NCBI GenBank assembly: GCA_030726915.1
Contig: JANRCR010000016.1
Span: forward strand, 1 to 41,494
DNA length: 41,494 nt
Reading direction: 5' to 3'
DNA from: Candidatus Nanopelagicales bacterium
GTDB lineage: Bacteria; Actinomycetota; Actinomycetes; S36-B12
The stretch's first letter is position 1, and every line of letters starts with the position of its first letter. Under the pieces are notes generated by a model. It saw only the letters and a list, made by a program, of their open reading frames with translations, had not been told where the DNA came from and made no database searches. This document shows, piece after piece, positions 1 through 41,494 of the stretch. Position numbers and translations under genes: made by a program.

Positions 1-55
1 TCGGACGGTGGGCGGCTCGGACGGTGGGCGGCTCGGACGGTGGGCGGCTCGGACG
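1..55. repeat. Tandem 16-bp direct repeat, 3.4 copies
   Basis: The unit TCGGACGGTGGGCGGC occurs three times without a mismatch (1-16, 17-32, 33-48), followed by seven more matching bases (49-55). The unit is not a multiple of three, so it would shift the reading frame in a coding region. The array is cut by the window edge and may be longer. It lies upstream of the degV promoter. Confidence 0.9.
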
Positions 56-113
56 AGATATCCCCCCGGGTGATCTGCGCGCAGCCGTTCAACCCGTCGT
101 CGAGGTGAATGGG

Positions 114-119
114 TAGCCT
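114..119 (+). promoter_or_regulatory. Leaderless -10 of degV
   Basis: TAGCCT is followed by exactly six bases and then the degV ATG at 126, so transcription would start at or next to the start codon. No convincing -35 is seen. There is no good Shine-Dalgarno sequence that would offer an alternative. Confidence 0.5.
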
Positions 120-125
120 GAGGGA

Positions 126-971
126 ATGCCCGTCGCCCTGGTCACTGACTCGACGGCTTACCTGCCTGCTGACCTGCTTCAATACACGGCCATTGATGTC
201 GTCCCCGTGCAGGTCATCATCGGCGGTCGTGCCTACGACGAGACGGCTGATGAGGCGGGATCCCAGCGAGTCGCAGACGCCCTGCGCGCCTGGCAGCCCG
301 TCACCACGAGTCGCCCGAGCCCCGAACGGTTCCGGATGGCCTTTGCGGCGGCCGCTGAAGCGGGGGCGGATGCTGTCGTGTGCGCCACCCTCTCCTCGCG
401 CATGTCCGCCACGTTGGAGTCGGCGGAGCTCGCCGCCAAGGATGTGGACATCCCGGTCCATTGCGTGGACAGTCGAACCGTGGGCATGGGCTTAGGCTTC
501 GCCGTGCTGGCGGGAGCCCGACTCGCGGCGGAGGGTGCCGCCGCCGCTGCCGTTGCCTCACTCGTGGAGCGCAAGGCCCGCGCCTCAACTTCGCTGTTCT
601 ACGTCGACACTCTGGAGTATCTGCGCCGTGGCGGGCGCATTGGTGCCACCCGCGCGGTTGTCGGGCAGGCGCTCCAGGTCAAACCCATCCTGCAGATTCT
701 TGACGGCGAGGTGATGCCGCTTGAGCGGGTGCGCACGAGTGCAAAAGCCATCACTCGCCTCACCGAACTTGTCTTGGCGGCGACACTCGGTCGCAGTGTT
801 GAGATCGCGATCCAGCACCTGGACTCGGCAGAGCGTGCTCAGGCGCTCGGTGCCACGCTCTCGGACTATCTGCCGCGCAGTCGCGTCATCGTGTGTCCCC
901 TGGGGGCGGTGGTGGGGGCCCACACGGGGCCGGGCATCCTCGCGGCCGTGGTCTCACCCCTCATCGACTGA
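126..971 (+). CDS. degV: DegV family fatty-acid-binding protein
   Basis: 281 residues, the usual length of the DegV (FakB-type) family, whose members hold a fatty acid and, in Firmicutes, present it to the kinase FakA. Visible family features are the N-terminal VALVTDSTAYLP (3-14), the TSRPSP segment (61-66) that contributes the serine near the lipid carboxylate, and DTLEYLRRGGRIG (161-173) followed by KPIL. The start is set by a -10-like TAGCCT six bases upstream. In actinobacteria degV lies close to comEA/comEC and holA, as here. No FakA-type kinase gene is in the window, so the acceptor of the bound lipid is unknown. Confidence 0.93.
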   Translation: MPVALVTDSTAYLPADLLQYTAIDVVPVQVIIGGRAYDETADEAGSQRVADALRAWQPVTTSRPSPERFRMAFAAAAEAGADAVVCATLSSRMSATLESAELAAKDVDIPVHCVDSRTVGMGLGFAVLAGARLAAEGAAAAAVASLVERKARASTSLFYVDTLEYLRRGGRIGATRAVVGQALQVKPILQILDGEVMPLERVRTSAKAITRLTELVLAATLGRSVEIAIQHLDSAERAQALGATLSDYLPRSRVIVCPLGAVVGAHTGPGILAAVVSPLID

Positions 972-1065
972 CGGCATCGGCATCCCTCGCCTCATCCACA
1001 GGGCCTGCCCGGATGCGCCGTCCACGGGCACTCAGCGGATGTGGCACCTCATCGTTGGGACTGCC

Positions 1066-1071
1066 TAGCGT
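1066..1071 (+). promoter_or_regulatory. Leaderless -10 of comEA
   Basis: TAGCGT, then six bases, then the GTG start at 1078. This is the same geometry as degV. No -35 of note and no Shine-Dalgarno sequence before the GTG. Confidence 0.5.
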
Positions 1072-1077
1072 CACGGC

Positions 1078-1653
1078 GTGACATGGAGCCCCGCGACCGT
1101 GCGCGCCCTGGCCGTCGGACTAGGCGCTCTGCTTCTTGTCGTCGGCTACTGGTGGTGGCAGGGCCGGATGCGTCCGGTCCTTGTCGTAGCCGACCCGGTG
1201 CCCACGCCCACGGTGATCCTCGGGGAGGTCACCGTCCATGTGCGGGGCCGAGTCGAGGAGCCAGGCGTCGTCACCCTCGCGTCGGGATCTCGCGTGATGG
1301 ACGCGATCGACGCAGCCGGTGGCCTCCGACCGGGAGCCCATGCCGGTGATCTCAATCTGGCGCGTGTCCTGGTCGACGGTGAGCAGGTCGCCGTAGGCCT
1401 GCGAGATCGCCCCGGTGAGTTCACAACGCCGGGGTCGTCGGCACCGGGCGGGGGTGACGTCGGCCTGCTCAATCTCAACGCTGCGACGGTGCAACAGCTC
1501 GAGGCCCTACCCGGCATTGGTCCGGTCTTGGCTCAGCGGATCGTCCAGTGGCGCACGGACAATGGTCCCTTCCCCGATGTGGAAATCCTCGGAGAGGTCA
1601 GCGGCATCGGAGATGTCCTCATGGAGCAACTGCGCCCACTCGTGGCGGTGTGA
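1078..1653 (+). CDS. comEA: ComEA-type DNA-binding protein
   Basis: 191 residues with a single N-terminal membrane anchor (about 8-26, ending in YWWWQGR), an SLBB domain (about 47-110, VTVHVRGRVEEPGVVTL) and a C-terminal double helix-hairpin-helix (about 130-190: LNLNAATVQQLEALPGIGP and a second VSGIGDV hairpin). This is the standard ComEA architecture: a membrane-tethered protein that binds incoming double-stranded DNA outside the membrane. The GTG start is placed by the TAGCGT hexamer six bases upstream. The stop TGA shares one base with the comEC ATG, so the two are translationally coupled. Whether this organism takes up DNA cannot be judged from these genes alone. Confidence 0.92.
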   Translation: MTWSPATVRALAVGLGALLLVVGYWWWQGRMRPVLVVADPVPTPTVILGEVTVHVRGRVEEPGVVTLASGSRVMDAIDAAGGLRPGAHAGDLNLARVLVDGEQVAVGLRDRPGEFTTPGSSAPGGGDVGLLNLNAATVQQLEALPGIGPVLAQRIVQWRTDNGPFPDVEILGEVSGIGDVLMEQLRPLVAV

Positions 1654-3959
1654 TGCAGGGCTTCGTCCCCGGTGCGCTGGCCGCGTGGGCGACCAGCCTG
1701 GGGGCCATTGTTGCTCTCGCCATAGGCCTAGCGCCCACCACGGTGGCCACGGGGCTGGGCCTCGGGGCTGCGCTCGCTGCGCTGGCTGCCGCAGTGGCTG
1801 CACTGGGCCGCAGATGGGCTGCCGTGGCGGCAACACTGGTCGCCGCTGTAGCAGCGGTCTCCACCGTGGGCTACGTCCAATCCGTGACGCGGGAACCTCT
1901 CGGCGACACCGGCAGTCGGGTGATCGCCGAGGCACGCGTGATCGGTGACATGCGTGTGCGCGATGGATTCGCAGGACCCTCACTGGATGTCCGGGCACAC
2001 GTGGAGTCCGTGACGCACCAGGGGACAACCTGGCGAGTGGGCTCACCGGTGATCCTGCGTATGGCCATGGACCAGGCACCCCCCATCGGGTCAGTCGTCA
2101 ACGTCACCGGGTCGCTGACACCTGGCGATCCCACTCGTGGCTTTGGAGCGGGTATTGATGTTGATGTCATCGACGTCATCCAATCGCCGGGGGCCATGGG
2201 GCTGTTGGCCGGGACAGTCCGGGGCAGTCTGCGGTCTGCCTTGGAGGGGACACCTCCGCGCAGTGCGGCACTCGTGGAGGGACTTGCGGTAGGGGATGAG
2301 ACGCAGCAGCCGGAAGAGTTAGAAGAACAGATGCGCATTGCTGGCCTATCGCATCTGACGGCCGTGTCGGGTGGCAACACGTCCGTCGTGGTCGGAGCTG
2401 TCTTGCTCGTGACCTCACTGCTGGGGGCCGGGCTGGTGCTGCGCGTGGCGACGTCGGCCGCTGCCCTCGGTGCCTTCGTTGTCATCGTGGGACCGCAACC
2501 CAGCGTGCTTCGTGCCGCAGTGATGGCGGTTGTGGCCCTGGTGGCGATCCTGTCCGGCGGCCGGCGTCATGGACTGCATGCGCTCTCCTTCGCCTGTGTG
2601 GTGCTCCTCATCCTGTCACCGGCACTCGCCACGTCCTGGGGCTTTGCCCTGTCGGTTGCCGCCACCGGCGGCCTGGTCGTCCTTGCCGGACCACTCCTCC
2701 GCCGCTGGGGAGGTGAGGGCCGAGCTCGACGTGCGGTCGTCTCGGCCCTGGCGCTCACCGTCGGTGCTCAGGTGGCGACCCTGCCGCTCATTGCCGCCTT
2801 CGGCGACGGACTGAGCCTCGTGGCCGTCCCAGCCAATCTCCTAGCGGCCCCAGCGGTCGCTCCCGTCACGGTCCTGGGCCTGCTCGCCGCGATCGTGGGA
2901 GTTGTGGCTCCCGGGGTCGCCGTGGTGCTCGCGCGACTGGCAGAACCCTTTGCGGCGTGGATTGCGTGGGTGGCACAGGTGAGTGCATCTTCGCCGGTAG
3001 CGACGCTGCCCTGGCCGGGTGGGCTGCTCGGTGCTGGCCTCGCGCTCGGTGTTGCAGCGGTGCTGGTGTTCGTGATTCGTCGTCACCGGGGCCGCCATGA
3101 GCGCCGCGGTCGTCCGCGAACCCTGGCCCTCGTGGCGGTCATCATCGCCGTCGTGGCGACACTGGCGCTCAGAGTCCCCGAGCGTGCCGGATGGCCCCCG
3201 CCGGGGTGGATCGCGGTGGTCTGCGATGTGGGTCAAGGAGATGCGCTCGTCCTGCGCGGGCTGACCGGGGGCGCCATCCTCGTGGACGCGGGTCCCGATC
3301 CGGCAGCCGTCGACCAGTGCCTGGATGACCTGGGTGTTGACCGGATTGAGCTCCTGGTGCTGACGCATCATCATGCGGATCACGTGGCGGGTGTTCCCGG
3401 CGTGTTGGCTGGGCGGCCGGTGTCAGCCGCACTCGTCTCGCCCCTACAGGAGCCGGTGGAGCAGGTGCGCCTCGTGGAAGGTTGGCTCGGTGGCATTCCC
3501 GTCTCCTCCGCCCGCGCTGGCGAGAGGCGCGTCGTTGATGGCATGGAGCTGACGGTCCTCTGGCCGCAGCGCATCATCCGCGGATCCGAATCCGCGCCCA
3601 ACAATGCGAGCATCGTGCTGCTGGCCAACGTGAGAGGCGTTCGCTTCCTCCTGCTCGGTGATGTCGAGATTGCGGCTCAGGTGGCTCTGCGGACATCACT
3701 GGCAGCCCCCGGGGTCGATGTCGTCAAGGTGGCCCATCACGGCAGTCGCCTGCAGGACCCTGCCCTGGCCGCGTGGACTGCAGGTCGCATCGCCTTGATC
3801 AGCGTGGGCGCGGACAACGGCTATGGACATCCGGCGCCGGAGACCGTGAGCAGTTGGCTTGATGCTGGTGCCCTGGTTGCCCGCACCGATGAGGCTGGCG
3901 ACGTCGCGATCGTCCTGTCGCCCCTGGGTGTTGTGACGCGCCGGACGTCCACCGACTGA
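1653..3959 (+). CDS. comEC: ComEC/Rec2 DNA-uptake channel
   Basis: 768 residues. The start is the ATG overlapping the comEA stop (TGATG); the open frame continues further upstream but only as a shadow of comEA. An N-terminal DUF4131-type region (about 1-190) is followed by a polytopic competence domain with the motif GLSHLTAVSGGNTS (near 230-245) and many membrane helices, then a C-terminal metallo-beta-lactamase domain with DVGQGDALVLRG, LTHHHADHVAG (near 568-578), LLLGDVE and VAHHGSR. ComEC is the inner-membrane channel for single-stranded DNA, and the C-terminal domain is thought to degrade the non-transported strand. All metal-binding motifs look intact. Confidence 0.95.
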   Translation: MQGFVPGALAAWATSLGAIVALAIGLAPTTVATGLGLGAALAALAAAVAALGRRWAAVAATLVAAVAAVSTVGYVQSVTREPLGDTGSRVIAEARVIGDMRVRDGFAGPSLDVRAHVESVTHQGTTWRVGSPVILRMAMDQAPPIGSVVNVTGSLTPGDPTRGFGAGIDVDVIDVIQSPGAMGLLAGTVRGSLRSALEGTPPRSAALVEGLAVGDETQQPEELEEQMRIAGLSHLTAVSGGNTSVVVGAVLLVTSLLGAGLVLRVATSAAALGAFVVIVGPQPSVLRAAVMAVVALVAILSGGRRHGLHALSFACVVLLILSPALATSWGFALSVAATGGLVVLAGPLLRRWGGEGRARRAVVSALALTVGAQVATLPLIAAFGDGLSLVAVPANLLAAPAVAPVTVLGLLAAIVGVVAPGVAVVLARLAEPFAAWIAWVAQVSASSPVATLPWPGGLLGAGLALGVAAVLVFVIRRHRGRHERRGRPRTLALVAVIIAVVATLALRVPERAGWPPPGWIAVVCDVGQGDALVLRGLTGGAILVDAGPDPAAVDQCLDDLGVDRIELLVLTHHHADHVAGVPGVLAGRPVSAALVSPLQEPVEQVRLVEGWLGGIPVSSARAGERRVVDGMELTVLWPQRIIRGSESAPNNASIVLLANVRGVRFLLLGDVEIAAQVALRTSLAAPGVDVVKVAHHGSRLQDPALAAWTAGRIALISVGADNGYGHPAPETVSSWLDAGALVARTDEAGDVAIVLSPLGVVTRRTSTD

Positions 3960-3985
3960 TCCGTGGAGCCATGTGTTGGACATGG

Positions 3986-3991
3986 CATGCT
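3986..3991 (+). promoter_or_regulatory. Possible leaderless -10 of holA
   Basis: CATGCT, six bases (GGGCCC), then ATG 3998. It matches the hexamer-N6-start layout of other genes here but is weaker at the first base. Confidence 0.35.
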
Positions 3992-3997
3992 GGGCCC

Positions 3998-5011
3998 ATG
4001 GCGCTGCCGATCACGCTCATCACAGGTTCGGAGCAGGTGCTGGTGGACCGTGCCCTCGCTGGCGCCCGACATGAGGCTCGCGAGCGCGATGGGTCCGATC
4101 CCGACCGCAGATGGGTGTCCGCGGCGGCCGAGGATGCCCCGAGTGCCCTTGCTGAGGCGTTGAGCCCGACGCTCTTCGGCGATCCGACGCTCATCATCAT
4201 CACGGAGGCGGATCAGATTGAGGATGAACTCTGGGCGGTGATCGAGGGTGCGATTGCCCAGCCTCCCGATGCCGTGTCACTTGCCGTGCACCATCCCGGG
4301 GGAGTGAAGGGCAAGAGATACCTCACGGCCTTGCGCGCGGCAGGCTCGCGAGACGTGTCATGCGCCGCGCTCAAGAAGGGTCCCCAGACGCAGGACTTCC
4401 TCCTGCGGGATGTGCGCCAGCGTGGGCGCAAGGCCACGCCGGGAGCCCTGCAGGCGCTGTACGCGGCCATCGGCCACGACCTGTCACTGCTCATCGGCGC
4501 CATCGCCCAGCTCTGCAGTGATGTCGAAACTGATCCGATTGATGAGGAGGCTGTGGCTAGGTACTTTGTCGGTGTCGCGGATGTGCAGGGTTTTCGCGTG
4601 TCCGATGCCGTGTGGGAACGCCGCCCCGTGGATGCGCTGCGCGACCTTCGTTGGATGGCTGCGTCGTCCGGTCGTGCCGGAGTAGGGCCATCGGCTACGG
4701 CGATGATGGGAGGCGGTCTGCGTGCGTTGGTACGCGTGCAGGGGCTCCCACCCGGCATGAATGATGCGGATGCGATGCGAGAGACGGGGGTCAAATTTGA
4801 TTGGCAGCTCCGCGTCGCCCGCACCCGGGTGAAGCAGTGGCGGCCCGATCGGCTGGCCTCGGCCACCGTATTCCTGTCAGATTTGGATGTGGCCGTCAAG
4901 GGTGGCTTGCGTCCGGGTGAGTCCCTTGACGTGGACCAAAAACTTCATGCGCTAGAACGTTTCGTTATGCGCACGGCGGCTCGCGCCCATCCCGAAGGAT
5001 CAGCGACGTAG
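3998..5011 (+). CDS. holA: DNA polymerase III delta subunit
   Basis: 337 residues. The N-terminus ITLITGSEQVLVDRALAGAR is typical of HolA, the clamp-loader wrench that opens the beta clamp. The AAA+-like N-terminal part (about 1-200) is followed by the helical collar domain, with a KFDWQLRVAR segment near residue 265 and a C-terminal LHALERFVMR typical of the actinobacterial family. An upstream in-frame ATG at 3971 was rejected because it would prepend an atypical nine-residue stretch and lies before the -10-like hexamer. It follows comEC and converges with rpsT, the classical comEA-comEC-holA-rpsT order. Confidence 0.92.
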   Translation: MALPITLITGSEQVLVDRALAGARHEARERDGSDPDRRWVSAAAEDAPSALAEALSPTLFGDPTLIIITEADQIEDELWAVIEGAIAQPPDAVSLAVHHPGGVKGKRYLTALRAAGSRDVSCAALKKGPQTQDFLLRDVRQRGRKATPGALQALYAAIGHDLSLLIGAIAQLCSDVETDPIDEEAVARYFVGVADVQGFRVSDAVWERRPVDALRDLRWMAASSGRAGVGPSATAMMGGGLRALVRVQGLPPGMNDADAMRETGVKFDWQLRVARTRVKQWRPDRLASATVFLSDLDVAVKGGLRPGESLDVDQKLHALERFVMRTAARAHPEGSAT

Positions 5012-5036
5012 CGGTGTGAGGCAGGTGCCGGAGGCG

Positions 5037-5297
5037 TCAGATCGCGTCGGCGCGCTTGGCGATGGATGACTTGCGGTTGGCCGCCTGATTGAGGTGGATG
5101 ACACCCTTGCTGGCAGCCTTGTCGAGTTGGCGGCAGGCCTCGCGGGCGAGCTCCTGGGCCTTCGCCGCGTCACCGGCGTCAGCTGCTTCACGGAAGCGGC
5201 GAATGTGAGTCTTGAGGGAGGACTTCACGCCCTTGTTGCGCAGACGGGCCTTCTCGTTGGTGAGGTTACGCTTGATCTGCGACTTAATGTTCGCCAC
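5037..5297 (-). CDS. rpsT: 30S ribosomal protein S20
   Basis: 86 residues starting [20 protein letters not shown] from a GTG codon, ending with the conserved [16 protein letters not shown]20 is a primary 16S rRNA binder of the small subunit. The length and strongly basic helical composition are typical. A GAGG sits about eight bases before the GTG. The gene points towards holA and diverges from lepA; the 157-base intergenic region holds both promoters. Confidence 0.98.
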
Positions 5298-5442
5298 GGG
5301 GGAGCCTCTGCCTTTCGCACGTATGACTGTCCTGGGCGGACGGCCGAGGATAGAGACTACCGGGGATCTGCCTCCGGGCCCACATCAGCCCCCGATCACT
5401 CACCTGAGCGCCTGTCCGGGAGCCGGACCGCTGCCAGCGTGC

Positions 5443-5448
5443 GAGGAT
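5443..5448 (+). promoter_or_regulatory. Signal before lepA: -10 or ribosome binding site
   Basis: GAGGAT, six bases, then the lepA GTG at 5455. GAGG could be a Shine-Dalgarno sequence, but the same spacing of nAGGAT to the start is seen at recO, the HIT gene, dnaG and znuA, and at znuA a perfect -35 shows it to be a -10. The two readings cannot be separated from sequence alone. Confidence 0.4.
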
Positions 5449-5454
5449 GACCGG

Positions 5455-7293
5455 GTGCCTCCTCCCGCCCCGGGCCGGACAGATCCGGCGGTGATCCGCA
5501 ACTTCTGCATCATCGCCCATATCGACCACGGGAAGTCCACCCTGGCCGACCGCATGCTCCAGATCACGGGTGTGGTGGAGGGTCGGCACATGCGGGCCCA
5601 GTACCTCGACCGCATGGATATCGAGCGTGAGCGGGGCATCACGATCAAGTCCCAGGCGGTCCGCCTGCCCTACCACGCCCACGACGGACACGACTACGTC
5701 CTCAACCTCATCGACACGCCGGGCCACGTTGATTTCACCTACGAGGTCTCCCGGAGCCTGGCGGCGTGCGAAGGTGCCGTCCTCCTCGTCGATGCCGCCC
5801 AGGGGATTGAGGCGCAGACCCTGGCCAACCTCTACCTCGCACTCGAAAATGACCTGCAGGTCATCCCGGTCCTCAACAAGATTGATCTTCCCGCCGCACA
5901 GCCGGAGAAGTTCGCGGCCGAACTCGCCCACATCATCGGGTGCTCACCCGACGATGTCTTGAGAGTGTCCGCCAAGACGGGTGATGGTGTCGCCGAACTT
6001 CTCGAGGAGGTGGTGCGTCTCGTGCCACCCCCGATTGGTGATCCGGATGCGCCTGTGCGCGCGCTGATCTTCGATTCGGTCTACGACACCTATCGGGGTG
6101 TTGTCACCTATGTCCGCGTCATCGATGGTCACGTCTCCACCCGCGAGCGCATCGCCATGATGTCGACCCGTGCTACGCACGATCTCCTCGAGGTCGGTGT
6201 GATCTCCCCGGAGCCCGTGGTCGCGGGAGGACTTGGCGTCGGCGAGGTCGGCTACCTCATCACCGGTGTCAAGGATGTACGTCAATCCCGTGTGGGTGAC
6301 ACCGTGACGCTGGCACATAAGGGCGCCACCACATCGCTGGGCGGCTATCGAGACCCCAAGCCGATGGTCTTCTCCGGGTTGTATCCACTCGATGGATCCG
6401 ACTATCCGGCGTTGCGCGACGCCCTGGACAAACTCAACCTCAACGACGCCTCCCTGGTCTATGAGCCGGAGACGTCCGTTGCCCTTGGTTTCGGCTTCCG
6501 ATGCGGCTTCCTGGGCCTGCTCCACCTGGAGATTGTGCGGGAGCGACTGGAGCGAGAGTTCGGCCTGGATTTGATTTCCACGGCCCCCAATGTTGTCTAC
6601 TCGGTGCATATGGATGACGGCAGCGACATCGTGGTGACGAATCCGTCGGAATTCCCAACGGGCAAGGTCGACGAGGTCCGCGAGCCGGTTGTTCGCTCGA
6701 CGATCCTTGCGCCATCTGACTTTGTCGGCACCATCATGGAGTTGTGTCAGATGAGGCGCGGCGTACTGCTCGGTATGGACTACCTGAGCCAAGATCGCGT
6801 TGAGTTGCGCTACTCGTTGCCCCTGGCAGAAATCGTCTTCGACTTCTTTGATCAACTCAAGTCCCGCACCAAGGGCTACGCATCCTTGGACTATGAGCCC
6901 AGTGGTGAGCACGTGGCCGATCTCGTCAAGGTCGACATCCTCCTGCATGGGGATGCCGTGGATGCCTTCAGTGCCATTGTGCATCGGGATAAGGCTTACG
7001 CCTACGGCGTTGCGATGACGGCCAAGCTGCGGGAGCTCATCCCTCGACAGCAGTTTGAGGTGCCTATCCAGGCTGCGATTGGTTCACGGGTGATCGCCCG
7101 GGAGACGGTGCGCGCCATCCGCAAGGACGTGCTTGCCAAGTGCTACGGCGGTGACATCAGTCGTAAGCGGAAGTTGCTCGAGAAGCAAAAGGAAGGCAAG
7201 AAGCGCATGAAGATGGTGGGCCGCGTTGAGGTGCCCCAGGAGGCCTTCATCGCCGCGCTATCCACAGGCGAAGAAACCGCTGCCAAGAAGTAG
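5455..7293 (+). CDS. lepA: Elongation factor 4 (LepA)
   Basis: 612 residues. The GTPase domain carries AHIDHGKST (21-29), a switch-I RERGIT, DTPGH and NKID, followed by domain II and the EF4-specific C-terminal domain ending [22 protein letters not shown]4 is a ribosome-associated translational GTPase implicated in recovery of stalled or mispositioned ribosomes and in 30S biogenesis. The GTG at 5455 was chosen because family similarity begins about ten residues later and a GAGGAT signal precedes it; the longer open frame from 5212 runs over the rpsT leader and has no family similarity. Confidence 0.96.
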
Positions 7294-7296
7294 ACC

Positions 7297-7782
7297 TCAG
7301 CGGTCCGCGATCGAGAAGATCACCACGGTTTGGTCACCCGCTGCTGCTGAGAACATCGTCACGACCTTGCCCTCCTTCGTCAGCGCCCACATGCCATTGG
7401 CACCCGGAGGCAGACTTGGATCGACAGCCCATCCTTGATTGGCCTGAAGGTCAAGTGCGTAGGTGCGCACGGCCTCGGTCTCATCACCCTCGGCGACCAT
7501 CTGTGCCGAGAGCCCGTCCGTCGTGACGCTGGCTGCTGCCAGGGTGAAGCCCGGGATCACGGTCAAATCAGCGGGCCATCCCTCGGGGAATTCCCCCGTG
7601 CCGATCTCGATGCTGCCGTCACCGGTGTCGACGCGAATCTCCCCATCCTCACCCATGTCGACGCTCGCGCTTCCGCCCAGGGCATCGTTCACCATGTTTT
7701 CGGCGGCCTGCTCTGAACTGCACGCGGACACGCCCGTACAGGCGATTCCCACAACCATGATGGAAGCGATGGTTCGACGCAT
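7297..7782 (-). CDS. Putative lipoprotein of unknown function
   Basis: 161 residues. The N-terminus MRRTIASIMVVGIACTGVSAC is a lipoprotein signal peptide with the lipobox cysteine at 21. The mature part is acidic and Gly-rich (a DMGEDGEIRVDTGDGSIEIG segment), then has the motif FPEGWPADLTVIPGF and a C-terminal beta-rich portion. I do not recognise a named family, but the WPxDxPxPxG-like segment recurs in actinobacterial surface lipoproteins. Its ATG shares one base with the stop of the upstream membrane-protein gene (TAATG), so the two are probably co-translated. A shadow frame continues upstream but belongs to the neighbour. Function unknown. Confidence 0.8.
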   Translation of the reverse strand: MRRTIASIMVVGIACTGVSACSSEQAAENMVNDALGGSASVDMGEDGEIRVDTGDGSIEIGTGEFPEGWPADLTVIPGFTLAAASVTTDGLSAQMVAEGDETEAVRTYALDLQANQGWAVDPSLPPGANGMWALTKEGKVVTMFSAAAGDQTVVIFSIADR

Positions 7783-8150
7783 TACTTCACAAATCTGAAC
7801 GTGAGAGGGTAGCGGTACTCGAGGCCCTGGTTGTTCTTCATCCCCGCGATGATGCAAAAGACGATGTTGAGGATCCACACGGCAAGGAAAAGAACAAAGC
7901 CGATGAGGATGAACATCAGGATGAAACTCACCACGTAGGCAATCGTCACCGTGATCTGGAAGTTGAGTGCTTCTGTCGATTCCTTCTTGACGAAGGCACT
8001 CCGGGGACCGAAGACGAGCATGATGATGAGAGACCCGACGAAGCCAAGAATGATGCCGGACAGTTGGCCGAGCATGGCCCACAGGCGGGCATCCGAGTCA
8101 GACAGGGGCTGCTGGGGCGCAGAGGGCTCGGGGGGTTGTGGTGTAGACAT
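7782..8150 (-). CDS. DUF4870-like small membrane protein
   Basis: 122 residues: a Pro/Gln-rich N-terminal tail (about 1-20), then hydrophobic helices around 27-48, 66-84 and 86-105. The ESTEALNFQITVTIAY segment followed by NIVFCIIAGMKNNQGLEYRYPLTFRFVK is typical of the DUF4870/Tic20-like family of small bacterial membrane proteins, whose role is unknown. AAGGAGG lies five bases before the ATG, so it is not a leaderless gene. It is the first gene of a two-gene unit with the lipoprotein downstream. Confidence 0.85.
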   Translation of the reverse strand: MSTPQPPEPSAPQQPLSDSDARLWAMLGQLSGIILGFVGSLIIMLVFGPRSAFVKKESTEALNFQITVTIAYVVSFILMFILIGFVLFLAVWILNIVFCIIAGMKNNQGLEYRYPLTFRFVK

Positions 8151-8220
8151 GTCTCCTCCTTCAGATTGGGCGTTGCCTCAGTGTACGTCGCCCTCCGTGT
8201 CGATGACCGGTCATAACGGG

Positions 8221-8226
8221 CACAAT
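8221..8226 (+). promoter_or_regulatory. Possible leaderless -10 of hemW
   Basis: CACAAT, six bases, then GTG 8233. The GAGGAG between them directly touches the GTG and is too close to act as a Shine-Dalgarno sequence for it, which favours the leaderless reading. Confidence 0.4.
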
Positions 8227-8232
8227 CGAGGA

Positions 8233-9393
8233 GTGTTGACCGATCCGAGTGACCCATCTCCTCGAGCCCTCGGTATGTACGTGCATGTTCCCTTCTGCGC
8301 CACCCGTTGCGGATATTGCGATTTCAACACCTACACGGCTCAGGAATTGGGGCCGGGGGCGACGCGGAGCACATATGCCGACACGGTGATCGCCGAGATT
8401 CGGCTTGCGCGCGCCGCCATCGCCGACGATCGGTCCGTCGAGACTGTCTTCGTCGGTGGGGGGACCCCCACCCTGCTGGGTGCTCCGGATCTGGTGCGCA
8501 TCCTCGATGCCGTCTCGCAGGAGTTCGGGCTGGCACCGGGTGCCGAGGTCACGACGGAAGCTAATCCGGATTCGGTGGATCCGGCGATGCTGGCGCACCT
8601 GCGCGAGGGTGGTTTTACGCGCATCTCCCTCGGTGTCCAGAGCCTGGCCACGCACGTGCTGGCAACACTGGACCGCACCCATGAGCCGGGACGGTCCCTG
8701 GCGGCGATTGCCGAGGCGCGACATGCGGGCTTTGAACACGTGAGTGCGGATCTGATCTATGCGACTCCCGGGGAGACCAACGACGACGTACGGGAATCAG
8801 TGTCAGCCGTGATTGAGGCGGGCATTGACCACCTGTCGGCGTATTCCCTTATCGTGGAGGAGGGGACGCGTCTGGCCGCGCACGTGCGGCGAGGGACGAT
8901 CGCGGCTCCTGATGATGATGTCGCAGCAGAGCGATATGTGTTGATTGATGAGTTGGCCACCTCCGCTGGTCTGGACTGGTACGAAGTCTCCAACTGGGCG
9001 CGTCCCGGCGGGGAATGTCGACACAACCTGGGCTACTGGACCGATCAGGACTGGTGGGGAGCGGGTCCGGGGGCTCACGGGCACATGGCCGGTCGACGGT
9101 GGTGGAACATCAAGCATCCCGTGGCCTATGCGCAGTGTGTTGAAGTGAGCCGATTGCCCGTGGCGGGTGAGGAGACCGTTGACGATGCCGGCCGAGAACT
9201 TGAGCGAGTGATGCTGGGCATGCGTTTGGTCCAGGGCATGGACCCCGATGGGTTGCCGGACGCCGAGGTGTCTGACCTGCTGGCACTGCGCTTGATCGAG
9301 CTGCAGGTCCACGATCAGCACGGGGTGAGAATTGCCCTCACGCGACAGGGCCGGCTGGTGGCCGATGCGGTGGTGCGGCGGCTGACTCCGTGA
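8233..9393 (+). CDS. hemW: HemW-type radical SAM protein (heme chaperone)
   Basis: 386 residues. The radical SAM cysteines are C22, C26 and C29 in FCATRCGYCDFNTY; downstream are FVGGGTPTLL, EANPD, RISLGVQS, DLIYATPGE and the C-terminal HNLGYW plus GPGAHG typical of HemW rather than of the coproporphyrinogen oxidase HemN. HemW proteins bind heme and deliver it to respiratory enzymes; older annotations call them oxygen-independent coproporphyrinogen III oxidase. The start is uncertain: GTG 8233 fits a hexamer-N6-start signal and gives the short N-terminal tail seen in actinobacterial relatives, while ATG 8275 would start directly at the conserved YVHVPFC. Confidence 0.9.
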   Translation: MLTDPSDPSPRALGMYVHVPFCATRCGYCDFNTYTAQELGPGATRSTYADTVIAEIRLARAAIADDRSVETVFVGGGTPTLLGAPDLVRILDAVSQEFGLAPGAEVTTEANPDSVDPAMLAHLREGGFTRISLGVQSLATHVLATLDRTHEPGRSLAAIAEARHAGFEHVSADLIYATPGETNDDVRESVSAVIEAGIDHLSAYSLIVEEGTRLAAHVRRGTIAAPDDDVAAERYVLIDELATSAGLDWYEVSNWARPGGECRHNLGYWTDQDWWGAGPGAHGHMAGRRWWNIKHPVAYAQCVEVSRLPVAGEETVDDAGRELERVMLGMRLVQGMDPDGLPDAEVSDLLALRLIELQVHDQHGVRIALTRQGRLVADAVVRRLTP

Positions 9394-9402
9394 CGGACAC
9401 TG

Positions 9403-9801
9403 TCACGGCCTCAGCGGGCGACCGTCCGCATCGGTCGTGATTCCTGACCCGGACAGGATCAGGACTCCTTCGATCATGCCCCAGAGCGCCCCCAGACCGA
9501 ATGTGGCAATGGTGACGAGGATCTGAAGCACCCCGATGCTGGTGTAGCCGAGATAGAAGCGATGAACGCCGATGCTGCCCAGGAAGATACCGAGCAGGCC
9601 GGCGGTGAGTCGTGACTTGTCCTGCCCGTCGACGACAACGGGTACGACGATGACGTCGGGGCCGGGGGCCGGATATCCCGGAGGCGGGTCACCGGGGTAG
9701 GCCGCTCCGGTGGGGGCGGGGCCCGGATATGTGGGTCGTGATTGGTCGGGTCCCGGCAGCGGCCCAGGTTCGTCGTGGGGCGGCGGAGTGGGCTGTGTCA
9801 C
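9403..9801 (-). CDS. TM2 domain protein with Pro-rich N-terminus
   Basis: 132 residues. The first half (about 1-50) is a Pro/Gly-rich cytoplasmic-type tail; the second half is a TM2 domain: two hydrophobic helices joined by the short GSIGVHRFYLGYTSIGVLQI segment with the conserved G-x-HRFYLG core. TM2 proteins are small membrane proteins of unknown biochemical role. The GTG start has AAGGAGG about five bases upstream. The gene diverges from hrcA and converges with hemW. Confidence 0.88.
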   Translation of the reverse strand: MTQPTPPPHDEPGPLPGPDQSRPTYPGPAPTGAAYPGDPPPGYPAPGPDVIVVPVVVDGQDKSRLTAGLLGIFLGSIGVHRFYLGYTSIGVLQILVTIATFGLGALWGMIEGVLILSGSGITTDADGRPLRP

Positions 9802-9844
9802 GGTTCCTCCTTCTCAGCACGCCCCATGATGCCGGAGGGCGTAG

Positions 9845-9875
9845 CATTGGCACTCGAAGCAGTGGAGTGCCAATG
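9845..9875. promoter_or_regulatory. CIRCE operator upstream of hrcA
   Basis: A perfect inverted repeat with 11-base arms around a 9-base spacer; its core is TTGGCACTC-N9-GAGTGCCAA, one base per arm different from the consensus TTAGCACTC-N9-GAGTGCTAA, with the change compensated on both arms. It ends 19 bases before the hrcA GTG. This is the binding site of HrcA, so the hrcA-dnaJ unit is expected to be autoregulated and heat-inducible. Confidence 0.93.
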
Positions 9876-9894
9876 TCGCTGAGGAGGTGCGGAG

Positions 9895-10908
9895 GTGCTG
9901 GAAGATCGTCGCCTCGCTGTGCTCCGCGCCATCGTTGAGGACTACGTCTCCACCCGCGAGCCCGTGGGCAGCAAATCGCTTGTGGAGCGGCATGCCCTCG
10001 GTGTGTCCTCCGCCACGATCCGCAACGACATGGCCGTGCTCGAAGACGAGGGCTACATCGCACAGCCACACACCAGTGCCGGTCGCATACCGACTGATCT
10101 GGGCTACCGAGCCTTCGTCGATCGGCTGTCGGGTGTCAAACCGATGTCCGGTGCGGAGCGACGGGCGATATCGAACTTCCTCGCCGGAGCGGTGGATCTC
10201 GACGATGTCATGGCGCGCAGTGTTCGCCTGCTTGCGCAGATCACCCGGCAGGTCGCGCTCGTGCAGTACCCCTCTCTCGTGCAATCAACCGTCCTGCATC
10301 TGGAGATGGTGCGCCTGAGCGAGACTCGCATCCTCCTCGTCCTCATCGCCGATACAGGACGGGTCGAGCAGCGCAGTGTTGATCTTCCGTCTCCCATGAC
10401 CGACGAGGATGTTGCCCTTGTGCGCAGCCGACTGGTCACTGCGGTCATCGGCCAAAAGTGCGCCGAGCTCGGCCCACGTCTTGAGTCATTCGTGGAGACC
10501 ATGGACGTAGCGATCCGGCCGTCGGTCACGGTGATCGTGGCGAGCCTGTTGGACGCCACAATCGATACGGTCGAGCAGCGTGTCGTCCTCGGGGGCACGG
10601 CTAACCTCGCTCGCTACCGTGACTCCTTCGCGACCAATCTCGAACCTGTTCTTGAGGCGTTGGAGGAACAGGTCGTCCTCCTGCGACTGCTGGGAGAGGT
10701 TTCTGGTGACGTCACCATTCGCATCGGCCACGAAAACCCCGTTGAGGACCTCCAGGGGACCAGCGTGATTGCGACAGGCTACGGCCGCGGGGATGCCGTC
10801 GTAGCCGGGGTGGGTGTTGTCGGTCCGACCCACATGGACTACCCGGGCACCATCGCTGCGGTGAGTGCGGTGGCGCAGTACCTCGGCCGCATCCTGGATG
10901 AGAATTAG
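9895..10908 (+). CDS. hrcA: Heat-shock repressor HrcA
   Basis: 337 residues. The N-terminal winged helix contains [20 protein letters not shown] and [18 protein letters not shown], the DNA-recognition helix of the family; [15 protein letters not shown] follows, then the GAF-like effector domain and the C-terminal IGHENP and GPTHMDYP motifs. HrcA represses chaperone genes by binding CIRCE, and such a site lies immediately upstream. A GAGGAG is placed about eight bases before the GTG start. The gene leads the run hrcA-dnaJ-rsmE-HIT. Confidence 0.97.
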
Positions 10909-10912
10909 CGAC

Positions 10913-12046
10913 GTGGCTACCGACTACTACGCCCTCTTGGGTGTGACTCGCGAGGCGAGCCCAGACGAGATCAAGCGGGCTTATCGACAATTGGCGCGGG
11001 AGTTGCATCCCGATGTCAATCCTGAGCCCTCGAGCCTCGAGCGTTTCAAAGAGGTCACGGCGGCGTACGAGGTGCTCAGCGATGCTGAGAAGCGGCAGAT
11101 GTATGACCTGGGCGGTGATCCGCTGCGCGCGGGGTCGGCCGGATTCGGACCGTCCTTTGACTTCGGCGACATCATGGATGCGTTCTTTGGCGGCGGACAA
11201 CGCAGAGGTCCTCGGCCCCGTATGCGGCGTGGTCAGGATGCTCTGATCCCACTTCAGGTGGATCTGGGCGAGGCGATGTTTGGGGTGACTCGCGAGGTCA
11301 TCGTCGACACGGCCGTGCGTTGCCAGCCCTGCCAGGGTGCGGGTACAGCCCCCGACACCCATCCGGCCACCTGCCCCATGTGCAAGGGCCGGGGTGAAAT
11401 CCAAAATGTCCAGCGCTCCTTCCTGGGTCAGGTCATGACCGCCAGGCCGTGCCCGCAGTGCCAGGGATTCGGCACGACGATCCCCAATCCCTGCGTTGAG
11501 TGCTCAGGCGAAGGCCGTGTGCGCACGCGCACCACGCTCACGGTGCGGGTCCCGCCGGGTGTCGACACCGGCACCCGCATCCAATTGTCGGGGCAGGGAG
11601 AGGTGGGCCCCGGTGGGGGAGAGCCGGGTGACCTCTTCGTGGAAATTGTCCAGCTCCCGCACCCGGTGTTTGAACGTCGAGGCGATGACCTGGTGTGTTC
11701 GGTGGAGGTGCCCATGACCGCTGCCGCGCTGGGCACCACCTTTGATCTGGAGACGATGGACGGTAGTGAGAGTGTCGCGGTGCGATCAGGCACCCAGCCG
11801 GGAGCGGTCCTGACGCTGCGGGCGCGGGGCGTCCCCCGCCTGCGGGGCACCGGCCGAGGAGATCTGCACGTCCACCTCGACGTGCGCACTCCCACGCACC
11901 TCGATGCGGAGCAGGAAGACATCGTTCGCAATCTCGCACGAGCACGGGGCGAGGAGGGCATCGTGTTGCGTGCCAGTGAGCAGACCGCGGACGATGACAC
12001 GGGCGGCTTCTTCTCGCGCATTCGCGGTGCCTTCAGCGGTCGATAA
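10913..12046 (+). CDS. dnaJ: Chaperone DnaJ (DnaJ2 type)
   Basis: 377 residues. J domain 1-65 with HPD at 32-34; a short G/F-rich linker (GSAGFGPSFDFGDIMDAFFG); a zinc-binding domain with four CxxCxGxG repeats (CQPCQGAG, CPMCKGRG, CPQCQGFG, CVECSGEG), all intact; then the substrate-binding C-terminal domains. It stimulates DnaK ATPase and delivers unfolded clients. GTG 10913 was preferred to ATG 10898 because the family starts MATDYY and GGATGAG lies upstream of it. The hrcA-dnaJ pairing marks it as the second, HrcA-linked DnaJ of actinobacteria; dnaK and grpE are not in the window. Confidence 0.95.
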   Translation: MATDYYALLGVTREASPDEIKRAYRQLARELHPDVNPEPSSLERFKEVTAAYEVLSDAEKRQMYDLGGDPLRAGSAGFGPSFDFGDIMDAFFGGGQRRGPRPRMRRGQDALIPLQVDLGEAMFGVTREVIVDTAVRCQPCQGAGTAPDTHPATCPMCKGRGEIQNVQRSFLGQVMTARPCPQCQGFGTTIPNPCVECSGEGRVRTRTTLTVRVPPGVDTGTRIQLSGQGEVGPGGGEPGDLFVEIVQLPHPVFERRGDDLVCSVEVPMTAAALGTTFDLETMDGSESVAVRSGTQPGAVLTLRARGVPRLRGTGRGDLHVHLDVRTPTHLDAEQEDIVRNLARARGEEGIVLRASEQTADDDTGGFFSRIRGAFSGR

Positions 12047-12819
12047 TGGCCGCTCCGGTTTTTTTCTGTGATGCTCCTCCGGGCGCGAAGCCCGGCGATG
12101 TGGTCACGGTGACGGGCCCGGAGGGTCATCATGCAGCGCAGGTCGCGCGCTTGCGGACGGGTGAGGATGTCGAACTCGTCGATGGTGAGGGTCAACGGCT
12201 CATCGGGCACGTGATTGTGGTCGCAAAGAATCGCATCGACGTTCAGATCAGCAGCGTGACGCGCGAGACACCTCCTGATCCTCGGATCATTGTCGTCCAG
12301 GCACTTCCCAAGGGCGAACGTGCCGAGCGGGCGGTCGAGTCCATGACCGAGGTCGGAGTAGACGTCATCGTGCCCTGGTCCGCGGCGAACTGTGTCGCGC
12401 GCTGGACCCCGGAACGATCGATCAAAGGCGTAGCCAAGTGGCGCTCAGTCGCACGCAGCGCAACCAAGCAGTCACGGCGTGCCCGGGTCCCCGAGGTCTG
12501 CACCCTGCACTCCACCTCCGAACTCGCGCCGTGGATCGAGGCTTCGGCGCTGTCACTCCTGCTGGATGAGTCATCCGAGATGCCCCTGGTGAGTGTTCCC
12601 CTTCCGGAGACTGGTGACATCGTGCTCATCGTTGGCCCAGAGGGTGGAGTGTCAGCGGAGGAGCGCGAACACCTGCGCGCTATGGGTGTCCATGCCGTGC
12701 GGCTTGGCCCCACCGTCCTGCGGACATCGACAGCGGGTGCTGTGGGAGCGGCGGTCGTGGCGTCGCGCACCCCCCGGTGGGGAGGGGCCGGAGGGTGTGA
12801 GTCCCCCGTGTCAGGATGA
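12046..12819 (+). CDS. rsmE: 16S rRNA m3U1498 methyltransferase RsmE
   Basis: 257 residues. An N-terminal PUA-like domain (VTGPEGHHAAQVARLRTGE) precedes the SPOUT knot domain with VQALPKGERAERAVE, the IVGPEGGVSAEE loop and the C-terminal RLGPTVLRTSTA. RsmE methylates N3 of U1498 in 16S rRNA. The ATG overlaps the dnaJ stop by one base (TAATG). The last 17 residues are a Gly-rich tail beyond the usual family end. Confidence 0.93.
   Translation: MAAPVFFCDAPPGAKPGDVVTVTGPEGHHAAQVARLRTGEDVELVDGEGQRLIGHVIVVAKNRIDVQISSVTRETPPDPRIIVVQALPKGERAERAVESMTEVGVDVIVPWSAANCVARWTPERSIKGVAKWRSVARSATKQSRRARVPEVCTLHSTSELAPWIEASALSLLLDESSEMPLVSVPLPETGDIVLIVGPEGGVSAEEREHLRAMGVHAVRLGPTVLRTSTAGAVGAAVVASRTPRWGGAGGCESPVSG
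12812..12817 (+). promoter_or_regulatory. Signal before the HIT gene: -10 or ribosome binding site
   Basis: CAGGAT, six bases, GTG 12824. The same hexamer at the same spacing serves znuA, where a -35 TTGACA supports it as a -10. It lies inside the end of rsmE, so an internal promoter is possible. Confidence 0.35.
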
Positions 12820-12823
12820 CGTT

Positions 12824-13168
12824 GTGAGTGACTGCCTTTTTTGCGCCATTTCAGCGGGAGACATCCCGGCGGATATTGTCGCGCGCAGCGATCAGGCCCT
12901 CGCCTTTCGAGACATCGACCCGAAGGCGCCCGTCCACATCCTCATCATTCCCACCGAGCACTACGACGATGTACCGGCCGTGGCCGAGGCCGATCCGGGA
13001 TTGGCGGGGGAGTTGCTGGCGCTTGCCGCCCTCGTCGCGACCCAGGAGGGGGTGGCTGCCTCGGGGCATCGTTTGGTGGCCAACACAGGAGTCGAGGGGG
13101 GGCAGTCCGTCGGCCATGCCCACATCCACCTCCTGGGCGGCCGGGGACTGGGTTGGCCACCCGGGTGA
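12824..13168 (+). CDS. HIT family nucleotide-binding hydrolase
   Basis: 114 residues, the size of the HINT branch. N-terminal DCLFCAISAGDIPADIV, then FRDIDPKAPVHILIIPTEHY, and the histidine triad GHAHIHLLGGRGLGWPPG at the C-terminus. These enzymes hydrolyse adenosine 5'-phosphoramidates or related nucleotide conjugates. The GTG start is chosen because similarity begins immediately (SDCLFC) and a GGATGAC signal precedes it. It sits between rsmE and phoH, the common actinobacterial location. The physiological substrate cannot be told from sequence. Confidence 0.93.
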   Translation: MSDCLFCAISAGDIPADIVARSDQALAFRDIDPKAPVHILIIPTEHYDDVPAVAEADPGLAGELLALAALVATQEGVAASGHRLVANTGVEGGQSVGHAHIHLLGGRGLGWPPG

Positions 13169-13172
13169 ACGC

Positions 13173-13178
13173 TAGTAT
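13173..13178 (+). promoter_or_regulatory. -10 of phoH
   Basis: TAGTAT nine bases before ATG 13188. Transcription would start about 2-4 bases before the ATG, giving an almost leaderless message. No Shine-Dalgarno sequence is present. Confidence 0.45.
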
Positions 13179-13187
13179 TGAAGACAC

Positions 13188-14213
13188 ATGAGTACCCCCT
13201 CCGAAGCCACCATCACCGTCCCGGCGTCTCAGCCGATGGTGGCACTCCTCGGTCCCGGCGACCAACTCTTGCGCGTCGTGGAAGCCCAGTTTCCTGAGGC
13301 CGACATTCACGTGCGCGGCAATGAGATTCGCATCGCGGGGTCGGCGGAGGATGTGGGTCTCGTGGAGGTGCTCGTCGCAGAGATGCTGGCCGTACTCCGC
13401 ACCGGCCAAGGCTTGACGAGTGAATCCGTAGAGCGCAGTGTCACCCTCCTTCGGTCGGGCACGCGGCCCGCCGAGGTGCTGTCAACCAACATCTTGAGTT
13501 CACGCGGGCGCACCATCCGAGCCAAGTCCTTGAATCAAAAGCGCTACGTCGAGGCGATTGATTCCCACACGGTGACCTTCGGTATCGGTCCCGCTGGCAC
13601 GGGCAAGACCTACCTTGCCGTGGCCAAGGCCGTGCAGGCACTCCAGGCCAAGAAGGTCACCCGCATCATCCTCACGCGACCTGCCGTAGAGGCCGGGGAG
13701 AAACTTGGCTTCCTCCCGGGCACGCTCTCGGAGAAGATTGATCCCTACCTGCGTCCTCTCTACGACGCCCTGCACGACATGGTTGATCCCGACACCATTC
13801 CTCGCCTCATCACGGGCGGGACTATCGAGATTGCCCCCCTGGCGTACATGCGTGGACGCACTCTCAATGATGCGTTCATCATCCTTGACGAGGCGCAGAA
13901 TACGACCGCTGAGCAGATGAAGATGTTCCTGACGCGACTGGGCTTCGGATCAACCATGGTGGTCACGGGCGATGTGACCCAGGTGGATCTGCCTGCGGCG
14001 ACAGCCTCCGGACTCACCGTGGTGCAGGGCATCCTCGAGGGCCTTGATGATGTGTCCTTTTGCAGGCTCACGTCGGCCGATGTCGTCCGGCACCGCCTGG
14101 TCGGCCGGATCGTGGAGGCATACGGCCGCTACGACGCCGAGATTGCCGCGGTCAAAGCCGAGATTGCCGCCATCAAGACTGCGCCGCCTCACCGCGGTCC
14201 CCGTAGGGCGTGA
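13188..14213 (+). CDS. phoH: PhoH-like ATPase
   Basis: 341 residues. An N-terminal KH-like region (about 20-75) is followed by the PhoH ATPase domain with the P-loop GPAGTGKT (134-141), TRPAVEAGEKLGFLPG, and the Walker B FIILDEAQNTT followed by VVTGDVTQVDLP. PhoH proteins are helicase-like RNA-linked ATPases, and the fixed linkage to ybeY supports a role in rRNA maturation or decay. It is followed after three bases by ybeY. Confidence 0.95.
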   Translation: MSTPSEATITVPASQPMVALLGPGDQLLRVVEAQFPEADIHVRGNEIRIAGSAEDVGLVEVLVAEMLAVLRTGQGLTSESVERSVTLLRSGTRPAEVLSTNILSSRGRTIRAKSLNQKRYVEAIDSHTVTFGIGPAGTGKTYLAVAKAVQALQAKKVTRIILTRPAVEAGEKLGFLPGTLSEKIDPYLRPLYDALHDMVDPDTIPRLITGGTIEIAPLAYMRGRTLNDAFIILDEAQNTTAEQMKMFLTRLGFGSTMVVTGDVTQVDLPAATASGLTVVQGILEGLDDVSFCRLTSADVVRHRLVGRIVEAYGRYDAEIAAVKAEIAAIKTAPPHRGPRRA

Positions 14214-14216
14214 GTC

Positions 14217-14672
14217 ATGGCGATCGATATCGCCGACACCTCGGGAAGCACCTGGGTCGATGGGGCAGAGCTTGCTCGCCAGACGTCCTATCTCCTCGAC
14301 CGCTTGCACCTTGATCCGGAGGTGGAGGTGTCGATCGCTCTCGTGGACGAAACCGAGATGACGCGCCTTCATGTGGAGTGGATGGATGAGCCGGGGTCGA
14401 CGGACGTCCTCTCCTTCCCGATGGATGATGTGGTGCCCGGGCAGCCGGGTCTGCCTCGACCGACCGGAGTCCTGGGTGACATCGTCCTGTGTCCTGCCGT
14501 TGCCCTGCGCCAGGCCGAGATTGCGGGCCACTCCGGGTCGGCGGAGTTGGAGTTACTGCTCACCCACGGCGTGCTCCACCTGCTCGGATTCGATCATGCT
14601 GGCCCCGAGGAGCATGAGCGCATGTTCACACTGCAGGATCAACTGCTCGCTGACTGGAGGTCACAACCGTGA
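14217..14672 (+). CDS. ybeY: Endoribonuclease YbeY
   Basis: 151 residues with the zinc motif HGVLHLLGFDH at 117-127 (H3 ligand set intact) and STDVLSFPMDD at 61-71. YbeY is a metal-dependent endoribonuclease acting in 16S rRNA 3'-end maturation and 70S quality control. It lies three bases after phoH and its TGA overlaps the GTG of the following gene (GTGA), so the phoH-ybeY-corC segment is translationally coupled. Confidence 0.95.
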   Translation: MAIDIADTSGSTWVDGAELARQTSYLLDRLHLDPEVEVSIALVDETEMTRLHVEWMDEPGSTDVLSFPMDDVVPGQPGLPRPTGVLGDIVLCPAVALRQAEIAGHSGSAELELLLTHGVLHLLGFDHAGPEEHERMFTLQDQLLADWRSQP

Positions 14673-15982
14673 GTTCTGACCTCCTCTTGATCCTTATTGC
14701 TGTCGTCCTCGTGGTGTTTGCAGCGATTCTCGTGATGGCGGAGACAGCGATCACGCGCGTCTCTCGATCCCGTATCGATGAGTTGGCCCGCGATGGCGTG
14801 CGGGGTGCAGCCAGGCTCCTCGCCCTCATGGATGATCGACCGCGCTACGTCAACGTTCTGCTGTTTGTTTCAACGGTGGCTGTGGTCACGGCGGTTGCCC
14901 TGGTGTCCTACGTCGGAGTGGTGAGCCTGCAGGAAGACCGAGGCTGGCCTGTCGGGCTCGCCCTCTTTGTCGTTGTGCTCACCATGGTGGTGGCCAATTA
15001 CGTGGTTGTCGGTGTGGCTGCGCGCACGCTCGGCCGTCAGCACGCCGACGTCATCGCGATGCGCTCCGCAGGATTTGCCCGACTCATGGCCGGTCTGCTC
15101 GGACCTGTGACGTCCCTACTCATCCTCATCGGCAATGTGTTGACCCCCGGCAAGGGGTATCGGGACGGTCCCTTCGTTTCACAGGCCGAACTCAGGGAAC
15201 TCGTCGACATAGCCGAAGCCGAGGACCTCATTGAAGATGATGAGCGACAAATGATCCATTCCGTCTTTGAGTTGGGTGACACCTTCGCTCGTGAGGTGAT
15301 GGTCCCCCGCACAGAAATGATCTATATCGAGCGCCACAAGACACTGCGCCAGGCCCTGTCTCTCGGACTTAGATCCGGCTTCTCTCGTATCCCCGTGATC
15401 GGTGACAACTCAGACGATGTCATCGGCATCGTCTATCTCAAGGACATCGTACGACGCGTCTTTGACAACCGTGAGTCAGAGCAATCCGAGACGGTGGAAT
15501 CACTCATGCGGCCCGCATTCATGGTGCCGGACAGCAAGCAGGCTGATGAGCTCCTGAAGAGCATGCAGGCAGCGCGGACTCACTTGGCCATCGTTGTGGA
15601 TGAGTACGGTGGCACGGCTGGTCTGGTCACCATTGAGGATGTTCTTGAGGAAATCGTGGGCGAAATCGATGACGAATATGACACTGCCGCCCCCGAGGTC
15701 ACGCGATTGGCTGCCAACGAAGTGCGAGTGAGCTCACGTATGCACGTGGATGACTTCGCTGATCTGATTGGCCTGGATGTCGAGTCGGAGGATGAGGGGA
15801 TTGACACCGTTCTCGGCCTCATGGGCAAACGCCTGGGCCGGGTCCCGATCCCCGGGGCATCCGTGGAGATCGATGGCTGGGTGCTCACGGCCGAGAGGGG
15901 TGCTGGACGCCGCAACCGTATCGCCAGCGTCCACGCGAAGCATGGATCGCCCACTGAGGTGGAGGCCACTGATGTCGGGTGA
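14669..15982 (+). CDS. CNNM/CorC-type membrane protein with CBS domains
   Basis: 437 residues: an N-terminal CNNM transmembrane domain (about 1-150, opening LLLILIAVVLVVFAAILVMAETAITRVSRSRI), a CBS pair (about 200-330, with VMVPRTEMIYIERH and HLAIVVDEYGGTAGLVTIED), and a C-terminal CorC/HlyC domain (about 345-425, with ADLIGLDVESEDEGIDTVLG). The family is linked to magnesium or cobalt export and tolerance; the old name hemolysin is misleading. The start GTG overlaps the ybeY stop. The acidic cluster VGEIDDEYD between CBS and CorC domain is typical. Confidence 0.92.
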   Translation: MSSDLLLILIAVVLVVFAAILVMAETAITRVSRSRIDELARDGVRGAARLLALMDDRPRYVNVLLFVSTVAVVTAVALVSYVGVVSLQEDRGWPVGLALFVVVLTMVVANYVVVGVAARTLGRQHADVIAMRSAGFARLMAGLLGPVTSLLILIGNVLTPGKGYRDGPFVSQAELRELVDIAEAEDLIEDDERQMIHSVFELGDTFAREVMVPRTEMIYIERHKTLRQALSLGLRSGFSRIPVIGDNSDDVIGIVYLKDIVRRVFDNRESEQSETVESLMRPAFMVPDSKQADELLKSMQAARTHLAIVVDEYGGTAGLVTIEDVLEEIVGEIDDEYDTAAPEVTRLAANEVRVSSRMHVDDFADLIGLDVESEDEGIDTVLGLMGKRLGRVPIPGASVEIDGWVLTAERGAGRRNRIASVHAKHGSPTEVEATDVG

Positions 15983-16328
15983 ATCATCCGGCGGACTCTC
16001 CGCGGAGGATGACAAACTCCTCACCCTGGCCCGGGGGGCTCGGGGGCGCATAGGTGCGTCACGCGGTGCCGCCCTGCGTGACGAAACCGGCCGGACGTAT
16101 GCCGCAGCGGATGTCCTGCTCCCGTCACTGGCGCTCACCGCACTTCAACTCGTCGTTGCTCATGCTGTGGCCTCAGGCTCTCGCGGGGCGGAGGCGGCGG
16201 TGGTTGTTGGTGACATGCCTGATCCCGCGGGCCTCCAAGCGCTCGTGGACCTAGGTGGCCCGGATGTCGTTGTGCACCTGTGCGAGTCGGATGGAAGCCT
16301 CGTGCTGACGACCACTTCTGGCGCATGA
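15972..16328 (+). CDS. Cytidine-deaminase-like protein lacking zinc ligands
   Basis: 118 residues in the slot that actinobacteria use for a cytidine-deaminase-related gene between the CorC-type gene and era (Rv2365c in M. tuberculosis). The fold trace is visible: SRGAALRDETGRTYAAADV, then LALTALQLVVAHAVASGSRGAEAAVVVG, then DPAGLQALVDLGGPDVVVHL. In a real cytidine deaminase the second segment carries Cys-Ala-Glu and the third Pro-Cys-x-x-Cys. Here LQL replaces CAE and no cysteine is present in the third, so the catalytic zinc site is absent. The ATG lies 11 bases inside the upstream gene. Probably a non-enzymatic, conserved partner of Era or YbeY functions; this is inference. Confidence 0.72.
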   Translation: MSGESSGGLSAEDDKLLTLARGARGRIGASRGAALRDETGRTYAAADVLLPSLALTALQLVVAHAVASGSRGAEAAVVVGDMPDPAGLQALVDLGGPDVVVHLCESDGSLVLTTTSGA

Positions 16329-17230
16329 GTGCCGCGCCCCCGATTGTTGCTGCTGATCGCCGAGTAGCGGCTGTAGCCGTCCTCGGATCGGCAGCTCTTT
16401 TTGGGACGGCGGGGACGGCGCGGGTGCTTCTGCAGCCGGCGGCCCCTGCCCCCGGTGCGGCTGCAGCTCGCCTCATTGTCGGTGCTATCGGGCTCGTCAT
16501 TTGGGCTGCCCGCACGCCCGAGGGTCGGGCGGCTCTGCTGCGGCTATGGCGGCGACCCGTCATCTGGGCCATGGGTGTGACCGTGGCGGCCTATCAACTC
16601 TTTTTCTTCCTCTCGATGAGTCGCACGGGTGTTGCTGTGGGCACCCTGGCCAGTCTCGCGCTGACGCCGTTCATGGCGGGGCTGCTCGGCTGGGCATTGC
16701 GCGAAGGTGCGCCCGGATTCATCTGGCTCGCGTCGACGATCCTCGCGGTCAGCGGCGTGGTGCTGCTGACCGTGGGAGCCGGTGAGGGGCGCGACGTGCT
16801 CGGAATCGTTTTTGGTTTGTTGGCGGGTGCGTCGTACGCCTTCTACACCGTCTTCGGTGTGCGCTTGGCGCATCAAGGAGAGCATCCATCGCATGTCCTT
16901 GCCGCTTCCTTTGCGGTATCGGGCCTCCTGCTCATCCCGGTCTTCCTCATGTCGGGCACCTGGTGGATGTCGTGGTCGGCACTGGCGCTCATCCTGTGGC
17001 TTGGACTGGCCACGACGACATTCGCCTATCTGCTCTTTGGTGTGGGACTCCGCAGCCTGCAGCCCGGGCACATTGCCACACTTAACCTCGCGGAGCCGGT
17101 CTTCGCCACCCTGCTGGGAGTATTCGTGCTGGGGGAGGCTCTGGGGGGGCTGGGTGCACTGGGATGTGTACTGGTCATCATCGGACTTGGCGTGCTCGGC
17201 GTTGCTGAGGGAAGGCGGGGTACGTCATGA
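16325..17230 (+). CDS. EamA/DMT family transporter
   Basis: 301 residues with about ten membrane helices in two EamA repeats (about 15-140 and 155-295; the second repeat contains GLLAGASYAFYTVFGVRLAHQG and ends with LNLAEPVFATLLGVFVLGE). DMT proteins export small metabolites such as amino acids; the substrate here is not predictable. The ATG overlaps the previous stop (ATGA), and its own stop overlaps the era ATG in the same way. A transporter inserted between the deaminase-like gene and era is not part of the mycobacterial order. Confidence 0.9.
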   Translation: MSAAPPIVAADRRVAAVAVLGSAALFGTAGTARVLLQPAAPAPGAAAARLIVGAIGLVIWAARTPEGRAALLRLWRRPVIWAMGVTVAAYQLFFFLSMSRTGVAVGTLASLALTPFMAGLLGWALREGAPGFIWLASTILAVSGVVLLTVGAGEGRDVLGIVFGLLAGASYAFYTVFGVRLAHQGEHPSHVLAASFAVSGLLLIPVFLMSGTWWMSWSALALILWLGLATTTFAYLLFGVGLRSLQPGHIATLNLAEPVFATLLGVFVLGEALGGLGALGCVLVIIGLGVLGVAEGRRGTS

Positions 17231-18153
17231 CAATTCACCGTTCGGGTCTGGCCTGCTTCGTGGGTCGCCCCAATGCGGGCAAATCCACCCTGACCAATGC
17301 CCTGGTCGGCACCAAGGTGGCGATCACGTCGAGTCGACCGCAGACCACGCGTCACGTGGTCCGGGGCATTGTCACCCAGCCTGACGCGCAGGTCGTCATC
17401 CTGGACACCCCCGGGCTACACAAGCCCAAAACACTCCTGGGGGAGAGACTCAATGATCTCGTGCGCGAGGCGTGGTCATCCGTCGATGTGACGGCCCTCT
17501 GTCTGTCTGCCACGGAGCGCATTGGGCCCGGTGATGCCTACATTGCCGCTGAGCTCGCTCGTGCACGCCGCGGTGGCGCGCGGACAACGTTCGCCATCAT
17601 CACCAAGACGGATGTGGTGCCGCCGGCCCAGGTGGCGGAACGGCTCACCGAGGCAGCAGAACTCGGAGAAAAGGCGGGACTTTCCTGGACGGAGATCGTT
17701 CCCGTGTCTGCCGTGGAGGGATTCAATGTGCCGCTCCTCACCGATCTGATCATCGCGCAACTCCCCGAGGGGGCAGCGCTCTATCCAGACGGCGAGGTGA
17801 CTGATGAGCCGGAGGCGACTCTCGTCGCGGAATTGATCCGCGAGGCGGCACTCGAGGGACTCTCGGACGAATTGCCGCACTCCCTGGCCGTCGTGGTCGA
17901 GGAGATGGGATTGCGCGAGGATCGACCCGAGGATCGCCCCCTCGTCGACATTCACGCCGTCGTCTTTGTCGAACGTGACAGTCAGAAGGCCATCATCATC
18001 GGCAAGGGGGGAGCTCGTCTGAAGCAGGTCGGCAGCACGTCACGACGCGCCATTGAGTCCCTTCTTGGGTCACCGGTCTACATGAATCTGCACGTCAAGG
18101 TGGCCAAGGACTGGCAGCGGGATCCGCGTCAGTTGCGCCGGCTGGGTTTCTAA
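17227..18153 (+). CDS. era: GTPase Era
   Basis: 308 residues. GTPase motifs: GRPNAGKST (13-21), the switch-I TTRH, DTPGLHKPK (60-68) and TKTD; the C-terminal KH domain contains IIIGKGGARLKQVG followed by VYMNLHVKVAKDWQRD. Era binds the 3' end of 16S rRNA and acts in 30S assembly, together with YbeY encoded upstream. The start overlaps the stop of the EamA gene by four bases. Confidence 0.97.
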   Translation: MTIHRSGLACFVGRPNAGKSTLTNALVGTKVAITSSRPQTTRHVVRGIVTQPDAQVVILDTPGLHKPKTLLGERLNDLVREAWSSVDVTALCLSATERIGPGDAYIAAELARARRGGARTTFAIITKTDVVPPAQVAERLTEAAELGEKAGLSWTEIVPVSAVEGFNVPLLTDLIIAQLPEGAALYPDGEVTDEPEATLVAELIREAALEGLSDELPHSLAVVVEEMGLREDRPEDRPLVDIHAVVFVERDSQKAIIIGKGGARLKQVGSTSRRAIESLLGSPVYMNLHVKVAKDWQRDPRQLRRLGF

Positions 18154-18176
18154 CGAGGCGGGCGCCCGGTCTCTGC

Positions 18177-18182
18177 GAGGAT
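18177..18182 (+). promoter_or_regulatory. Signal before recO: -10 or ribosome binding site
   Basis: GAGGAT, six bases, GTG 18189, identical in hexamer and spacing to lepA. It could be a Shine-Dalgarno sequence or a leaderless -10. Confidence 0.35.
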
Positions 18183-18188
18183 GACGTC

Positions 18189-18920
18189 GTGCCGACCTAT
18201 CGAGATGAGGCGATCATCCTGCGCACCCAGCGCCTGGGTGAGGCTGATCGCATCATCACGATGCTAAGCCGGTCCCATGGTCGCGTGCGTGCCGTAGCCA
18301 AAGGCGTGCGGCGCACCGGTAGTCGCTTCGGAGCTCGACTCGAGCCTTTCTCTCACGTCGACATTCAACTCTATGAGGGTCGATCACTCGATACCGTGAC
18401 GCAGGTCGAAAGCCTTGCCGCGCAGGGTGCTGTGCTCGCCGAGGACTATCCGCGTTGGACATCCGGGACAGCCATGCTGGAGGCCACGGAGCGACTGACA
18501 CCGGTCGAGCGCGAGCCTGCTGTGCAGCAGTACCTCCTCCTCGTCGGTGGGCTACGCACGATGGTCTCGGGCACCCACGATCCATCCCTCATCCTGGATG
18601 CGTTCCTGCTGCGATCACTGGCTATCGCGGGCTGGTCACCCTCTTTTTCTGAGTGCGCTCAATGTGGTGCATCCGGCCCCCATCGGGCCTTCTCGATCCA
18701 CGGGGGAGGAGCCCTGTGCGATGCGTGCCGGACGCCGGGGTGCGCCAGTCCCGCGGAGCCCACCCTGGTGCTTCTCGGGTCGCTGCTCTCGGGTGACTGG
18801 GCGGTGGCGGATGCCAGTGACCCACGGCACCGTCGGGAGGCCAGCGGGCTCGCGGCAGCGCTGGTCACATGGCACCTGGAGCGGGGATTGCGCTCCCTCC
18901 CCCTCGTCGACCGCGGTTAG
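18189..18920 (+). CDS. recO: DNA repair protein RecO
   Basis: 243 residues. The N-terminal OB fold begins YRDEAIILRTQRLGEADRII with KGVRRTGSRFGARLEPFSHV; a helical region follows, and the C-terminal part holds a four-cysteine zinc site (CAQCGA and CDACR). RecO loads RecA onto SSB-coated gaps together with RecR. The GTG start coincides with the beginning of family similarity. era-recO-uppS is the conserved order. Confidence 0.94.
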   Translation: MPTYRDEAIILRTQRLGEADRIITMLSRSHGRVRAVAKGVRRTGSRFGARLEPFSHVDIQLYEGRSLDTVTQVESLAAQGAVLAEDYPRWTSGTAMLEATERLTPVEREPAVQQYLLLVGGLRTMVSGTHDPSLILDAFLLRSLAIAGWSPSFSECAQCGASGPHRAFSIHGGGALCDACRTPGCASPAEPTLVLLGSLLSGDWAVADASDPRHRREASGLAAALVTWHLERGLRSLPLVDRG

Positions 18921-18986
18921 CGGCGGCGACCTGCACCATCCGGAGGCTGGCCGCGCCGGTCCCCGGGGATGCCCCCCGGCCGGTGA

Positions 18987-18992
18987 CAGTAT
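18987..18992 (+). promoter_or_regulatory. Leaderless -10 of uppS
   Basis: CAGTAT, six bases (all but the first of a G run), then GTG 18999. The run of G before the start is not a usual Shine-Dalgarno sequence. Confidence 0.45.
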
Positions 18993-18998
18993 GGGGGG

Positions 18999-19784
18999 GT
19001 GCCTTCTTACGCCGCCCCGACACCGCATGCCAGTGGGGTGCGACCTCCCGACATCCCGGGTGATCTGGTGCCACGGCATGTGGCCATCGTCATGGATGGC
19101 AATGGGCGGTGGGCGAAGGAGCGGGGACTTCCCCGCACGGCGGGACATGAGGCGGGTGAATTCGCACTCCTGGACTGCGTTCACGGAGCCATTGAGATGG
19201 GAGTGCAGTGGTTGTCGGCGTACGCTTTCTCGACAGAGAATTGGCGACGTTCACCTGACGAGGTGAAATTCCTCATGGGATTCAATCGCGATGTTGTCCA
19301 TCGGCGGCGCGATGAGATGCATGCCATGGGTGTGCGGGTGAGGTGGGCCGGGCGCCCCCGGCGGCTGTGGAAGAGTGTCATAGATGAGCTCGCATACGCG
19401 GAAGATCTCACCCGGGACAACAACGTTCTCACCCTGACCATGTGCGTCAACTACGGCGGTCGGGCGGAGATTGCCGACGCCGCCGCCGCGATTGCGCGTG
19501 GAGTCGCCGAGGGCAGCATCAATCCGGCAAAGGTTGACGAGCGCATGATTGCGCGTCATCTCTATGACCCGCAGATGCCGGATGTTGACCTCTTTGTGCG
19601 GTCATCGGGTGAGCAGCGGACCAGCAACTTCCTCCTGTGGGAGTCCGCCTATGCTGAGATGGTCTTCCTCGACACCCTGTGGCCTGACTTCGACCGGCGT
19701 CACCTGTGGCAGGCGTGTGAGATCTACGCCTCACGCAACCGTCGGTATGGCGGCGCCGCCCCCAACCCCGTGGAGGAGCCGTGA
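18999..19784 (+). CDS. uppS: Long-chain cis-prenyl diphosphate synthase (UppS family)
   Basis: 261 residues. The catalytic MDGNGRWA is at 32-39, followed by [27 protein letters not shown] and the C-terminal [24 protein letters not shown]. The enzyme condenses isopentenyl diphosphate onto an allylic primer to make the polyprenyl carrier used in peptidoglycan synthesis; in mycobacteria the orthologue makes decaprenyl diphosphate. The exact chain length cannot be read from the sequence. Its TGA overlaps the GTG of the following permease gene. Confidence 0.95.
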
Positions 19785-20761
19785 CCAGTTCGACGCCCCA
19801 GCGTCAGGGCTATCGGCCCGGCAGTCTCGAGGTGCTGGCTGTGGGCCTCGTTCTGCTCATTATCGGGCAGAGCTGGCTCGTGGATGCCTTTGACAATCCC
19901 GCGCTGCAGACGGGTGCCACGATCTTTGTTTCCATCGTGGTGCAGGCATTGCCCTTCCTTGTTTTTGGAGTCGTGCTCTCGGGAGCGATCGCCGCATTCG
20001 TCCCGGCGTCCTTTTGGAAGAAGGCGCTGCCGAAGAACCCCATTCTTGCCGTGCCGGTGGCCGGTGCCGCGGGAGCGATCCTGCCCGGCTGCGAATGCGC
20101 CTCCGTGCCGGTGGCCAATGGCCTGATGGCGCGCGGCGTCGCTCCTGCGGCGGCGCTGGCCTTCCTCCTGTCCGCCCCGGCTATCAATCCCATCGTGCTC
20201 CTGTCGACCTTCGTTGCCTTCCCCGGCGAACCGATGATGGTCGTGGCGCGCTTTATCGCCTCCCTGGCCACCGCTGTGGTCATGGGTTGGCTGTGGTTGC
20301 GTTTTGGCAAGATGAAGTGGCTGCGAATCGGGCCGCGTGGACATCTCGTGGGGTCCAACTCCTGGCATACATTCCGGCTCACCGCCACCCACGACTTCCT
20401 GCATGCCGGCGGGTTCCTCGTCATCGGCGGGCTCACCGCGGCAGTTCTCAACGTCGTGGTCCCACAGGCGTGGTTGAGTGCCATCGCGGATCAGCCGGTG
20501 CTCTCGGTGCTCGCCCTGGCGGGGCTCGCCGTTGTGCTGAGCATCTGTTCCGAAGCGGATGCTTTTGTCGCCGCGAGCCTCACTGAGTTTTCACTCACGG
20601 CAAAACTGGCGTTCCTCGTCGTGGGTCCGATGGTGGATATCAAGCTCGTGTCCCTGCAGGCCGGGACGTTCGGCACGAAGTTTGCGGCGCGATTCCCCCC
20701 GGCGACCTTCACCATCGCGGTGCTCTTCAGTGTCCTCGTCGGATGGTGGCTGCTGTCATGA
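19781..20761 (+). CDS. YraQ/DUF318-type permease
   Basis: 326 residues with about eight to ten membrane helices. Family markers are [18 protein letters not shown] (103-120) and SAPAINPIV (131-139) in the first half and [11 protein letters not shown] near 256 in the second, giving the pseudo-repeat of this permease family (COG0701). The conserved cysteines facing the pore suggest a metal or soft-ligand substrate. It starts with a GTG overlapping the uppS stop and its own stop overlaps the ATG of the TIGR03943 partner. In many bacteria this pair clusters with Zur-controlled genes, and zur lies immediately beyond it here. Substrate not established. Confidence 0.88.
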
Positions 20762-21486
20762 GACGCGATGTTCAGGGAATTTTGCTCATCCTGGTGGGCG
20801 GTGCGGTGCTGCGCATCACACTCGGGGGCACCTATCTCAACTACGTCAAGGAAGGCATGCGCACCTGGCTCCTGATCTCGGGGACCACGCTCATCGTGCT
20901 CGGAGTGATGGCATTGCTCGACGCCCTGCGTCGTGGTCGTAAGTCCGAGGATGAAGCAACCCCGCACGATGAGCCCGGTGAACACGACCACGACCATGGC
21001 CACGGGCCGCGTGCGGCATGGCTGCTCATCCTGCCCGTCCTCGCCATCTTCCTCATCGCTCCGCCAGCCCTCGGCGCCTTTGCCGTCGCGCGGGACACCT
21101 CCAACGCCGCGGAGCCCGCGGAAGCAAAAGCGCCACCATTGCCGGCCGGGGATCCGGTGCCGATGTCCGTTGCTGAGTACGTCGGCCGTGCGGTGTGGGA
21201 TGACGGACTGACGCTTGAGGGGCGCACGGTGGCGATGACGGGATTCGTCACACCCGATCCGGCAGGCGGGTGGTGGCTATCGCGCCTGGCCATGGCCTGC
21301 TGTGCCGCCGATGCAATCGCCTCAAAGATCAAGGTGGTGAATGCACCCGATCTGCCCGCCAACACCTGGGTGGACGTAACTGGGGCGTGGATCCCCGGCG
21401 GTGGTACCAAGACCGAGACGGCCGTGCCACTGCTCGAGATTCGTGAACTGGTGGAAGTGCCCCAACCGAAGAATCCCTACGACTAG
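20758..21486 (+). CDS. TIGR03943/YcgQ-like partner of the permease
   Basis: 242 residues. Two N-terminal membrane helices (about 8-27 and 36-56), a His/Asp-rich cytoplasmic-type loop HDEPGEHDHDHGHG (70-83), a third helix (about 87-109), then a soluble domain with ALEG-type strand GLTLEGRTVAMTGFV and the family signature RLAMACCAADA. This is the TIGR03943 (COG3689) family, almost always encoded next to a YraQ permease. The His cluster could bind zinc or another metal. It overlaps the permease gene by four bases (ATGA) and converges on zur with 29 bases between the two stops. Confidence 0.87.
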   Translation: MRRDVQGILLILVGGAVLRITLGGTYLNYVKEGMRTWLLISGTTLIVLGVMALLDALRRGRKSEDEATPHDEPGEHDHDHGHGPRAAWLLILPVLAIFLIAPPALGAFAVARDTSNAAEPAEAKAPPLPAGDPVPMSVAEYVGRAVWDDGLTLEGRTVAMTGFVTPDPAGGWWLSRLAMACCAADAIASKIKVVNAPDLPANTWVDVTGAWIPGGGTKTETAVPLLEIRELVEVPQPKNPYD

Positions 21487-21515
21487 TCCTCACGTCACCG
21501 CGAATCGCCCGGAGA

Positions 21516-21905
21516 TCAGCACTTAGTGCAGAGTCCAAAGACTTCGATCGTGTGGGCGACGTCGCGGAAGCCATGTTCCGCACTGATTCGAGTGGCCCAC
21601 GTTTCGACAGAGGGCGCTTCGATCTCAATGGTCGTGTGGCAGGAGCGACAGACAAGGTGATGGTGGTGAGATGGACTGCACTGGCGGTAGACCGCTTCAC
21701 CATCGTCTCGCACGATGACGTCGACCTGTCCGTCCTCGGCCATGGCCTGCAGTGCGCGGTACACCGTGGTGAGACCGACGCTGTCGCCACGGTGCCGGAC
21801 GACATCGTGAATCTCCTGAGCGGAGCGGAATTGCTCCTGCGAATCGAGGGCCTCGGCGACCGCTGTTCTTTGCCGGGTCTGCCGACGCAGGGGTGCCTCA
21901 GTCAT
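21516..21905 (-). CDS. zur: Fur family repressor, probable zinc sensor Zur
   Basis: 129 residues. Winged helix about 1-75 (QTRQRTAVAEAL, SAQEIHDVVRH, GLTTVYRALQAMAEDG), then a metal-binding region HHHHLVCRSCHTTIEIE and the C-terminal CTKC: two CxxC pairs (C86/C89, C126/C129) form the structural zinc site, and H80-H83 lie at the sensor site. Assignment as Zur rather than Fur rests on its position as the last gene of the znuACB operon and on the Zur-like box in front of znuA. GGGAGG lies about nine bases before the ATG, which overlaps the end of znuB by eight bases. Confidence 0.9.
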   Translation of the reverse strand: MTEAPLRRQTRQRTAVAEALDSQEQFRSAQEIHDVVRHRGDSVGLTTVYRALQAMAEDGQVDVIVRDDGEAVYRQCSPSHHHHLVCRSCHTTIEIEAPSVETWATRISAEHGFRDVAHTIEVFGLCTKC

Positions 21906-22767
21906 GTGAATGCCCTCCCGGTGACAGCGACCGCCCCGAGGAGTGGGGATGACGTCGACGCCTCCTTCGGACAGGGTAGGCGGCGAGCGCGGCCACGAGA
22001 AAGGCGCCAAGCGCGAGAAGGACGATGGTGGGGCCGGGCGGCACGTCGAGCGTGAAGGACGTTGTCAGGCCTAGGACCGAGCAGGTGAGCCCCACGATCA
22101 CCGCCACAACGGCGGTGGATCGGAATGATCCGGTGAATTGCTGGGCCGCTGCGACGGGGACGATCATGATCGCGCTCACAAGAAGCAATCCCACTGTCCG
22201 CATGCCGATCACGACGGTCACGGCGGCGAGCACGGTTAAGAGGATCCCGAGTTGAGTCGTACGAATCCCCTGCACGTGTGCGACGTCCGGATCCAACGTC
22301 ATCGCGAACATCTCGCGCCCGAAAATCGCGAGTATGACAATGACGAGTGCCCCCGCCCCCACGAGCCACAGAACATCCTCGGTGGCAACCGTTGACAATG
22401 AGCCGAAGAGATATTGATTGAGGGCGGTCGATGATTTGCCAGATGCTAGAGACGTGAGCAGGACGCCCCCTGCGATCCCGCCGTAGAAGATCAACGCCAG
22501 AGCGAGGTCTCCAGCCGTCCGGCTGCGCGCTCGCACGAGCTCAAGAAGCAGCGCTCCCAGGGCCGCCACGACGAGGGCCGTGGGGACGGGTGCCAATCCG
22601 GTGAGGAAGGCAAGCCCGACACCCGTGAGTGCGACGTGGCCCATCCCATCGCCCAGCAGGGCCAGCCGACGCTGCACCAGGAAGATGCCGATGAGCGGGG
22701 CAATAACGCCGATCAGGGCTGCCGCGATGAGGGCTCGTTGCATGAAGTCGTAACTGAGGAGTCCCAT
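21898..22767 (-). CDS. znuB: Zinc ABC transporter permease ZnuB
   Basis: 289 residues with about eight to nine membrane helices; family motifs are PLIGIFLVQRRLALLGDGMGHVALTGVGLA near the N-terminus and RTVGLLLVSAIMIVPVAAAQ in the second half. This is the ABC-3 metal permease fold. The C-terminus carries an RRRRRRHPHSSG and HSHD tail. Its ATG lies one base after the znuC stop. An alternative ATG eight codons inside is possible but would remove part of the first conserved segment. Confidence 0.93.
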   Translation of the reverse strand: MGLLSYDFMQRALIAAALIGVIAPLIGIFLVQRRLALLGDGMGHVALTGVGLAFLTGLAPVPTALVVAALGALLLELVRARSRTAGDLALALIFYGGIAGGVLLTSLASGKSSTALNQYLFGSLSTVATEDVLWLVGAGALVIVILAIFGREMFAMTLDPDVAHVQGIRTTQLGILLTVLAAVTVVIGMRTVGLLLVSAIMIVPVAAAQQFTGSFRSTAVVAVIVGLTCSVLGLTTSFTLDVPPGPTIVLLALGAFLVAALAAYPVRRRRRRHPHSSGRSLSPGGHSHD

Positions 22768-22768
22768 G

Positions 22769-23545
22769 TCACTTGGCTCCGGGATCAAGAAATGAACCTT
22801 CATCGCCGCGCATGACGACGTCTTCGCTGTGATGCCAGACCCGTTCGACCAGGTGGTCAGGGGCGGGCGGTGGCCCGTCGTAGAGCACGGTGGAGGTCTC
22901 GCCCCTGGGTGAGCCAAGGACCACGATGCGAGTGGCCAAGTCGGCGAAAGGCCCCAATTCGTGAGTGATAAGGATGACGGTGCGGCCCGCTGTGCGCAGT
23001 CGACTGAAGGTCTCAGCGATGCGGATCTGGCTTTCGGCGTCGACCCCGGCGGTTGGCTCATCAAGCACATAGAGGTCAGCATTCTTGGCTAGCGCCGAGG
23101 CGATCATCGCCCGTCGCTGTTGGCCACCGGAGAGTTCGTCGAATCGATCGCGACGTCGTTCAGCCAATCCCACCTGCTCCAGCGCTGTGGTGACGCGCTG
23201 ACGGTCACCCCGCTGCGGGAGCCGATGCCGGGGAGAGATCAGTCCGGCACCCACAACCTCGTGGACGGACACGGGGACCGCACCGGCGGAGTGCAGACGC
23301 TGAGGGACATAGGCCAATTTATGCCAAGCCCGAAATCGCTTCAGTGGGAAACCAAAGAGATCGACAGTGCCTGATGTCACGGGGAGCAGGCCGAGAATCG
23401 CGCGCATGAGCGTCGTCTTGCCGGATCCGTTCGAACCCAGGATGGCAACGAATTCACCCTCGTGAATCGTGAGATCGACGTTGCTCAGGATGCATGCGGC
23501 TTCGATATCAACGCACACACGCTGGCACGTGAGGGCGACCGTCAT
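22769..23545 (-). CDS. znuC: Zinc ABC transporter ATP-binding protein ZnuC
   Basis: 258 residues. Walker A GSNGSGKT (37-44), Q-loop YVPQRL, signature ELSGGQQRRA, Walker B LYVLDEPTAGVD and the switch histidine in ILITHELG. The ATG is preceded by AAAGGAG at five bases, so it is translated from a leadered operon mRNA. It starts 22 bases after the znuA stop. The longer upstream frame is a shadow of znuA. Confidence 0.95.
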   Translation of the reverse strand: MTVALTCQRVCVDIEAACILSNVDLTIHEGEFVAILGSNGSGKTTLMRAILGLLPVTSGTVDLFGFPLKRFRAWHKLAYVPQRLHSAGAVPVSVHEVVGAGLISPRHRLPQRGDRQRVTTALEQVGLAERRRDRFDELSGGQQRRAMIASALAKNADLYVLDEPTAGVDAESQIRIAETFSRLRTAGRTVILITHELGPFADLATRIVVLGSPRGETSTVLYDGPPPAPDHLVERVWHHSEDVVMRGDEGSFLDPGAK

Positions 23546-23567
23546 GCCACTCCTTTGCTGTCCGCGG

Positions 23568-24557
23568 TCAGGAGCAGCCCTGGCCGATCTGCACCTGTTC
23601 GAGATTGGTCTGCATGATCGTGACGTAGTCGCCCGTCGCACCCTCAGCGAGACCCTCTAGCGGGTCAAGGATAGCCGTGGTGGTGCCCGTCTCAGCGGCC
23701 AGCGTCTCCGCGACCTTGGGATCGACCAGCGTCTCGTAGTAGATGGTCGTGACGCCATTCGCGCGCACCAGGTCGATCACTTCAGCGATCCGTGCAGGGG
23801 ATGGCTCGGCATCGGGTGAGAGTCCGGCGATCCCCACCTGGGTGAAGTTGTACTGCTGGGCGAGGTAGCCGAATGCCTCGTGCGAGACAACGAGGTCGCG
23901 ACTCCTGCACTGGATCGTTCCGTCGAGCCACTGGGTGTTGAGAGAGCCCATCGCGGCGCTGAGCGAGGCCGCACCCGCGGTGAAGGGTCCCTCGGAGTCA
24001 ATAGCGCTGAGGCGGGTGGCGATCTCATCGCCGATCGTGGCCATGTTGAGGGGGTTCAGCCAGACGTGCGGGTCTCCCGCGAGTGCGTCGCCGTCATGTC
24101 CGGGGTCATCTTCATGCCCGGCTTCTTCCTCGGAGTGATCATCCTCGGAGGGACCGTCCTCGGAGTGGTCCTCTGCCGGCAGAAGAGCGATTGCTTCGGT
24201 GACGTTGAGTGCACGATCGGGCGCGACCTGTGCGATGGCTTCGTCGAGAGCGGGCTGGAAGCCAGGGATGTACAGCACCAGGTCAGCCTCGCCAATCTCT
24301 GCGACCTGCTGGGGCCCCAGTTCAAGATCGTGCGCCTCGCCTCCCGGTGGGGTCAGGTTGATCACCTCAATCCCATTTCCCCCGACCTGCTGGGCGGCGT
24401 AGGCCAAGGGATAGAAGCCAGCCACAACGCGCAGGGGTCCCCCGTCCGCTCCGGGGGAGGGTGACGTGTCAGCGCTCGAGCCACCTCCGCATGCGCTAAG
24501 AAGGAGAGCGACGGGGAAGGCAATGGGAAGGCCTAGGGCGAGGATTCGGCGACTCAT
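23568..24557 (-). CDS. znuA: Zinc-binding lipoprotein ZnuA
   Basis: 329 residues. A lipoprotein signal ends at LLLSAC (C23). The mature protein is a cluster A-I metal-binding protein: candidate zinc ligands are H76 in EAHDLEL, H164 in DPHVWLNP and the histidine of VSHEAFGYLAQQY, with an acidic residue near the C-terminus (YETLVDPK). A His/Asp/Glu-rich loop occupies about 129-155, a hallmark of zinc (rather than manganese) binders. First gene of znuA-znuC-znuB-zur; its promoter contains a Zur-like box. Confidence 0.95.
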   Translation of the reverse strand: MSRRILALGLPIAFPVALLLSACGGGSSADTSPSPGADGGPLRVVAGFYPLAYAAQQVGGNGIEVINLTPPGGEAHDLELGPQQVAEIGEADLVLYIPGFQPALDEAIAQVAPDRALNVTEAIALLPAEDHSEDGPSEDDHSEEEAGHEDDPGHDGDALAGDPHVWLNPLNMATIGDEIATRLSAIDSEGPFTAGAASLSAAMGSLNTQWLDGTIQCRSRDLVVSHEAFGYLAQQYNFTQVGIAGLSPDAEPSPARIAEVIDLVRANGVTTIYYETLVDPKVAETLAAETGTTTAILDPLEGLAEGATGDYVTIMQTNLEQVQIGQGCS

Positions 24558-24563
24558 ATCGCC

Positions 24564-24592
24564 ATCCTGGTCTAAATGAATATGATTGTCAA
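24564..24592 (-). promoter_or_regulatory. znuA promoter (-35, 17-bp spacer, -10)
   Basis: Read on the minus strand: -35 TTGACA (24592-24587), a 17-base spacer, -10 CAGGAT (24569-24564), then six bases and the znuA ATG. The consensus -35 at ideal spacing identifies CAGGAT as a -10 and predicts a leaderless message. Confidence 0.75.
24577..24591. promoter_or_regulatory. Zur box
   Basis: TGAATATGATTGTCA (plus strand) is an imperfect palindrome close to the actinobacterial Zur consensus TGAnAATnATTnTCA. It overlaps the -35 and spacer of the znuA promoter, so Zur binding would block RNA polymerase when zinc is sufficient. Zur itself is encoded at the end of the operon. Confidence 0.75.
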
Positions 24593-24605
24593 TGCGAATA
24601 AGACA

Positions 24606-25004
24606 TCAGAGTCGACCCATCGCCTTGAGCACCGTCGCCCCCGCCAACGCCACCACGACGATGCCGCGGAGCACCCGACCGGTGGTGGGGATTGCCGGCC
24701 AGGACAGCACGAGTAGCCACAGGAAGAAGAGGGTCAGGATCCCGAGGAGGATCGCTCCGAGCCACGCGAGGGATCCGGTCTGGATGATCCCCAGCACAAG
24801 AAGGGTGGCCATCACGATCACGAGGACCCACTTGGGCAGATGGGTCAGCCTGGTCAGCAGCGGCAGGCTCGCCCGCTGGAACCCGGACATGTCCCCCTGG
24901 ACCCGTGGCGCCGGCTTGCGGGCCGATGTGGCGGCAGACTGGGGCCCGCGTGGGCCGCGCACGCCTCGACGGCCTGGATGAGGCCGCTGATCATTCGATG
25001 CCAT
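24606..25004 (-). CDS. Small integral membrane protein, unknown
   Basis: 132 residues. A basic, Arg/Pro-rich N-terminus (about 1-50) is followed by three hydrophobic segments: LPKWVLVIVMATLLVLGIIQ, a longer one around LGAILLGILTLFFLWLLVLSW, and VLRGIVVVALAGATVLKAM at the C-terminus. This resembles a small actinobacterial membrane family without known role. GAGGAGG lies about four bases before the ATG. It lies upstream of znuA on the same strand, but the znuA promoter separates the two. Confidence 0.75.
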   Translation of the reverse strand: MASNDQRPHPGRRGVRGPRGPQSAATSARKPAPRVQGDMSGFQRASLPLLTRLTHLPKWVLVIVMATLLVLGIIQTGSLAWLGAILLGILTLFFLWLLVLSWPAIPTTGRVLRGIVVVALAGATVLKAMGRL

Positions 25005-25038
25005 GGCCCTCCTCAGCCCCGGTGCTGATCCGCACCCC

Positions 25039-25044
25039 TACGTT
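25039..25044 (+). promoter_or_regulatory. Leaderless -10 of the ABM-PRTase pair
   Basis: TACGTT, six bases, ATG 25051. No Shine-Dalgarno sequence is seen. Confidence 0.45.
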
Positions 25045-25050
25045 TAGCCC

Positions 25051-25467
25051 ATGGTGTCAGTCGTGCCCGTCGAGCCCTCGCCGGGGTTCGTGATGATCTT
25101 GCGCTTTCGACCCCCTGATGATGTGGCCCTGCTTGCCGCCCTGCGCGAGGCAGTTGCGCTCCTGGTCGGGTGCGCGGGATGTGTCGATGCCCGGATCACC
25201 CGTGCGGTCGATGACGGTCATCTCATCCTCCTGATGGTGGGATGGGACAACGTTGGCTCCTACCGCCGCGCCCTGTCGTCCTACGACGTGAAGGTAGCCG
25301 TCGTCCCGTTGCTGGCCCAGGCGGTGGATGAGGCAACCGCATTTGAGGTGCTGCACCAGCGCGATGCGTCCGGGGTGCGTGATGCGGTGAGCGCACGCGC
25401 CGCCGATGCTGACACCGTGTCCCTGGGGGAAGCTGCTGCTGAACACGTCCCGCCTGCGGCATCGTGA
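25051..25467 (+). CDS. Antibiotic-biosynthesis-monooxygenase-fold protein
   Basis: 138 residues. A dimeric alpha/beta-barrel (ABM) type pattern spans about 10-100: ILRFRPPDDVALLAALREAV, GCAGCVDARITRAVDDGHLI, MVGWDNVGSYRRALSSYDVK. Such domains occur in monooxygenases without cofactor, heme-degrading enzymes and proteins of unknown function. The last 40 residues are Ala-rich and not part of the fold. The start is set by TACGTT-N6-ATG. Its stop overlaps the GTG of the next gene by four bases, so the two proteins are probably made together. The reaction, if any, is unknown. Confidence 0.75.
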   Translation: MVSVVPVEPSPGFVMILRFRPPDDVALLAALREAVALLVGCAGCVDARITRAVDDGHLILLMVGWDNVGSYRRALSSYDVKVAVVPLLAQAVDEATAFEVLHQRDASGVRDAVSARAADADTVSLGEAAAEHVPPAAS

Positions 25468-25946
25468 CGCGCTTTGCCGATCTCGCGGATGGGGGAGTGC
25501 AGCTGGCTCCCCTCGTGGAGCAGGCTGTCGCAGCACTCCCGAATCCCTGCCTTTTGGCGATCCTGCCCGATGGTGTGCCCGTCGCGGAGTCCCTTGCCGA
25601 CATCCTGGGCCTGCCGATCATGGCGGTAGCCCTGGACCGCGAGGGAGAGCCGAGCGTGCGAGACCTGCCCGACGTCAGGGATCGCGTCGTCATCGTCGTG
25701 GATGCTGGTGTGGAGACGGGCACAGCGGCCCGACTCGTGGGTGCAGCGGTGCGGGAGGCAGGTGCCGGACAGATGCTTCTCGCCGTCCCCGTGTGCCCGC
25801 GCGAAGCCCAGGTAGGTCTCGAGCGGATCTACGACGTCGTCGTGGCCGTGGATCGACCGATGGTGCGAAGAGACCTGCGATGGCATTTCACCGACGTGGG
25901 CACCGTCGATGAGGCCGAGGCGCTACGACGACTCGACGCTCGCTAG
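25464..25946 (+). CDS. Phosphoribosyltransferase-fold protein
   Basis: 160 residues. The PRPP-binding loop is recognisable as VVIVVDAGVETGTAARL (the usual form is VVDDGxxTG), preceded by the LPDGVPVAESLADILGLP segment that corresponds to the ARGGVPVA loop, and followed by LLAVPVCPREA. The family (COG1926-like) is of unknown substrate; the second acidic residue of the PRPP motif is replaced by alanine (DA instead of DD), which may reduce or change catalysis. Translationally coupled to the preceding ABM-fold protein; glyS follows. Confidence 0.78.
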   Translation: MTRFADLADGGVQLAPLVEQAVAALPNPCLLAILPDGVPVAESLADILGLPIMAVALDREGEPSVRDLPDVRDRVVIVVDAGVETGTAARLVGAAVREAGAGQMLLAVPVCPREAQVGLERIYDVVVAVDRPMVRRDLRWHFTDVGTVDEAEALRRLDAR

Positions 25947-26024
25947 GGTGAGGGCTTCCTGCTCGGCAGACCGGCGATGCCGTCCCTGTCGGGCTTGTCC
26001 GCCGACCCCCAGCCGGAGTGGATC

Positions 26025-27404
26025 ATGGCCGATCGTGTCGATGCTGTCGTCAACCTGTGCAAGCGACGAGGATTCGTCTTCCCCTCGTCGGAGATCTACG
26101 GGGGCACCCGATCGGCCTGGGACTACGGTCCGCTCGGTGTCGAACTCAAGGAAAACATCCGCCGGCAATGGTGGCAGGCCGTCGTACGCGGTCGCGATGA
26201 TGTCGTAGGACTCGACTCCTCCGTCATCCTTGCCCCACAGGTGTGGGAGGCCTCCGGTCACGTGTCGGCGTTCGTCGACCCCCTGACCGAGTGCAAGCAG
26301 TGCCACAAGCGCTGGCGGGCCGATCAACTCATCGATGCCTACGAGGAGAAGCACGGCTCACCCCCGCCGGATGGGCTCGCGGACATCGTGTGCACCAACT
26401 GCGGTACGCGGGGTGAATTCACCGAGCCGCGTGACTTCAACGGAATGCTGCGCACGACCGTGGGACCGGTCGAGGAAGCCGGCGCCCTGCACTACCTCAG
26501 GCCAGAAACGGCACAGGGCATCTTCGTCAACTACCTCAACGTGATGAACTCCGCTCGCAAGAAGCCGCCCTTCGGCATCGGTCAGACCGGCAAGAGCTTC
26601 CGCAACGAGATCACTCCCGGCAACTTCATCTTCCGGACCCGCGAGTTCGAGCAGATGGAGATGGAGTTCTTCGTCAAGCCGGGCACCGACGAGGAATGGC
26701 ATGACTACTGGCTGGATCAGCGATGGGATTGGTACATCGATCTAGGCATCGATCCGGACAATCTGCGCAGGTTTGAGCATCCTCAGGAGAAGCTCAGTCA
26801 CTATTCCAAGCGCACCGTCGACATCGAGTATCGCTTCCGCTTCGCCGGCTCCGAATGGGCCGAGCTCGAGGGGGTCGCCAACCGGACCGACTTCGATCTG
26901 AGCACGCACGCCCAGCATTCGGGCACCGACCTGTCCTACTTCGACCAGGAGACTGATGAACGCTGGGTGCCCTTCGTCATCGAGCCTGCAGCGGGACTGA
27001 CGCGCTGTGTCCTTGCCTTCCTGCTGGACGCGTACGACGAGGACGAAGCCCCCAATGCAAAGGGCGGCGTTGACAAGCGCACCGTGCTGCGTCTGGACCC
27101 GCGACTGGCCCCGGTCAAGGCGGCTGTCCTGCCCCTCTCGCGCAACGCGGACCTCTCGCCTAAGGCACGCGAACTCGCGTCCACCCTGCGCAAGCGCTGG
27201 AATGTCGACTTCGACGATGCGGGGGCCATCGGGCGGCGCTATCGCCGCCAGGACGAGATTGGTACGCCGTTCTGCATCACCGTCGATTTTGAGTCACTCG
27301 ACGACGATGCGGTGACGGTCCGTGAGCGGGACTCGATGGGGCAGGAGCGGATTGCGCTGGCTGACCTCGAGGGTTGGCTGGCGGCTCGACTGCCGAACTG
27401 CTGA
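26025..27404 (+). CDS. glyS: Glycyl-tRNA synthetase
   Basis: 459 residues, the single-chain class II GlyRS (the symbol glyQS is also used). N-terminal [23 protein letters not shown] and [14 protein letters not shown]; a CxxC pair CKQCHKRW and CTNCGTRG in the insertion; motif 2 region [12 protein letters not shown] and [22 protein letters not shown]-terminal anticodon-binding domain ending GWLAARL. ATG 26025 was chosen because GGAG lies six bases upstream and mycobacterial GlyRS starts at the same place; ATG 25977 would add 16 residues of no family similarity. Confidence 0.96.
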
Positions 27405-27406
27405 CC

Positions 27407-28051
27407 ATGGCTGTTGACCACCCCATCTTCACCCGCGTCTACGGCGTAGTCGCGGAGGTGGGGGAGCGCACCGGCCTCGGTCGTGTCCGGCGACGGGTCC
27501 TCAGCAGCGCCACGGGGCGACTGCTCATCGTGGGGCTGGGCCCGGGCCACGATCTTGATCACCTTCCCCCGGCAGTCACATCGGTCGTGGCGCTGGAACC
27601 CAGTGAGTCGATGCGCGCAGCAGCGCGAGCGCGCATCCGGACGGTCATTGATCGCGGGATTGACATCGACGTGATGGCGGCATCGGCCGAGCACATCCCC
27701 CTGCCGGATGACTCGGTCGACACGGCGCTCGTGGCCTACGTGCTGTGCTCGGTGGAGGACCCAGCAGGGGCCCTGCGCGAGATTCATCGAGTGCTGCGAC
27801 CGGGTGGTGACCTACTCGTCCTGGAGCATGTCCGCGAGGACGACAGGGGTTGGCGGCAGCACCTTCAGCGGACCCTTGAGCCGATGTGGCACAGATGCGC
27901 CGGTGGGTGCCACCTGGATCGAGACACGCGTCGTGATATCGCCATCAGCGGATTTGACCTTGGTGGTCTGTCCAGGGTGCGTTTGCGCACCCTTCCGCCG
28001 GTGTCCTGGACCCTGATCGGTACCGCGCGCTCGTTGCAGTCGGGGACCTGA
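27407..28051 (+). CDS. Class I SAM-dependent methyltransferase
   Basis: 214 residues with a Methyltransf_11-type core: motif I LIVGLGPGHDL, the acidic loop LEPSESM, MAASAEHIPLPDDSVDTALV and LREIHRVLRPGGDLLVLEHV. The fold is clear; the substrate is not. C-terminal WTLIGTARS is reminiscent of UbiE-like or phospholipid methyltransferases. The ATG lies two bases after the glyS stop, so it is probably part of the same message. A longer frame into glyS is a shadow. Confidence 0.85.
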   Translation: MAVDHPIFTRVYGVVAEVGERTGLGRVRRRVLSSATGRLLIVGLGPGHDLDHLPPAVTSVVALEPSESMRAAARARIRTVIDRGIDIDVMAASAEHIPLPDDSVDTALVAYVLCSVEDPAGALREIHRVLRPGGDLLVLEHVREDDRGWRQHLQRTLEPMWHRCAGGCHLDRDTRRDIAISGFDLGGLSRVRLRTLPPVSWTLIGTARSLQSGT

Positions 28052-28081
28052 CCGAGAATCTCACGATGTCAACGGTTGCTT

Positions 28082-28087
28082 TACGAT
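28082..28087 (+). promoter_or_regulatory. Possible -10 upstream of the metallophosphoesterase
   Basis: TACGAT, seven bases, then GTG 28095, the start of a 47-codon frame that ends in the ATGA of the phosphoesterase start. A promoter here would give the phosphoesterase a leader of about 140 bases. No good -35. Confidence 0.3.
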
Positions 28088-28094
28088 GCCAAGG

Positions 28095-28238
28095 GTGAGA
28101 GTCGTGGTCACCCCATTCGCTGTGCGGCCGCGAACGATTGGAAGGCCTGCGGGAGGCCGATTGTCGTCAAACTTCGTAGGACACCCGCAGAGAGTCGCCC
28201 CCGCGCGCCAGTTTTGCGAGTGGGTCGAAGAGCGATGA
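28095..28238 (+). CDS. Possible 47-residue upstream ORF
   Basis: GTG 28095 to TGA 28236-28238, overlapping the ATG of the phosphoesterase at 28235 in an ATGA. The predicted peptide begins MRVVVTPFAVRP and is Arg-rich with several codons that are rare in the neighbourhood (AGA, AGG). Third-position G+C is near two thirds, lower than in neighbours, so it may be chance. The case for translation is only the -10-like TACGAT seven bases before the GTG and the exact overlap with the next gene. It could be a leader peptide that couples translation, or nothing. Confidence 0.25.
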   Translation: MRVVVTPFAVRPRTIGRPAGGRLSSNFVGHPQRVAPARQFCEWVEER

Positions 28239-29713
28239 CATCGCCTACCCCCGATGAGCGAGTGGTCGTCAAGCCTCCCAACGAGTCGGGATGGTGTGAC
28301 CTGACAGTTGTGTCTAGCCAAGCACCGCCTGCCGTCGATGGCGATGCACTCACCCGGATCTTGCACATCTCCGACACGCATGTGTGTGACGCCGAATCGC
28401 CAGCTCGACTGGAGTATCTGGACCGATTTTCAGATCATGGGTCCACCTATCGACTGCGTCTTGGACGAGTGGGCACCTATCGCCCGCAGGAGATCCTCAC
28501 AGTGCAGGTCCTGACCGCGCTTGTCGAGGCCATTAACGCGCAGGCTGATGACCTGGATGGGGTGATCATCACCGGGGATCTGATCGACAACGCTCAGCAC
28601 AACGAGCAGTCGTGGTGCGCCCAGGTACTAGACGGTGGTCGCATTGAGCCCTGGAGTGGTGACCCTCAGGTGAGTCAATGGGTGGGGTCGCGTGCGGGGT
28701 ACCCCTGGGATGATCGTTATTGGCACCCTGACGGGCCACGGGGAGCCACCGTCCCGGACCTGCCGACATCAGGTTTTGGCTTCCCAATCATCCCCGGTTT
28801 AGTTGAGGCCGCGCGTCGCACCGTGGTGTCACCTGGACTGCGCGTTCCTTGGCACGCGGTGCCCGGCAACCACGATGCACTCCTGCAGGGGACGGTGGCA
28901 CCAGATCCAGAGATTCGCGCGTTGGCCCTGGGAGATCGGCGGGTCGTGGGGCTGCCTCCGCTAGCCACGCCTCTCTTGGCGCTGGAAAGCGTCGCGCCCA
29001 TCGGCCCGGCTCGATACGTCCACGATGTCACGTCCCCGACCGTGGGAGTCACGGCCGATGGACGGCGTCAGATCCTCGGGATCGACGAGTTGACGGCCCC
29101 CTGGGTGCGCGATATTGGCGATGTTCGTTTCATCGCCATGGATACGGTCAATCCCCACGGTGGTTGGCAGGGATCTCTGGGGTCGGCACACTTCGCCTGG
29201 TTACGCGATGTCCTCGAAAGGTCCCGCGACCACTACGTGATCGTGACGTCTCATCATCCCTCCTGGTGTCTCACCAACGGCTTTACCCTTGGCGAGCCCC
29301 GGCACCTGGCTGGTGAGGTCGTGCGCCTGCTACGTGACCAGCCACATGTCATTGCCTGGCTGAGCGGTCACGTACACGCGCATACCTCACTCTGGCATTC
29401 GGGTGAGGACGATTTAGGCTTTTGGGAGATCACTACCGGGTCCCTCATTGACTGGCCCCAGCAGTCGCGTCGGCTCGAGGTGTTCCGCACGGAGGGCCGG
29501 CTTGCCCTGCGCAGCACGCTTGTGGACCACTTCGGTGCCGTGCAATGGGCTGCGGGTTCCCTGGACACGGCAGCAGAACTAGCATCGATCTCGAGAGCGC
29601 TTGCCGCAAACAACTACCACGACAATGCCGAGGTGCGTGGCCTACGCGAGGGCGGCGACGGTGATCGGAATACCGTGTGGTGGATGCCTGACCCACATCT
29701 GCCGACCGGATGA
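28235..29713 (+). CDS. Metallophosphoesterase, TIGR03767-like
   Basis: 492 residues. All calcineurin-type metal motifs are visible: HISDTHVCD, GVIITGDLIDN, AVPGNHDALLQG, VTSHHPSW and WLSGHVHAHTS, spread over about 45-385 as expected for the large insertions of this actinobacterial family. No signal peptide is apparent, so it is probably cytoplasmic. The substrate is unknown. ATG 28235 was chosen because GAAGAG precedes it and the upstream part of the frame has no family-like sequence. It is preceded by a possible 47-codon ORF and converges on the HU gene. Confidence 0.85.
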   Translation: MTSPTPDERVVVKPPNESGWCDLTVVSSQAPPAVDGDALTRILHISDTHVCDAESPARLEYLDRFSDHGSTYRLRLGRVGTYRPQEILTVQVLTALVEAINAQADDLDGVIITGDLIDNAQHNEQSWCAQVLDGGRIEPWSGDPQVSQWVGSRAGYPWDDRYWHPDGPRGATVPDLPTSGFGFPIIPGLVEAARRTVVSPGLRVPWHAVPGNHDALLQGTVAPDPEIRALALGDRRVVGLPPLATPLLALESVAPIGPARYVHDVTSPTVGVTADGRRQILGIDELTAPWVRDIGDVRFIAMDTVNPHGGWQGSLGSAHFAWLRDVLERSRDHYVIVTSHHPSWCLTNGFTLGEPRHLAGEVVRLLRDQPHVIAWLSGHVHAHTSLWHSGEDDLGFWEITTGSLIDWPQQSRRLEVFRTEGRLALRSTLVDHFGAVQWAAGSLDTAAELASISRALAANNYHDNAEVRGLREGGDGDRNTVWWMPDPHLPTG

Positions 29714-29799
29714 CCTTGATGAGGTGCGATGTCGGCGGCTGAAGGGGCCGGGCAGATCGCCCATGATGATCTACCACCACGGGCGACGCCGACTCATAC

Positions 29800-30093
29800 T
29801 CAGCTTCCAGCGGCCGCGCGCTTCAATCCACTGCTTGCGGTGACCTTCACGGCACGTCGGGCGGGGATCTGCATGGCCTCACCCGTGCTGGGGTTGCGTC
29901 CGCTGCGGGCAGCGCGCTCCACCACATCGACGGTGAAGAGGCCCGGGATCTGCAATTTGGTGCCGTTGGCTACCTGCTCTGTAACGACGCTGGCGAGGGC
30001 GTTGAGTACGCCATCTACCATTCCGGCCGGCAGTCCACTGCGCTCCACCAGAGCATTGCGCAGATCGGACTTTGACCACGTGGCGTTGGACAT
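29800..30093 (-). CDS. HU/IHF family DNA-binding protein
   Basis: 97 residues. N-terminal WSKSDLRNALVERSGLPAG, GVLNALASVVTEQVANGTKLQIPGLFTVDVVERAARSGRNPSTGE with the RNPxTGE tip of the DNA-bending arm, then IPARRAVKVTASSGLK. HU bends DNA and compacts the nucleoid. No long Lys/Ala C-terminal tail, unlike the main actinobacterial HupB, so it is a short-form paralogue. GGAGG lies five bases before the ATG. It diverges from the Cys-rich small-protein gene. Confidence 0.93.
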   Translation of the reverse strand: MSNATWSKSDLRNALVERSGLPAGMVDGVLNALASVVTEQVANGTKLQIPGLFTVDVVERAARSGRNPSTGEAMQIPARRAVKVTASSGLKRAAAGS

Positions 30094-30173
30094 GATTCCT
30101 CCAGGAGTGACGGTGATGAGCGTCTCGCACGATAGTGGTTCCCGCCGACTCCGGCCCCACGACACGCCATTTG

Positions 30174-30189
30174 ATACCCCCTGGGGTAT
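30174..30189. promoter_or_regulatory. G-tract palindrome, CsoR/RcnR-type operator candidate
   Basis: ATACCCC-CT-GGGGTAT is a perfect 7-base inverted repeat. TACCC..GGGTA palindromes with C and G tracts are the typical sites of CsoR/RcnR-family repressors, which sense copper, nickel, sulfide or formaldehyde. It overlaps the -10 of the downstream gene by three bases, the position of a repressor site. No CsoR-family gene lies in the window, so the regulator would be encoded elsewhere. The identity is inferred from the palindrome only. Confidence 0.55.
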
Positions 30190-30192
30190 ACT
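30187..30192 (+). promoter_or_regulatory. Leaderless -10 of the Cys-rich protein gene
   Basis: TATACT, one base from the consensus, seven bases before ATG 30200. It is the best -10 in the window, overlapping the G-tract palindrome. A TTGATA lies upstream but at only ten bases, too short for a -35. Confidence 0.55.
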
Positions 30193-30199
30193 TTCGCAC

Positions 30200-30391
30200 A
30201 TGTGTAGACAGGTGGCGTGCGCAAAGTGCGAGAAGGCATCGTGGGCCGGATGTGGGCAACACGTCAATCAGGTGCTGGCCGGAGTGCCCAAGAATCAGCG
30301 GTGTCGCTGCACCCCGCAGGAGAAAGCGCAGTGGAAAAAGGAGCATTCGTTCTTCCACAGGATCTTCGGCAAGAAGTCATCCAGCGCCTGA
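30200..30391 (+). CDS. 63-residue Cys-rich protein, probable metal binder
   Basis: Six cysteines and a histidine in the first 37 residues: C2, C7 and C10 (CAKC), C18 in WAGCGQHV, H21, C35 and C37 (CRC). The tail is basic and hydrophobic (FFHRIFGKK). I recognise the pattern CRxVxCxxCxKxxWxGCGxHVxxVLxGVP as a small, widespread but functionally uncharacterised family. The cysteine pattern suggests a zinc- or copper-binding rubredoxin-like knuckle. The ATG at 30200 is supported by the -10 TATACT seven bases upstream, and the gene is preceded by a repressor-type palindrome. Read as leaderless. Confidence 0.8.
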   Translation: MCRQVACAKCEKASWAGCGQHVNQVLAGVPKNQRCRCTPQEKAQWKKEHSFFHRIFGKKSSSA

Positions 30392-30413
30392 CGGGCATGA
30401 GACCTGACGGTCA

Positions 30414-31505
30414 TTACTCGAGTGGCACGGTCTCGGTGATCTGCAGGCCGAATCCCTCGAGGGCGTAGCGACGCTCGGGGCTGCCTGTGAGTAAACGCAT
30501 ACTCTGCACACCGAGGTCGGATAAAATCTGAGATCCCAGTCCGTAGTCGAGTGGATCACCGCTTCCGGGGGTGTGTGCTCCGAGCAATGCGGCGCCCCCT
30601 ACGGCTGGCCGCAGATAGAGCAGCACTCCGCGACCGTCTTCAGCGATGCGGGCGAGTGATTCACGCAATCGAACGCCGCATCGGCAGCTGTTGGAGTGCA
30701 GTGCATCGCCGGCCAGGCATTCGACATGGACGCGGACCAGCAGGTCGTGCCCCTCACCGACCTCACCCTTGACCAGTGCGGCGTGCTCGGACCCATCGAC
30801 GAGAGATCGGTATCCCACGACGGTGAAGTCCCCGTGTTCGGTGGGCAGTGGCGTCTCGCCACCGCGCTCGATGAGGCGTTCGTAGCGCCCTCGGTGTCGG
30901 ATGAGATCCGCGATCGACACGAGGGGGAGATCATGGCTATCGGCAAAGGCGCGGCACTGGGCCGCATCCATCATCGTGCCGTCATCATTGACCATCTCGC
31001 ATAGGGCCCCGGAGGGGTGCAGGCCGGCCAACAGGGCTAGATCGACCGCGGCCTCCGTGTGACCCGGTCGCTGCAAGACACCGCCGGGTACGGCGCGCAG
31101 TGGCATCACGTGCCCGGGCCTGGTGAGGTCTGCGGCCGTCGTGCTGGCATCCCCCAGGGCTCGGATGGTGATTGCGCGATCCGTGGCGGAGATCCCGGTT
31201 GACGTCACGGCGCGCGCATCGACAGAAATGGCGTACGCCGTCCCCTTGCGATCTTCATTGACCACGGTCATCGGCGGCAGGTGTAGGCGATCTAGATCCT
31301 CACCGATCATGCCCACGCAGATGTAACCACTCGTGTGCCTGATCATGAAGGTCGTGAGATCACCCGTGGCCTTTTCGGCGGCGAAAATGAGGTCTCCCTC
31401 GTTTTCGCGACCCTCATCATCGACCACGATGACGGCGCGTCCATCGGCCATGGCGGCGATAGCGGTCTCAATCGGATCCATGCGCACGGCCTCGTGGTCT
31501 GACAC
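30414..31505 (-). CDS. ribB: RibBA-type protein with degenerate GTP cyclohydrolase II half
   Basis: 363 residues. The N-terminal 3,4-dihydroxy-2-butanone 4-phosphate synthase domain (about 9-205) looks active: DDEGRENEGDL (29-39), RPGHVMPLRA (129-138), GHTEAAVDLALLAGL and LCEMVNDDG. The C-terminal domain (about 222-363) begins like GTP cyclohydrolase II, keeps zinc cysteines C263, C274 and C276, but after LLYLRP (295-300) lacks the GHEGRGIGL motif, the Tyr-containing helix and the D-x-R segment (DPLDYG here), and it ends without the usual C-terminal tail. About 30 residues are missing. So it probably supplies only the butanone phosphate branch of riboflavin synthesis, like RibBX proteins. The start is set by TAGGGT-N6-GTG. 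Confidence 0.85.
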   Translation of the reverse strand: MSDHEAVRMDPIETAIAAMADGRAVIVVDDEGRENEGDLIFAAEKATGDLTTFMIRHTSGYICVGMIGEDLDRLHLPPMTVVNEDRKGTAYAISVDARAVTSTGISATDRAITIRALGDASTTAADLTRPGHVMPLRAVPGGVLQRPGHTEAAVDLALLAGLHPSGALCEMVNDDGTMMDAAQCRAFADSHDLPLVSIADLIRHRGRYERLIERGGETPLPTEHGDFTVVGYRSLVDGSEHAALVKGEVGEGHDLLVRVHVECLAGDALHSNSCRCGVRLRESLARIAEDGRGVLLYLRPAVGGAALLGAHTPGSGDPLDYGLGSQILSDLGVQSMRLLTGSPERRYALEGFGLQITETVPLE

Positions 31506-31511
31506 GTCGTC

Positions 31512-31517
31512 ACCCTA
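31512..31517 (-). promoter_or_regulatory. Leaderless -10 of ribB(A)
   Basis: On the minus strand TAGGGT is followed by six bases (GACGAC) and the GTG at 31505. It diverges from the dusB promoter, the two -10 elements lying 62 bases apart. Confidence 0.55.
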
Positions 31518-31579
31518 GCGAGCGGGTGCACCGTGTGACCAAGGGGACTTCGCCCCTCGCCGCGGAACGCTGACCTCCC

Positions 31580-31585
31580 TAGAAT
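31580..31585 (+). promoter_or_regulatory. Leaderless -10 of dusB
   Basis: TAGAAT, one base from consensus. It is six bases before GTG 31592 and three before an in-frame GTG at 31589; the six-base spacing used by other genes here selects 31592. Confidence 0.6.
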
Positions 31586-31591
31586 GAGGTG

Positions 31592-32725
31592 GTGGCGGGT
31601 TTGCAGGCAGGCGGTCTCCTCGTGGATCCACCGGTGGTTCTTGCCCCCATGGCCGGCATCACCAATCGAGCCTTCCGGCGCCTGTGCCGAGAGCAGGGGG
31701 CCGGTCTCTACGTCAGCGAGATGGTCACCTCGCGTGCGCTGCTTGAGCGCCATGAGGCCACCCTCGACATGGTGCGCTTTGACCCGGATGAATCCCCACG
31801 CTCTGTCCAGCTCTACGGGGTCGACCCCGTCGTCGTGGCAGAGGCGGTCCGAATGGTTGTCGACGAAGACCTCGCCGACCATGTTGATCTCAATTTTGGC
31901 TGTCCGGTGCCGAAGGTCACGCGCAAGGGCGGAGGGAGCGCTCTGCCGTGGAAGCGGGATCTATTTGCCGACATTGTGACGTCCGCGGTGACTGCCGCGC
32001 GTGGTCGCGTGCCCATCACCGTGAAGATGCGCAAAGGGATCGATGACGACCACCTCACCTATCTGGAGTCCGGCCGCGTGGCCAGGGATGCGGGTGTCGC
32101 GTGGGTCTCGCTGCATGGGCGCACGGCGGCGCAGATGTATTCCGGCCGCGCAGACTGGTCGGCGATCGCTCACCTCGTGGAGGCACTCGATGGCTTCCCC
32201 GTGCTTGGCAATGGTGACATCTTCAGCGCTGGGGATGCCTTGGCGATGGTGGATCAGACCGGGTGCGCCGGAGTCGTCGTCGGTCGCGGATGCCTTGGCC
32301 GACCATGGCTCTTTGGACAGTTGGCTGCGGCCTTCGCGGGTCAGCCGATCCCGGGAGATCCGGGTCTGCCCACGGTCATGGCGACCTTCCGGAGGCATGC
32401 CGAACTCCTCATCGCGGCCTTCGGCGAATACACCGGCTCCCGGGAGATCCGCAAGCACGTGGCCTGGTACTTCAAGGGCTACTCCGTCAAGCGGCAGGTG
32501 CGGCTGGGTCTCGCTAACGTCGGCTCACTGGGCGAACTCGACGACTGGCTGGCCCAGATCGACCCCGACCAGCCGCCGGACGAGGCCGTCATGTCGTCGC
32601 CACGTGGCCGCACCGGGGGGGAGCGTCCCCCGGCACTGCCCGATGGGTGGTTGGACAGCCCCTATCTGGCGGCCTCCGATGCTCGCATCGTGAGTGAGGC
32701 GGAACTTTCGGTCAGTGGTGGCTAG
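31592..32725 (+). CDS. dusB: tRNA-dihydrouridine synthase (DusB family)
   Basis: 377 residues. FMN-barrel motifs: VVLAPMAGITNRAFRRLCRE, YVSEMVTSRALLE, DLNFGCPVPKVTRKGGGSAL with the catalytic cysteine in GCP, VKMRKGID, SLHGRTAAQMYSGRADW, VLGNGDIFS and GVVVGRGCLGRPWLF, then the helical tRNA-binding domain with KHVAWYFKGYS. The enzyme reduces uridines in the D-loop of tRNA. The C-terminal 50 residues contain a GRTGGERPP linker seen in actinobacterial members. It shares a short divergent promoter region with the ribB(A) gene. Confidence 0.94.
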   Translation: MAGLQAGGLLVDPPVVLAPMAGITNRAFRRLCREQGAGLYVSEMVTSRALLERHEATLDMVRFDPDESPRSVQLYGVDPVVVAEAVRMVVDEDLADHVDLNFGCPVPKVTRKGGGSALPWKRDLFADIVTSAVTAARGRVPITVKMRKGIDDDHLTYLESGRVARDAGVAWVSLHGRTAAQMYSGRADWSAIAHLVEALDGFPVLGNGDIFSAGDALAMVDQTGCAGVVVGRGCLGRPWLFGQLAAAFAGQPIPGDPGLPTVMATFRRHAELLIAAFGEYTGSREIRKHVAWYFKGYSVKRQVRLGLANVGSLGELDDWLAQIDPDQPPDEAVMSSPRGRTGGERPPALPDGWLDSPYLAASDARIVSEAELSVSGG

Positions 32726-32789
32726 AGCCCTCTGTCCCGCCCGCAGACACATGGACCGAAGTCCCTAGCGGCAAGCGCTTTCGGCGTGA

Positions 32790-32795
32790 TGCGAT
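32790..32795 (+). promoter_or_regulatory. Possible leaderless -10 of ppdK
   Basis: TGCGAT, six bases (GGGCCC), GTG 32802. Same spacer sequence as at holA, but the second base is G instead of A, so weaker than others. Confidence 0.3.
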
Positions 32796-32801
32796 GGGCC
32801 C

Positions 32802-35510
32802 GTGCCCACATTCGTTTATGACTTTGCCCGAGGCAGTCGGGATCAGGCAGACCTCCTGGGGGGCAAGGGGGCCAACCTCGCCGAGATGACACGACTGGGT
32901 CTGCCCGTGCCACCGGGCTTCACCATCACCACGGAGGCCTGTCGACTTTATTTGGCCTCGGGGGAGGAACCACCGGACCTCGGTGCGCAGGTGAGCATTC
33001 AGCTGGACCGGTTGGAGGAGCGGATGGGGCGACGATTGGGAGACCCATCCGATCCTCTGCTCGTATCGGTGCGATCCGGTGCTCGCTATTCGATGCCCGG
33101 AATGATGGAGACCGTCCTCAACATCGGTCTCAATGACTCAAGTGTCGAGGGCCTGGCAGCGATCGTTGACGATGCCCACTTCGCCTGGGATTCCTATCGT
33201 CGCCTCATTCAAATGTTTGGCAAGACCGTCCTGGATCTGCCGGGGCACCTCTTCGAAGAGAGGTTGGACAAAAGCAAGGCCGATGCCGGAGCGCGCCTCG
33301 ATGTGGACATTCCGGTGGACTCACTGCGTCGTCTCGTCAAGGACTACAAGGCGATCATCCGCGACCAGACCGGACGTGATTTCCCCCAGGCGCCCCGCGA
33401 GCAATTAGACCTGGCCATTCGTGCCGTGTTTCGTTCCTGGAACACCGATCGCGCCCGGCTCTATCGCCGTAGGGAGCGTATCCCGCACGATCTCGGTACC
33501 GCCGTCAATGTGCAGGTCATGGCATTCGGCAATCTCGGGGAGGGATCCGGGACGGGAGTGGCATTTACTCGCGATCCCGGCACGGGAGCCCCCGGTGTCT
33601 ACGGTGACTACCTTCCTGACGCACAGGGTGAGGACGTCGTAGCGGGTATTCGCAATACGCTTCCGCTGACGGCGCTCGGCGAGAGAGATCCTGAGGCCTA
33701 CGCCGAACTTCTCGACATTATGCGGCGCCTGGAATTGCACTATCAGGACCTGTGCGACATCGAGTTCACGGTGGAGCGGGGACGCCTGTGGATGCTGCAG
33801 ACGCGCGTGGGCAAACGGACCGCTGCGGCAGCCTTCCGAATTGCTGTCCAACTCGTCGATGAGGGGGTCATCGACATGGATGAGGCGGTGCGGCGTGTGA
33901 CCGGTGCGCAACTCGCCCAGTTGATGTTCCCGCGATTTGCGGATGACGCCGACCATGACCGCCTGGCTCGCGGTATGAGTGCATCACCCGGTGCAGCGGT
34001 CGGTGAGGCGGTGTTCGACTCTCGCACGGCTGTGGAATGGGCCGCGAGTGGCCGCGAGGTCATCCTCATCCGGCGCGAGACCAATCCGGATGATCTGGAG
34101 GGCATGGTTGCGGCCGCGGGTATCCTGACCAGCCGCGGGGGCAAGACCTCCCATGCAGCTGTCGTAGCGCGGGGGATGGGCAAGACGGCCGTGTGCGGCG
34201 CGGAGGACCTCGCCGTCGACACGCTGGGGCGCCAGATGACCACGGCGAATGGCACGGTGATTCGTGAGGGTGAGGTGATCTCCATTGACGGCACCAGTGG
34301 TGTCGTCTATCGGGGTTCGGTGCCGGTCATGGACAGCCCCGTCGTGCAGTACTTCGAGGAAGGGGTGGCCTCGGCCCTTCACGGGGCGGATGAGGGCACC
34401 AGCGATCTCATCAAGGCGGTGGACCGCATCATGCGCCATGCAGACCGCAGCCGGCGCATGCTGGTCCGCGCCAATGCCGACACCGCGCCAGACGCTGCAC
34501 GGGCACGTCGTATGGGTGCTGAGGGCATCGGTCTCCTGCGGACCGAGCACATGTTCCTCGGTGATCGGAAGCACTACATCGAGCGCCTGATCCTCGCGGA
34601 CGATATCGAGGAGCGACGGCAGGCTCTTGATGCGCTCCTACCACTGCAGCGCGAGGACTTCACGCGAGTCCTGGAGGCGATGGATGGGCTGCCGGTCACG
34701 ATCCGCCTCATCGACCCACCCCTGCACGAATTCCTCCCGGACCGCACCGAGCTCGCGGTGCGCGTGGCCCTAGCCGACGCTCGGGGGGAGGAGCATGAGT
34801 CAGATCTGCGCATGCTCCAGGCCGTCAACCGCCTCCATGAGCACAATCCGATGCTGGGCCTGCGCGGTGTCCGCCTGGGCCTGGTCCTGCCGGGACTTTT
34901 TGCACTCCAGGTGCGAGCGATCGCCGAAGCGGCCTGCGAGCGGCACAGGCTCGGGGGAGACCCACGAGCCGAGATCATGATTCCGCTCGTGGGTTCAATC
35001 CAAGAGTTGGAACTCGTCATCGACGAGGCATCTCGGGTGTTGGCTGATGTTGCTCAGGTGCACGGCTGCACCCTCCACTTCCCGATTGGCACGATGATTG
35101 AGTTGCCGCGCGCTGCGGTCACGGCGGGGCAGATTGCCGAAGCTGCCGACTTCTTCTCCTTCGGCACCAACGACCTCACCCAGACCACCTGGGGCTTCAG
35201 CCGCGACGACGTTGAGGCGGCCTTCTTTTCGGCCTATCTCGACAGGGGAGTCTTTGGGGTGTCTCCCTTTGAGTCCATCGACCGCGAGGGGGTCGGGGCT
35301 CTCGTCCGGATGGCCGTGGACAACGGGCGCGCCGTACGGCCAAAACTGAAGTGTGGAGTCTGTGGTGAGCACGGCGGCGACCCGGATTCGGTGCACTTCT
35401 TCGACGAGGTCGGACTCGACTATGTGTCCTGCTCGCCGTTCCGGGTCCCGGTGGCGCGGCTAGAGGCAGGTCGCGCATCCCTTCACGCGGGCGCCGCCGA
35501 GTCTCGCTGA
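32802..35510 (+). CDS. ppdK: Pyruvate, phosphate dikinase
   Basis: 902 residues, the usual full length. N-terminal ATP-grasp domain (GGKGANLAEMTRLGLPVPPGF, VSVRSGARYSMPGMMETVLN), the phosphohistidine domain with H451 in GGKTSHAAVVARGMGK, and the C-terminal PEP/pyruvate barrel (GIGLLRTEHMF, NPMLGLRGVRLG, FFSFGTNDLTQTTWGFSRDD, CGVCGEHGGDP). The enzyme interconverts pyruvate, ATP and phosphate with phosphoenolpyruvate, AMP and pyrophosphate, in glycolysis or gluconeogenesis. No PDRP regulatory protein gene is adjacent. Confidence 0.96.
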   Translation: MPTFVYDFARGSRDQADLLGGKGANLAEMTRLGLPVPPGFTITTEACRLYLASGEEPPDLGAQVSIQLDRLEERMGRRLGDPSDPLLVSVRSGARYSMPGMMETVLNIGLNDSSVEGLAAIVDDAHFAWDSYRRLIQMFGKTVLDLPGHLFEERLDKSKADAGARLDVDIPVDSLRRLVKDYKAIIRDQTGRDFPQAPREQLDLAIRAVFRSWNTDRARLYRRRERIPHDLGTAVNVQVMAFGNLGEGSGTGVAFTRDPGTGAPGVYGDYLPDAQGEDVVAGIRNTLPLTALGERDPEAYAELLDIMRRLELHYQDLCDIEFTVERGRLWMLQTRVGKRTAAAAFRIAVQLVDEGVIDMDEAVRRVTGAQLAQLMFPRFADDADHDRLARGMSASPGAAVGEAVFDSRTAVEWAASGREVILIRRETNPDDLEGMVAAAGILTSRGGKTSHAAVVARGMGKTAVCGAEDLAVDTLGRQMTTANGTVIREGEVISIDGTSGVVYRGSVPVMDSPVVQYFEEGVASALHGADEGTSDLIKAVDRIMRHADRSRRMLVRANADTAPDAARARRMGAEGIGLLRTEHMFLGDRKHYIERLILADDIEERRQALDALLPLQREDFTRVLEAMDGLPVTIRLIDPPLHEFLPDRTELAVRVALADARGEEHESDLRMLQAVNRLHEHNPMLGLRGVRLGLVLPGLFALQVRAIAEAACERHRLGGDPRAEIMIPLVGSIQELELVIDEASRVLADVAQVHGCTLHFPIGTMIELPRAAVTAGQIAEAADFFSFGTNDLTQTTWGFSRDDVEAAFFSAYLDRGVFGVSPFESIDREGVGALVRMAVDNGRAVRPKLKCGVCGEHGGDPDSVHFFDEVGLDYVSCSPFRVPVARLEAGRASLHAGAAESR

Positions 35511-35531
35511 CACCCCCGGGGTGCCTGCGGC

Positions 35532-35537
35532 TAGTGT
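35532..35537 (+). promoter_or_regulatory. Leaderless -10 of dgt
   Basis: TAGTGT seven bases before GTG 35545. An in-frame GTG at 35521 lies upstream of this hexamer and is therefore unlikely to be the start. Confidence 0.5.
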
Positions 35538-35544
35538 CACTCGC

Positions 35545-36813
35545 GTGAGCATTCCCGTGGGTTACTCGCCCGGCGACGTCGAGCGCTGGGTGGATAACTC
35601 CCCCAGCGCCCGTTCACCCTTCATTCGCGACCGGGCTCGGGTGCTGCACTCAGCGGGACTTCGTCGGTTGGCAGCGACGACGCAGGTCCTGACGGCGGGA
35701 CGTGCCGACTTCCCGCGGACGCGACTGACTCACACGTTAGAAGTCGCACAGATCGCCCGGGAGATGGGCTCGGCTCTCGGCTGTGACCCCGACCTCGTTG
35801 ATGTTGCCGGTCTGGCCCACGACCTTGGTCATCCCCCGTTTGGACACAACGGCGAGACGGAACTCAATCGCATCGCCGATGCCATAGGTGGGTTTGAGGG
35901 CAATGCGCAGACGCTTCGGGTCATGACGCGGTTGGAGGCCAAGGTCATGGACCCCGTGACGGGACGCAGCGTGGGTCTGGATCTGACGAGGGCCTCGCTC
36001 GACGCCTCATGCAAGTATCCCTGGCCGCGACGGGATCCCGTGACCGTGGATGACCGCCGAGGGTCTGACCTTGGTGGGCAGTCGCACAAGTTCGGCTACT
36101 ACGCCGATGATGCTGAGATCTTCCATTGGCTTCGGGAGGGTGCTCCGGGGGAGCGCACCTGCCTCGAGGAGCAGGTCATGGACTGGGCGGACGATGTGGC
36201 CTATTCCGTCCACGACCTTGAGGATGCCCTTCACGCGGGCTGGATTACGCTCGGCATGTTCACCTCCGCGACCGAACGCGAGAACATCATGGACGTCGCC
36301 CATCGTGGTTACTTGCCGCTGGTGGATCCGGCATCTATCGGTGCAGCATTGGATCGTCTGCTCGCACTTGACTACTGGCCAGCGTCCTACGACGGATCCC
36401 AGCGTGATCTTGCTTCCTTGAAGTTAGCCACCTCTCGCTTGATCGGGCGCTTCTGCCAGGCGGCGGAGGAGGCCACGCGCGAGGCCTTCCCAGGAGATCA
36501 CCTCACGCGCTACGCGGCGTCACTGGTGGTCCCGGAGGGAGTCCGCACAGAGGTCGCCGCGCTCAAGGCCATGACCGCCATCTACGTCTTGAACCGAGAG
36601 GGAGCAACTCAGGAGTACGCGCGGCAACGGGATCTGATCGCCGATCTGGTGGACACTCTCGTGGAGCGCGGTGGTCGAGATCTTGAACCGTGGATCGCCC
36701 CGGAGTTTGATGCGGCCGCCGACGATGGGGGCAGACTCCGGGTCGTTGTCGACCAGGTGTCCAGCCTGACGGATGTCAGCGCGGTCGAATGGCACTCCCG
36801 CCTGTGTGACTGA
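35545..36813 (+). CDS. dgt: Deoxyguanosinetriphosphate triphosphohydrolase-like protein
   Basis: 422 residues. HD-domain residues are visible: H63 in LTHTLEVAQIAREMG, H92-D93 in GLAHDLGHPPFGHNGE, and MDWADDVAYSVHDLEDAL with the later aspartate. The family hydrolyses dNTPs to deoxynucleosides and triphosphate. GTG 35545 was preferred over GTG 35521 because of the TAGTGT hexamer seven bases upstream. dgt-dnaG is the usual actinobacterial order. Confidence 0.94.
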   Translation: MSIPVGYSPGDVERWVDNSPSARSPFIRDRARVLHSAGLRRLAATTQVLTAGRADFPRTRLTHTLEVAQIAREMGSALGCDPDLVDVAGLAHDLGHPPFGHNGETELNRIADAIGGFEGNAQTLRVMTRLEAKVMDPVTGRSVGLDLTRASLDASCKYPWPRRDPVTVDDRRGSDLGGQSHKFGYYADDAEIFHWLREGAPGERTCLEEQVMDWADDVAYSVHDLEDALHAGWITLGMFTSATERENIMDVAHRGYLPLVDPASIGAALDRLLALDYWPASYDGSQRDLASLKLATSRLIGRFCQAAEEATREAFPGDHLTRYAASLVVPEGVRTEVAALKAMTAIYVLNREGATQEYARQRDLIADLVDTLVERGGRDLEPWIAPEFDAAADDGGRLRVVVDQVSSLTDVSAVEWHSRLCD

Positions 36814-36856
36814 CGGCCACGTGGGGACGCCGCCGACGCGGCGCTGCAGATCCACC

Positions 36857-36862
36857 TAGGAT
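36857..36862 (+). promoter_or_regulatory. Leaderless -10 of dnaG
   Basis: TAGGAT, six bases, ATG 36869, a clear match to the pattern; GGAG between them lies too close to the ATG to be a good ribosome binding site. Confidence 0.5.
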
Positions 36863-36868
36863 CGGAGC

Positions 36869-38683
36869 ATGGCAGGCCGGATTCGTGACGAGGATGTTGC
36901 TCTCGTGCGCGAGAAGGCCGCCATCGATGACATCGTCCGGGATTATGTCGCCCTGAAGCCCGCTGGTGGAGGCTCCTTCAAGGGCCTGTGTCCCTTCCAT
37001 GATGAGCGGTCACCAAGTTTCCATGTGACACCCAGCCGGGGTATGTACTACTGCTTTGGCTGCCAGGAAGGTGGCGATGTCATCACCTTCGTGCAAAAGC
37101 TCGATCACCTGACCTTTGCCGAGTCTGTCGAGAAGCTGGCTGGACGCACCGGTGTGACACTTCGCTATGAAGAAGGCGGAGCCGGCGTCAACCGCCAGCA
37201 GGGTCAGCGCACACGGCTGGTGGAGGCCAACAAGGTCGCGGAGGAGTACTTCGTCGCCCAACTCGGCGGACCGGATGCGGCGCCGGCGCGGACCTTCCTG
37301 ACAGAGCGCGGCTTTGATGCCGCTGTCGCCACGGATTTTCACCTGGGCTTTGCACCGAAGTCCTGGGACAGTCTCACCTCCCACCTGCGCAAGCGCGGCT
37401 TCTCCGATGCGGAGATGATGGCCGCAGGCCTGGTGGCCCAGGGCAATCGTGGGGTGTACGACCGATTCCGAGGCCGACTCATCTGGCCCATTCGTGATCT
37501 CGCGGGAGATGTCGTCGGCTTTGGAGCCCGTCGCCTCCTGGAGGACGATGAGGGTCCCAAATACCTCAATACCCCCGAAACCCCGCTCTATAAGAAGAGT
37601 CAGGTGCTGTACGGCATTGATCGTGCGCGCCGAGAGATCGCCAAGCAGCAGAGGGTCGTTGTTGTCGAGGGCTACACCGACGTCATGGCCTGTCAGCTGG
37701 CCGGTGTTGCTGTCGCGGTCGCCACGTGCGGGACGGCGTTCGGAGCCGATCACATTAAGGTCCTGCGGCGCCTGCTCATGGATGATGACCGATTGCGCGG
37801 CGAGGTGATCTTTACCTTCGATGGAGATGAGGCAGGGCGCCGGGCCGCTCTAAAAGCATTCGATGATGACCAACGCTTCGTTGCGCAGACATTCGTCGCG
37901 GTGGAGCCGCACGGGCTTGATCCCTGCGATCTCCGGCAGCAGCATGGAGACGTCGCCATCCGATCTCTGGTCGATCACCGCGTGCCACTATTTGAGTTTG
38001 CCATCCGATCGACTCTTGCGGGATACGACCTGGAGTCTGCCGAGGGTCGCGTCGCTGCGTTGCGAGATGCCGCACCGATTGTCGCCCGTATCAAGGACCC
38101 GGCCCTGCGGCCGGAGTACATCCGGCGGCTCGCAGGCTGGCTGGGCATCGAACCGGGAGCGGTCTCCCGTGCGGTCGGAGGTGGCGGGCCATCCGCCCCA
38201 CCGCCACGCCGTCCCGATGCGCGCGACCCGATCCTGGCTGTGCAGCGCGAGGCACTCAAGTGCGCCCTCCAGGAGCCCGTGCTGGTCAGTGCCTGGTACG
38301 CCGCGGTCGAGTCGGACGCCTACACCGATGGTGGCCTCCGACTCGTGCACGAGGCCATTGTTGCCGCGGGTGGCCCACAGCCCGATGTTGTCGGGATGGC
38401 GTGGATGGATGCCGTGCTGGCCGCCTGTGCCGACGACGACGTACGCGCGCGCACGAGGGGCCTGGCAGTGGAGCCCCTGCCCGTGGCTGACCAGGCGGAT
38501 GCGCGCTATGCCACGTCCGTGATCGCGCGACTCCTGGAGATGGACGCGGCTCGCCGGATCGGGGAGCTGCGTGGTCGATTGCAGCGCTTGGAGGAGGGCA
38601 CACCAGAGCAGGCCGCGGCATTCGCGGATCTCATGGCCTTGGAGTCCTATCGACGTGACCTCAGAGACCAGCGAGAGACCTGA
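36869..38683 (+). CDS. dnaG: DNA primase
   Basis: 604 residues. N-terminal zinc finger CPFHDERSPSF...YYCFGC (C41, H44, C62, C65); catalytic TOPRIM domain with VVVVEGYTDVMA and TFDGDEAGRRAALKAF; then a helical region and the C-terminal DnaB-interaction domain. It makes the RNA primers for replication. The long Pro/Gly-rich GGGPSAPPPRRPD linker (about 438-450) precedes the C-terminal part. Confidence 0.97.
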   Translation: MAGRIRDEDVALVREKAAIDDIVRDYVALKPAGGGSFKGLCPFHDERSPSFHVTPSRGMYYCFGCQEGGDVITFVQKLDHLTFAESVEKLAGRTGVTLRYEEGGAGVNRQQGQRTRLVEANKVAEEYFVAQLGGPDAAPARTFLTERGFDAAVATDFHLGFAPKSWDSLTSHLRKRGFSDAEMMAAGLVAQGNRGVYDRFRGRLIWPIRDLAGDVVGFGARRLLEDDEGPKYLNTPETPLYKKSQVLYGIDRARREIAKQQRVVVVEGYTDVMACQLAGVAVAVATCGTAFGADHIKVLRRLLMDDDRLRGEVIFTFDGDEAGRRAALKAFDDDQRFVAQTFVAVEPHGLDPCDLRQQHGDVAIRSLVDHRVPLFEFAIRSTLAGYDLESAEGRVAALRDAAPIVARIKDPALRPEYIRRLAGWLGIEPGAVSRAVGGGGPSAPPPRRPDARDPILAVQREALKCALQEPVLVSAWYAAVESDAYTDGGLRLVHEAIVAAGGPQPDVVGMAWMDAVLAACADDDVRARTRGLAVEPLPVADQADARYATSVIARLLEMDAARRIGELRGRLQRLEEGTPEQAAAFADLMALESYRRDLRDQRET

Positions 38684-38689
38684 TTGGCC

Positions 38690-39178
38690 ATGTCGATCCT
38701 CCGCCGTGTCCCGCCCGACGTTCGCGCCCACGTGCCCAAGGGCGAACGACTCCTGGCCTGGGCCCGTGTCCACCCCGGTGGTGTCGCCGTTGCGACGGAC
38801 ACGGCGCTCTATCTGCCCGTGCCGCACATGATGCGCTTCTCCTGGGATCTCATCGCCAAGGCGACCTTCACCGAGGAGGGCGTCCTTGTCGTCGAAGGTC
38901 GACAGGATGCGCGGTCGCCCGACCGGGCTTGGCGCGTTCTATTGGAAGAGTCGCGGGCGCTTCCCACCGTCGTCTACGAGCGCATCACCTCGAGCGTGGT
39001 GGTGAGTGAGCGCGTGCTACTCGAGGGTGACCTTGGGGCGCGCATCGTGGCCCGCCGCGTGGGCGATGGCCTGCGCTGGACGATGACGTTCGATGCCGGT
39101 CTGGATCCCGGCGACCCCGAGGTCCGAGCCCGTGCCGATGTTGCCCTGGCCGGCCTGAGGTCAACGCTCGGCGTCTAA
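38690..39178 (+). CDS. Conserved actinobacterial protein downstream of dnaG
   Basis: 162 residues, beginning MSILRRVPPDVRAHVPKGER. The alternating short strands (LLAWARVHPGGVAVATDTALYL, FSWDLIAKATFTEEGVLVVEG) suggest a PH-like or beta-rich fold, and the C-terminal helix ends in ADVALAGLRSTLG. No catalytic motif or membrane segment. The ATG at 38690 was preferred over the TTG at 38684, which directly follows the dnaG stop. The tight linkage to dnaG suggests co-expression; function unknown. Confidence 0.75.
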   Translation: MSILRRVPPDVRAHVPKGERLLAWARVHPGGVAVATDTALYLPVPHMMRFSWDLIAKATFTEEGVLVVEGRQDARSPDRAWRVLLEESRALPTVVYERITSSVVVSERVLLEGDLGARIVARRVGDGLRWTMTFDAGLDPGDPEVRARADVALAGLRSTLGV

Positions 39179-39206
39179 GGCCCGTTGCTATTCTTCTACC
39201 CGCCGA

Positions 39207-39279
39207 TCCCGCATAGCTCAATTGGCAGAGCACTCGACTGTTAATCGAGTGGTTCCTGGTTCGAGTCCAGGTGCGGGAG
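39207..39279 (+). tRNA. tRNA-Asn (anticodon GTT)
   Basis: A 73-base cloverleaf: acceptor TCCCGCA/TGCGGGA, D-arm GCTC...GAGC, anticodon stem CTCGA/TCGAG with loop CTGTTAA (anticodon GTT), T-arm CCTGG TTCGAGT CCAGG and discriminator G, typical for asparagine. The CCA end is not encoded. A -10-like TATTCT lies about 12 bases upstream. Confidence 0.96.
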
Positions 39280-39282
39280 CAA

Positions 39283-39315
39283 AAGAAGGGCCCCCGCATC
39301 GCGGGGGCCCTTCTT
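39283..39315. terminator. Shared bidirectional terminator
   Basis: A perfect 15-base stem (AAGAAGGGCCCCCGC / GCGGGGGCCCTTCTT) with a three-base loop, directly between the tRNA-Asn and the NlpC/P60 gene. Read from the minus strand, the stem is followed by a T-rich TTCTTTT, a good intrinsic terminator for the NlpC/P60 gene; from the plus strand it ends the tRNA transcript. Confidence 0.85.
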
Positions 39316-39332
39316 CATGTCATCAGGGTGGA

Positions 39333-40517
39333 TCAGCCGAAGGGGCGGCCGGCCCAGGAGAAGTGCGAGACGTTCCAGGAGTTCCACACGGTCGTGACCC
39401 GCACACCGGTGGAGGGGCTGGAAGCCTCAACGATCATGCCGCCACCGATGTACATGGATGCGTGGTGGGCACCATTCTTGAAGAAGAAGAGCAGATCACC
39501 CGGCTGTAGCTCATCGGGAGAGATGCGCCGCACCTCCTGGGCTTGCACGTAGGAGTAGGGCGTGAGACGGACGCCGACCTGGGCCCATGCAGCAGCGGTC
39601 AACTTGGTGCAGTCCCATGAGCTGGGCGGTTGAGCCGCGAAGCTGTAGGGCTTGCCGACCTGGGCGAGCGCGTAGGACACCACAATGGCTGCACGGTCAG
39701 AACTGACGCCGCTGCCACCGGAGTAGCCGCCTCCGCCTGAGTTGTTGTTGAAGCTGCCGTCGTCGTTAGGTCCGCCGTTGGCCGATGTGGTGCCGGTGGA
39801 GCTGCCGCCGGAAGACCCGCCGGAGGATCCACCGCCGCCGGTGTTGAGGGCGGCCGCAGCCGCCGCGGCCGCTGCGCGAGCAGCAGCCTCACGTCGCAGA
39901 CGCTCGGCTTCGAGTTGCTCCTGCAACTCCTGCTCAAGTCCGTTGAGGTAGGAGTCGGCGTTGGAGACGGCGGTATCGAATTCGCTGGAGCGAGTTTCCA
40001 GGGTGCCCAGAGCCGCCTGCTCCGCCTGCTCCTGCTGGGTCAACTCCGCCGTGGCCTGTGCCAACTGGAGGCGAGCAACCTGGGTCTTGCGCAGGGCCGC
40101 GCTTTGGCCTGAGGCCACGATGTCGAGGACAACGGCCTGATCGAGGAATTGCTGGGCATCCTCGACGAGAAGTAGTTGGAGTGAGGAGTCAATCCCCCCG
40201 GAGCGGTAGGCCGTTGCGGCGTACCGGCCGATCGTGTCTTGGGTCTCGGCCAACTGTGCCTTGGCCTTTTGGACCTTGTCCTTCGTCTTGCCCATCTTCG
40301 CCTGCACTTGGCTGACGGCGTACTCCGCCTCCTCAACGAGGCCGTGGGCAGCGGCCGCCTTCATCTCGAGGCTCTCAAGATAGGCGCGGGCGTTTTCGAC
40401 GTCCTGGCGCAGGTCGGCGCTGGAGGACCCGACGCCCATGAGTCCGGCGGCGGTTAGGGCAGTCACGGCGACGGCGGACGTGATCACGCGCCGTAGACGT
40501 CGTGGTTGATGCTGCAC
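39333..40517 (-). CDS. Secreted NlpC/P60-type peptidoglycan hydrolase
   Basis: 394 residues. Signal peptide (about 1-34), a long coiled-coil region (about 35-215, with the AE-repeat LQLAQATAELTQQEQAEQA), an Ala run, a Gly/Ser linker (about 226-272) and a C-terminal NlpC/P60 domain (about 278-394). The catalytic cysteine is C303 (WDCTKLTAAAW) and a histidine pair lies at H351-H352 (GAHHASMYIGGG); the third position is E364 where most relatives have His, Asn or Gln. RipA/CwlO-like enzymes cleave D-Glu/meso-DAP bonds at division sites. GTG 40517 has GAGG six bases upstream; ATG 40523 two codons earlier touches the GAGG. A c-di-AMP riboswitch precedes it. Confidence 0.88.
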   Translation of the reverse strand: MQHQPRRLRRVITSAVAVTALTAAGLMGVGSSSADLRQDVENARAYLESLEMKAAAAHGLVEEAEYAVSQVQAKMGKTKDKVQKAKAQLAETQDTIGRYAATAYRSGGIDSSLQLLLVEDAQQFLDQAVVLDIVASGQSAALRKTQVARLQLAQATAELTQQEQAEQAALGTLETRSSEFDTAVSNADSYLNGLEQELQEQLEAERLRREAAARAAAAAAAAALNTGGGGSSGGSSGGSSTGTTSANGGPNDDGSFNNNSGGGGYSGGSGVSSDRAAIVVSYALAQVGKPYSFAAQPPSSWDCTKLTAAAWAQVGVRLTPYSYVQAQEVRRISPDELQPGDLLFFFKNGAHHASMYIGGGMIVEASSPSTGVRVTTVWNSWNVSHFSWAGRPFG

Positions 40518-40529
40518 TGTCATCCTCTA

Positions 40530-40660
40530 TCCCTCAGGCCTACCGGGTGAGCTGACGGGCTCGGGCAGGGAATGCCCTACCCCCGGTGGCAAGCCACCGA
40601 AGGATTCGCCCCACTTACCTGGGTCCCCGGCTCCAGTGCCCTTGCGGGCAAGCAGACTCG
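40530..40660 (-). ncRNA. c-di-AMP (ydaO/yuaA) riboswitch
   Basis: On the minus strand the conserved blocks of the actinobacterial ydaO class appear in order: GGAGCCGGGGACCCAGGTAA, GTGGGGCGAATCC, a variable hairpin (CGGTGGC-TT-GCCACCG), GTAGGGCA, and CCCGTCAGCTCACC followed by GGTAGGC. This riboswitch binds cyclic di-AMP and usually turns expression off; in actinobacteria it sits before cell-wall hydrolases of the NlpC/P60 type, as here. Boundaries are approximate; the end lies about 12 bases before the start codon, so ligand binding could act on translation as well as on transcription. Confidence 0.85.
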
Positions 40661-40713
40661 GCGCGGTTGGTGGTTGGACTTGCTGTGCTGGATCGTGCTG
40701 GTGGTGCTGACCG

Positions 40714-40742
40714 ATGGTAACAGTCAGGTCACGACGGGCCAA
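40714..40742 (-). promoter_or_regulatory. Promoter of the riboswitch-NlpC/P60 transcript
   Basis: On the minus strand TTGGCC (40742-40737), a 17-base spacer, and TACCAT (40719-40714), a plausible -35/-10. It would give a leader of about 190 bases containing the riboswitch. Confidence 0.4.
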
Positions 40743-40775
40743 CCGGAGTTGCAGATGCTGGGGATAACGGCACAA

Positions 40776-41285
40776 CTATCTTTGCTGGACGGTGACCGAA
40801 AAAGACAGTTGCACGGGGCTCCCGAGTGCGGACTTCCGGAACCCGTTCATCGTGCCGGTCCCCGTGGCTCCCCTGTAGGGGCCGGACCCGCCGATCACGG
40901 TCAGGGTGCCCTGGAACCTGGTGTTGGCTGTGCCGGACTGGTTGGAGGGGGAGGTCGCCCAGCCGGTGACCGAAAAGGCCAACTGGACACCGTCGGCCCG
41001 CGTCACCGTGACGAAGCCTCCGAACGGTCCGGTGCCCCTCACGTAGTCCACGTTCCCGAGGAAGCGCACGTCTGCGGACCTTTGTCCCCAGCGGGTGGGT
41101 CCGTCCAGGTCGTTCCAGCCGTAGGTGATGTCGCCGGGCAACGTGGTCAACGTCGTGCCGGAACTAGTGAGGTCGACGTTGAAGGTCAGGCTCTTGGCTT
41201 TGGTGGCCTGAGCGGGGGCTCCCGCCATCCCCATGGTGAGGGCTAGGGCTGCGGCTGAGGCAAGGGCGAGGATTCGAATGCGCAT
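40776..41285 (-). CDS. Secreted allene-oxide-cyclase-like beta-barrel protein
   Basis: 169 residues. A clear Sec signal peptide with an AQA cleavage site near residue 27. The mature part is rich in short strands; GTLTVIGGSGPYRGATGTGT and the final SFSVTV match the allene-oxide-cyclase/dirigent-like barrel family seen in secreted actinobacterial proteins. It has no catalytic residues known from plant enzymes that I can identify. AGGAGT lies five bases before the ATG. It lies upstream of the riboswitch promoter on the same strand. Function unknown. Confidence 0.8.
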   Translation of the reverse strand: MRIRILALASAAALALTMGMAGAPAQATKAKSLTFNVDLTSSGTTLTTLPGDITYGWNDLDGPTRWGQRSADVRFLGNVDYVRGTGPFGGFVTVTRADGVQLAFSVTGWATSPSNQSGTANTRFQGTLTVIGGSGPYRGATGTGTMNGFRKSALGSPVQLSFSVTVQQR

Positions 41286-41405
41286 GCGGACTCCTGATGC
41301 GGGGGAGAGATGGGTCTAAGAGGTGGACCATGCTAGCGAGAGCCCGATTGGGCTGGCCGGGGCGTGGTCGTACGGGCAGGCAGGCACAATGGGGCGTCGT
41401 ACGCA

Positions 41406-41480
41406 GGGGCGGTAGCTCAGCTGGTTAGAGCAGCGGACTCATAATCCGTCAGGTCGTGGGTTCGAGCCCCACTCGCCCCA
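41406..41480 (+). tRNA. tRNA with anticodon CAT (elongator Met, or Ile2)
   Basis: A 75-base cloverleaf: acceptor GGGGCGG/TCGCCCC with a G-T pair, D-arm GCTC...GAGC, anticodon stem GCGGA/TCCGT with loop CTCATAA (anticodon CAT), T-arm GTGGG TTCGAGC CCCAC and discriminator A. Elongator methionine is more likely; a lysidine-modified Ile2 tRNA has the same anticodon and cannot be excluded without the full genome tRNA set. Not an initiator, since the three G-C pairs of its anticodon stem are absent. Confidence 0.9.
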
Positions 41481-41494
41481 CCGAGGTTTGTGTG

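Follow-up and report, generated by a model that had tools for sequence, protein, structure and literature searches.

Which repressor, and which chemical signal, governs a 63-residue cysteine-rich protein encoded behind a perfect palindrome in the window (here, the whole analysed stretch of 41,494 nucleotides from a Candidatus Nanopelagicales bacterium), and what might this protein do? The preliminary description of this DNA had placed the gene under a CsoR/RcnR-type repressor responding to copper, nickel, sulfide or an aldehyde. From the analysis reported here, it is likely that the protein, a conserved but unnamed miniprotein of zinc-thiolate type, is part of the regulon with which actinobacteria respond to sulfane-sulfur (persulfide) stress, under a CstR/ScCsoR-type repressor. 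The operator, its conserved linkage with the gene, the content of the regulon and the type of regulator in congeners, all established by sequence comparison, carry this conclusion.

The miniprotein gene (plus strand; ATG at 30200, stop codon ending at 30391) encodes the 63-aa sequence MCRQVACAKCEKASWAGCGQHVNQVLAGVPKNQRCRCTPQEKAQWKKEHSFFHRIFGKKSSSA and is probably leaderless and monocistronic. It lies alone between two minus-strand genes, one of the HU type (PF00216; start codon at 30093) and one at 30414–31505 that we take to be ribBA-like. Elsewhere in the window, positions 28076–29713 encode a protein related to the TIGR03767 metallophosphoesterase family, under the cut-off (288 of 330.75 bits). 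Because family members were recognized in 48 of 59 relatives (with a profile of seven sequences), and because the seven close copies show 271, 209 and 574 nucleotide differences at codon positions 1, 2 and 3, respectively, the open-reading frame is regarded as a real gene. The six cysteines and one histidine counted earlier within 37 residues are all present (C2, C7, C10, C18, H21, C35 and C37). The expectation of a conserved family with no assigned function also held, as neither Pfam nor NCBIfam gave a family above cut-off for the window's protein and two homologues. In a phylum-wide sample of 246 genomes, a profile search detected the family in at least 32, with at most 25 candidates scored per genome. 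A scan of one genome per species confirmed at least 529 stretches, and the analysis went on with the best 80 loci. The titles of the listed matches are mostly actinobacterial; two name Myxococcota or Myxococcales, and one names Acidobacteria.

Among 71 aligned sequences, M1, C2, C7, C10, K12, W15, G17, C18, G19, H21 and C35 are invariant. The next ligand-like residue after C35, in all 82 distinct homologues, is Cys at +2 (35 sequences), His at +3 (42) or His at +4 (5), and exchange between Cys and His at one position is typical of a metal ligand. The AlphaFold model, which is of only moderate confidence (pLDDT 79.7, pTM 0.50), predicts a hairpin (strands 3–6 and 13–16) with C7-x2-C10 in the turn, a helix (19–25) beginning at C18-x2-H21, and a further C-terminal helix. 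A CxxC hairpin and a helix starting at CxxH are the elements of treble-clef fingers. A PDB fold search with this model gave no match (best Foldseek E-value = 2.5; VIA-align Z always below 2), and PDB sequences gave no significant match to the 71-sequence profile (best E-value = 0.75). The ligand pattern suggests a zinc-thiolate miniprotein, zinc being the presumed metal. In the long forms of the family, the C-terminal helix bears an FF.R.F motif. The window's genome (G000) also contains a second, 38-residue copy without this helix (C6:3486–3611, minus strand), and the operator was not seen in the 300 nt upstream of it; G007 (L119) and G006 (L130) have comparable short copies, which are preceded by the operator.

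The perfect palindrome ATACCCCCTGGGGTAT (ATACCCC-CT-GGGGTAT), which occupies positions 30174–30189, has the 16-nt form ATACC-N6-GGTAT, and this form matches the published sulfane-sulfur CsoR site ATACCn6GGTAT of S. coelicolor (PMC7533328). The overlap with a -10 hexamer that had been noted before is confirmed: the right end of the palindrome supplies the first three bases of TATACT (30187–30192, plus strand). ATACCCCCTGGGGTAT is unique in the window at up to two mismatches (shuffled sequences give 0.03), and a consensus scan of 30050–30480 found no sigma-70 promoter with both hexamers. Only 7 nt separate TATACT from the ATG of the miniprotein gene, a distance compatible with a leaderless transcript. 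Among close relatives, the palindrome merges into TATGCT or TATACT with the ATG about 7 nt further on, a layout that would be expected for leaderless transcription there as well.

A second layout also exists, in which the start codon overlaps the palindrome's right end (GGTATG); the operator covers the start codon in L053, L055, L057, L062, L068, L080, L082, L187 and others. Where such start-overlapping sites have a recognizable regulon product, all 19 cases show ATACCCT as the left arm (rhodanese lipoprotein, six; miniprotein, six; thioredoxin, five; membrane protein and transporter, one each), these having been chosen by eye from 56, with totals that count both orientations and overlapping loci. 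An arm of this sequence places a TANNNT hexamer (TACCCT) 7 nt before the ATG. The T occurs in the left arm of 24 of the 56 start-overlapping ORFs, chance ORFs included, versus 27 of 326 non-overlapping sites (Fisher p = 1 × 10-9). At start-overlapping operators, the left arm ATACCCT apparently serves as the -10 of leaderless genes.

When the regions upstream of homologues were searched for the same palindrome, as the preliminary description had proposed, it was found: of the 83 homologue ORFs in the 80 loci (the best of at least 529, rich in Cryobacterium and Arthrobacter, so that the ORFs are not independent events), 52 have a perfect ATACCC-N4-GGGTAT in the 150 nt before them. Of 3572 control windows, 24 contain one, which predicts 0.56 by chance; such control rates are upper bounds because control windows contain true operators of neighbouring genes. 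Relatives have the palindrome before 21 of 25 ORFs and the phylum sample before 8 of 27 (control windows, 18 of 2902); from each set of 29 loci, those without an ORF under the strict pattern (4 among relatives, 2 in the phylum sample) had been dropped, and one dropped locus, L068, has the operator. Since a perfect operator is absent within 150 nt for 19 of the 27 phylum-sample ORFs, the link between operator and gene is not universal. Many homologues without a near site belong to operon-like arrays with a site (at most one mismatch) further upstream (L159, L165, L167, L180, L183, L204, L207 and L215). At L054, L066 and L050, L064, homologues without the CsoR-type site have other upstream palindromes (ATGTCCGGACAT; TTGTCCGTACAA), which perhaps belong to a different regulator.

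ATACC-N6-GGTAT was found in 68 of the best 80 loci (104 sites; reversed control, 0), and the flanks of these 80, up to 5 kb a side, contain a CsoR-family gene in 32, a rhodanese in 39 and an MBL-rhodanese-like match in 30, as detected by neighbour-gene profile HMMs built from the loci themselves, with gene type resting on Pfam. Since 35 genomes of about 2.4 Mb gave 35 CsoR matches, or about one each, fewer than one of the 80 loci would be expected to have a CsoR gene by chance. On the Arthrobacter plasmid NZ_CP013298.1 (L255), csoR, a miniprotein match, an MBL hydrolase, two rhodaneses and a TauE sulfite exporter stand in a row. The incomplete PLSDB gene table does not list the miniprotein match on this plasmid (about 16229–16345).

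The window's genome (2.2 Mb in 56 contigs, 95.3% complete) contains five exact ATACC-N6-GGTAT sites, and the reversed control none. They precede the miniprotein, a rhodanese (contig C18), a thioredoxin (C22), a protein combining metallo-beta-lactamase and rhodanese (C25) and a lipoprotein-like rhodanese (C28). A site with one mismatch on C6 precedes a membrane-type protein with the motif GCPVCNK. This protein (154 aa; G000 C6:2225–2686, L077:2225–2686) has no match in Pfam or NCBIfam, and its copy in the relative G031 has a perfect operator (L105). In nine relatives, 41 ATACCC-N4-GGGTAT sites were found versus none for the reversed pattern, and thiol or sulfur genes follow 40 of them; the remaining site, near a contig end, is without a target gene. 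The miniprotein is the commonest single target (10 sites), ahead of MBL-rhodanese (7), thioredoxin (7), lipoprotein-type rhodanese (5), AhpD-like protein (3), rhodanese (2) and thioredoxin reductase (2), with one site each for the membrane GCPVCNK protein, a SLAC1/TDT transporter, a peroxiredoxin and csoR; Pfam names in this series come from one example per type, four of them 110-residue fragments. Copper motifs (CopA/CopZ) were found at 0 of the 41 sites, no DsrE or TusA homologue was identified at them, and neither a zinc gene nor a zinc repressor was identified at operator sites.

As to the signal, published work describes two CsoR proteins with different sites: ScCsoR of S. coelicolor senses sulfane sulfur via persulfidation of Cys37 and binds ATACCn6GGTAT (PMC7533328), and the copper CsoR of S. 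lividans has the consensus ATATACCCCTNAGGGGTATAT, with seven bases between ATACC and GGTAT (PMC3902906). The window's operator has N6 spacing, not N7. Among 30 CsoR genes in the window's bacterial family, five encode a Cys-His-Cys protein, the His of which is a copper ligand, and in the other 25 the His is replaced by Gly, Ser, Ala or Glu. The Cys-His-Cys loci (L016–L020) have copper-transport motifs and an N7 palindrome in five of five and N6 in none, which supports the copper role of that His. Of the other loci (L021–L045), a perfect N6 is present at 13 and a perfect N7 at none; when the outer A/T is relaxed, 24 have N6 and one has N7. Judged from these loci, the spacing of the palindrome seems to code the signal, N7 for copper and N6 for the others. 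The copper His is missing from all 35 CsoR-family proteins near homologues (Gly in 21, Ala in 11, Ser in 2 and Thr in 1), and the congener CsoRs are of the C-G-C type in seven of seven and of the Cys-His-Cys type in none. The N6 spacing, together with the His-less CsoRs near homologues, places the miniprotein gene in the sulfane-sulfur class, not in the copper class. Upstream of one homologue (L146), the spacing is N7 instead of N6. The best NCBIfam match of a congener's regulator is RicR, far under the cut-off (43.9 of 175 bits), and similarity to RcnR and FrmR is distant and likewise sub-cut-off. Of the signals first listed, sulfide, as sulfane sulfur, is retained together with a CsoR-type operator conserved with the gene, whereas copper is disfavoured by the spacing, the missing His of nearby regulators and the lack of copper motifs at the 41 sites, and nickel and aldehydes have only the sub-cut-off similarity to RcnR and FrmR in their favour.

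A gene with PF02583 was not found in the window's assembly; such a gene exists in 28 of 35 genomes of the bacterial family and in 7 of 10 other congeners. The congener gene order is presumably photolyase-like gene, DtxR-like regulator, csoR and SDR dehydrogenase. Contig C34 starts inside the photolyase-like gene (match at C34:12–376), C31 starts just before the SDR gene (C31:124–900), and the stretch between them, the place of the DtxR-like gene and csoR in congeners, is missing from the assembly. Because the ends of C34 and C31 flank this very spot, the simplest reading is that csoR lies in the C34–C31 assembly gap. The proposed check for a CsoR-family gene in the genome thus returned none from the assembly, which is explained by the contig gap at the csoR position of the congeners, and the earlier remark that the regulator lies outside the window agrees with the congeners, which keep it elsewhere, at the photolyase-like/SDR locus.

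We propose that a two-cysteine CsoR repressor of the CstR/ScCsoR type, bound to ATACC-N6-GGTAT over the -10, would block transcription. By analogy with ScCsoR, persulfide would modify a repressor cysteine and the repressor would be released, after which the miniprotein would be made together with the persulfide-dioxygenase-like MBL-rhodanese, rhodaneses and thioredoxin. The miniprotein itself may fold round zinc while its cysteines take up sulfane sulfur or pass it to rhodanese, dioxygenase or thioredoxin; we regard this role as plausible, if somewhat short of probable. A bolder form of it, that these cysteine miniproteins, nucleated by zinc, form a new class of sulfane-sulfur carrier and take up persulfide sulfur for delivery to dioxygenase-rhodanese and thioredoxin (as an actinobacterial stand-in for TusA/DsrE), is put forward as speculative.

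The present data do not separate a sulfur carrier from two further putative roles in the same regulon, a zinc reserve and an adaptor finger. In the former, the miniprotein would be produced in response to sulfide or persulfide stress, in which sulfur species strip zinc, and would hold or return zinc instead of moving sulfur. The Cys/His exchange after C35 points to a metal ligand, and sulfide triggers a zinc-limitation response in S. aureus (PMC5480029), but no zinc gene or zinc repressor was identified at the operator sites and one or two zinc per chain at most would fit. We consider such a buffer rather unlikely. The same low probability is given to a zinc finger that would bind protein or nucleic acid and tune the regulon as adaptor or anti-repressor, its cysteines being structural only. 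The modelled CxxC hairpin and helix starting at CxxH resemble treble-clef fingers, W15 and K12 are conserved, and the long forms add the FF.R.F helix; however, the invariance of C2, C7, C10, C18, C35 and H21 in 71 sequences exceeds what one structural zinc needs, and the fold search gave no match to a binding domain.

Explanations outside the sulfane-sulfur regulon fare worse. A copper response, with the miniprotein as a MymT-like metallothionein under a copper CsoR/RicR repressor, would draw on the precedent of MymT, whose copper metallothionein gene is controlled by RicR, a paralogue of CsoR (PMC10470581), on the likeness of the operator half-sites, on RicR as the best, if far sub-cut-off, NCBIfam match and on the N7 operator of L146. 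Against it stand the N7 spacing at all five copper CsoR loci of the same bacterial family, with N6 at none, and the N6 of the window; the absence of the copper His from 35 of 35 nearby CsoRs; and copper motifs at 0 of 41 regulon sites. Operator spacing, regulator type and co-regulated genes thus rule out copper as the main reading and leave it very improbable. It is hardly credible that the palindrome arose by chance or has nothing to do with the gene: a shorter relaxed core with one mismatch does occur at 8 places in the window's own genome versus 10 in the reversed control, but the exact pattern occurs 5 times versus 0 there, 41 versus 0 in relatives and 104 versus 0 in the 80 loci, and its conservation upstream of homologues rules this reading out.

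Membership in the persulfide regulon, the reading preferred here, gives a widespread unnamed family a testable function, and known persulfide regulons gain a component that is the most frequent target in the nine relatives examined. The N6/N7 rule, which comes from one family of genomes and agrees with two published operators, would separate copper from persulfide CsoR regulons by their DNA alone. The type of regulon is already known; in the open-licence literature, the miniprotein as its target, the family's sequence strings and a comparative study of CsoR-rhodanese regulons were not found.

Among known systems, the ScCsoR (SCO0620) circuit of S. coelicolor is alike in its ATACC-N6-GGTAT operator, its two-Cys CsoR repressor and its targets, a persulfide dioxygenase-rhodanese and a rhodanese; its four genes, as described in the excerpt, include no Cys-rich miniprotein, whereas here the miniprotein is the leading target (PMC7533328). 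The copper CsoR of S. lividans shares a G-tract pseudopalindrome with TAC/GTA arms, and differs in having seven bases, not six, between ATACC and GGTAT in ATATACCCCTNAGGGGTATAT (PMC3902906). MymT under RicR is likewise a small Cys-rich protein with a CsoR-family repressor (PMC10470581), but the operator spacing, regulator type and co-regulated genes of the miniprotein point away from copper. The CstR and YrkD persulfide repressors of Firmicutes are also CsoR-family dithiol repressors over dioxygenase and sulfurtransferase genes (PMC5480029, PMC9918477). In the YrkD cluster, homologues of DsrE and TusA are the likely sulfur carriers (PMC9918477), in contrast to the 41 sites here, where neither was identified and the miniprotein participates instead, putatively as a carrier.
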